37,135 nucleotides of DNA from Anaerolineales bacterium (GTDB taxonomy: Bacteria > Chloroflexota > Anaerolineae > Anaerolineales > Villigracilaceae), in NCBI GenBank assembly GCA_919902735.1, contig CAKKRM010000221.1, positions 1-37,135 on the forward strand, given 5' to 3'. The notes beneath the pieces were generated by a model. That model saw only the letters and a program-made list of their open reading frames with translations. It ran no database searches and was not told the DNA's origin. How positions within the stretch are numbered: position 1 is the stretch's first letter; each line of letters opens with the position of its first letter. Positions 1 through 37,135 of this stretch are shown piece by piece. Both the position numbers and the translations under genes were made by a program.

Positions 1-1
1 T

Positions 2-907
2 GGCAAATTCACAATCAGCCCGCTAGAGGGCGGCTACGGCGTGACGTTGGGCAATGCCCTGCGCCGCGTGTTGCTCTCCTCTCTGGAGGGAACGGCTATT
101 ACTTCTTTACGCTTATCGGATGTGTTGCATGAATTCAGCGACATCCCCGGCGTACGGGAAGATGTCATCCAGGTTATGTTGCAGGTTAAACAAGTCCGTA
201 TCAAGATGGATGGCGTTGACAGCGCCCGAATGCAGCTTGAAGTGCGTGGCGAGGGAACGGTCACTGCGGCGGATATTATTACCCCCGCCGAGATCGAGAT
301 CGTCAACCCCGACACATATCTCTTCACTGTAGACGGCGCCAAGACCAAGCATGATATTGAATTCGTAGTGGAGCGTGGCCGCGGCTACTCTCCAGCCAAT
401 GAACGCGCAGGGCACATGCCCATCGGCGAATTGCCGGTGGATGCGATCTTCAGTCCCGTAAAACGCGTCAATTGGGAGGTGGCTTCCGCCCGTGTGGGGC
501 AAAGCACCAACTACGATAAATTGATTTTAGAAATCTGGACAGACGGCACCATTTCCCCGGAACGCGCGCTCAGCTCCTCCGCCCGCATTCTCATCGATCA
601 CCTGCGCTATGTTGCGGGCATCAACGAAGAGATGTTGACAGTGGCAGTCGAACGCGAATCCTCCGGAAGCCGTTTGAGCAGTGAACTGGCCGAAACGCCG
701 GTGGAAGCCCTGGACCTTTCCGTGCGTGTCTTCAACTCCTTGAAACGCACCGGTATCACCACCGTTGGTGATGTGCTCGATCTCCTCGAAAAAGGCGAGA
801 CCGCGGTCATGTCCATTCGCAATTTTGGCGAGAAGAGTCTCGATGAGCTTCGCGACAAAATGCACGAGAAGGGCTTCATGAAAAATGATTCATCCTCGGA
901 GAGTTAA
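2..907 (+). CDS. rpoA: RNA polymerase alpha subunit, 5'-truncated by the window edge
   Basis: Alpha subunit of DNA-directed RNA polymerase. It dimerises to nucleate core enzyme assembly, and its C-terminal domain contacts UP elements and activators. The reading frame is open from base 2 and begins inside the N-terminal domain (GKFTISPLEGGYGVTLGNAL, then RRVLLSSLEG), so roughly 25-30 residues are missing upstream. The GTG at 41 is an internal valine, not the start. The N-terminal dimerisation domain fills about the first 225 visible residues, with RGRGY near residue 124. The alpha-CTD helix-hairpin-helix region (LDLSVRVFNSLKRTGI, then NFGEKSLDEL) ends the protein. The TAA stop lies 3 bases before rplQ, the usual tight rpoA-rplQ coupling. 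Identification is certain from sequence. Confidence 0.98.
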   Translation, partial: GKFTISPLEGGYGVTLGNALRRVLLSSLEGTAITSLRLSDVLHEFSDIPGVREDVIQVMLQVKQVRIKMDGVDSARMQLEVRGEGTVTAADIITPAEIEIVNPDTYLFTVDGAKTKHDIEFVVERGRGYSPANERAGHMPIGELPVDAIFSPVKRVNWEVASARVGQSTNYDKLILEIWTDGTISPERALSSSARILIDHLRYVAGINEEMLTVAVERESSGSRLSSELAETPVEALDLSVRVFNSLKRTGITTVGDVLDLLEKGETAVMSIRNFGEKSLDELRDKMHEKGFMKNDSSSES

Positions 908-910
908 GAG

Positions 911-1288
911 ATGCGACATTCAGTAGCAGGTTATCGATTGGGACGCACCAAGAGCGCACGTATTGCTCTGCGCCGCAACCTGATCAAACAGTTTTTTACG
1001 CACGAACGGATCCAAACCACCAAGGCCAAGGCCGCCGCGATCCGCGGTGATGCCGAACGCTTGATTACCCTTGCAAAGAACAGCGAAAGCGGCACAGCCG
1101 ATCAGAAAGTCAATGCCCGCCGCCTCGCCATTTCCAAACTGGGCGACAACCAAATCATCAAACGCCTGTTTGACGAAATTGCCCCCCGCTTTGCAACCCG
1201 TAATGGCGGCTATACCCGTGTTACCAAACTTGGACCCCGCCATGGCGATTCAGCCGAAATGGTGGTCCTTGAATTGGTAGAAGAGTAG
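911..1288 (+). CDS. rplQ: 50S ribosomal protein L17
   Basis: Large-subunit ribosomal protein L17, 125 residues, the normal bacterial core length. The N-terminus MRHSVAGYRLGRTKSARIAL is the family signature (MRH...LGR...R.AL). ERIQTTKAKAAAIR and the C-terminal GYTRVTKLGPRHGDSAEM also match L17. It starts 3 bases after the rpoA stop, so translation is probably coupled. Nothing is unusual in the protein. The 3' side runs straight into a word-type hairpin (1289-1355). Confidence 0.98.
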   Translation: MRHSVAGYRLGRTKSARIALRRNLIKQFFTHERIQTTKAKAAAIRGDAERLITLAKNSESGTADQKVNARRLAISKLGDNQIIKRLFDEIAPRFATRNGGYTRVTKLGPRHGDSAEMVVLELVEE

Positions 1289-1355
1289 TTCAGTGAACAG
1301 TGATCAGTAGACAGTGATCAGTACCCATAACTGAAAACTGATCACTGATGACTGG
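1289..1355. repeat. Word-type hairpin E1 (word CAGTGATCAGT)
   Basis: Degenerate copies of a CAGTGATCAGT-like word fill the left side, and the reverse-complement words (AACTGAAAACTGATCACTG) fill the right, so the spacer between rplQ and truA can fold on itself. The start of truA lies at the right edge. It has the same architecture as the elements at 3004, 3299, 10390, 26857 and 27387, but each uses a different word. Confidence 0.7.
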
Positions 1356-1359
1356 AACC

Positions 1360-2094
1360 ATGGCACGTTACCAGGTTATTTTTGCCTATGATGGCTCCGG
1401 GTTTACTGGCAGTCAGCGACAGGCGAACTCACGAACCGTGCAGGGCGAATTTGAAAAGGCCCTTCGCGAATTAGGCTGGTCTGATACGTCGGTCATCATG
1501 GCTGGCAGAACAGACACGGGAGTTCATGCCACAGGACAGGTGGCCGCATTCGATTTTGAATGGGCGCACGCGGCAGATAAACTGCTCAAAGCGCTCAATG
1601 CGAAGCTCCCGCCTGACCTTGCTGTAAAAGGCCTGCGCCCGGCCTCGGCAGATTTTCATCCGCGGTTTGATGCAATTTCGCGGACGTACTGCTACAAGCT
1701 GTTTTGCGAACCGATCCGCGACCCGTTGCGCGAAAGGTATGCATGGCGGGTCTGGCCATCCGTGAACGGAAATGCCCTCAAACAGAACGCAGGTATTTTC
1801 CTCGGCACACATGATTTTGCCGCCTTCGGTTCACCGACAACTCCAAAAGGGACGACGGTGCGGACGGTGGCAAAGACCGAGTGGAGAAAAATGCCGGATG
1901 GTGAGTGGCAGTTTGAAGTCCGGGCAGATGCGTTTTTATATCGTATGGTAAGAAGATTGGTATTTGTGCAGGTGTCGCTTGCGCTGGGAAAAAGCTCGGT
2001 TGAGAAAGTTCAACATGCTTTATCGAAGCAGGGAAAACTTCTCTCAGGCCTGGCTCCCTCAAACGGGCTGACACTAACAGAAGTAAATTATTGA
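1360..2094 (+). CDS. truA: tRNA pseudouridine(38-40) synthase
   Basis: Converts uridines 38-40 in the anticodon arm of many tRNAs to pseudouridine. The ATG at 1360 gives MARYQVIFAYDGSGFTGSQR, the canonical TruA start, and 244 residues, a typical length. An in-frame ATG at 1348 would add only MTGT from the preceding repeat and is less likely. The catalytic aspartate is D52 in AGRTDTGVHATGQ. The C-terminal half shows FLYRMVRRLV, the conserved TruA C-terminal motif. It sits in the classical rpoA-rplQ-truA-rplM-rpsI order and is probably co-transcribed with the ribosomal genes. Confidence 0.96.
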   Translation: MARYQVIFAYDGSGFTGSQRQANSRTVQGEFEKALRELGWSDTSVIMAGRTDTGVHATGQVAAFDFEWAHAADKLLKALNAKLPPDLAVKGLRPASADFHPRFDAISRTYCYKLFCEPIRDPLRERYAWRVWPSVNGNALKQNAGIFLGTHDFAAFGSPTTPKGTTVRTVAKTEWRKMPDGEWQFEVRADAFLYRMVRRLVFVQVSLALGKSSVEKVQHALSKQGKLLSGLAPSNGLTLTEVNY

Positions 2095-2131
2095 TCATTT
2101 GAAATGATATTAAGGAAACGGAGAGACGAAA

Positions 2132-2575
2132 GTGCAACAGAAGACGTACTATCCGAAAGCCGCTGAAATTCAGCGCAACTGGGTTTTAGTCAATGCAGAA
2201 GGGCAGACCCTCGGCCGTTTGGCCGCGCGCGTTGCGCGTGTACTGCTTGGAAAGCACAAGCCTACCTTCACGCCCGGCGTGGAGATGGGTGATTTTGTGG
2301 TGGTGGTCAACACCGAACTGGTAACAGTGACCGGTACGAAGACCCACTCCAAACTTGAATCGAAGATCTACTATAGCCATTCGGGGTATCCCGGCGGGTT
2401 GAAGAGCATCTCTCTTCGCGACCAACTTGCCACACATCCCGACCGCGCTTTGCGCGATGCAGTGTGGGGTATGCTCCCGCACAACCGCATGGGACGCTCT
2501 GTGCTCAAGCGCTTGAAGATTTATGCTGGTCCCGATCATCCCCATGCGGTGCAAAATCCGCAAGTTTTGGAATAA
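2132..2575 (+). CDS. rplM: 50S ribosomal protein L13
   Basis: Large-subunit ribosomal protein L13, 147 residues. It starts at GTG 2132, behind a purine-rich AAGGAAACGGAGAG stretch. Signature segments visible: [42 protein letters not shown] and [21 protein letters not shown]. The rplM-rpsI pairing (13-base gap) is conserved in nearly all bacteria. No anomaly. Confidence 0.98.
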
Positions 2576-2588
2576 GAGGTAAGTGAAT

Positions 2589-2981
2589 ATGGCTCAATAT
2601 TATGAAGGCATTGGCCGCCGCAAGGAAAGCACCGCCCGTGTGCGCCTTATGACGGGCTCCGGCAAGATGGTCGTCAACGAAAAAGACGGCGCGGTTTATT
2701 TCCCCCGCATGGGCGATCTCGATGACATTCTGCGCCCATTCAGCGCAGTCGGCCAGGAAGCAACCAAATATGATGTGTCCGTTATCGTCAGCGGCGGCGG
2801 CACCACCGGCCAGACCGAAGCGGTGCGCCTCGGCGTTGCCCGCGCGCTCCAGATCATCAACGCAGACTGGACATCCGCCCTCCGCAAAAAGGGCTTGCTC
2901 ACCCGCGACGCCCGCGTGAAGGAACGCAAAAAGCCAGGTCTCAAGAAAGCCCGCAAGGCTCCGACCTACACCAAGCGCTAG
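2589..2981 (+). CDS. rpsI: 30S ribosomal protein S9
   Basis: Small-subunit ribosomal protein S9. The ATG at 2589 gives 130 residues (MAQYYEGIGRRKESTARVRL). The AAGAGGT purine tract ends at 2580, 8 bases before this ATG. The alternative GTG at 2583 would sit almost on the ribosome binding site. The C-terminus ends in KKARKAPTYTKR, the invariant basic S9 tail that reaches toward the P-site tRNA. Last gene of the ribosomal cluster here; a perfect-looking hairpin follows. Confidence 0.97.
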   Translation: MAQYYEGIGRRKESTARVRLMTGSGKMVVNEKDGAVYFPRMGDLDDILRPFSAVGQEATKYDVSVIVSGGGTTGQTEAVRLGVARALQIINADWTSALRKKGLLTRDARVKERKKPGLKKARKAPTYTKR

Positions 2982-3003
2982 TTCTTTCTTTGCAGGTCAT
3001 TAG

Positions 3004-3058
3004 GTAATCCGTAATGCGTACTCCGTAAATTATTTACGAGTTACGAGTTACGGATTAC
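3004..3058. repeat. Word-type hairpin E2 (word GTAATCCGTAAT)
   Basis: A left arm of 26 bases (3004-3029) is the imperfect reverse complement of the right arm (3033-3058), with a 3-base loop. Each arm is built from degenerate GTAATCCGTAA / TACGAGTTACGG words. It lies between rpsI and mazG and may slow or end ribosomal operon transcription, although it lacks a clean T-run. Confidence 0.75.
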
Positions 3059-3080
3059 GTATTTAACAACGGAGACAGTT

Positions 3081-4175
3081 ATGGACTTTACTCTTGTCAC
3101 GTCCACATTTGAGACGCTGCGCCTCACTCCGCCCTCGAAATTGACCCTGCTCGAAGCGCAGGAGTTTTCATCCGCGCATTTTCCTCCCACCCCGCCTGAT
3201 GTGGACACGTTGATTCTCGGCGTTGATTCGCGCGAGCTGGCTTTGCAGGTGAAGAAGGTTTTACTTGCGGTTTATCCGAAAGAGCATGAGGTGAGATGGG
3301 TTGAAGGTTACAGGTTACAAGTTGAAAGTCTCGGAGATTTTCAACCTGCAACCTGCAACTTTCAACCTGCAACCTGCCTGTATATCCCATCGCTGGGGGA
3401 GGGGACATCCTTTGAAGCATTCGCTGAGATCGTGGCTCACCTCCGCGCCCCGGAGGACGGCTGCCCGTGGGACAAGGAGCAAACCCATCAAACGCTGCGC
3501 AAACACCTGCTCGAAGAATCCTACGAAGCGCTTGCCGCCATTGACGCAAATGACACGGCTGGAATGCGCGAAGAATTTGGTGATCTTTTGCTGCAAATTG
3601 TGTTGAACGCCCAGATCGCCAGCGAGACAAAAGATTTTTCGATGCGCGAGATCGTCAAAAGCATTTACGACAAAATCGTCCGCCGCCACCCGCACGTGTT
3701 TGGAGACCTCAAACTCGATGATGTGAACGGCGTTTTGCAAAATTGGGAGAAGTTGAAGGAAAAAGAAAGAGGCGGAAAAAAAGAAGAAAAAGGATTATTG
3801 GATGGCGTTCCCTCGATTCTTCCCGCTTTGAATCAAGCCCAGGAATACCAGGACCGCGCCGCCCGCGTGGGTTTTGACTGGCCCGAGATCGAAGGCGTGC
3901 TGGATAAAATCCGCGAGGAGATCGAAGAGATCAAAAAGGCGCAAAACCTCGAAGAAGTGACCGCCGAATTGGGCGACCTGTTCTTCGTGCTGGTCAACCT
4001 CGCCCGCTGGCGCAAAGTGGATGCAGAGTCTGCATTGCGGGAAGCCAATTTGAAGTTCAAGAAGCGTTTCGCGCACGTGGAGAAAGGCGCAAAAGCGCAG
4101 GGGCGCAATTTATCCGATATGACTTTGGAAGAGATGGACGTTCTCTGGAATGAAGCCAAGAAGTTGGGGATGTAA
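3081..4175 (+). CDS. mazG: MazG nucleoside triphosphate pyrophosphohydrolase with an N-terminal methylase remnant
   Basis: All-alpha NTP pyrophosphohydrolase that hydrolyses NTPs/dNTPs to NMP and PPi, a house-cleaning function. Two MazG repeats are visible. The first runs from about residue 111 (CPWDKEQTHQTL, then LLEESYEAL and EEFGDLLLQ, the EExxE/ExxD metal-binding motif). The second is near residue 275 (EEIEEIKKAQ, ELGDLFFVLVN). Residues 1-72 resemble only the C-terminal half of the tetrapyrrole methylase domain found fused to MazG in YabN-like proteins; its SAM-binding N-terminal half is absent. Between remnant and MazG, residues about 73-100 are encoded by a word-type hairpin repeat, giving the repetitive FQPATCNFQPATC. 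The MazG part should be active; the remnant is probably not a methylase. ATG preceded by GGAGA. Confidence 0.9.
   Translation: MDFTLVTSTFETLRLTPPSKLTLLEAQEFSSAHFPPTPPDVDTLILGVDSRELALQVKKVLLAVYPKEHEVRWVEGYRLQVESLGDFQPATCNFQPATCLYIPSLGEGTSFEAFAEIVAHLRAPEDGCPWDKEQTHQTLRKHLLEESYEALAAIDANDTAGMREEFGDLLLQIVLNAQIASETKDFSMREIVKSIYDKIVRRHPHVFGDLKLDDVNGVLQNWEKLKEKERGGKKEEKGLLDGVPSILPALNQAQEYQDRAARVGFDWPEIEGVLDKIREEIEEIKKAQNLEEVTAELGDLFFVLVNLARWRKVDAESALREANLKFKKRFAHVEKGAKAQGRNLSDMTLEEMDVLWNEAKKLGM
3299..3379. repeat. Word-type hairpin E3 inside mazG
   Basis: In-frame repeat. The left side carries GGTTACAGGTTACAAGTTGA words and the right side several AACCTGCAACCTGCAACTTT words, i.e. reverse complements. 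The total of 81 bases is a multiple of three and contains no stop in the mazG frame. Confidence 0.75.
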
Positions 4176-4226
4176 TAGACAGTGGGCCAGAGATGATGGA
4201 CCGCGGCTTGTCGTCTGTTGAACAAC

Positions 4227-4278
4227 CGTCCCGAAGGTTTAAAGAACCGCCAAAGCCTTCGAGAAAACCTTCGGGACG
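4227..4278. repeat. GTCCCGAAGG palindrome A1
   Basis: 52-base element with perfect 14-base terminal inverted repeats, CGTCCCGAAGGTTT and AAACCTTCGGGACG. It lies between mazG and the prenyltransferase. Same core as at 9779, 11096, 13441, 14551, 25210 and 37099. Confidence 0.85.
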
Positions 4279-4335
4279 TTCTTTCCCTCAACTCCTTTGA
4301 AACGCACCCGATTAAGCTACTTCACAAAACGGTTG

Positions 4336-4341
4336 TATAAT
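4336..4341 (+). promoter_or_regulatory. Candidate -10 box for the prenyltransferase gene
   Basis: A perfect TATAAT 59 bases before the ATG at 4401. No convincing -35 hexamer is found at 16-18 bases, so this is only a candidate. Confidence 0.4.
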
Positions 4342-4400
4342 TTTTTTGAACGATTATGCAGTTCAAGCCGCCATATTTTTTTACTCAAGGAGAAAGTATT

Positions 4401-5435
4401 ATGAATATCAATTTTGCCATGTGGCGCAAAGCCTCGTGGCAGCTTATCAAGATGGACGACAAAAAAGAGTGGGACGCGCTCGATGTCGTTTCCAAATGGT
4501 TGATCGCCACCCGTTCCGCGGTGACTTTGGTCACCGTTTATTCCTGCGTGATCGCGGGCATCCTTGCCGCCCGTGACGGACATTTTTCGTGGTTGCCCTT
4601 CCTTATCGTCACCTTTGGCCTGTTCATCGCGCACGGCACGAACAACATCCTCAACGACTACACCGACTTCACTCGCGGCGTGGACAATGATAACTACTTC
4701 CGCACCCAGTACGGCGTGCATCCCCTCGTCCAAAAATTCTGGGATACCTCCACCTCGCTCCGCTGGTTCACTGTCAGTGGCGCGCTCGCTACATTAGCTG
4801 GCGTGTATGCGTTGTTTTACACAAATTTTTCGGCAACCACCATTGGCTTGTTTGCTTTCGGCGCGGTCGTTCTGCTTGCCTACACCTATCCCTTCAAATA
4901 TTGGGGGCTGGGCGAATTCGCCATCTTTCTGATCTGGGGGCCGATCATGATCGCGGGCGTATACTTCGTGCTTACCGATCTCTGGAATTGGAACGTGGTC
5001 ATTGCGGGCATCCCGTTTGGATTGAGCGTTGCCAGCATCAACATCGCCAAGCATATCGACAAGCATGATGACGACAAAGCCAAAGGCGTTGGCACATTCC
5101 CCGTCCGCGTGGGGCAGGCCGCCGCCCGCCGCGTGGATCAGGCCGCCATCGCGCTGATTTATGTTGTGATTGCCTACCTCGTGTTCGTGCCGCGCTATTT
5201 CACCCCCGCCATGCTCATCGTTTTCCTTGCGTACAAGGAAGCCCTCATGGTTTTGAAGGTCTTGAACAATCCCCGCCCCGCGCAGCCCCCCGAAGGCTGG
5301 CCCGTCTGGCCTGTGTGGTTCTCTGGCTTTGCCTTCCAGCACAATCGCAGGTTTGGCGGTTTCCTCATCCTCGGCCTCATCGTGGATGCGTTGCTGCGCA
5401 CTTTCCTGCCGCAGTTCTGGCCTGGGCTTTTTTAA
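4401..5435 (+). CDS. UbiA-family prenyltransferase
   Basis: Integral membrane prenyltransferase of the UbiA superfamily, which transfers an isoprenoid diphosphate to an acceptor such as an aromatic ring (menaquinone, chlorophyll or heme-type pathways). 344 residues from the ATG at 4401, preceded by AAGGAG at 4387-4392. The first Asp-rich motif is NDYTDFTRGVD and the second DKHDDDKAKGVGTF, both needed for Mg2+-diphosphate binding. About eight hydrophobic segments follow the family pattern. It is most reminiscent of MenA-type 1,4-dihydroxy-2-naphthoate polyprenyltransferases, but no men genes are nearby, so the acceptor is unresolved. Its stop overlaps the stop of the convergent gene, and a terminator hairpin for it lies inside that gene. 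Confidence 0.85.
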   Translation: MNINFAMWRKASWQLIKMDDKKEWDALDVVSKWLIATRSAVTLVTVYSCVIAGILAARDGHFSWLPFLIVTFGLFIAHGTNNILNDYTDFTRGVDNDNYFRTQYGVHPLVQKFWDTSTSLRWFTVSGALATLAGVYALFYTNFSATTIGLFAFGAVVLLAYTYPFKYWGLGEFAIFLIWGPIMIAGVYFVLTDLWNWNVVIAGIPFGLSVASINIAKHIDKHDDDKAKGVGTFPVRVGQAAARRVDQAAIALIYVVIAYLVFVPRYFTPAMLIVFLAYKEALMVLKVLNNPRPAQPPEGWPVWPVWFSGFAFQHNRRFGGFLILGLIVDALLRTFLPQFWPGLF

Positions 5436-6208
5436 ACCAAACTCAAATCAGAGATTTCCAACCATGCGGGTTCGGGGGTTTCCAAAACCCCGAACCCGAT
5501 TTTTCCATCCGCGGGAAAAGCCGCAAATTGATTATCGATCCAGATGACCAGCCCCAGCGGCGGATTCGGACTTACAGGCGACTCGAACACGAGCGCATCA
5601 TCCACATACCAGGCCACGCGCTTCTCGCTCCACTCGAGCCTGTATCTGTTCCATTGAGTTGGATCCACTCTGGAGTCGGTCAGCTTGCTGGTGGAGTTGC
5701 GGACGCGAGTTTCTGCATTCGATAATTCCACTGAATCTTCCTCAATTATTTTCCCCAATAAATTTCTTGTTTGTTTTCTTGAAAATGGAAGCGCCAACCC
5801 CGCAGGAATCAAAAGTGGATGAAACCTTGACGAGCGGAACGATTGCGCTAAAAATCCCTGTGCGGGTTTATCGTCTGTGAATGAAAGATAATTCTGCTGT
5901 GATGCGCCGAAAAACCATGCGGCGTTCGGCAGAGTTGGTAATTGCCAGCGTCTCCCCCCAAACCCAAGCGACATTCCAAAAGGATCGTTCCACAGTCCGA
6001 AGCCCCATGTTCCGGGCAGGGAACTGCTCGAGGTTTTTGCACGCAGGCTGAGGCTTAGAGAATGATGCGGAAAATTCCCGCGTGAGAGTCCGAAATAGTC
6101 ATCGATCTGGGCAAAGCGGTAGCTGGAGGAATCTCCCGCTGGTATCTTCAGAAGGTATCCATTTGCGGTTTTTTCAATGCTTGCATTTGGCGTTGTTCTT
6201 GATTTCAT
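5432..6208 (-). CDS. Hypothetical protein, concanavalin-like beta-sandwich predicted
   Basis: 258 residues, family not firmly recognised. The C-terminal third contains WNRYRLEWSEKRVAWYVDDA followed by LGLVIWIDNQF, which resembles the strand pattern of concanavalin A-like / glycoside hydrolase family 16 folds (YRLEW...WYVDG). The GH16 catalytic ExDxxE signature is not visible, so a binding or structural role is more likely than hydrolysis. No signal peptide or membrane segment is seen. Its start lies 17 bases downstream of the EamA transporter stop, so the two are probably co-transcribed. The last codons overlap the convergent prenyltransferase stop (5432-5435) and encode the hairpin that can terminate that gene. 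Function unknown. Confidence 0.75.
   Translation of the reverse strand: MKSRTTPNASIEKTANGYLLKIPAGDSSSYRFAQIDDYFGLSRGNFPHHSLSLSLRAKTSSSSLPGTWGFGLWNDPFGMSLGFGGRRWQLPTLPNAAWFFGASQQNYLSFTDDKPAQGFLAQSFRSSRFHPLLIPAGLALPFSRKQTRNLLGKIIEEDSVELSNAETRVRNSTSKLTDSRVDPTQWNRYRLEWSEKRVAWYVDDALVFESPVSPNPPLGLVIWIDNQFAAFPADGKIGFGVLETPEPAWLEISDLSLV
5467..5504 (+). terminator. Intrinsic terminator for the prenyltransferase gene, inside the antisense CDS
   Basis: Stem CGGGTTCGGGG / CCCCGAACCCG (5467-5477 with 5488-5498), about 10-base loop, followed on the plus strand by ATTTTT. It is placed 32 bases after the prenyltransferase stop and within the coding sequence of the convergent gene. Confidence 0.75.
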
Positions 6209-6225
6209 CCTTCATCCTTCCTACT

Positions 6226-7107
6226 TTATCCTTGCCTATTTACCAGCCAGATGCCGAATAGGATGACCGCGCCGCCGAGGATGGCGGGCAGTGTGATTTG
6301 TTCCTTGAGCACGATGGCGGCGACGATCATGCTCGCGGGCGGTTCGATGAAAAGAAACGCGCCGGTTTGCGCGGCAGGCAGTTGGGCGAGCGCGTCGAAC
6401 CAGGCGATGTAGGCGAAGCCCGTGGTGAAGATGCCGAGGAAGATCATTGCCCACCAGCCGCGCGAATCGAGTTGGGCGATTTCGGCCATTTTGCCCTGCG
6501 CGAAAAAGGCAATGGAAATGATGAGCCAGCCGATGGTCATGACCCAAAACGTGAGGCGCGTGGACGGGTGCGTTTTCAACCCGTGCCGCGAGATGATGGA
6601 AAATACCGCCCAGTTGACTGCGCTGATGAGGATGAGAAAATCGCCAGCCGTGCCGAACCTGCCGATGTTGGCGAAATTCCCCTTGCTGACCACGACCAGC
6701 ACGCCAAGCATGGCAAGTACGATGCCTGACGATTGCAGAAGATTTAATTTTTCCTTCAGAACCAGCCAGGCGAGGATGGCGATAAACGCTGGGGATGTGG
6801 CGACGATCCATGCGGTGGTGGTGGCCTGCGCGGTTTGCAGCCCGTTGGATTGCAGCCACTGGTGGAAGGAAATTCCCAGAAAGCCAAGCAGGGTGAAGTA
6901 CAGCCATTCGCTGCCTTTGGGAAATGCAAATTGTTTCCGCACGGCAACCGCCGCGAACAGGATGGGAATGCCCATCGCGAAGCGAATCCATACCACGGCG
7001 ATGGGGGAGATTTGCCCGACGGCGATCTTTGTGGCAATGAACGATGCGCCCCAGACCACAACGGCAAAGAGCGCTTCGAGATAGGGAAGGAGTTTTGGTT
7101 TGGACAT
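6226..7107 (-). CDS. EamA/DMT-superfamily transporter
   Basis: Ten-helix drug/metabolite exporter of the DMT superfamily with two EamA repeats, 293 residues. The first repeat begins LEALFAVVVWGASFIATKIA and the second near residue 150 (GDFLILISAVNWAVFSIISR). The conserved tail FIEPPASMIVAAIVLKEQIT is the usual EamA end. The substrate cannot be predicted. A TATAAT box ends 7 bases before the ATG, implying a leaderless or almost leaderless transcript. The gene is followed after 17 bases by the unknown protein at 5432-6208. Confidence 0.9.
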   Translation of the reverse strand: MSKPKLLPYLEALFAVVVWGASFIATKIAVGQISPIAVVWIRFAMGIPILFAAVAVRKQFAFPKGSEWLYFTLLGFLGISFHQWLQSNGLQTAQATTTAWIVATSPAFIAILAWLVLKEKLNLLQSSGIVLAMLGVLVVVSKGNFANIGRFGTAGDFLILISAVNWAVFSIISRHGLKTHPSTRLTFWVMTIGWLIISIAFFAQGKMAEIAQLDSRGWWAMIFLGIFTTGFAYIAWFDALAQLPAAQTGAFLFIEPPASMIVAAIVLKEQITLPAILGGAVILFGIWLVNRQG

Positions 7108-7114
7108 GGCAGGG

Positions 7115-7120
7115 ATTATA
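7115..7120 (-). promoter_or_regulatory. -10 box giving a probable leaderless eamA mRNA
   Basis: TATAAT on the minus strand with exactly 7 bases between it and the ATG of the EamA gene, and no Shine-Dalgarno sequence. The same spacing occurs before uridine kinase (11831-11836). Confidence 0.6.
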
Positions 7121-7221
7121 ACAATTTACGATTTATGATGGCGATGATGGTTTCTCTAACATCGTTCGATCTTTATGACACAGCGGCCTTCACCAGCGGA
7201 CTCTCTCACACAAACTATGTT

Positions 7222-7377
7222 GGCTCATGTGTAAAGAGTGTGCAGGCTGAATGTTCGGCGCTTTCAAAGAGCAAAAAACTTAACGCGAATTTTCCGAATG
7301 AGGCGAATGACGCGAAAAAATTCGCATCATTCGCGTTAAAAGGTTTTGATCTATTGCACAGAGTCTACACATGAGCC
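7222..7377. repeat. Long imperfect inverted repeat framing a GCGAATGA palindrome
   Basis: Arms 7222-7243 (GGCTCATGTGTAAAGAG...) and 7356-7377 are imperfect reverse complements of about 22 bases. Inside lies a second palindrome (7280-7339), TTAACGCGAAT...ATTCGCGTTAA, with the degenerate GCGAATGA word. The 411-base gap 7108-7518 contains this element, the terminator at 7474-7507 and no gene. Confidence 0.65.
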
Positions 7378-7465
7378 ACTATGTTTTGCTGGCGAGTAGT
7401 ATAACGCCTTCACCCAGTCGATCTGCCTTCGCGCCCGCTATGCCTGTCAATAACCAAAACATGGA

Positions 7466-7507
7466 AAATAAAAAAAACAGCCCACAAGTTTCGCTGTGGG
7501 CTGTTTT
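7466..7507 (-). terminator. Intrinsic terminator of the CBS-ACT gene
   Basis: A 13-bp stem AAAACAGCCCACA / TGTGGGCTGTTTT (7474-7507) with an 8-base loop, followed on the minus strand by a run of T, 12 bases past the stop codon. Confidence 0.9.
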
Positions 7508-7518
7508 GTATGGTGAGA

Positions 7519-8160
7519 TTAACTCTGCCGAACGTCCCAGAACTTCTTCACGGTTTTGGCGAGAACTTTTTTTACATCATCCTTCTTGATGCCAGCCACT
7601 TTGAAGGTGAGGGTTTTTGTGCTGGGGTTGTCACCTGCAAACTGCCCGAAGGAGATGAAGTTTCCGCCTGCCTCGGCAACGGCTTTGGTGACCCTGGCCA
7701 GCGCGCCAGGTTTATCTTCAATGGCGGCGGTGACGCGGATTGCCTTGGTGCGCGCGCCCATCAACTCGAGCAGGATTTTGAACAGGTCGGTTTCCGTAAT
7801 CATGCCGACCACTTTGCCAGAACGCAGAACGGGCAAGCCGCCAATTTTTGAGTCTGCCATGATGCGGGCGGCTTCTTCGATGGGGGTGTTCACATCGATT
7901 GTCTTTACTTTTTTGCTCATTACCTGTTTCACGGTCACTTTGCTGATCAGGTAGTTCATTTCCCACACGCTCAAGCTGGTGACTGGGGAAGGGGATGCGT
8001 TCAACAGGTCGCGCTCAGACACGATGCCAATCAATTTTCCATCTTTGATGACGGGCGCGCGGCGGATGTGTTCTTTCTTGAACATGACGAGCACGTCGTG
8101 GATGGGCGTTTCTGGCGAGACGGTAATAACGGGGTGGGACATTCTTTCACCGACAAACAT
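7519..8160 (-). CDS. CBS-pair and ACT domain protein (AcuB-like)
   Basis: Small-ligand sensor of 213 residues with two CBS motifs followed by an ACT domain, the AcuB-like architecture. CBS1 is ERMSHPVITVSPETPIHDV ... GKLIGIVSERDLL. CBS2 is QVMSKKVKTIDVNTPIEEA ... GKVVGMITETDLF. The ACT domain starts near residue 137 (IRVTAAIEDKPGALARVTKA). CBS pairs bind adenosyl nucleotides and ACT domains bind amino acids. The target enzyme is not evident from the neighbours. The ATG at 8160 is chosen because GGAGG lies 6 bases before it; an in-frame TTG at 8172 would place that site inside the gene. A terminator follows closely, so it is probably monocistronic. Confidence 0.88.
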   Translation of the reverse strand: MFVGERMSHPVITVSPETPIHDVLVMFKKEHIRRAPVIKDGKLIGIVSERDLLNASPSPVTSLSVWEMNYLISKVTVKQVMSKKVKTIDVNTPIEEAARIMADSKIGGLPVLRSGKVVGMITETDLFKILLELMGARTKAIRVTAAIEDKPGALARVTKAVAEAGGNFISFGQFAGDNPSTKTLTFKVAGIKKDDVKKVLAKTVKKFWDVRQS

Positions 8161-8213
8161 TGTAGCCTCCAAATGTGTTGAGAAAACTTATTCGTGAAAT
8201 TTGTTACAAATAC

Positions 8214-8219
8214 ATTATA
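8214..8219 (-). promoter_or_regulatory. Candidate -10 box of the CBS-ACT gene
   Basis: TATAAT on the minus strand, 53 bases before the ATG. Between the two lies an imperfect inverted repeat, TTGTAACAAATTTCACGAA (8187-8205), that could be an operator. No clear -35 hexamer. Confidence 0.4.
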
Positions 8220-8283
8220 AGCAGAATTGGAGAAAAGAACGTCACTAATTCAGAGTGAATAAGGTCACTTTGTAGGCATCGAT

Positions 8284-8379
8284 GTCATTGCGAGGCGATG
8301 TAGTTCCGCCGAAGCAATCTCCTCATATAGCCTGGGATTGCTTCGCCGCCGAAGTGCAAGAGCGGCGGCTCGCAATGAC
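8284..8379. repeat. GTCATTGCGAG palindromic repeat C1
   Basis: Terminal inverted repeats GTCATTGCGAG / CTCGCAATGAC, with internal GAAGCAATCTCCT and GGATTGCTTCG arms. It is a known type of dispersed palindrome in many bacterial genomes. It lies between the M20 peptidase stop and the CBS-ACT promoter. A second copy is at 31133. Confidence 0.85.
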
Positions 8380-8388
8380 ATGATCGTG

Positions 8389-9747
8389 TTACTTGGAAAA
8401 CTCACTAATCACGCGTACCAAATGCTTGGCGTGCAGCACATACAAATCGATGCGGATGTTTTCGTTGGGGGCGTGGGCTTTTGTGTCAGGGTAGCCGTGG
8501 CCCATCGTCACAACGGGCAGGCCCAGGTCATGAACGAACGGGTAGTTGGGTCCCGATCCGCCGATCATGGGCACGATTTCCATCTTTGCATCGAAGACAT
8601 CCTCAGCAGTATCCACTACGATTTTTACGAACGGGTCATCGGGGTCGGTGCGCGCGGCGGGTTCGCCTCCGAGAAATTCGATCTTCACATCGCTGAAGCC
8701 TTCGGCGTCGAGATGTGCGCGCAGCTTCTTCAAAATATCCTGCGGCATCTGACCCAGCGCAAGGCGGAAATCCACTTTGGCGGAGGCGAATGCAGGTTGA
8801 ACGGTTTTCGAGCCAGGGCCTTGATATCCGCTGGTGAGGCCGCAGATGGTGCAGGTCGGCACGAAGACTTCCTCCATTTTCAGGTCGGTGCCGCCCGTCA
8901 GCCCTTTGATGAATTCCTTTGCGCCATAGCGAGTTTTGTATTCATCGGCCACATCGGGAAGCGCATCCATCAACTCGCGGTCACGGGCGGATGGGGGAAT
9001 CACATCATCGTAAAAGCCTGGGATGCGAATGCGCTCATCGACGCCTTTCAAGCTGGCCAGCGCCCAAGTGAGTCTCCATGCCGCGTTGGGCAGGATGCTG
9101 CCACCCAGCCCCGAATGAACATCCGTCCCGAGTGAAGTGACCGACAACTCAACGTAGCAAATGCCGCGCAAGCCAAGATATTGCACGGGCTTGTCGCGAT
9201 GATCCACGCCGCCGAATTCCCAAATGCAGGCATCCGCTTTCAACCTGTCGAGATTCTTTGAAATGTAATCGTGCAGGTGCATACTTGCGGTTTCTTCTTC
9301 ACCTTCGATGATGAATTTGATGTTGCATGGCAGTTCACTTTCATCTTCGAGAATGGCGTCGATGGCGTGCAAACGCGCCGTGAGGTGACTTTTGTCGTCG
9401 CTGACGCCGCGTCCGTACATTTTTCCATTGCGGATCTCCGGCTCAAAAGGCGGGCTTTCCCATAATTCCAATGGCTCTGGCGGCTGGACATCATAGTGAT
9501 TGTAAATAAGCAGGGTTTTGTCGCTTTTACCTTTTCGCTCGCCAAAGACAACGGGCGCGCCGTCGGTTGCCATTATTTCTGCTGTGAAGCCGCGCTTCTC
9601 CAGCATTTCCTTCACAATCGCGGCGCATTCTTTTAATCCCAAATTCTGTGCGCTGATGCTGGGCTGGGACACGTAGCGTTTGAGTTCTTCAAGGCTCGCA
9701 TCAAGGTTCTTGTCAATGTACGAATCAAGTTTGTCGAAGCTGCTCAT
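8389..9747 (-). CDS. M20-family dipeptidase / metallocarboxypeptidase
   Basis: Zinc peptidase of the M20 family, dipeptidase branch (CNDP/PepV-like), 452 residues. Metal-site motifs are visible in order: LIYNHYDVQPP (His and the Asp two after it), YGRGVSDDKSHL (bridging Asp), FIIEGEEETAS (catalytic Glu pair), and a late His in GLPVVTMGHGYPDTKAHAPNE. A dimerisation lid lies between about residues 190 and 330. Expected to hydrolyse dipeptides or short peptides in the cytoplasm. The ATG at 9747 is supported by AAAGGAG just upstream; the in-frame ATG at 9765 precedes that site and is rejected. No signal peptide. Confidence 0.9.
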   Translation of the reverse strand: MSSFDKLDSYIDKNLDASLEELKRYVSQPSISAQNLGLKECAAIVKEMLEKRGFTAEIMATDGAPVVFGERKGKSDKTLLIYNHYDVQPPEPLELWESPPFEPEIRNGKMYGRGVSDDKSHLTARLHAIDAILEDESELPCNIKFIIEGEEETASMHLHDYISKNLDRLKADACIWEFGGVDHRDKPVQYLGLRGICYVELSVTSLGTDVHSGLGGSILPNAAWRLTWALASLKGVDERIRIPGFYDDVIPPSARDRELMDALPDVADEYKTRYGAKEFIKGLTGGTDLKMEEVFVPTCTICGLTSGYQGPGSKTVQPAFASAKVDFRLALGQMPQDILKKLRAHLDAEGFSDVKIEFLGGEPAARTDPDDPFVKIVVDTAEDVFDAKMEIVPMIGGSGPNYPFVHDLGLPVVTMGHGYPDTKAHAPNENIRIDLYVLHAKHLVRVISEFSK

Positions 9748-9778
9748 GTTTTCTCCTTTAATCACTGATGTTAGGCAT

Positions 9779-9832
9779 CGTCCCGAAGGTTTGAATGAAA
9801 AACAAGCTTGATTTAGGGGAACCTTCGGGACG
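9779..9832. repeat. GTCCCGAAGG palindrome A2
   Basis: Terminal repeats CGTCCCGAAGGTTT and GGAACCTTCGGGACG around a short non-palindromic middle. It is followed at 9837-9848 by GCGTAAGGTGAG, the right end of the other repeat family (see 33330). No matching left end is seen. Confidence 0.8.
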
Positions 9833-9848
9833 TTTCGCGTAAGGTGAG

Positions 9849-10583
9849 TTATTTATAGAAATTTGCGATCCAGCCAATCGAATATGCGCCTGCGTAGGCG
9901 AACATTGCCATTTTGATCAGTTGCCCGATCCAGCAAAAAAACAGGAAGCGCCAGAATTTCATTTTTGCCATTCCTGCCGCAATCCCGGCAATATCAAAGA
10001 ATGGATTCGGGATTGCAGACAACACCAAAATTGTCCATCCGCCATATTTTTCGATCCATGGACTGACCCTGTTGTAAACATCGGTTTTCTCAACAACGGC
10101 CTGCCCGCTGAAACCAGCAAGATAGCCAGAAAGTTCGCCAAGTGCGCCACCTGTCCCTGCCGCAAGAGCCACGCCAATGGGATTGAAAATACTTCCCATT
10201 GCAAAGACAACCGCCACACCCGGCGCAGGCAGAAAGACAGTCGCATTCGCCATCAGGGCGATCAGGAAAATGCCAGGATATCCATACGCGGCGAAATCCT
10301 CCACCCGCTCACGGATGCTGTAAATGTAAACCGTGATGCCGATGACTGCGGCGATTGCGAGAACGCGCAGGATATTGGTAGTGGCGCTGGTCGCAGGTTT
10401 GAAGGTTTCAGGCTGCAAGTTTAAGGTTCGAAGGTTTGAAGGTTGAACGTTGGTCTTCGAGGAACTTCCTTCTCGCTCTTGCTTTTTACTTTTTACACTT
10501 TTAGCTTTTAAAACCTTCGACCTTCGATCTTCAACCTTCACCCTTTGACCTTTAACCTTTTTAGCTTTCTTCGATAGTGACAC
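9849..10583 (-). CDS. VTT/DedA-type membrane protein with a repeat-derived N-terminus
   Basis: VTT-domain (SNARE-associated/DedA-like, TVP38/TMEM64) membrane protein, a family linked to lipid scramblase or transporter activity. The core is [20 protein letters not shown], then [20 protein letters not shown] and [11 protein letters not shown], ending in [20 protein letters not shown]. The 244-residue form starts at GTG 10583, overlapping the cyclophilin stop by 23 bases. Residues about 7-64 are lysine-rich and low complexity ([20 protein letters not shown]) because they are encoded by a word-type hairpin repeat. The first hydrophobic segment starts only at about residue 69. No ATG exists before the core, so the real start may be a GTG or TTG within the repeat (for example the TTG at LQPETF). 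The core call is firm, the start is not. Confidence 0.8.
10390..10563. repeat. Word-type hairpin E4 at the start of the VTT gene
   Basis: The left part repeats AAGGTTTGAAGGTT words, the right part repeats the complements AACCTTCGACCTTCGATCTT. Together they form about 170 bases of imperfect inverted repeat that codes in frame for most of the N-terminal 58 residues of the VTT protein. Confidence 0.75.
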
Positions 10584-11070
10584 TGATGATCTTCACTGCG
10601 GGCGCATTCGCATTGCCCGGGTCGCGCTCAGGAATGGACATTAATACATCCTCACCTTCCACGATCTGGCCAAAGACGCTGTGCTTGCCATTTAAGTGGG
10701 GAGTAGGGCCATGTGTGATAAAGAACTGCGAGCCGTTGGTGCCAGGCCCCGCATTCGCCATGGAAAGAATTCCGCGCTTGTCATGTTTCAAGCTGGGATG
10801 AAATTCATCCTGAAATTTGTAGCCGGGGCCGCCGCGGCCTGTGCCGGTTGGGTCGCCGCCTTGCACCATAAAGTTTCCGATGACACGGTGGAAGATGACG
10901 CCGTCATAAAATCCTTCGCGCGCGAGGAACACAAAACTGTTCACAGTCACGGGGGTTTTGTCTGCGAACAATTCAATGACCATGGTTCCTTTGTCTGTTT
11001 CCATGCGCGCCTTGTAATTCTTCTTCGGGTCGATCTGCATTACGGGTGGGGTAGTCCATTGTTTTGCCAT
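10561..11070 (-). CDS. Peptidyl-prolyl cis-trans isomerase, cyclophilin type
   Basis: Cytoplasmic cyclophilin of 169 residues that catalyses cis-trans isomerisation of Xaa-Pro bonds. The catalytic Arg and neighbours are in [20 protein letters not shown]. The active-site pocket continues in [18 protein letters not shown] and [12 protein letters not shown]. There is no signal peptide; a short 30-residue leader precedes the fold. ATG 11070 is preceded by AAGGAGAG. The stop overlaps the 5' end of the VTT gene, so the two are likely translated from one mRNA. Confidence 0.95.
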
Positions 11071-11095
11071 AACTCTCTCCTTTTATATGATATAT

Positions 11096-11148
11096 CGTCC
11101 CGCAGGTTTTTTAGATGGCGTTATTAATTCACACCAACCTGCGGGACG
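11096..11148. repeat. GTCCCGCAGG palindrome A3
   Basis: Terminal repeats CGTCCCGCAGGTT / AACCTGCGGGACG (13 bp, a compensated C for A change on both arms compared with other copies). The right arm is present again at 11185-11197 because of the 49-bp duplication. Confidence 0.8.
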
Positions 11149-11220
11149 TTTTACTTCAGCAATGTTTCAATATTAATTCACACCAACCTGCGGGACGTTT
11201 TACTTCAGCAATGTTTCAAT
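11123..11220. repeat. Exact 49-bp tandem duplication covering the end of udk
   Basis: 11123-11171 and 11172-11220 are identical. The unit contains the right arm of the palindrome plus the last seven codons (with stop) of uridine kinase. The copy at 11172-11220 is the working gene end; the copy at 11123-11171 is a stranded remnant. Confidence 0.95.
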
Positions 11221-11823
11221 TCTTGCAACAACCATGTCCAATGCAGCTTTGTTGTGTCCGCCTTCGGGGATGATCACATCTGCATAGCGCTTGGACGGTT
11301 CAACGAAATCAAGGTGCATGGGGCGCACCGTCGCTTCATATTGTTTGATGACAGATTCGGTCGAGCGGCCACGCTCTGAAATGTCGCGGCGCAGGCGGCG
11401 GATAAAGCGGATGTCTGCATCTGCATCCACAAAAATTTTTACATCGAACAACTTGCGTAATTCAGGTTCAACAAAGATTAACACCCCCTCCACGATGATC
11501 ACTCCGCGCGGCGCCACGGTAAACGTTTGGCCGGTGCGGCTGTCAGTGGAGAAATCGTAGATCGGGACTTCAACAGGCTGAAAGTCCCGCAATGATTCGA
11601 CGTGCTCAATCAGCAATTCAGTTTCGAGGGAATTTGGATGATCGAAGTTGACATCCCTGCGCAATGTGGGCGGCAGTCCAGTCAGGTCTTTGTAGTACGA
11701 GTCGTGTTGAAGGTATGCAATTTTATCCGCTCCAACTCGATTAAGGATTTCCTGGGCAACCGTTGTCTTGCCCGAACCTGACCCGCCTGCAATGCCAATA
11801 ACCAGGGGAGTGTTGTGACTCAT
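11200..11823 (-). CDS. udk: Uridine kinase
   Basis: Phosphorylates uridine and cytidine to UMP/CMP in the pyrimidine salvage pathway. 207 residues from ATG 11823 (MSHNTPLVIGIAGGSGSGKT). The Walker A is GGSGSGKT. AYLQHDSYYKDLTGLPPTLR and NFDHPNSLETELLIEHVESL are the nucleoside-binding signatures, and RFIRRLRRDISERGRSTESV is the lid arginine region. Further in-frame codons upstream of 11823 are not part of the family. A TATAAT box ends 7 bases before the ATG, which suggests a leaderless mRNA. Its 3' end has been tandemly duplicated. Confidence 0.96.
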   Translation of the reverse strand: MSHNTPLVIGIAGGSGSGKTTVAQEILNRVGADKIAYLQHDSYYKDLTGLPPTLRRDVNFDHPNSLETELLIEHVESLRDFQPVEVPIYDFSTDSRTGQTFTVAPRGVIIVEGVLIFVEPELRKLFDVKIFVDADADIRFIRRLRRDISERGRSTESVIKQYEATVRPMHLDFVEPSKRYADVIIPEGGHNKAALDMVVARIETLLK

Positions 11824-11830
11824 GTTTGCG

Positions 11831-11836
11831 ATTATA
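11831..11836 (-). promoter_or_regulatory. -10 box giving a probable leaderless udk mRNA
   Basis: TATAAT on the minus strand with 7 bases to the ATG at 11823 and no Shine-Dalgarno sequence. A TTGTCA lies nearby but only 9 bases upstream, too close for a -35. Confidence 0.6.
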
Positions 11837-11896
11837 GCCGATGAATGACAAAACGACTCCGGGCGGACCTGGAGCCTGTTTGCCAACGAATGGCAT

Positions 11897-12397
11897 TTAC
11901 TTACGCTTGAAGATTCCTGTAACCGCGTTCCAGATCGGGCAGCGGTCATAAATCCCCATGAACGCAAGGATGCCGCCAATGCCTGCTACGATCCAATTGC
12001 TTGTGGAGATGCCGATCATAATGAATAAGCCCCCGCCTCCAAGCCGCAGCATTCGGTCAAATTGAGTAAGCGGGACTTTTACTTCCGTGCCATTTGCCAA
12101 TGCCTCGAACAATATGCGGTAGCCCGCTTCGTTTTGAACTCCTGTCACACGCCCGACTTCCTTGCCGTCGCGAACGGTAACGACTGTTGGAATTCCAAAC
12201 ACACGGAATTGCTCCAACACCTCATGCGAGTCATCTGCGTTCACAGGCATGAAGTGAACCGAATCGCCATATTCTTTTGCGAGCTTTTCAAGAATTGGCT
12301 TTGTCATCATACACGGGCCGCACCACGTCGCCCAAAAATCAACGATGACGGGTTTCTCTGATTCTGAAATTTTTTTCTGGAATTCTGATTTGTTCAT
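11897..12397 (-). CDS. Thioredoxin fused to a DUF2892 membrane domain
   Basis: 166-residue fusion. Residues 1-100 are a thioredoxin domain with the WCGPC active site (C26, C29) in VDFWATWCGPCMMTKPILEK and the cis-proline in FGIPTVVTVRDG. Residues about 112-160 form a DUF2892 (YgaP transmembrane-like) domain: LRLGGGGLFIMIGISTSN, then IVAGIGGILAFMGIYDRCPI with the conserved Cys-Pro. The C-terminal hairpin should anchor the thioredoxin to the inner face of the membrane. It is the last gene of a small operon with a separate DUF2892 protein and a Crp/Fnr regulator, which suggests thiol or sulfur redox homeostasis. The physiological partner is unknown. Confidence 0.88.
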   Translation of the reverse strand: MNKSEFQKKISESEKPVIVDFWATWCGPCMMTKPILEKLAKEYGDSVHFMPVNADDSHEVLEQFRVFGIPTVVTVRDGKEVGRVTGVQNEAGYRILFEALANGTEVKVPLTQFDRMLRLGGGGLFIMIGISTSNWIVAGIGGILAFMGIYDRCPIWNAVTGIFKRK

Positions 12398-12445
12398 GAT
12401 GATTATGTTGGAGCGGACGATTTCTCGTCCGCTCCATGGATTGCG

Positions 12446-12646
12446 CTATTTCTTGAACGTGCTGAAATTGAACGGCAGGTACAACGGGCAAAATGCGATC
12501 ACAGATGTGAGCAGGAAAACCCCGCCAAGAATGAGAAGCACGATGCCGAGTGTGCCAATGACGATGCCGCCAAAATATAAATACGCGAACACTGCGGCGA
12601 GAACAATGCGGACGATACGATCGGTATTGGACATATTACGTTTCAT
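12446..12646 (-). CDS. DUF2892 membrane protein
   Basis: 66-residue two-helix membrane protein of the DUF2892 family (the transmembrane part of YgaP-type rhodaneses). MSNTDRIVRIVLAAVFAYLY forms the start and first helix; GIVLLILGGVFLLTSVIAFC with the conserved CPLY motif forms the second. The ATG at 12646 has AGGAG 8 bases upstream; further upstream in-frame codons lie across the promoter region and are rejected. It sits between the Crp/Fnr gene and the thioredoxin-DUF2892 fusion, all on the minus strand. The family is often found with rhodanese and thiol chemistry; the exact function is unknown. Confidence 0.85.
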   Translation of the reverse strand: MKRNMSNTDRIVRIVLAAVFAYLYFGGIVIGTLGIVLLILGGVFLLTSVIAFCPLYLPFNFSTFKK

Positions 12647-12683
12647 TTGAAAATCTCCTATGATTGGTTGAATTGATACCCAT

Positions 12684-12724
12684 AGTATAGGAGACATGCC
12701 AATTTCTGTCGGTGACATTGTCAC
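12684..12724 (-). promoter_or_regulatory. Promoter with a candidate Crp/Fnr operator at about -41
   Basis: A -10 box TATACT (12684-12689, minus strand) lies before the DUF2892 gene. A perfect 13-base palindrome, GTGACATTGTCAC (12712-12724), overlaps the stop codon of the Crp/Fnr gene. Its centre is about 41 bases upstream of the expected start site, the usual class II activator position. A weak -35 (CCGACA) lies just downstream of it with an 18-base spacer. Confidence 0.55.
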
Positions 12725-13395
12725 ATAAGCGAACGGGATTCCAGCACCTCAAAGTCCAGAATTTCCACCGTGCCGCGCCCTGAGCGGATGCTTCCCTCGC
12801 TGACTAAATCCTCGAGCAAGCGGCTGATAACTTCACGCGAACTGCCCAATTCAGCGGCAATTTCCTGATGGGTGATCCGCAGTGGGTTTTGCGTTTTCGC
12901 TCGGCTCAGTAATAACGAAGCAACGCGGCGATCCATGCGGCGGAATGCCACCTCATCCACGATAGCCATGACAGTTGAGAGCCTTTCTGACAACAATTCA
13001 AAGACGAACTCACGCCACGCATCGGAGCGCCGTACCCAATCGCGGAAGATGTCGGCGGGAATCATCACCGCCTCTGCGTCTTGCTCGACCGTTGCGATGG
13101 CGGGAAACGTCTTCTGGCTTAAGATGGCATTGGCGGTCAGGATGCAGGATGAGCCATTCCCAAAACGATACAGCGTAATTTCGCGGCCCGTCTCGCCGAT
13201 CTTGTACACGCGCACCACGCCCGAGATCAATAAGGCAATTGCCTCAACATGATCGCCTTCAAGGAATACATCACGGCCTGCGGGGATGCGGGCAAAAAAA
13301 GCCGCCTGCTGGAATTCGCGCGCAAATGAATCGTCCACCTGTTGAAGAATGGGCAGAGATTTGACGATGCGGTTGAATTGAGAGATGTCGATCAC
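12721..13395 (-). CDS. Crp/Fnr-family transcriptional regulator
   Basis: 224-residue Crp/Fnr regulator. Residues about 15-120 are the cyclic-nucleotide-binding-type beta barrel (IPAGRDVFLEGDHVEAIALL, SGVVRVYKIGETGREITLY). A long dimerisation helix follows, then a winged helix with recognition helix (HQEIAAELGSSREVISRLLE). There is no N-terminal cysteine cluster, so it is not an oxygen-sensing Fnr. A single cysteine, C84, lies in the barrel (GNGSSCILT). The REITLYRFGNG segment differs from the cAMP pocket of true Crp, so the effector is probably not cAMP. Downstream lie DUF2892 and thioredoxin genes, making a redox or sulfur signal likely by context only. A palindrome overlapping its own stop codon may be its operator. 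Confidence 0.88.
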   Translation of the reverse strand: MIDISQFNRIVKSLPILQQVDDSFAREFQQAAFFARIPAGRDVFLEGDHVEAIALLISGVVRVYKIGETGREITLYRFGNGSSCILTANAILSQKTFPAIATVEQDAEAVMIPADIFRDWVRRSDAWREFVFELLSERLSTVMAIVDEVAFRRMDRRVASLLLSRAKTQNPLRITHQEIAAELGSSREVISRLLEDLVSEGSIRSGRGTVEILDFEVLESRSLM

Positions 13396-13440
13396 TGGCT
13401 TCTTTTCTGATTGCTTTTCTGAGCTTGTTGTGTTTACCTT

Positions 13441-13548
13441 AGACTTTATCGGTAATTAGAAAAAACGTCCCGAAGGTTGCTGCCAACCCTCAAATTACTC
13501 GAAATAAACCTTCGGGACGGTGCTTGTACGTTATTTCCGATAACGTCT
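13441..13548. mobile_element. MITE-like element A4 with 3-bp target duplication
   Basis: 108 bases with outer inverted repeats AGACTTTATCGGTAATTA / TTATTTCCGATAACGTCT and an inner CGTCCCGAAGG / CCTTCGGGACG palindrome. It is flanked by the direct repeat CTT on both sides (13438-13440, 13549-13551). It has no coding capacity. A second copy at 25210-25368 has its own flanking ATT. Confidence 0.85.
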
Positions 13549-13568
13549 CTTGTACAACACAATAATTT

Positions 13569-13620
13569 GCCACAGAGAAAGCCCTGAGAATAAACTCAAA
13601 ACCTCTGCGCTCTCTGTGGC
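13569..13620. repeat. GCCACAGAGA palindrome
   Basis: GCCACAGAGAAAGCCCTGAG on the left, CTCTGCGCTCTCTGTGGC on the right. A dispersed gene-border hairpin of the same type as those at 24386, 29279 and 35568. It lies after the DegV stop. Confidence 0.6.
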
Positions 13621-13640
13621 TAAACTTCGTAAGCAGGTGA

Positions 13641-14492
13641 TTATTCAAAACTAAAAGCAAGGCCCACTGTCCCAGGCCCGGTGTGTGTGCCGACGACAGG
13701 GCTTAATTCAGACAGGATCGTTTCGATGGGCTTGATTTCATTTGCAGCGCGGTCCAGAAGCGTTTTTGCATCTTCAGGGGCATTGGCATGTAAAGCAGCA
13801 ATGCGGATGTTTGACTTTCCATTAACCTGTTCCGCAACCAATTCAAGCATACGATCATGCGCCTTGCCCTTGGTGCGGATTCGTTCCACGCCTTCCACTT
13901 TGCCTTCTTTGAGCGCCAGAATTGGCTTCAAATTAAGCGCCGCACCAATGAAGCGCTGTGCGCCCCCGATGCGCCCGCCGCGATGCAGAAATTCCAGGGT
14001 GTCCACGGCAAAGTAAATACCGGTTCTTTCATGCGCTTTTTCAGCCAGAGCCACGCATTCTTTCAGGCTTGCCCCGGCATCCTTGGCGCGTGCAGTAGCC
14101 AGCACCTGAAACCCCAACGCAATGGAAGTGGATTGACTGTCCACAAGCGTCACTTTTTCGCCTGCGCTTCCCATCATTTCCCTGCCCTGAATTGCAGATT
14201 GCATGGTGCCGGATAATTTGGATGAAATGAAAATTCCCAACACATCAAACCCTTGATCTACCAAACCTTGAAAAGCTGACACCATAACTGCCGGTGTAGC
14301 CTGCGATGTGGTCGGCATCACCTTGGCGGTTTTCAAGCGGCTATAAAATTCGGCAGGTTGAATATCCACCCCATCACGAAATGTCTCATCCCCCCAGATC
14401 AACTCCAGCGGGGTGACTGTGATGTTGTGCTTCTGAATAAACTCTGCTGGAAGGTAGGACGTACTGTCTGTAACGATTGCGAATTTGGACAT
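13641..14492 (-). CDS. DegV family fatty-acid-binding protein
   Basis: DegV (FakB-type) lipid-binding protein of 283 residues, a family that binds a fatty acid and, in firmicutes, presents it to the kinase FakA. MSKFAIVTDSTSYLPAEFIQ is the typical start. Other conserved pieces are MPTTSQATPAVMVSAFQ, GIFISSKLSGTMQSA, FLHRGGRIGGAQRF and NLKPILALKEGKV. The ATG at 14492 is preceded by GGAGGAG; an in-frame ATG at 14510 precedes that site. No fakA is in the window. Monocistronic as seen here. Confidence 0.93.
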   Translation of the reverse strand: MSKFAIVTDSTSYLPAEFIQKHNITVTPLELIWGDETFRDGVDIQPAEFYSRLKTAKVMPTTSQATPAVMVSAFQGLVDQGFDVLGIFISSKLSGTMQSAIQGREMMGSAGEKVTLVDSQSTSIALGFQVLATARAKDAGASLKECVALAEKAHERTGIYFAVDTLEFLHRGGRIGGAQRFIGAALNLKPILALKEGKVEGVERIRTKGKAHDRMLELVAEQVNGKSNIRIAALHANAPEDAKTLLDRAANEIKPIETILSELSPVVGTHTGPGTVGLAFSFE

Positions 14493-14520
14493 AATCTCCT
14501 CCGAAGGCAAATATGATTTG

Positions 14521-14629
14521 GGCGTGTTTCAAATGAGTTGAAGATTGGAACGTCCCGAAGATTTTCTCGAATACTGTTGCCGTTTTTTAAACCTTCGGGA
14601 CGGTTGTTTCAACTGAAATGAAACACACC
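14521..14629. repeat. GTGTTTCA-bordered element around a GTCCCGAAGG palindrome (A6)
   Basis: Outer imperfect inverted repeats GGCGTGTTTCA / TGAAACACACC enclose CGTCCCGAAGA...AAACCTTCGGGACG (14551-14602). The inner core is the same as in the other A elements, but the outer border differs from the AGACTTTATCGG elements. Confidence 0.7.
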
Positions 14630-14679
14630 TATATAGTTACCCACTATTTTACCCCTGATAAGCTCGCACGCCTTGAAAA

Positions 14680-14706
14680 TTGTATTTTTTCTGCTCATGG
14701 TATAAT
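14680..14706 (+). promoter_or_regulatory. Promoter of the mre-PBP2 operon
   Basis: Extended -10 TGGTATAAT (TATAAT at 14701-14706) with a weak -35 TTGTAT at 14680-14685 (15-base spacer). It lies 48 bases before the mreB start, and no other promoter is seen between 14493 and 14754. Confidence 0.7.
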
Positions 14707-14753
14707 ACCGTTTGCAAGCTTACTTTACATAAAATCTCACTTAGGAGCCTATT

Positions 14754-15824
14754 TTGGCCTTCAACCCCATTAACTGGCTGTTAGGCCTTTTCTCTCTAGA
14801 CATTGCCATAGACCTTGGCACTGCGAACACTCTGGTTCATGTTCGCAATAAAGGCATTGTCATCAATGAGCCATCCTGGGTAACAGTTGACAAAAAATTA
14901 AGACAACCTTTGGCGATCGGCCTCGAAGCCAAAGAAATGGTTGGGCGCACCCCCGGAAACGTAGTGGTAGTGCGGCCTATTCGTGACGGCGTCATCGCCG
15001 AATTCGATGTCACCCAGATCATGCTCGAATATTTCATTGGCAAAGTCCATGAGCAAAGTATCGTGCCCCTGCCGCGTCCGCGTGTGATTGTCGGCCTTCC
15101 CACAGGCGTGACCGAAGTTGAAAAGCGCGCCGTGTACGATGCCGTGATGGCATCCGGCGCGCGCCAGGCCATGTTGATCGAAGAGCCGATCGCGGCTGCG
15201 CTCGGAGCTGGTCTGCCCATCGGAGAGATTCGCGGCTCGATGGTGGTCGACATTGGCGGCGGCACCACCGAGGTGGCTGTCATGTCCATGAGCGGTGTGG
15301 TTGCTTCCCGCTCCCTGCGTGTGGCGGGCGATGAGATGGATCAGGATATCGTTCAGTATCTCCGCAATAAATACAACCTGTTGATCGGCGAAGGCATAGC
15401 AGAACAGATCAAATGGCAGATCGGTTCCGCTTATTCGTTACAGCCTGAAAAAACAATGGAAGTACGGGGCCGCAACCTTGTAACAGGTTTGCCTGAAACC
15501 ATTGAAGTTTCCTCGGTTGAAATTCGTGAAGCCCTCTCCGGCTCCGTGCAGGTCATCATCGACACCGTGCGCGATGCGCTGGATGAAATTCCCCCCGAAA
15601 TCGTTTCCGACTTGATGGATATTGGCATTTGCCTTGCTGGCGGCGGCGCCCTTTTGCAGGGATTGGCCGAGCGATTAACCGATGAATTAAAACTGCGCGT
15701 TTGGGTTGCAGAAGACCCGCTTACTTGCGTGGCGCGTGGCGCGGCCATGATTTTTGAAGACCTTGATTCCCTTGGCCGTTATCTGGTTGGCCTGGAACGC
15801 GGCAGCACGCGTCACGTTGGCTAG
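14754..15824 (+). CDS. mreB: Rod-shape determining protein MreB
   Basis: Bacterial actin that polymerises on the membrane and directs the cell-wall elongation machinery. 356 residues, a normal length. Actin-fold motifs: phosphate 1 IAIDLGTANTLVHV, phosphate 2 MVVDIGGGTTEVAVMSMSGV and adenosine motif LAGGGALLQGLAERL. It starts at an unusual TTG (14754), supported by TAGGAG 6 bases upstream and by the usual spacing to LDIAIDLGTANT; no ATG is available. First gene of mreB-mreC-mreD-PBP2. Confidence 0.97.
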   Translation: MAFNPINWLLGLFSLDIAIDLGTANTLVHVRNKGIVINEPSWVTVDKKLRQPLAIGLEAKEMVGRTPGNVVVVRPIRDGVIAEFDVTQIMLEYFIGKVHEQSIVPLPRPRVIVGLPTGVTEVEKRAVYDAVMASGARQAMLIEEPIAAALGAGLPIGEIRGSMVVDIGGGTTEVAVMSMSGVVASRSLRVAGDEMDQDIVQYLRNKYNLLIGEGIAEQIKWQIGSAYSLQPEKTMEVRGRNLVTGLPETIEVSSVEIREALSGSVQVIIDTVRDALDEIPPEIVSDLMDIGICLAGGGALLQGLAERLTDELKLRVWVAEDPLTCVARGAAMIFEDLDSLGRYLVGLERGSTRHVG

Positions 15825-15862
15825 GAAAATTGGCCGCCTCTTTAACCAGGGGCGGATAAAAT

Positions 15863-16699
15863 ATGAACTCCCGTTCTTTACAAACGACAATAATATTTTT
15901 GGTGGTTGGGGGTATTCTAGCCCTGGCCCTTGGCGGTTTTTTTGGATCCGCTTCGAGGCAGTTTGGCTCCGTGTTGATCGACACTCAAACCTGGTTTTCA
16001 TCCCGCTTCCTCGGCTTGCAGGATTTTTTCACCGCCCCGCGTGACATTGTTTCGCTGCGCACCCGCAATGCCGAGTTGGAAGCGCAGGTCTCTCAATTGC
16101 AGGCGCAGGTTATCGAACTCCAGCAAACGGTGAACGAAACGGAAATCCTTGCAGCATTGGTGGATTTCTCGCGTTCAAACCCTGAAAGCACTTATAAAGC
16201 CGCGGCTGTCATCGGGTTTGACCCAAGTCCCTTTTTACATTACATCATTATCAATCGCGGCTCAAATGACGATATCCGCCGTGGGATGCCGGTCGTGACA
16301 AACCAGGGCTTGGTTGGCCGTGTGGATGCAGTCATTGCCGATGCCGCCCGCGTGCAATTGATCACAGACCCAGCCTCAGCCGTCAATGTGTATTTGAAAA
16401 ACGCAGAGACCAGCGCAGTTACATTTGGTTCCGTCACCGGGGATATTTCACTGGATATGATTTCGCAGAACATAACCGTGGAATCGGGCGATCTCATCCT
16501 AACCTCCGGCCTGGGCGGCGGCTATCCGTCGGACTTGCCCATCGGTCAGGTAGTTACGATCCGCACCTTGGAATTCAAGCTGTTTCAGCAGGCCACAATT
16601 CAACCCGCCGTGGACTTTTCCCGCCTCGAAATTGTTTTGATAATTACCAACTTTCGCCCAGTGGATATCACTCCGCTCGAGCCGTTACCTTCCCCATAA
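15863..16699 (+). CDS. mreC: Rod-shape determining protein MreC
   Basis: Single-pass membrane scaffold of the elongasome; its extracytoplasmic part binds PBP2. 278 residues. A TM helix spans about residues 8-28 (TTIIFLVVGGILALALGG), then a coiled coil at about 60-95 (LRTRNAELEAQVSQLQAQVI). Beta-barrel domains follow (VIGFDPSPFLHYIIINRG, GMPVVTNQGLVGRVDAV, SGDLILTSGLGGGYPSDLPI), all MreC signatures. It follows mreB by 38 bases. Confidence 0.95.
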   Translation: MNSRSLQTTIIFLVVGGILALALGGFFGSASRQFGSVLIDTQTWFSSRFLGLQDFFTAPRDIVSLRTRNAELEAQVSQLQAQVIELQQTVNETEILAALVDFSRSNPESTYKAAAVIGFDPSPFLHYIIINRGSNDDIRRGMPVVTNQGLVGRVDAVIADAARVQLITDPASAVNVYLKNAETSAVTFGSVTGDISLDMISQNITVESGDLILTSGLGGGYPSDLPIGQVVTIRTLEFKLFQQATIQPAVDFSRLEIVLIITNFRPVDITPLEPLPSP

Positions 16700-16709
16700 T
16701 TTTTATCAC

Positions 16710-17210
16710 ATGCGAAATAGTATCGCGTTTCCATTGCTCGGGCTGGCCGTTATTTTGCAGTCTGCCATTGTCAGTCAGGTCAAATTAATCTCTGGCTATG
16801 CAGACCTGCCTTTGCTCATGCTGGCCGCATGGGCTTTGCAGGATCGTGTCAAATCTGCCTGGCATTGGGCAGTGTTGACTTGCGTCATGGTCGGCTTTGT
16901 GTCCAGTATGCCCTGGCTGGTTGTGGCGGCTGGTTACCTTGGCGTTATTTTCATGGCGCAAATTTTACAGCGACGTGTATGGCAGGCTCCATTGCTCGCA
17001 ATGTTTAGTGTTATATTGATGGGAACCTTGTTTATCCATTTGTTATCGTTCGCTGTTCTACGCGTTTTAGGAACGCCTTTTGCATTTGCCGATGTGATCG
17101 GGTTGATAACTCTGCCAAGCCTGCTGCTGAATATGTTGTTCTCGATTCCTGTTTACGCATTGATGCGCGACCTGGCGCATTGGGTGTACCCTCTTGAGGA
17201 GTATGAATGA
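16710..17210 (+). CDS. mreD: Rod-shape determining protein MreD
   Basis: Polytopic membrane protein of the elongasome, 166 residues with about five hydrophobic segments. It is weakly conserved, as MreD always is, so the call leans on position between mreC and PBP2 plus topology. The stop TGA overlaps the ATG of the next gene (ATGA at 17207-17210), indicating translational coupling. Confidence 0.88.
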   Translation: MRNSIAFPLLGLAVILQSAIVSQVKLISGYADLPLLMLAAWALQDRVKSAWHWAVLTCVMVGFVSSMPWLVVAAGYLGVIFMAQILQRRVWQAPLLAMFSVILMGTLFIHLLSFAVLRVLGTPFAFADVIGLITLPSLLLNMLFSIPVYALMRDLAHWVYPLEEYE

Positions 17211-19405
17211 GTTCTGGCCCTGCATCACGCCCTGTCCGATTCGAGGCATGGCGGCTTTCAGCCATATATCTTATTGTGTTTCTGGCGCTTAGCGGCTTGC
17301 TGCTGCGGCTTGTCAATTTACAGGTGCTTCAAAGTTCTGCCTGGGCCGCGCAGGCGGTTGATAATTTCACCAATCAAGTCAGTGTTCCAGCTCCGCGCGG
17401 GATCATTTACGACCGCAATGGATATATTCTTGCCCGCAACCTTGCTTCGTATAATATTGTGATAACCCCGGCAGCTTTGCCCGCTGACGATTCGGATATT
17501 CAACGTGTGTACCGCGAACTTTCCGAGTTGATCGATGTTTCCGTTGGCGGGCCGGTGACAGACGAGTCTTTGGAAGCGGCGAAATTGTTTGCAGCCTGTG
17601 TGCCGGGACCGGGCATCGCTCAAATGGTGGCCTTGCAGGATACCCTTGCCCCATTTAGTTCTGTAAAAGTGAAGTGCAATGTTTCAGAGGAAATTGCCCG
17701 GATCGTGGAGGAAAAATCGGTGGACTGGCCAGGTGTGGAGGTCGAGGTTGAACCGATACGCGATTATCCAACAGGCTCGCTGACCGCCCATCTGATCGGA
17801 TTCCTGGGGCCGATCCCCGCCTTGTTCGAAGATGAATATCGCGCCAAAGGGTTTATCCCCAACCGTGACAAGATCGGGTACGCAGGCGTGGAGGATTCCT
17901 TGCAGGATATTCTTGCAGGCAGGAATGGTTTGCGTGTGGTGCAGGTGGATGTGGCCGGGCAGGAAATTCGCAACCTGGAGCCTCCCATTCCAGCCGTTCC
18001 CGGGCATAATGTTTACCTGACCATTGATACCCGTTTGCAAGCCGCCGCTGAAGCCACTCTGTTGGAAGAAATTCGTTTTTGGAATACATATTTCAATACC
18101 GTTCGTATTTCCAGCGGAGTGATCATTGCCATGAACCCAAAAACGGGCGAAATCCTTGCAATGACTTCCTACCCCAGTTACGAAAATAATCGTTTCACTC
18201 GCATTATCCCTTCGTATTATTACGAACAATTGAGTCAGGACCCCCGTAAGCCATTGCTGAATAACGCCATCTCTGCGGAGTATCCGCCTGGCTCGGTGTT
18301 CAAGCTTTCTACAGCGACAGGCGCCATCAACGAAGGCGTGGTCGGCTTGGATGACATCGTACAGGCTCCGGGGCAGTTATTGTTGTGTGAAAGATTCAAT
18401 CCCAATGATGTTTGCGCGGATAGTAATACGCGCCCCTTTGTTGACCATATTTTCGAAAAACGCCCCGAAGGCTTTGGCGCGATAAATTTTTTGCAATGTA
18501 TTGCGTTTTCGAGCAATGTATGTTTTTACAAACTTGGCGGCGGTTATGAGGATGAGATCAATCCGGGGCTGGGCATTGAGCGCCTTCGACAATACGCCCG
18601 CGCGCTTGGATATGATGAAACGACAGGTATCCAGTTGAAGGGTGAACAGGATGGCCTGATTCCAGACCCGCAGTGGAAACGCATCAACACCGGCGAAAAC
18701 TGGTCTACAGGCGACACCTACATTGCCAGCGTGGGGCAGGGATATGTGCTTACCACTCCTTTACAGGTCTTAATGTCAGGTTCTGTCATTGCAAACAGCG
18801 GCAAAATGATGCAGCCCACACTTGTCCGCGAAGTGACAGATGGCGATCGCAATGTTGTGCCAATGTGGTTTAACCCAACAGATTTCACCGTGACCGAATT
18901 CGAGACGGAAGGCAGTTATCAAATTTCACCTTTCGTTCCAAATACGCGCTGGGATATCACCGTCGACCCGTTGATCCAAAGCTTCTCCTGCGACGATGTT
19001 TATTGCAGTCTGGATGCAGAAAACCTAAAGATCGTGCAGCCCGAATCAATTCAAGCCGTCCGCGCAGGAACCCGCCTGGCAGTGACCGCTTCGCTGTTCG
19101 GCACGCTGAATGACCTCTTCGGTGATTTTCCAATCGCTGTGGCTGGCAAAACAGGAACTGCGGAATATTGCGATGATGTGGCGAGAGCCGCGGAACGGTG
19201 TAATTTTGGCGCGTGGCCTACACATTCATGGACGCTTGCGTATGCTCCCTATGATGATCCTGAGATCATTGTGCTTGCTTTTGCCTATAATGGAGGCGAG
19301 GGCGCCAGCGTGGCGGGTCCAATGGTGGAGCGTGTCATCAGGGCTTATTTCGAGATCAAAGCCATTGATATCGCCACCCAGGGAGAGCCGCCACCGGGGC
19401 CGTAA
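17207..19405 (+). CDS. mrdA: Penicillin-binding protein 2 (peptidoglycan transpeptidase)
   Basis: Class B PBP of the elongasome that cross-links peptidoglycan together with RodA. 732 residues, longer than E. coli PBP2 (633). N-terminal anchor at about residues 14-35 (LSAIYLIVFLALSGLLLRLV), a pedestal domain with APRGIIYDRNGYILARN, then the transpeptidase. Active site: SxxK at S363-V-F-K366 in PPGSVFK, SxN in AFSSNVCF, and KTG at K648 in VAGKTGTAEY. Cysteine-containing insertions (CERFNPNDVC, CDDVYC, CDDVARAAERC) may form disulfides outside the membrane. It overlaps mreD by 4 bases; the TAA stop overlaps an ATG that could be an alternative minC start. Confidence 0.95.
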   Translation: MSSGPASRPVRFEAWRLSAIYLIVFLALSGLLLRLVNLQVLQSSAWAAQAVDNFTNQVSVPAPRGIIYDRNGYILARNLASYNIVITPAALPADDSDIQRVYRELSELIDVSVGGPVTDESLEAAKLFAACVPGPGIAQMVALQDTLAPFSSVKVKCNVSEEIARIVEEKSVDWPGVEVEVEPIRDYPTGSLTAHLIGFLGPIPALFEDEYRAKGFIPNRDKIGYAGVEDSLQDILAGRNGLRVVQVDVAGQEIRNLEPPIPAVPGHNVYLTIDTRLQAAAEATLLEEIRFWNTYFNTVRISSGVIIAMNPKTGEILAMTSYPSYENNRFTRIIPSYYYEQLSQDPRKPLLNNAISAEYPPGSVFKLSTATGAINEGVVGLDDIVQAPGQLLLCERFNPNDVCADSNTRPFVDHIFEKRPEGFGAINFLQCIAFSSNVCFYKLGGGYEDEINPGLGIERLRQYARALGYDETTGIQLKGEQDGLIPDPQWKRINTGENWSTGDTYIASVGQGYVLTTPLQVLMSGSVIANSGKMMQPTLVREVTDGDRNVVPMWFNPTDFTVTEFETEGSYQISPFVPNTRWDITVDPLIQSFSCDDVYCSLDAENLKIVQPESIQAVRAGTRLAVTASLFGTLNDLFGDFPIAVAGKTGTAEYCDDVARAAERCNFGAWPTHSWTLAYAPYDDPEIIVLAFAYNGGEGASVAGPMVERVIRAYFEIKAIDIATQGEPPPGP

Positions 19406-19424
19406 TGGCGGCGTTTTCATCAGG

Positions 19425-19430
19425 TATAAT
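19425..19430 (+). promoter_or_regulatory. Candidate -10 box before minC
   Basis: TATAAT just after the PBP2 stop and 31 bases before the minC ATG. No clear -35. It could give the min genes some independent expression. Confidence 0.35.
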
Positions 19431-19461
19431 TCCATGCAATAAATTAACCTGGCCCAATTTC

Positions 19462-20142
19462 ATGGAACAAATTACATCGCTCGTTCAAATTAAAGGAATA
19501 CGCGACGGTCTTCTCGCCACATTTTCAGACGCGCCCTGGGAAGACCAGCGTACAGCCCTGCTCGCGCAGATAGATGAACGCCCCTCCTTTTTTCAGGGCG
19601 CGCGCCTTGCAATGGATATCGGATCGCAAATATTAAAGGTGAACGACCTGGTTGACCTGCGCGACCACCTTTCAGAACGCAATGTGGTTTTATGGGCGGT
19701 TGTCAGCGATTCTCCAACCACCGAGCAGACCTCACAACTGCTCGGCCTTGCCACCCGAATTTCAAAACCGAGGCCGGAAGAACAAAGACAATTCGCTGAT
19801 ACAATCACGGACGACACCGCGCTCTTCGTCAATAAAACCATTCGTTCTGGAACGCGAATCGAGTTTCCCGGGCATATCGTGATCGTCGGAGATGTAAACC
19901 CGGGCGCGGAAATTGTCGCCGAAGGCAATGTCATTGTTTGGGGGCGGGTGCGCGGCATGATCCATGCCGGCTCCAAAGGCGACCGCTCCGCATTCATTTG
20001 CGCGCTCGATCTTTCTCCAAATCAATTACGCATCGCGGATGAAGTATCCGCAACGCTTAAACCGCAAAAAGACCCCAGGCCCGAGATTGCCAGCATTAAT
20101 GGTGAAGGACATTTACAAGCCGAACTCTGGCAAACCGGCTAA
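19462..20142 (+). CDS. minC: Septum site-determining protein MinC
   Basis: FtsZ polymerisation inhibitor that blocks division away from midcell when recruited by MinD. 226 residues. The N-terminal domain starts MEQITSLVQIKGIRDGLLAT. The C-terminal beta-helix (about residues 130-205) is typical: VNKTIRSGTRIEFPGHIVIV, then GDVNPGAEIVAEGNVIVWGR and VRGMIHAGSKGD. The ATG at 19462 is preferred; an ATG at 19405, overlapping the PBP2 stop, would add 19 residues with no counterpart in the family. minD follows after 20 bases. Confidence 0.93.
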   Translation: MEQITSLVQIKGIRDGLLATFSDAPWEDQRTALLAQIDERPSFFQGARLAMDIGSQILKVNDLVDLRDHLSERNVVLWAVVSDSPTTEQTSQLLGLATRISKPRPEEQRQFADTITDDTALFVNKTIRSGTRIEFPGHIVIVGDVNPGAEIVAEGNVIVWGRVRGMIHAGSKGDRSAFICALDLSPNQLRIADEVSATLKPQKDPRPEIASINGEGHLQAELWQTG

Positions 20143-20162
20143 TTCATGGATTAGGAATTAAT

Positions 20163-20960
20163 ATGACAGCTCAAGTAATTACAGTAACTTCCGGAAAAGG
20201 CGGCGTGGGCAAGACCACCGCCGTTGCAAACCTTGCCAACGCCCTCGCAATGGACGGCAAAAAAGTCGTCTGCATTGATGGCGATATTGGCTTGCGCAAC
20301 CTTGATGTGGTCATGGGTCTTGAAAACCGCATCGTGTATGATATTGTGGATGTGATCGAAGGCCGCTGCAAATTAAAACAGGCGATGATCCGCGACAAAC
20401 ATTACCCGGAGATGTATTTGATCCCTGCCGCGCAGACCCGTGACAAGAATGCCGTTTCTCCATCGGACATGGTTCGCATCTGTAACGACCTGCGAGCTGA
20501 TTCTGATTTCGTTATCATCGACTCACCCGCGGGCATCGAGCGTGGTTTTAGAAATGCCATAGCGGCGGCAGATCGCGTTCTCGTAGTGACCAACCCCGAG
20601 GTCAGCGCGGTGCGCGATGCGGATCGAGTGGTGGGCATCCTCGAAGCGGAAGAGAAAGGGACTCCGCACCTGATCATTAATCGATTGAATCAAGCATTGG
20701 TCAGAAACAATGACATGCTCTCCGCCGAGGATGTATTGGATTTGCTCGGTATCCAGTTGATCGGCATCGTACCCGAAGATGAATCTGTCATCATTGGCTC
20801 GAATCGCGGTGCACCCGTCGTCACAGACGGCAAAAGCCGCGCCGGCCTGGCTTTTCGAAATATCGCCAAACGCCTGCAAGGGATTGATGTGCCATTTATG
20901 GACCTCGACCAGCAAAGCGGTTTGTGGGGCGCGATTCAACGGCTGACGGGGAGGAAGTGA
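20163..20960 (+). CDS. minD: Septum site-determining ATPase MinD
   Basis: Membrane-binding ParA-family ATPase that positions MinC. 265 residues. The deviant Walker A is GKGGVGKTT (residues 11-19) with signature lysine K12. CIDGDIGLRNLDVVMGLENR is the switch I region, and DFVIIDSPAGIERGF the Walker B/switch II region. The C-terminal amphipathic membrane-targeting helix is LWGAIQRLTGRK. Followed by minE after one base. Confidence 0.97.
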   Translation: MTAQVITVTSGKGGVGKTTAVANLANALAMDGKKVVCIDGDIGLRNLDVVMGLENRIVYDIVDVIEGRCKLKQAMIRDKHYPEMYLIPAAQTRDKNAVSPSDMVRICNDLRADSDFVIIDSPAGIERGFRNAIAAADRVLVVTNPEVSAVRDADRVVGILEAEEKGTPHLIINRLNQALVRNNDMLSAEDVLDLLGIQLIGIVPEDESVIIGSNRGAPVVTDGKSRAGLAFRNIAKRLQGIDVPFMDLDQQSGLWGAIQRLTGRK

Positions 20961-20961
20961 T

Positions 20962-21213
20962 ATGAACTTCTTCACGCGCAAAAAAAGCGCATCAAGCGCA
21001 AAGGAACGTCTTCAACTTGTTTTGGTGCATGACCGCACCGACCTGACCCCTGCGCAGTTGGAAGCATTGAAGGATGATTTGATTAAAGCTATTTCGAATT
21101 ATATTGATATTGACCCCGAGGCAGTGCAGATCGGGTTGGAACGTGATGGACGTGAACAGCGCCTCGTGGCGGATATTCCCTTGCGGAGCGTATCGCGCCA
21201 TCGCGCAGGTTGA
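20962..21213 (+). CDS. minE: Cell division topological specificity factor MinE
   Basis: Stimulates MinD ATPase and drives Min oscillation. 83 residues, near the usual 80-90. The N-terminal membrane-targeting and anti-MinCD helix is MNFFTRKKSASSAKERLQLV, followed by VHDRTDLTPAQLEALKDDLI. The topological domain ends LVADIPLRSV. The last residues are basic and unremarkable. The 155 bases to rodA contain no gene. Confidence 0.95.
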   Translation: MNFFTRKKSASSAKERLQLVLVHDRTDLTPAQLEALKDDLIKAISNYIDIDPEAVQIGLERDGREQRLVADIPLRSVSRHRAG

Positions 21214-21368
21214 GCTTATTTATACCCTGGAGGCACGGATCAACCTGACAAAAGTCAATGGTTGTGTCCGTGTTTTTTTACCGCTTGTATCAACAGCAAA
21301 TAGATTTTTGATATTTCGTAATCTAAATTCGAATTTCAAGTTTGCAAAATGATGCGGCTCTTTGTATT

Positions 21369-22496
21369 ATGACTCGTGGACTTTCCTGGCGTAGTTTTGA
21401 CTTCATTTTATTAGGCGCGATTGTGCTCGCGTCTTCTTTCGGCACGGTGATGATCCGCTCTGCTGTGGCAGGTAATGAGGTGTTACAGCCGCTTATCCTG
21501 CGCCAGGTATATTTTGCCCTGCTGGGTGTTGTGCTTATTTTTCTGGTCGCCTCCGTGGATTATCGTTACTGGCTGGCCTTGTATCGTCCAATTTACCTGG
21601 CCATCATGATCTTTCTGGTTACATTGACTGGCTTTGGACAATCTGCCTTTGGCGCTCAGCGCTGGTTTCAGGTGGGTGTGCTCTTCCTACAGCCAACTGA
21701 ATTCGCAAAGATCATTGCCATCGTGGTACTGGCGCGATATTTTGAATATGCCCAGCATCAACCCCGTGACTTAAAGTGGGCATTCGGCGCCGTTCTTTGG
21801 GCATCAGGCATAATCGTAATGATTCTCCTCCAGCCAAATTTGAGTAATGTGCTTGTGCTTTCCGTCATCCTTGCAGTGATGTTGTGGATGAATGGCGTGC
21901 AGATCAAGCATGTGGTTTCAGCCGTTGTGATCGGCGCTATTGTTCTGGCAAGTTTAGTGGCCCTCTCCGTGCTGGGCGTTCGGATTCCGTTTTTGCAGGC
22001 GTATCAGCAGGAGCGCATCGTAAACTTTGTGGTACCCGACCCGAATGACACCTACGGCAATCGCTATAACGTACGGCAGGCATTGATCGCTGTTGGTGCG
22101 GGCGGAGTTTTTGGGGAGGGATACGGACACGGCACCCAAACCCAGTTGCGTTTCCTGAAAGTCCGCCACACAGATTTTATCTTTGCCGCCAGTTCCGAAG
22201 AGTTTGGCATGGTGGGGGGCGTGCTGATTATTATGTCTCTCGGTATTATCGTTTGGCGTTGTATTCGTGCCGCGCAAAAGGCGCGCGATGTGGCAGGCTC
22301 GATGATCGCCATGGGCGTTGCCACCCTTATCTTTTTCCAGGGCGCGGTCAATATCGGAATGAATCTCAATGTGCTGCCTGTTTCAGGGCTTCCGCTCCCG
22401 TTCATCAGTTACGGCGGCAGCGGCCTCACCGCGCTGATGCTTGGGATCGGGCTGGTTGAATCCATCGTCATGCGCCACAAACAAATGGAATTTTAA
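21369..22496 (+). CDS. rodA: SEDS peptidoglycan glycosyltransferase RodA
   Basis: Ten-helix SEDS protein that polymerises lipid II into glycan strands together with PBP2. 375 residues from ATG 21369 (MTRGLSWRSFDFILLGAIVL). SEDS features: GAQRWFQVGVLFLQPTEFAK with the conserved Gln-Pro-(T/S)-Glu, GVRIPFLQAYQQERI, YNVRQALIAVGAGGVFGEGY, HTDFIFAASSEEFGMVGG, and the ending GLPLPFISYGGSGL. The context (mreBCD, PBP2) argues for RodA rather than FtsW. A start at 21342 is possible; neither has a strong ribosome binding site. Confidence 0.94.
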   Translation: MTRGLSWRSFDFILLGAIVLASSFGTVMIRSAVAGNEVLQPLILRQVYFALLGVVLIFLVASVDYRYWLALYRPIYLAIMIFLVTLTGFGQSAFGAQRWFQVGVLFLQPTEFAKIIAIVVLARYFEYAQHQPRDLKWAFGAVLWASGIIVMILLQPNLSNVLVLSVILAVMLWMNGVQIKHVVSAVVIGAIVLASLVALSVLGVRIPFLQAYQQERIVNFVVPDPNDTYGNRYNVRQALIAVGAGGVFGEGYGHGTQTQLRFLKVRHTDFIFAASSEEFGMVGGVLIIMSLGIIVWRCIRAAQKARDVAGSMIAMGVATLIFFQGAVNIGMNLNVLPVSGLPLPFISYGGSGLTALMLGIGLVESIVMRHKQMEF

Positions 22497-22506
22497 AATT
22501 TAGTAA

Positions 22507-22653
22507 TTCACCTTACGCACCGCGCATGATTCCCTCCCGAAGGACATCGGGACGATGTGAGCGGAGCGAAGGGTCTCTGGGATTGTCGTAGAGACCCTTC
22601 GCTATCGCTCAGGGCGACATGACCCTAAAACACGCAAAACTGCGTAAGGTGAG
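22507..22653. mobile_element. MITE-like element B1a with 7-bp target duplication
   Basis: Ends TTCACCTTACGCA / TGCGTAAGGTGAG, flanked by the direct repeat TTAGTAA (22500-22506 and 22654-22660). The interior carries GAAGGGTCTCT / AGAGACCCTTC and CCCGAAGGACATCGGGAC palindromes. Near-identical interior in opposite orientation at 33330-33453. No coding capacity. Confidence 0.85.
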
Positions 22654-22660
22654 TTAGTAA

Positions 22661-22774
22661 GTGACCTTACGCACCCTACGCACCAGATACATAGGCTTTC
22701 TGCCTAATTTTTTGGGTTTTACCCAGATATGGCGGTCAAAATAGGCTCGTTTTACGGGTACTGCGTAAGGTGAG
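22661..22774. mobile_element. Second element B1b of the same border type, directly adjacent
   Basis: Ends GTGACCTTACGCA / TGCGTAAGGTGAG. It shares the TTAGTAA at 22654-22660 with B1a and has a third TTAGTAA at 22775-22781. The interior is unrelated to B1a (short AGGCTTTCTGCCTAATTTTT hairpin). The 372-base gap 22497-22868 contains these two elements, a hairpin at 22793-22824 and no gene. Confidence 0.75.
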
Positions 22775-22792
22775 TTAGTAATTCACAAATTG

Positions 22793-22824
22793 AGTGGAAT
22801 GCAGACTTTAGCCTGCATTCCACT
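22793..22824. repeat. AGTGGAATGCAG hairpin upstream of gltX
   Basis: A 12-bp perfect stem AGTGGAATGCAG / CTGCATTCCACT with an 8-base loop, 45 bases before gltX. No T-run follows on either strand, so more likely a dispersed hairpin than a terminator. Confidence 0.6.
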
Positions 22825-22868
22825 ACCGTACATCCGTCATTCCACAGTTAAAAATCAGGAGTAACCCC

Positions 22869-24350
22869 TTGTTCATCAAACCCGCACGAACTCGCTTTGC
22901 CCCCTCGCCAACGGGACATTTGCATCTTGGCGGCGCGCGCACCGCATTGTATGCTTATCTGCTCGCGAAGAAAACGGGCGGCCAATTTATTTTGCGCATC
23001 GAAGACACCGACCTGAAGCGCACCGTCCCTGGCGCGGAGCAGGAGATTATGGACGGTTTGCGCTGGCTTGGGCTTGAATATGACGAAGGCCCCGACGTTG
23101 GCGGAAAATTCGGCCCCTATCGCCAGACCGAACGCCGCGACATCTACCAGCATCATGCAAAGATACTTGTAGAAAAAGGCCATGCCTATCCCTGCTTTTG
23201 CACCCCAGATCGTCTCGAAAAAATGAGACAGGATCAGATGAATCGCAAGGAAAACCCGCATTATGATGGAACCTGTCGTAACCTCGATCCCGATGAAGCT
23301 GCGAAACGAATCGCCAATAGCGAGCCGTACACCATCCGCTTCAAAATGCCGCACGAAGGAGTCACCGTGGCGCACGAACATTTGCGCGGCGACATCACCA
23401 CCGAGAACAAACAGCTCAACGATCAGGTCATACTCAAAACCGATGGGCTGCCAACCTATCATCTCGCCGCCATGGTGGACGATCACGAAATGCAGATCAC
23501 GCACGTTATGCGCGGCTCTGAATGGCTCGGCGCCTTCCCGCTGCATGTCAACATTGTCCGCGCGTTTGGCTGGGACGAGCCCATCTGGATTCATCTTTCT
23601 GTCTTCCTCAAACCAGGCGGCAAGGGCAAAATGAGCAAGCGCGAAACCGCCGCCGCAATGAAGGATGGCTATTCCATTTTCATCAAAGATATGCAGGAAC
23701 TTGGCTTCACCCCCGAAGGCGTTATGAATTGGAGCGCGCTCATGGGCTGGGGCGTCGCCGAAGATGATGTGATGACCGTCAGCCAAATGGTGGACCGCTT
23801 CACCATCGACTCATTGACTCCCTCGCCCGCCGCGATCAACTTCCAAAAGCTGGATCACTTCAACGCGACTCATATCCGCCTCTTTACGACCGAAGACCTG
23901 ACAGCCCGCCTCAAGCCTTATTTCACCCGTGAGGGACTCATCGTCAAAGACGATGTTCTGCTGAAAATGATTCCGCTCATCCGCGAACGCCTCACCACCC
24001 TGGACGATTGCATCTCCTTCGGCGCATTCTTCTTCAAGGAAGATGTGACTCCCAACCCCGAAGATTTGATCGCGAAAGGATTGGACGCGAAGCAATCCGC
24101 GGAAATCGCTCGAAGGGCGTATCAGATTCTGGAAGCGCAACCAGATATCAGTCACGAAAGATGCGAGCCGCCATTGCGGGCCTATGTCGAAGAAAGCGGC
24201 TTGAATGTCAATCAAGTCTTCGGCATTTTGCGCGTCGCCACCACGGGGCAAAAAATCAGCCCGCCGCTGTTTGAGTCAATGGAGATCATTGGGCGCGATG
24301 TGTGCCTGCGCCGCATTCAGAATGCAATTGGGATTTTGGAAAAGTTATAA
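22869..24350 (+). CDS. gltX: Glutamyl-tRNA synthetase
   Basis: Class I aminoacyl-tRNA synthetase that charges tRNA-Glu (possibly also tRNA-Gln in a non-discriminating form). 493 residues. The HIGH-type motif is RFAPSPTGHLHLGGARTALY at residues 8-27, and the KMSKR motif is K254-M-S-K-R258. The stem-contact and anticodon-binding domains continue to residue 490. It starts at TTG 22869, supported by AGGAG 7 bases upstream and by the family start. An M-rich insertion near residue 118 (MRQDQMNRKENPHYDGTCRN) matches the usual Zn/CP region. Confidence 0.97.
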   Translation: MFIKPARTRFAPSPTGHLHLGGARTALYAYLLAKKTGGQFILRIEDTDLKRTVPGAEQEIMDGLRWLGLEYDEGPDVGGKFGPYRQTERRDIYQHHAKILVEKGHAYPCFCTPDRLEKMRQDQMNRKENPHYDGTCRNLDPDEAAKRIANSEPYTIRFKMPHEGVTVAHEHLRGDITTENKQLNDQVILKTDGLPTYHLAAMVDDHEMQITHVMRGSEWLGAFPLHVNIVRAFGWDEPIWIHLSVFLKPGGKGKMSKRETAAAMKDGYSIFIKDMQELGFTPEGVMNWSALMGWGVAEDDVMTVSQMVDRFTIDSLTPSPAAINFQKLDHFNATHIRLFTTEDLTARLKPYFTREGLIVKDDVLLKMIPLIRERLTTLDDCISFGAFFFKEDVTPNPEDLIAKGLDAKQSAEIARRAYQILEAQPDISHERCEPPLRAYVEESGLNVNQVFGILRVATTGQKISPPLFESMEIIGRDVCLRRIQNAIGILEKL

Positions 24351-24385
24351 ATAGAACTTACTCAAGACAGCAGAATTGCCCAACA

Positions 24386-24460
24386 TTTAACGCCAAGACG
24401 CAGAGTCGCAAAGAAAAAGCATTTAATTTAAACGTAGCGTCTTGGCGACTTTGCGTTAAA
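24386..24460. repeat. CGCCAAGACGC palindrome
   Basis: TTTAACGCCAAGACGCAGAG...GCGTCTTGGCG...GCGTTAAA, an imperfect palindrome of a type widely dispersed in bacterial genomes. It lies between gltX and the shared terminator. Confidence 0.7.
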
Positions 24461-24509
24461 AATTCCAGTTGAAAATAAGTCAAAAAATCATTCTGCGTAA
24501 GTCCTAATA

Positions 24510-24548
24510 AAAAAATAAGGTCGCGTTTTCAAACGCGACCTTATTTTT
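24510..24548. terminator. Bidirectional intrinsic terminator between gltX and the cyclase gene
   Basis: Stem AATAAGGTCGCGTTT / AAACGCGACCTTATT (24514-24545), A-run on the left and T-run on the right, so it works on both strands. It abuts the stop codon of the minus-strand cyclase gene. Confidence 0.88.
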
Positions 24549-25182
24549 ACTGCTGTTCCTCTTCCGCATTGGTTTTGTGAATTATTATGAACGAAGGTAT
24601 GCTCAACCCGCCAATGCTCACCTCGATGGGTTTGCCCTGAATTTCCGCTTTTTTAGGGATGAGCTCCATGGCTTCCCTTGTCACCAAAACCTCGCCAGCC
24701 GCGCCGATATCTTCACCCAGTTTGCAGGCGCGGTTGACTGCGTCGCCGAAGATGTCTTTGTTATTAACGATCAGGATTTTTCCATAATCGATACCGATGG
24801 AAACGTGAATATCCAGCTCGTCTGCCGTCAGTAAATTGGTGGCGGCCAGCGCATGTTGAATTGTTGTTGCAGCGCGCACTGCCGCAAGCGGATCGGGCAA
24901 CAATGCAAAACAGTTATCCGCTTCGAATTTGATCAATTTTCCGCCATAGCCTGCCACGATCGGCTCCACGGTCATTTGCATTCTGCGAATCATGGACAGG
25001 TAATGGATAATTCCGTATTTTCGAGTGAGCAGGGAGAATCCAAACATATCCAGCACCAGCACGGTGTTTTCGGTGCCGTATGCGCGCCAGATCGTATCTT
25101 CCAGTTTCTTGCGTTCAACTAGATTTGTCTCCTGCGAATATTTCAAAAGTATTTCCTGAAAATGTTCATCATTTGGCAGCAT
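24547..25182 (-). CDS. Class III nucleotidyl cyclase domain protein
   Basis: 211 residues containing one class III adenylate/guanylate cyclase domain (about residues 38-205) after a short helical N-terminus; no membrane helix or receiver domain. Metal-binding aspartates D45 (VLVLDMFGFS) and D89 (KFEADNCFALL) are present, and K85 fits the adenine-binding lysine. In the NxxxR transition-state motif, N150 is present but the arginine is replaced by K154 (NRACKLGEDIG), so activity may be reduced or the protein may be a sensor. GAAGEVLVTREAM ends the domain. GAGAGGTG precedes the ATG. Its partner is unknown. Confidence 0.85.
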   Translation of the reverse strand: MLPNDEHFQEILLKYSQETNLVERKKLEDTIWRAYGTENTVLVLDMFGFSLLTRKYGIIHYLSMIRRMQMTVEPIVAGYGGKLIKFEADNCFALLPDPLAAVRAATTIQHALAATNLLTADELDIHVSIGIDYGKILIVNNKDIFGDAVNRACKLGEDIGAAGEVLVTREAMELIPKKAEIQGKPIEVSIGGLSIPSFIIIHKTNAEEEQQ

Positions 25183-25209
25183 GGTACACCTCTCGAGTTT
25201 TGATGTATT

Positions 25210-25368
25210 AGACTTTATCGGTAATTAGAAAAAACGTCCCGAAGGCATTGTCCTGAGCCTGTCGAAGGGTTGCCATCAGGCGCTCAAATTACTCGAAATA
25301 AACCTCACCGCACTAGCGCGCGGCGCAAGTGTCGGGACGGTGTTCGTATGTTATTTCCGATAAGGTCT
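25210..25368. mobile_element. MITE-like element A5 with 3-bp target duplication
   Basis: Same ends as 13441-13548 (left 38 bases identical), flanked by ATT (25207-25209, 25369-25371). Two extra segments interrupt the interior: one after GTCCCGAAGG containing TCCTGAGCCTGTCGAAGG, and one before the right GTCGGGACGG, making it 159 bases. Confidence 0.85.
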
Positions 25369-25381
25369 ATTCATTATAACG

Positions 25382-25420
25382 AAAAGGTCACGGAAGTTCC
25401 TTGCTTTTCCGTGACCTTTT
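25382..25420 (-). terminator. Intrinsic terminator after rtcB
   Basis: A 14-bp perfect stem AAAAGGTCACGGAA / TTCCGTGACCTTTT with an 11-base loop, directly after the rtcB stop. The U-tract is mostly within the stem. It is the first clear terminator in the minus-strand operon below the attenuator at 31246. Confidence 0.8.
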
Positions 25421-25421
25421 G

Positions 25422-26843
25422 CTAACTATCGCCTGGCTCATCCGCCATGCGGACAATGCGCGGCGTGAATTTGCCCAGCACATCCACCAACTCATGTTGC
25501 GCGGCAATCACCTCATCAATGGGTTTGTACGCCTGCGGAGATTCATCGATGCCGCCGCCTAGCAGGGTGACTCCGCGTTCTTTGAGATATTCATCCCGCG
25601 CGGATCTGCTGATGGAATTCAACGCGGCTTTGCGGCTCATCAAGCGACCTGCGCCATGTGAGGCGGACGAAAGAGAGTTGCCTACGCCTTTGCCGCGCAC
25701 GAGGTAGCCTGCGTCTCCCATTGAGCCTGGGATGATGCCGAACACGCCTTCGCCTGCGGGAGTGGCTCCCTTGCGATGCACAATCACGCTGCGTCCATCG
25801 GGCAGGGTTTCGCGCCATGCAAAGTTGTGATGATTTTCGACCACCGCCGCTTCCTTCAAGCCAACCGCCGCGGCCACGCGCTTGTGGATGATGTAATGAT
25901 TTGCCGAAGCAAACCTGCCCGCCAGTTCCATCGAGAGCCAATATTCCTGACCGTCTTCCGAATCAAGCGAGAGCCATGCAAGATACCGCACGCTTTTATT
26001 GAGGTCGGGATGTTTCTCCATCGCAAGTTTGCTGAAGCGGTCTGCAATCCTCGCGCCGACTCCGCGTGAACCACTGTGCGAAAGCAATGCGAGATATTCA
26101 CCAGGCTGCAAGCCGAACATAGGCTCTTGCAAACTAAACGAACCCCATTCAACAAAGTGATTGCCCGTGCCGCTTGTGCCAAGTTGATTCATGGCGGTGT
26201 CTTTCAGTGTTTTAAGCTGGCGGGTGGCATACCACGTGTCATCGTCTAATACGGCATGTTGCGCCTTTTTACTACCTGTCCATTTCGATCCCATGCCGAA
26301 GGCGGTCTGCTCCATCAGGGCGTCTTCGAACATGCCCTTCTTTTGCCCAAGCAAAATCGGTGAGACTTCATAAAGAGAGAGTCTCATGCGGCAGGCAATA
26401 TCCACACCCACAGCGTAGGGGATGACGACATTTTCAGTTGCCAGCACGCCGCCGATGGGAAGTCCATAGCCAACATGAGCGTCGGGCATCAACGCGCCAG
26501 TGACGGTGACGGGCAGGCGCATGGCGTTGTCCATTTGCTTGACCGCTTCATCATCGATATTTTCCCGTCCCCAAATTGGGAAGGGGATTGGGCTTTCGAG
26601 CAATGTATCTACCGAAGGTGTATCCGATTGTGTCAATCGAATGCACTCGCGCGCGAGGTCTGCCAGCAATGCGTCGGCGAGGAAATTGCCGGGGTTTTGC
26701 CGAACAGCATCCAGTTGATTAAGAACCGCTTCGCGACTTAATCCCTGGGCTGATAGCTGCGCCGAAATGCTTTTTGCCACGCCGATGATTTTTCCGTCAG
26801 GCCAGTTGTGAAATTTTAAAATCTTTCCTGTGATGATGTCCAT
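25422..26843 (-). CDS. rtcB: RNA ligase RtcB
   Basis: GTP- and Mn2+-dependent RNA ligase joining 2',3'-cyclic-phosphate (or 3'-phosphate) and 5'-OH ends, used in RNA repair. 473 residues from ATG 26843 (MDIITGKILKFHNWPDGKII), preceded by AAAGGGA. Active-site pieces: MPDAHVGYGLPIGG, VGVDIACRMRLSLYE (metal Cys), LGTSGTGNHFVEWG, LLSHSGSRGVGARIADRFS, VENHHNFAWRE, GIIPGSMGDAGYLVRG and SASHGAGRLMSRKAAL with the guanylylated His. It belongs to the bacterial RtcB clade without an adjacent RtcA or archease. It appears to be the last gene of the operon headed by the ABC pair. Confidence 0.95.
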   Translation of the reverse strand: MDIITGKILKFHNWPDGKIIGVAKSISAQLSAQGLSREAVLNQLDAVRQNPGNFLADALLADLARECIRLTQSDTPSVDTLLESPIPFPIWGRENIDDEAVKQMDNAMRLPVTVTGALMPDAHVGYGLPIGGVLATENVVIPYAVGVDIACRMRLSLYEVSPILLGQKKGMFEDALMEQTAFGMGSKWTGSKKAQHAVLDDDTWYATRQLKTLKDTAMNQLGTSGTGNHFVEWGSFSLQEPMFGLQPGEYLALLSHSGSRGVGARIADRFSKLAMEKHPDLNKSVRYLAWLSLDSEDGQEYWLSMELAGRFASANHYIIHKRVAAAVGLKEAAVVENHHNFAWRETLPDGRSVIVHRKGATPAGEGVFGIIPGSMGDAGYLVRGKGVGNSLSSASHGAGRLMSRKAALNSISRSARDEYLKERGVTLLGGGIDESPQAYKPIDEVIAAQHELVDVLGKFTPRIVRMADEPGDS

Positions 26844-26856
26844 TTCTATTCCCTTT

Positions 26857-26937
26857 GACGATGGACGATTGACCATGGACGACCCTGTGCTTGCACTACG
26901 TGTAAGTGAGGTCTGTGGTCAGTCGCCCATCGTCGAT
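26857..26937. repeat. Word-type hairpin E5 (word GACGATGGACGA)
   Basis: It fills the whole gap between the NTF2-like gene and rtcB. Left words GACGATGGACGATTGACC, right words GGTCAGTCGCCCATCGTC. No T-run. Confidence 0.72.
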
Positions 26938-26938
26938 T

Positions 26939-27367
26939 TTATATCGGGTCTGGCGGGTCGCAGGGACCTTCGCAAGTGAGGGTGGTGAAGACTTCGGCTT
27001 GCAAGACCCACTCACCGTTTTGCGCGCGCTGCCATTTGGCGGTGTAACTACCCGAAGCGTGAACCAATGTTTCTTTGGCAGTGTAGCTGCCCTGCCAGTT
27101 GCCAAGTTCTTCGGCGATGCCCCAAACTTCGTTGACGGTGATCTCGCGCGGGGTTCGACGATAGACGGCGGTCGGGTCGGTTTGGAAGAGAGCGGCCCAG
27201 CGTATTTCTTCCTCGTCTGCTCCGTGGAATTGGTCGCTGCGGCCTGTGACCAGATGATAACTCAGCGCAAGCAGCGGACGGATGCGTTTGGCGTTTTTCT
27301 CCGCGATGGCGATGTTGAATACTTCGCGCGCGGAGCGGATTAGTTCGGCTGAGGTGGGTTGAGGCAT
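26939..27367 (-). CDS. NTF2-like (SnoaL/DUF4440-type) protein
   Basis: 142 residues with the cone-shaped NTF2-like pattern: an N-terminal helix pair (SAELIRSAREVFNIAIAEKN), IRPLLALSYHLVTG, a middle strand TVNEVWGIAEELGNWQGSYT, and the final ASGSYTAKWQRAQNGEWVLQ followed by AEVFTTLTC, as in DUF4440 proteins. Such proteins bind small molecules or act in stress pathways; the ligand is unknown. AAGGAAA precedes the ATG. It lies between the ABC exporter genes and rtcB with word-type hairpins on both sides. Confidence 0.82.
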   Translation of the reverse strand: MPQPTSAELIRSAREVFNIAIAEKNAKRIRPLLALSYHLVTGRSDQFHGADEEEIRWAALFQTDPTAVYRRTPREITVNEVWGIAEELGNWQGSYTAKETLVHASGSYTAKWQRAQNGEWVLQAEVFTTLTCEGPCDPPDPI

Positions 27368-27386
27368 GATGTTTTCCTTTTAAGTT

Positions 27387-27454
27387 CGGACGGTAGACCG
27401 TAGACGATGGACAACGGAAATGCTTTGGTGGTCTGTGGTCGGCGGTCTATCGTC
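27387..27454. repeat. Word-type hairpin E6 (word GTAGACCG)
   Basis: It fills the gap between the downstream ABC gene and the NTF2-like gene. Left CGGACGGTAGACCGTAGACG, right GGTCTGTGGTCGGCGGTCTA. Confidence 0.72.
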
Positions 27455-27459
27455 AATAA

Positions 27460-29262
27460 TTATTCTTCCAGCTTCCACAACTCGCGCATTTCCTGGCTGG
27501 TTGTGAGAAGTTCATCGAGCGTGCCTTCGGATTCAACTTTACCGTCATTCAACACGATGATGTGGTCAGCGCGCCGCAAAAGCGGACGGCGATGGGAGAC
27601 GACGAGGCAGGTCATGTTGTGATTGGCAAAGATTCGTTCCCAAAGCTGGCTCTCGGTTTCGACATCCAACGCGCTGGAGAGATCGTCGAAGACGAGGAGT
27701 TCGGGTTCACGGATGAACATGCGCGCCGCCGCGGCTCGCTGTGCCTGCCCGCCAGAGAGTTTGACGCCGCGTGCGCCGACCAGGGTTTCGAGATTGTCGT
27801 CCATTTGCTCGAGGTCACGATCCATCACGGCTAGTTTGGTGGCGCGGTAGATATCATCGTCGCTGCGGACTAATCCAAGAAGGATGTTGTTTCGCAGGGT
27901 GTTGCTGAACAGGCGCGGGACTTGAGCGGTGTAGGCACAGCGCGGAGGGACGAGGAAATCGCCTGGTGCGTGTATCGTGGTTCCGTTCCATTTTATTTCG
28001 CCAGATTGCATCGGCAGTAATCCAAGCAATGTTCGCAGCAGGGTTGTTTTGCCAGAACCGATGCGGCCTGTGACCACTGTCAGCGTGTTGCGTTTCAAGT
28101 GGACGTTGATGCCTTCGACGCCGCGCCGAAGGTGGTCTGAATCAGGGTAGTGAAATGTCAGGTTTTTTGCAACCAGCTCGTTCAGTCGGTCTGAGGCGGT
28201 TTTCGTCGGGTAGATGACTTTGGGCAGCGGCCCGGTCAAATCCACCTGGCTGTGTTCGACGAGCGCGTTCAACGGAGCATTTTCCATGAGGTGATACATG
28301 CGTTGAACGGAGACATCGAGCTGCTTGTAGCGCGCAGCGAGCATTCCGCCAAAGGTGGTGAGATCGCCCATGCTTTGCAGGAGATAAACGAAGAGCGAAA
28401 AATCACCGAGGGTGAAATTGCCCGTGCGCATGGACTGACCGACAAGCACGAGAATGACGCCCGTGCCCAGCGTGGATGTGTTGCGATAGATCGAACCGAG
28501 TACCTCGTCAAAAAGTTTTTCGCGAATGGTTAAGATGCGGCGCTCATCGTTGAGTTTGTGAAAGTAGCCGATAACATTTTTTTCAGCAGTGGCAACTTTG
28601 ACGGCCTGCACCGCTCCGAAGAACTCACCGATGAAGCCCGTCACTTTGCCGCCAGCCTGACGCGATGCGCGGCGGTAATGCTCGATGCGGCTCGTTGCAA
28701 GATTGGCTACGATGCCGACGATCACCAAAGGAATAAGCGCCATCACTGTCACCGAGGGGCTGATCTGCGCCATCAAGATAATCGCTGCGGCGATGATGAT
28801 AAGCCCGACCATGATGTCATTGATCAAAATAACGAAGAGCGGAATTTCATCCACATCCTTTTTGAAGCGGCTGACGGCTTCGCCTGCTGAATCGGGGAGT
28901 TGCGATGCGCCTGGACGGCGCAAAATATATTTCAAAAGATTCTTGCGCAGCAGAGTGTTCATGTCTGCGAAGATGGGTACGTCGGCATAATAAAATCCGT
29001 AGCTTGCGACCACGCGCCCAATCCATGTGGCGGCTAAAAATGCGACGATGGCCCAGATGCCAAAAGTCAACTGCGCTTCGCCTGTGACCATATCGAAGAA
29101 GGCTTTGATGATGAGCGCGGGCGCGACCTGCCAGCAAAAGCGGATGAGGGCGACGCTGATTAAATCTATGAGCCATAGACCCGTGCGAAAGCGAATCATT
29201 TCCCAGATGACTTTCCATGCAGGGAGTGCGGGTATTTTTTGTGTGAAGGTTGATTCTGTCAT
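27460..29262 (-). CDS. ABC exporter half-transporter, degenerate-site subunit
   Basis: Fused membrane domain (six helices, residues about 25-320) and ATPase domain, 600 residues, type IV (exporter) fold. Walker [10 protein letters not shown] near residue 399, canonical signature LSGGQ near 500, H-loop in VVSHRR. In Walker B the catalytic glutamate is replaced by aspartate ([12 protein letters not shown]). The partner encoded just upstream has the opposite pattern, as in heterodimeric exporters such as BmrC/BmrD or TM287/288. ATG 29262 has AAGGAA just upstream; the in-frame ATG at 29304 lies inside a repeat. Substrate unknown; multidrug or lipid export is the usual role. Confidence 0.92.
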
Positions 29263-29278
29263 GATAAATTCCTTTTTC

Positions 29279-29351
29279 AACCACAAAGGGTCACGAAGGT
29301 GCATAAAGGTTTTAAGGTTTTCCTTCGTGACCCTTTGTCTCCTTTGTGGTT
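29279..29351. repeat. AACCACAAAGG palindrome between the ABC genes
   Basis: AACCACAAAGGGTCACGAAGG and CCTTCGTGACCCTTTGT...CCTTTGTGGTT form an imperfect palindrome filling the 98-base gap. Widely dispersed type. No T-run after the stem on the minus strand, so read-through is expected. Confidence 0.75.
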
Positions 29352-29360
29352 AAATATTTT

Positions 29361-31112
29361 TTACGCCAATACTTCTTCCATTCCAGTTTGCAGCAGTTGA
29401 TAAAAACGCGAGGATGGGTCTGCGGCTAATTGTTTGCGCTCGCCGTATTCGCTGGTCTGGCCTTTTTCCAGGATCATGATCTCATCTGCGCGATGGACTG
29501 TATCCAGACGATGCGCAATGATGATGGCAGTTCGGTTTTTCAGTAATTTATCTATCGCGCGCTCAAGTTTCTGCTCCGTGGCTGGGTCAAGGCGCGAGGA
29601 AGCTTCATCGAGAATCACCAGGCCTGGATTTCGCAGGAAGACTCGTGTGAACGCCAGAAGTTGCGCCTCACCCGCGGACAGGGAGCGGGAGCCTGTGTCG
29701 AGTTCAGTGTCCAAGCCTTTGGGTTGACTCCGCATCCAATCGCCGAGTTCCAGTTCTTCGAGGGTCGCGATGATTTTTTCATCAGGTATCGAACGGTCAA
29801 AGAAGGTCAGGTTGTCGCGGATGCTGGCACGGAATAGTTGAACATCCTGCGTGACGATGGCAATGTTGCGCCGCAATGTTTCAAGATGCGCTTCACGCAA
29901 ATCTGAGTCGTTGATTTTTATACTGCCAGATTTCACATCGTACAGGCGGAATATCAAACGTCCGAGGGTGGTTTTGCCGCTGCCCGTGCGGCCGAGCAGC
30001 CCAAGGATGGAACCAGGCTTCAGGTCAAAGGAAAGATCCCTGAGAACTGAGTCTGCTCCGTTGTAGGAAAAAGATACATCTTCAAACCTCAACGCCAGCC
30101 CCTTCGGGTGGGATGGAATCTCTACACCAGCGCCATTGACCACTTCCACTTTGAAGTTGCGGAATTCGGTCAAGCGCTCGACACATGCTCCTATCGTTTG
30201 AAAACTTTCGATCTCGTGCGTCATTGCCCAGAAGGGTTCTTCGAGCAGGTTGATGTAATGCACGAACAAATATACTGTGCCGACAGTAATCAAGCCAGCC
30301 GAGAACAGCCAATATCCGCTAACGATGGCGAGCAGATTGCCTGCGGTGAGAGCAAACCCCATTGCGTTTTCGATGATCCAGCGTTTGAATTGCGCCTTGC
30401 GGTTGTGACCGAGGATGGCGCTTTGATGGCGGAACAACTCGCGGATGGAAAAGTCCACTGCGCCGCTGGAGCGGATATCTTCCGTGCCAGAGAGCTGTTC
30501 TTCAATGAAACCATATAAATTCGCTTCCGCTTCGCGCCGCGCCTTTTGGTGAGGGACGGCGATATCTTTCAAGCGGCCAAGAATGATGATGGTGAGCGCT
30601 GAATAAACGCTGAATGCCAATCCCGCGCGCCAGTCTTCGATGAACAAAGCAACGAGAATGCCAACGAGCAAGAGTCCATTTGCAATGAGGTTCAAAGCAA
30701 ATTGAGAGAAGAAAGTTGCCAGTTCCGTTACGTCACCGTCGATGCGTTCGATCAATTCACCTGGCGTGTGGTCATTGTGGAATTTCATATCCAGGTGAAG
30801 CGCGTGTTCTGCCAGTTCGGCGCGCAGATCGTTGGTGGCCGTCCATGCCACATTTTCGCCAAGATAGGTTACGCTGACTGCAACAACCTGCTGGATTAAA
30901 GCAATGCCGATGAATGCAATTGCCGTCCATGTGAGGGTTTGCAGCGTTTCACCAGCCAATGCTGAGTCAATAAACCTCCGCATGATCTGTGGGGCAAAAA
31001 TGCGCAAGCCGATGCTGCCAAATAACATGGCGGCCAGCAGCACAAACCGTCCCTTTTGCGGGCGGATGTGTTCGGAGAGCAGGTTCCAGTAGGATTTGAA
31101 TGATAGGTTCAT
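29361..31112 (-). CDS. ABC exporter half-transporter, consensus-site subunit
   Basis: Fused six-helix membrane domain and ATPase domain, 583 residues. Walker A GRTGSGKTT near residue 372, Walker B VILDEASSRLD with the catalytic glutamate near 498, H-loop in IIIAHRLDTV. Its signature is LSAGE instead of LSGGQ (near 475), complementing the degenerate Walker B of the downstream partner. Start ATG 31112 (MNLSFKSYWNLL). A longer in-frame version to 31238 adds 42 residues (HCEERSCSSRRSNP...), which are translation of a dispersed repeat and are rejected. Expression is probably controlled by the attenuator at 31246-31364. Confidence 0.93.
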   Translation of the reverse strand: MNLSFKSYWNLLSEHIRPQKGRFVLLAAMLFGSIGLRIFAPQIMRRFIDSALAGETLQTLTWTAIAFIGIALIQQVVAVSVTYLGENVAWTATNDLRAELAEHALHLDMKFHNDHTPGELIERIDGDVTELATFFSQFALNLIANGLLLVGILVALFIEDWRAGLAFSVYSALTIIILGRLKDIAVPHQKARREAEANLYGFIEEQLSGTEDIRSSGAVDFSIRELFRHQSAILGHNRKAQFKRWIIENAMGFALTAGNLLAIVSGYWLFSAGLITVGTVYLFVHYINLLEEPFWAMTHEIESFQTIGACVERLTEFRNFKVEVVNGAGVEIPSHPKGLALRFEDVSFSYNGADSVLRDLSFDLKPGSILGLLGRTGSGKTTLGRLIFRLYDVKSGSIKINDSDLREAHLETLRRNIAIVTQDVQLFRASIRDNLTFFDRSIPDEKIIATLEELELGDWMRSQPKGLDTELDTGSRSLSAGEAQLLAFTRVFLRNPGLVILDEASSRLDPATEQKLERAIDKLLKNRTAIIIAHRLDTVHRADEIMILEKGQTSEYGERKQLAADPSSRFYQLLQTGMEEVLA

Positions 31113-31132
31113 GATGTTTTCTCGTTGGTTAT

Positions 31133-31228
31133 GTCGTTGCGAGGGCGGTGCTTTTCCGCTCGAAGCAATCTCCTCGTCGAATTGAGGATTGCTTCGTCGC
31201 GAAGAACAAGAACGCTCCTCGCAATGAC
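31133..31228. repeat. GTCATTGCGAG-type palindromic repeat C2
   Basis: GTCGTTGCGAG...CTCGCAATGAC with internal GAAGCAATCTCCTC / GAGGATTGCTTCG arms. It lies in the 5' untranslated region between the attenuator and the first ABC gene. Confidence 0.85.
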
Positions 31229-31238
31229 GGAAACACAA

Positions 31239-31273
31239 ATAAAAAAGCCACGGCGCTAAAGTGCGCCGTGGCT
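31239..31273 (-). terminator. Attenuator: intrinsic terminator upstream of the ABC operon
   Basis: A perfect 11-bp stem AGCCACGGCGC / GCGCCGTGGCT (31246-31273) with a 6-base loop and a T-run on the minus strand. The loop and 5' arm (minus strand GGCGCACTTT, 31267-31258) can instead pair over 10 bp, one G-U included, with GAAGTGCGCC at 31318-31309, which lies within the leader ORF. The two structures exclude each other. Confidence 0.8.
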
Positions 31274-31295
31274 AAAAAGACACAGGAACAGGCCG

Positions 31296-31364
31296 TTAAC
31301 GGTCTACGGGCGCACTTCGAGAAGGGATAAATTTTCGCAGAAATATCACTTTACGTTTGGTCAT
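31296..31364 (-). CDS. Leader peptide of the ABC/rtcB operon (22 residues)
   Basis: Short ORF starting at ATG 31364 with AAGGAG 10 bases upstream and stopping at TAA 31296-31298. The peptide begins MTKRKVIFLRKFIPSR and is strongly basic, with no known function. Codons 16-19 contain the sequence that can pair with the terminator arm downstream. A ribosome at the stop codon would cover part of that sequence and let the terminator form; a ribosome stalled in the first dozen codons would leave it free to build the antiterminator. This is the layout of antibiotic-induced leaders such as the one preceding bmrCD. The coding call rests on the ribosome binding site, position and structure, not on homology. 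Confidence 0.65.
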   Translation of the reverse strand: MTKRKVIFLRKFIPSRSAPVDR

Positions 31365-31403
31365 TTGAAGTACGCTCCTTTCTTTGGAATGAATTACTGT
31401 TGC

Positions 31404-31433
31404 AGTTTACAACATATGGCATAGGCTTGTCAA
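31404..31433 (-). promoter_or_regulatory. Promoter of the leader/ABC/rtcB operon
   Basis: Perfect -35 TTGACA (31428-31433, minus strand), 18-base spacer, -10 TAAACT (31404-31409). Expected start near 31397, about 33 bases before the leader ATG. Confidence 0.75.
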
Positions 31434-31522
31434 GATAAATTGGTCATGTGACTCAGGTCATTGATATTCATCGCGCCAATGAAAATATGAAACAGGCTAC
31501 AATGGAACTTCACGGAGGCTTC

Positions 31523-33217
31523 ATGAAATCTACGATACTACGAATGCGTTACTGGCGCATTGTCTTGTTTTTTGCGCGCGTAACCCTGGGGATACTATTT
31601 TGGGATGTATTTTTACGCCGCATTGGCCTGGGTTTTCTCGCAAGAAATAATCGCCCGCAGCGTTTGCGCCAGATCGCTGTCCGTTTTCGCGCGCTGGCCA
31701 TTCGCATGGGCGGCGTCATGATCAAGGTCGGGCAATTCCTTTCGGCAAGGCTGGACGTGCTGCCGCCAGAGATCACGGATGAGCTGGCGGGATTGCAGGA
31801 TGAAGTGCCGCCCGTGGACTATGAATCCATTCGCCTCCAAACTGAACTGGAGCTTGGTTCCTCGTTAAGTAACATTTTTCTCACCTTTGAAGAGACTCCT
31901 CTCGCTGCCGCGTCACTGGGACAAGTCCATCGCGCGGAGTTGAACGCGCAGGAGGCCGAGACACTTGGCTATAAAAACGTGGTAGTGAAGGCGCTGCGTC
32001 CACACATCGAGCAGATCGTGGATGTGGACATGTCTGCCATTCGTGTGGTGGGGGGCTGGCTGAAGCGTTATCGTCCCGTGAGTGAGCGGGCCAACGTGCC
32101 TGCCATTGTGGAGGAGTTTTCAGCCACTCTGCGTGAGGAGATGGATTATTTATCAGAGGGGAAAAATGCCGAGGTTTTTGCAACCAACTTCAAAGACGAT
32201 GGAAGCGTGTATGTCCCGCGCGTGGTTTGGAATCATACCAGTCGCCGCGTGTTGACTTTGGAGGATGTATCCGCGATCAAGATCACAGATTATGAAGCCA
32301 TTGCGGCGGCGGGCATCAACCGCGCGGATGTGGCGCAGGTTTTGTTCAAGGTTTATTTGAAGCAGATATTTGAAGATGGATTTTTTCATGCCGACCCGCA
32401 CCCTGGCAATATTTTTGTCTCGCCTCTGCCTGAAAAAAATAAGGATGGTTCCACGGCCTGGCGGTTGACCTTTGTGGATTTTGGCATGGTGGGGCGAATG
32501 CCCGAGCGCTTGATGGAAGGATTGCGCGAAGCGGTGATTTCCGTTGGCTTGCAGGATTCGTCGCGACTGGTGAAATCGTACCAAACCTTGGGAGTGTTTC
32601 TTCCGAATGCGAATTTGAAATTATTGGAAGAAGCGGGCGCGCAATTGTTCGACCGTTTTTGGGGGATGAACATGAGCGAATTACGAAACATCGATCACAC
32701 GGAGATGATGAAGTTCGGGTTGCAATTCCGCGAGTTGATGTTGAATATGCCTTTTCAATTGCCCGAAAATCTTTTACTGCTCGGCAGGACGATTGGAATT
32801 CTATCGGGGATGTGTACTGGATTGCACGCAGAGTTCAACTTATGGGAAGGCCTCGCGCCCTACGCAAAGAAACTTGCCGAAGGCGATGGCGGCTCTCAGT
32901 GGGATGTCTTTTTTGATGAGGCGGGGAATCTCTTCAAAACGCTGCTGGCGATCCCAGGCAGAACGGAACGCGTGCTCGGCAGGATCGAACGCGGCGAGTT
33001 GAATGTGCAAATGCCGATGATGAATATTCAGATCAGCTATTTGGAACGCTCCATGAATCGACTGACGGGCGGGATCATTTTCCTTGGTCTATTGGTTGCA
33101 GGCGCGCTTCTTTATGACACCCACCTGAGGCTGGGACAAATTCTGCTTGGCGGTTCGGGCTTCGCTCTTTTTTACACCCTCTTCCTCATAAGGCGCAGCC
33201 GCCGTCCGTGGCAGTAA
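31523..33217 (+). CDS. ABC1/UbiB/AarF atypical kinase
   Basis: ABC1 (COQ8/UbiB) family protein, an atypical kinase/ATPase that supports isoprenoid quinone biosynthesis or lipid handling at the membrane. 564 residues. The KxGQ motif is in GGVMIKVGQFLSARLDVLPP, the Ala-rich loop is AAASLGQVHRAEL, then FFHADPHPGNIFV and FVDFGMVGRMPERL (catalytic loop and DFG). Two C-terminal TM helices (GIIFLGLLVAGALLY, GGSGFALFYTLFLI). The ATG at 31523 with GGAGG 4 bases upstream is preferred; earlier in-frame starts (31448, 31487, 31502) lack one. The UbiA protein at 4401 could belong to the same pathway, but they are far apart. Confidence 0.92.
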   Translation: MKSTILRMRYWRIVLFFARVTLGILFWDVFLRRIGLGFLARNNRPQRLRQIAVRFRALAIRMGGVMIKVGQFLSARLDVLPPEITDELAGLQDEVPPVDYESIRLQTELELGSSLSNIFLTFEETPLAAASLGQVHRAELNAQEAETLGYKNVVVKALRPHIEQIVDVDMSAIRVVGGWLKRYRPVSERANVPAIVEEFSATLREEMDYLSEGKNAEVFATNFKDDGSVYVPRVVWNHTSRRVLTLEDVSAIKITDYEAIAAAGINRADVAQVLFKVYLKQIFEDGFFHADPHPGNIFVSPLPEKNKDGSTAWRLTFVDFGMVGRMPERLMEGLREAVISVGLQDSSRLVKSYQTLGVFLPNANLKLLEEAGAQLFDRFWGMNMSELRNIDHTEMMKFGLQFRELMLNMPFQLPENLLLLGRTIGILSGMCTGLHAEFNLWEGLAPYAKKLAEGDGGSQWDVFFDEAGNLFKTLLAIPGRTERVLGRIERGELNVQMPMMNIQISYLERSMNRLTGGIIFLGLLVAGALLYDTHLRLGQILLGGSGFALFYTLFLIRRSRRPWQ

Positions 33218-33223
33218 AGGGTG

Positions 33224-33313
33224 TCACTCTCCCGAAGGACATCGGGACGATGTGAGGGAGCGAAGGGTCTCTACCCCGAAATCAGAGATTCTTCGCTTCG
33301 CTCAGAATGACAA
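33224..33313. repeat. GAAGGGTCTCT / CATTCTGAGCGAAG palindrome
   Basis: CTCTCCCGAAGGACATCGGG, GGGAGCGAAGGGTCTCTACC, then AGAGATTCTTCGCTTCGCTC and AGAATGAC. The interior is related to B1a and the next element, but without the CTCACCTTACGC ends. Confidence 0.7.
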
Positions 33314-33329
33314 GCGAAAGTCCTGTTAA

Positions 33330-33453
33330 CTCACCTTACGCAGTTTTGCGTGTTTTAGGGTCATGTCGCCCTGAGCGATAGCGAAGGGTCTCTACGACTA
33401 TCTTAGAGACCCTTCGCTCCGCTCAGGGAATCATAGGCGGTGCGTAAGGTGAG
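33330..33453. mobile_element. MITE-like element B2 with 7-bp target duplication
   Basis: Perfect 13-bp ends CTCACCTTACGCA / TGCGTAAGGTGAG, flanked by the direct repeat CTGTTAA (33323-33329 and 33454-33460). The interior is a near-identical reverse complement of B1a (22507-22653), lacking about 25 bases with the CCCGAAGGACATCGGGAC palindrome. Confidence 0.88.
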
Positions 33454-33463
33454 CTGTTAATAT

Positions 33464-33496
33464 AAAAACTCGCCTCATTATTTGGGGCGAGTTTTT
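33464..33496 (-). terminator. Intrinsic terminator of the 73-residue protein gene
   Basis: An 11-bp stem AAAAACTCGCC / GGCGAGTTTTT, 5 bases past the stop at 33501, with a U-tract on either strand. Confidence 0.85.
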
Positions 33497-33500
33497 GCAT

Positions 33501-33722
33501 TTACGCGGACTTGCTTTTTTCTTCCGTCTTTTCGAGCGCGGCGTCGATCATGCTGCGGAAAGCCATCAGCATTTCCTTGCGGGCGGTGCGGCGGTGTTCC
33601 ATGAAGCCTGGGGGCAAAATAGTTTCCATGCTCTTGCGCATTTCCTCGCGGGCGGCTTTCATGTGTTCCAACGCCTCGGGCGGGAGTTTTTCTTTTAGCG
33701 ACTTTCGTTTGGATTCGGTCAT
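33501..33722 (-). CDS. Small hypothetical helical protein
   Basis: 73 residues, highly charged and predicted almost all helical: EKLPPEALEHMKAAREEMRK, then ILPPGFMEHRRTARKEMLMA. Two similar units (LPPEALEHMKAAREEMRKSM and LPPGFMEHRRTARKEMLMAF) form an internal repeat. No cysteine, no signal peptide. ATG 33722 has AAGGAG about 7 bases upstream, a TATAAT at 33746-33751 and its own terminator, so it is a real single gene. Family not recognised. Confidence 0.8.
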   Translation of the reverse strand: MTESKRKSLKEKLPPEALEHMKAAREEMRKSMETILPPGFMEHRRTARKEMLMAFRSMIDAALEKTEEKSKSA

Positions 33723-33745
33723 AGGGTTACTCCTTATCTATGATG

Positions 33746-33751
33746 ATTATA
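33746..33751 (-). promoter_or_regulatory. -10 box of the 73-residue protein gene
   Basis: TATAAT on the minus strand, 23 bases before the ATG, giving a leader just long enough for the AAGGAG site. Another TATAAT on the plus strand (33774-33779) may serve the following nnr gene. Confidence 0.5.
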
Positions 33752-33846
33752 GCACTTCTGGGTTGCTGAAAGATATAATCTGTATTAATGTTTTGGTTGG
33801 TGTAATCAAAGCTGTAGGCAATTGATTTGAAGAAAGCGAGAACCTT

Positions 33847-35472
33847 ATGAAACTTGTCACCGTTTCACAAATGCGTGCGATCGAAAAGGAAGCCGATGCC
33901 AGCGGCGTCTCGTATGCCGAGCTGATGCAGAACGCGGGCCGCGGGCTTGCGGAACTTGTCCACGCCCTGGGGCAGGAGAATGGCTGGGATGAAGTCACTG
34001 GCCTCGTTGGGTCGGGCAATAATGGCGGTGATACCCTCGTCGCGCTGGCGTGGCTGGCGCAGGCGGGCTGGCGCACGCACGCTTATCTTGTCAACCGCAA
34101 AAAGGATGATGAACTCATTGCGCATTATTTATCTGTGGGTGGCGAGTTAACCGAATCCGCGAACGATGAAAACGACGAATCTCTCACTGCCTTTCTTAAC
34201 CAGTCAGATGTCTTCGTGGATGGACTGCTTGGGACGGGGATCAAGCTCCCGTTAAAAAAAGAAGCGGCGCAGCTTCTTGGAAAAATAAATTTCATCACAT
34301 CCGAAATGGAGTTGCCTCCTTTCATCGTCGCGGTCGATTGTCCTTCAGGTGTCGATTGTGATACAGGCGAGGCTGCCGATGAAACCATCTCCGCCGATCT
34401 CACTGTCACGATGGCGGCGGCCAAACAGGGTTTGCTAAAACTGCCCGCGTTTGAATTTGTTGGAGAATTGCAAGTGGTGGATATTGGCCTGCCCGAAAAT
34501 TTGGATTCGTGGAATTCGATTCAAACCGAAGCCGCAGATTGGGATATGGTCTCTGCGCTGCTGCCTGAGCGAACCCCCGCCTCACACAAAGGGACGTTTG
34601 GTACGGCTTTCGTTGTGGCTGGTTCTAGCTCGTACACAGGCGCGGCGCTGCTGGCTGGCACAGCCGCCTATCGCATCGGCGCGGGACTTGTGACAATGGC
34701 TGTCCCTGAACCCTTGCACGCCGCCCTCGCAGGTCACTTGCCCGAAGCTATTTGGGTCCTGCTCCCACATGAAAACGGATTTATTTCAGACCACGCTTCG
34801 GACAATGTGCTGCAAAACCTTCAAGTGCTCCCATCGCCCTCCTCCGCGGCGTGGACGGTTCTGCAAAACCTGGCGCGCGCCACCGCATTTTTGATCGGCC
34901 CTGGCCTCGGCGACAAGCTTTCAACCAGAGCTTTCATCGAGGATTTAATTCCTTCCATAAAAATTCCTGTCGTTGTGGATGCCGATGGCCTGCGGCATTT
35001 AAGCGCCCTCTTCCTTGGTGAGAGGGACGGGGTGCGGGAAGACTGGTATAAAAAATTATTTGCTCCCGCCGTGCTCACTCCGCACCCTGGTGAAATGTCG
35101 GCATTGACGGGTTTGCCAAAGGAAGAGATTCAATCCAACCGCGAAGCGATTGCAAGCAAGTATGCGAAAGAATGGGGACATGTTGTCGTTTTGAAAGGAG
35201 CATTCACCGTCATCGCCTCACCTGACGGACGCTCCACCATGATCCCCGTCGCCACGCCCGCCCTCGCCAAAGCTGGCACAGGTGATGTGCTGGCTGGCCT
35301 CATCGTCGGTCTCCGTGCCCAGGGTTTGGATGCATATGCCGCCGCCGTGGCAGGCGCGTTCATCCACGCCCAGGCGGGATTATTCGCTGCCGAGGTACTT
35401 GGCACAACTGCTTCCGTTTTGGCAAGTGATGTCCTTGAGGCAATCTCAGATGTGATCGCGGAATTGGAGTAA
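33847..35472 (+). CDS. nnr: Bifunctional NAD(P)H-hydrate epimerase / ADP- or ATP-dependent dehydratase
   Basis: Repairs hydrated NAD(P)H. The N-terminal half (residues 1-215, YjeF_N) epimerises NAD(P)HX; the C-terminal half (about 235-541, YjeF_C/CARKD) dehydrates the S form. 541 residues, slightly longer than E. coli Nnr (515). Motifs: VGSGNNGGD in the epimerase; KGTFGTAFVVAGSSSYTGAA, IGPGLGDK, VVDADGL, LTPHPGEMSALTG and the anion hole AKAGTGDVLAG in the dehydratase. The ATG at 33847 fits the family start (MKLVTVSQMRAIEKEAD) although the ribosome binding site is weak. Confidence 0.96.
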   Translation: MKLVTVSQMRAIEKEADASGVSYAELMQNAGRGLAELVHALGQENGWDEVTGLVGSGNNGGDTLVALAWLAQAGWRTHAYLVNRKKDDELIAHYLSVGGELTESANDENDESLTAFLNQSDVFVDGLLGTGIKLPLKKEAAQLLGKINFITSEMELPPFIVAVDCPSGVDCDTGEAADETISADLTVTMAAAKQGLLKLPAFEFVGELQVVDIGLPENLDSWNSIQTEAADWDMVSALLPERTPASHKGTFGTAFVVAGSSSYTGAALLAGTAAYRIGAGLVTMAVPEPLHAALAGHLPEAIWVLLPHENGFISDHASDNVLQNLQVLPSPSSAAWTVLQNLARATAFLIGPGLGDKLSTRAFIEDLIPSIKIPVVVDADGLRHLSALFLGERDGVREDWYKKLFAPAVLTPHPGEMSALTGLPKEEIQSNREAIASKYAKEWGHVVVLKGAFTVIASPDGRSTMIPVATPALAKAGTGDVLAGLIVGLRAQGLDAYAAAVAGAFIHAQAGLFAAEVLGTTASVLASDVLEAISDVIAELE

Positions 35473-35567
35473 AAATAAACAATACTCTGGCGGTTGAGTA
35501 GTCTCGCGTGCTCTTCGCGAGATACACTTGCACCAGCACGCAGGCGCAGGTGTCGAAACCACTTTTG

Positions 35568-35626
35568 AACCGCTAAGCTCGCGAAGATCGCCAAGAAAAA
35601 CTTTAAAACTTAGCGCTCTTTGCGAT
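35568..35626. repeat. CGCTAAGCTCGCGAAGATCG palindrome
   Basis: AACCGCTAAGCTCGCGAAGA and AACTTAGCGCTCTTTGCGAT are imperfect reverse complements; dispersed gene-border type. Part of the 244-base gap after nnr, with the terminator at 35661. Confidence 0.6.
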
Positions 35627-35660
35627 AAAAATTATGCTATGTACGGTTGAGACCACAAAC

Positions 35661-35694
35661 AAAAAGAGACTACCCATTTTGGGAGTCTCTTTTT
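35661..35694 (-). terminator. Intrinsic terminator of the SPFH gene
   Basis: Stem AAAAAGAGACT / AGTCTCTTTTT with an inner CCC/GGG extension and one bulge, placed 22 bases past the SPFH stop. Symmetric, so it may also end nnr transcription from the plus strand. Confidence 0.85.
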
Positions 35695-35716
35695 GTACGG
35701 ATTACGCAACACGCAC

Positions 35717-36757
35717 TTAACTATTCATAAAACTTTCAAGGTTATCCTTGCTGATGCGGAAGGCCTTGCCGACTTTCTTTGCCTTCAAGCTTCCGTCTTT
35801 AATGGCTTCAAGAATATCATCCTCAGTCACCTTCATAACCTGGGCCGCTTCGGCAGGAGTCATAATATCTGCTATTTTGCCGCCAGCAGAGCCGCCGCCC
35901 TGGGAATTATTCTGCATTCCGCCTTGCAGGGCCTGTCCCATCAAATTGCCAATTCCCATTCCAGCGCCAATGCCAGCCGTGAGGCCCGCACCGCCGCCCT
36001 CGTTCTGGGCCGCATCGCGCATCGCGTCCGCGGCTTGCAGTTGAGTGTAGGTTTGCATATCGAGCATACCCATGTCGCGCAATTCCTGGGCAGATTTGTC
36101 AGAAGGCTTGAGGTTGCCGATGTAGAAAGTCTTAAGAGTTAAGCCAATCGCTTCGAAATCTTCCTTCGCCTTTGCACGCACAGCCGCGCCGATTTCTTCG
36201 GTCAGGCCGATTATCTCAGGCACAGAATTCTTCGCGGCAGTTTCACCGAGCGCATCCTGCAATTTGGAGAGCAGCATTGTGCGCAATCGTTCTTCAATTT
36301 CCGAGGTGCGATACGAACCCGTTGCCCCGACAATTTGAGTCACGAATTGTTGCGGGTCTTTTACCTGAAACGAATAGGTTCCAAAACCTTGCAGCAAGGC
36401 CACGCCCAAACCCATGTTCGGGTTGCGGACAATGATCGGCTGCGGCGTGCCCCACTTCTTGTTCGCAAATTCCTTGCGCGAAACGAAATACACTTCCGCA
36501 GGGAAGGGCGTGCGGTCGTTGAATGCCTTGCCAATCCAATCGATCAGTTTCGGGATGTTGGCAGTGGCAATCGTGTGCCGCCCCGGCTTGAACACATCCA
36601 GCGCCTGCCCATCGCGGAAGAACACCGCGCTCTGGCTTTCACGCACGATCACCTGCGAGCCAAGGCGGTAATCACCGATCCCTTGCTCTGGGAAGCGGTG
36701 TACGATCTCATCTGACATTTCATTTGCATATTCAATGACATCGAAAATTCTAGCCAT
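35717..36757 (-). CDS. SPFH-domain protein with C-terminal excisionase-type HTH
   Basis: 346 residues. Residues 1-220 are an SPFH/Band 7 domain of the YdjI (virion core protein-like) type: VIVRESQSAVFFRDGQALDV, FKPGRHTIATANIPKL, FVSRKEFANKKWGTPQPIIV, GLGVALLQGFGTYSFQVKDP, then a helical region. A Gly/Gln-rich linker follows at about 250-295 (GGGAGLTAGIGAGMGIGNLM). Residues about 297-346 are a MerR/excisionase-type helix-turn-helix (MTPAEAAQVMKVTEDDILEA, VGKAFRISKDNLESFM). There is no TM helix. YdjI relatives often end in a zinc ribbon or GYF-like domain instead, so the HTH is unusual. It may bind a peptide or protein rather than DNA. ATG 36757 with AAGGAG upstream. Confidence 0.88.
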   Translation of the reverse strand: MARIFDVIEYANEMSDEIVHRFPEQGIGDYRLGSQVIVRESQSAVFFRDGQALDVFKPGRHTIATANIPKLIDWIGKAFNDRTPFPAEVYFVSRKEFANKKWGTPQPIIVRNPNMGLGVALLQGFGTYSFQVKDPQQFVTQIVGATGSYRTSEIEERLRTMLLSKLQDALGETAAKNSVPEIIGLTEEIGAAVRAKAKEDFEAIGLTLKTFYIGNLKPSDKSAQELRDMGMLDMQTYTQLQAADAMRDAAQNEGGGAGLTAGIGAGMGIGNLMGQALQGGMQNNSQGGGSAGGKIADIMTPAEAAQVMKVTEDDILEAIKDGSLKAKKVGKAFRISKDNLESFMNS

Positions 36758-36787
36758 GTTTTTCTCCTTTTTTATAATAACGTCCAG

Positions 36788-36816
36788 ATTATAGCCGAAT
36801 GAACTTGCTGATACAA
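36788..36816 (-). promoter_or_regulatory. Promoter of the SPFH gene
   Basis: -35 TTGTAT (36811-36816), 17-base spacer, perfect -10 TATAAT (36788-36793), minus strand, 30 bases before the ATG at 36757. Confidence 0.7.
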
Positions 36817-36983
36817 GAACCGTTTGTCTTATTTTCTTACGAATTCCAACGCTGATTCGTTTCACGCCTCGATGGACTCCAGCCGCCGCCATCAGCTCTC
36901 CGCTGCCTGAAACACGCCTCTCTCTTAATCTCGAACCTGATTCTATTTTCTGAATCATTTTCCACGCTCAGTGTCAAGAGCCA

Positions 36984-37083
36984 TGCCACCCCTTCGGGGT
37001 TGGGACAATTTGTAACCCACAGCCTATCATCATTTCACCCTTTCGGGGTTTCAATTTGGCTTAACCAATTACCAATTACCAAC
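36984..37083. repeat. Short hairpins and ATTACCA words at the right edge
   Basis: ACCCCTTCGGGGTTGG and CACCCTTTCGGGGTTTC are small CTTCGG-loop hairpins. CCAATTACCAATTACCAA (37063-37081) is a direct-word array like one arm of the E elements. The stretch 36817-37135 contains no gene. Confidence 0.5.
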
Positions 37084-37135
37084 TCACCTTACGCGGAACG
37101 TCCCGAAGGTTCTCGTAAAATACGCCTGTTTGTAG
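37082..37135. repeat. CTCACCTTACGC end joined to a GTCCCGAAGG arm, cut by the window end
   Basis: ACTCACCTTACGCGGAACGT then CCCGAAGGTT: the left end of a B-type element directly followed by the left arm of the A core. The right half is outside the window. Confidence 0.6.

Follow-up and report, generated by a model that had tools for sequence, protein, structure and literature searches.

Introduction

Attenuation of resistance genes by translation inhibitors has been described at several individual loci. The bmrB leader of bmrCD in Bacillus subtilis is induced by lincomycin, erythromycin and chloramphenicol. It has a translated 53-amino-acid ORF with a GTG start and predicted terminator, antiterminator and anti-antiterminator structures, and it lies before an ABC exporter pair; the terminator is located inside the coding region (PMC4191407). 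In E. coli, the toiL uORF of topAI-yjhQ responds to several antibiotic classes, with ribosomes stalling at different places including the start codon, and it acts by translation control followed by Rho-dependent termination at one operon (PMC12121999). Attenuation by translation inhibitors has likewise been described for vmlR (PMC9226507), yxjB (PMC6851288) and mef/mel (PMC4335068), each at its own locus. In the WhiB7 regulon of Actinobacteria, a set of resistance genes is induced by ribosome-targeting antibiotics through one trans-acting activator.

We analyzed a 37,135-nt stretch of DNA from an Anaerolineales bacterium (contig CAKKRM010000221.1, positions 1 to 37,135; this whole stretch is called the window below), in which a short leader precedes the genes of an ABC exporter pair. 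Like bmrB, the window leader has a short ORF (its translation is inferred here) and predicted terminator, antiterminator and anti-antiterminator structures. It differs from bmrB in the length of the ORF (22 codons), in having the terminator past the stop codon, in an arm predicted to hide its own Shine-Dalgarno (SD) sequence, and in the recurrence of the element before six kinds of gene. The multi-antibiotic logic of toiL resembles the logic proposed here, although termination at the window leader would be intrinsic and the element can occur more than once in a genome. Whereas WhiB7 acts in trans, the leader would be a cis sensor carried by each target operon.

The leader shows the features of a ribosome-mediated attenuator, namely an SD sequence and short ORF upstream of an intrinsic terminator, and mutually exclusive antiterminator and terminator helices that are conserved in relatives; the need for translation, the premature 3' end and inducer-dependent read-through are inferred. 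We consider it likely that the leader is a transcription attenuator which detects ribosomes that have stalled early, and that it serves a dispersed translation-stress regulon. Its anatomy, conservation, covariation, ORF architecture and gene contexts are documented below. The switching, the induction by drugs, the operon status and a common purpose of the genes are inferences, and there are no RNA or drug data.

Results

Anatomy of the leader

The following features were located in the leader region of the window.

31404..31433, minus strand: promoter of sigma-70 type, TTGACA-N18-TAAACT, with 10 of 12 consensus matches
31375..31380, minus strand: Shine-Dalgarno sequence AAGGAG of the leader ORF
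31367..31378, minus strand: arm 1, GGAGCGTACTTC, overlapping the SD and pairing with arm 2 (MFE fold, pair counts and covariation)
31296..31364, minus strand: leader ORF of 22 codons, encoding MTKRKVIFLRKFIPSRSAPVDR followed by a stop; architecture kept in 169 of 173 leaders
31309..31318, minus strand: arm 2, GAAGTGCGCC, within the ORF at codons 16-19
31291..31304, minus strand: palindrome GACCGTTAACGGCC spanning the stop codon, a small hairpin within the antiterminator
31281..31283, minus strand: conserved GTG of CTGTGTCTTTT, which in the fold pairs with CAC at 31270-31268 and lengthens the antiterminator
31258..31267, minus strand: arm 3, GGCGCACTTT, common to the antiterminator and the terminator (5' side and loop of the latter)
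31240..31273, minus strand: intrinsic terminator, arms 3 and 4 plus a T run; the stem (31273-31246) has 11 bp, nine of them G-C pairs

The original prediction had described the promoter, the AAGGAG, the 22-codon ORF and the 11-bp terminator with its T run, and had paired 31318-31309 with 31267-31258. All of these were confirmed at the positions it gave, and the arm 2/arm 3 pairing is 10/10 with G-U counted. It had missed arm 1, the third arm at the SD (31378-31367). The leader promoter is the best of eight promoter-like sites in 27000-33500 (shuffles gave 4.6 ± 2.0 sites), and the leader terminator is the strongest of 10 terminator-like sites in the same interval (8.8 ± 3.2 in shuffles). TTGAC(A) and TGTAAACT are discernible at similar spacing in most of 43 aligned leader rows. 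The terminator begins 22 nt past the leader stop codon.

The 163-nt leader folds at −47 kcal/mol vs. −33.4 ± 3.7 kcal/mol for 200 dinucleotide shuffles (z −3.7), and no shuffle was as good. Arm 2 is the partner of both arm 1 and arm 3, giving a 1:2 / 2:3 / 3:4 system of mutually exclusive helices with duplex energies of −15.6, −16.5, and −23.4 kcal/mol, respectively. Judged from sequence alone, the 1:2 helix would hide the leader's own ribosome-binding site.

Between the terminator and the ABC start, 31113-31238 is an interspersed, partly palindromic repeat, possibly a small mobile element. It has 59 matches in its own genome on both strands, with some places counted twice. An over-long TTG ORF results from this repeat.

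Predicted switching

The attenuator is proposed to gauge the progress of a ribosome along the short ORF. In the absence of translation, arm 1 would take arm 2 once both have been made, leaving terminator 3:4 free to form. A ribosome running through would be covering arm 2 during the synthesis of arms 3 and 4 by RNA polymerase, again leading to the terminator. A ribosome held at the first codons would block arm 1, so that arm 2 could capture arm 3 and transcription would continue into the operon. If a 15-nt leading footprint is assumed, stalls leading to antitermination would fall at codons 1-11 in the window leader (median 13 across 173 leaders). By this logic, the predicted signal is ribosomes that began but stall early, as with elongation inhibitors. 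The footprint (leading edge +15 nt) and the drug effect are both inferred.

We folded the RNA downstream of the ribosome with arm 4 absent. With the P site at codons 1-11, the antiterminator formed at about −22.5 kcal/mol; it was shortened at codon 13 and gone at codon 16. At equilibrium, the whole leader gave the terminator fold at every ribosome position tried, and forcing 2:3 in the whole leader costs 14.5 kcal/mol. Since the terminator wins at equilibrium, antitermination must be kinetic: 2:3 would form first and hold until RNA polymerase passes. Without a ribosome, RNA ending at 31274 (before arm 3) folds with 1:2. When arm 3 is made and arm 4 is not yet made, 2:3 is better than 1:2 by 1.7 kcal/mol, and the untranslated off state would therefore also rest on 1:2 forming first. 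The attenuator reading of the original prediction (antitermination upon early stalling, termination upon run-through) is supported, as an inference, with three amendments: the additional arm over the SD, the occurrence of the element before other kinds of gene, and the lack of a conserved basic character or enriched macrolide motif in the ORF (see below).

The probable operon behind the leader

Four genes follow the leader.

29361..31112, minus strand: ABC exporter half 1, 583 aa, Pfam ABC_membrane and ABC_tran; canonical Walker B Glu (VILDEAS), non-canonical signature (LSAGE)
27460..29262, minus strand: ABC exporter half 2, 600 aa; Asp in place of the Walker B Glu (VFDDLSS), canonical signature (LSGGQ)
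26939..27367, minus strand: DUF4440 protein, PF14534 at 25.7 bits vs. a cut-off of 25.2, 92 nt after half 2
25422..26843, minus strand: RtcB-family RNA ligase, PF01139, E 2e-82, with a 95-nt gap before the gene

The gaps between the four genes are 92-98 nt. No minus-strand terminator-like site was detected in the intergenic gaps scanned (27000-33500, which excludes the gap before RtcB). From the spacing and the lack of terminators in the scanned gaps, the four genes probably form one operon, but this has not been shown. A rule known from BmrCD and TM287/288 puts the Asp of half 2 and the LSAGE of half 1 in the same composite ATP site. By this motif reading, the two halves resemble heterodimeric exporters with one degenerate ATP site; drug export is inferred. 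Induction of the operon by translation inhibitors, which the original prediction also inferred, remains an inference in the absence of RNA or other expression data.

Distribution among genomes

Sequence and covariance searches yielded 175 unique leaders (identical ones removed) from Anaerolineales and relatives. The covariance model, R1, and its alignment are based on 58 leaders, mostly located before exporters of the ABC-1 type, and therefore favor that type. With R1 and a cut-off of E ≤ 1e-3, 109 of the 120 family genomes carry the leader, with 1-5 copies in each. At E ≤ 1e-6, it was also found in 52 of 201 genomes from the order; at E ≤ 1e-5, there were hits in 16 of 199 genomes from the class and in 18 of 251 from the phylum sample, all 18 being within the window's class (note that these genome samples overlap and take in nearer kin). 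DNA similarity gave matches in 69 of 201 genomes including the window's own (E ≤ 0.01), some of the weakest being short. For the own genome, one real copy was recovered by DNA similarity and three by the covariance model (E ≤ 1e-6). The named contigs with ABC-1 loci are Anaerolineales or other Chloroflexota metagenome assemblies. One hundred of the leader regions were picked from score-ranked lists for spread, not randomly.

The gene start and upstream DNA are included in 47 of the 52 ABC-1 loci, and the leader is present in 41 of these 47, as judged by regular-expression parses and the covariance model. The remaining six (L075, L077, L079, L082, L083, and L087) gave no covariance-model match at E ≤ 1e-4, and their ABC proteins, at 48-68% identity, are the most distant ones. 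Relatives keeping the ABC genes without the leader would have counted against the original prediction, and only these six loci are of that kind. In L087, a strong T-tailed hairpin lies ∼112 nt upstream of the ABC gene, and it may be a different attenuator.

A search of Rfam 15 returned no family at gathering and nine sub-threshold matches; the best of them, over the terminator, scored 19.6 bits vs. 49.5 needed (E 0.021). We found no recognizable description of the leader, or of such an attenuator in Chloroflexota, in the open-access literature searched.

Helix conservation and covariation

In the R1 alignment, terminator helix 3:4 is paired in 99.2% of 638 cells. Four of its pairs are changed on both sides, and the number of cells changed on both sides is 66 vs. 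a shuffled mean of 23.4 (0 of 500 shuffles as high). Helix 1:2 is paired in 93.7% of 521 cells, with three pairs changed on both sides and 11 such cells vs. 2.7 in shuffles (0 of 500 as high). Helix 2:3 with its extension is paired in 91.3% of 734 cells, with two pairs changed on both sides and nine such cells vs. 3.4 (2 of 500 as high). The GTG/CAC extension taken separately is paired in 91.4% of cells and shows no covariation. Among the three helices, 2:3 gives the weakest signal because there is little variation over most of arm 2 and because 27 of the 58 leaders break pair 135-232. In slid controls, 14.6-58.4% of cells were paired across the three helices.

Three measures beat the shuffles (reached by at most 2 of 500): the count of paired cells, that of cells with changes on both sides, and the covariation score. 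Two others, which count the pairs with changes on both sides and the additional pair types, do not beat the shuffles for any helix: they were reached by 64 and 61 of 500 shuffles for 1:2, 272 and 229 for 2:3, and 182 and 181 for 3:4. The covariation shuffles take no account of relatedness.

A wider register test was added since the duplex finder extends into adjacent bases. It included 156 of 158 leaders (two were dropped because their arm 2 contains a gap), and the register was chosen for best pairing at the remaining positions. The second base of arm 2 pairs with arm 3 in 107 of the 156 leaders (2000 shuffles: mean 77.6, maximum 93) and with arm 1 in 124 (mean 89.8, maximum 104). Position 5 of arm 2 gave 141 vs. 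a shuffle maximum of 140, and position 4 was not above the shuffles in the same 156 leaders (151 vs. a maximum of 153). In leader L234, GAAATGCGTC is matched by GACGTATTTC in arm 1 with full pairing. The duplex energy of a single leader beats 98% of its own shuffles in 64 of 173 leaders for 2:3 and in 115 of 173 for 1:2.

On the whole, the terminator covaries strongly, and 1:2 and 2:3 more modestly. Covariation of the terminator stem and of the alternative helix had been proposed as checks on the attenuator reading; the former came out strong, and the alternative helix has been maintained, with covariation at the position that varies most.

Architecture of the leader ORF

ORF counts, like those of duplex energies above, are based on 173 of the 175 leaders, with L025 (truncated) and L263 (no SD-linked start) left out. 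The start was picked by a script as the SD-linked ATG with the longest ORF, and the universal ATG and SD are thus partly by construction. An SD-linked ATG ORF reaches arm 2 in 173 of the 175 leaders. The distance from ATG to arm 2 takes 27 different values from 28 to 82 nt. In the ATG frame, a stop lies 0-25 nt past arm 2 in 169 of 173 leaders, at +10 or +13 in 134 of them; the other four stop later, and none stops before arm 2. Only 13 and 43 of the 173 have a stop 0-25 nt past arm 2 in frames +1 and +2, and 133 and 99 stop before the end of arm 2 in these frames. The leader start and stop, a further proposed check, are conserved. In L057 (203-379) and L088 (2716-2885), extra bases after arm 2 shift the stop to +37 with the frame kept.

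Arm 2 is translated in all three frames, by 153, 18, and 2 of the 173 leaders. The 153 (frame 1) read it as R-S-A-P or similar and the 18 (frame 0) as E-V-R-L or similar; the third frame is used by L269 and by L272, which has a divergent arm 2. Several frame-0 leaders have CCGTTTAA in place of the CCGTTAA of frame-1 relatives, which puts a stop codon of the new frame at the corresponding position. Because arm 2 is read in all three frames, no particular peptide seems to be needed, and the RNA, not one peptide, is the common feature of the leaders. We infer from the sequences alone that the ORF is under selection and that the frame through arm 2 is free; the support for translation is evolutionary only. 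This architecture would fit a device that carries ribosomes across arm 2 and off again, with the peptide irrelevant.

An alternative is an ordinary constitutive terminator with a small RNA, or a riboregulator that binds a ligand or protein, the ORF being incidental. A strong terminator is indeed present in every parsed leader, and a ∼150-nt RNA would result. However, the ORF is kept over 27 lengths with a constant stop position past arm 2, and an RNA that binds a ligand would have no need of this. There is also no Rfam family match. We regard this alternative as very unlikely.

A second alternative is a peptide-specific sensor, in which the C-terminal R-S-A-P (often P-S-R-S-A-P) would be an arrest or pause motif, either ligand-responsive or holding the ribosome on arm 2. 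In its favor, the motif is kept in most of the 153 frame-1 leaders (Arg 134, Ser 143, Ala 153, and Pro 145). Within arm 2, the Arg codon's third base is the least constrained position, and five leaders keep Arg via AGA/AGG. Synonymous freedom is seen at the Arg and Ser third bases of frame-1 leaders, so that the motif is kept partly through silent changes. The codon table behind these statements, unlike the amino-acid counts, still contains two leaders (L273 and L295) in which arm 2 was set one base off. The first arm-2 bases differ in 4 of the 18 frame-0 leaders (L270, L283, L295, and L296), which are freed from RSAP. Against it, the 20 leaders of 173 that read arm 2 otherwise (EVRLLTV, SECAC, and others) retain the GTGCGCC core or a close variant, and most of them end just after it. 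All but two of the frame-1 leaders end the Ala codon in G even though any base would serve there, which indicates an RNA constraint and argues against a peptide-only cause. Furthermore, a ribosome stalled at RSAP would lie over arm 2, which would favor termination and not induction. A peptide-specific sensor is therefore unlikely, and RNA-level selection is well supported. It remains possible that the peptide has an extra effect, e.g., by pausing ribosomes at the ORF end and so keeping the switch off by default.

The original prediction had described the ORF as basic. The basic character is not conserved across leaders, K and R making up ∼11% of the N-terminal parts. The +x+ macrolide motif ([KR]x[KR]) is not enriched in the N-terminal parts: it occurs in 30 of 171 leaders vs. 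a shuffled mean of 28.7 and maximum of 41 (500 shuffles). In the same 171 leaders, Trp is nearly absent from these parts, and Glu and Cys are scarce. The leader coding stretch looks G-poor, perhaps to remain unstructured.

A third alternative is amino-acid attenuation, in which the ORF would sense a given aminoacyl-tRNA as in trp or his leaders. The three-helix logic and the short translated leader are in common with those systems. However, no amino-acid codon runs are visible in the leader peptides of the 175-leader set, the N-terminal parts are wholly different among the three leaders of the window's own genome, and the first downstream genes are not biosynthetic. Amino-acid attenuation can be considered very unlikely, and the preferred reading remains a sensor of ribosome progress.

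Genes behind the leaders

The downstream gene was taken as the longest ATG ORF starting within 900 nt and was found for 171 of the 175 leaders (none for L250, L287, L100, and L029); owing to this rule, some gene starts are too late (RIO, MFS). ABC and GNAT assignments rest on BLAST linkage and Pfam scans of representatives only. All four RsgA, three RIO1, three MFS, three of the five RtcB, and the HsdM gene products were individually Pfam-scanned.

The first long genes encode 136 ABC exporters, 19 GNAT acetyltransferases, five RtcB, four RsgA, three RIO1 kinases, three MFS proteins, and one HsdM. Among the 136 exporters, 51 are ≥60% identical to that of the window; 83 of the 85 others have 24-31% identity. 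Of the three leaders in the own genome, one precedes the window operon, another lies before a distinct ABC exporter (C240), and the third before a double-GNAT protein (C164). The element is not confined to the ABC exporter of the original prediction, as it also precedes other ABC exporters and GNAT, RtcB, RsgA, RIO1, and MFS genes. RtcB follows the ABC pair in at least 30 of the 52 ABC-1 loci (many loci end too early to show it), and it lies behind the leader without an exporter in five loci (L011, L017, L032, L101, and L297).

In the HsdM case, the leader (L025, 1501-1604, minus strand) is truncated: it has arm 2, the stop palindrome and the terminator, and is without SD or start. This copy may be a plain terminator or decayed. 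Tandem GNAT acetyltransferase genes were found behind the leader in L262 (394-3108; four in a row, Pfam-scanned), and similar ORF runs are present, by ORF sizes only, in L244, L254, L255, L257, L259-L261, and L299. A second terminator-like hairpin precedes the gene behind the GNAT leader of the own genome (L131, 1501-1735). RsgA and RIO1-kinase genes lie behind the leader in distant relatives: L270 and L283 (other genera of the order) and L292 and L293 (class) for the former, and L291, L294, and L295 (class) for the latter.

Discussion

By its family name, we take RsgA to be a ribosome-assembly GTPase; to our knowledge, bacterial RIO kinases have no settled role. The RsgA and RIO1 contexts raise the possibility that ribosome-maturation genes are under translation-stress control. 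Taken together, the exporters, GNAT, RtcB, RsgA, and RIO kinase are inferred to constitute a cis-only translation-stress regulon; the substrates of the exporters and the targets of the GNAT proteins are unknown. In a bolder reading, which we favor by a small margin only, a peptide-independent sensor of ribosome progress is a portable cassette whose copies have spread through the genomes of Anaerolineae. It would thereby form a translation-stress regulon free of transcription factors, in which drug efflux and acetylation are linked with RNA repair by RtcB and with ribosome assembly by RsgA and RIO kinase.

The drug-responsive attenuators known from the literature searched have been described locus by locus, whereas here one RNA element recurs over a large, mostly metagenomic bacterial group. 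The leader is an unannotated RNA family; the family itself, its frame freedom and the regulon all seem to be new. Translation of the same arm in all three frames provides a natural experiment on peptide-free sensing. The leader also gives a function-by-association handle on the GNAT arrays, the bacterial RIO kinases, and the RtcB subfamily. If the bolder reading is true, the sensor may answer any early-elongation stall, including natural ribosome damage, and not drugs alone.
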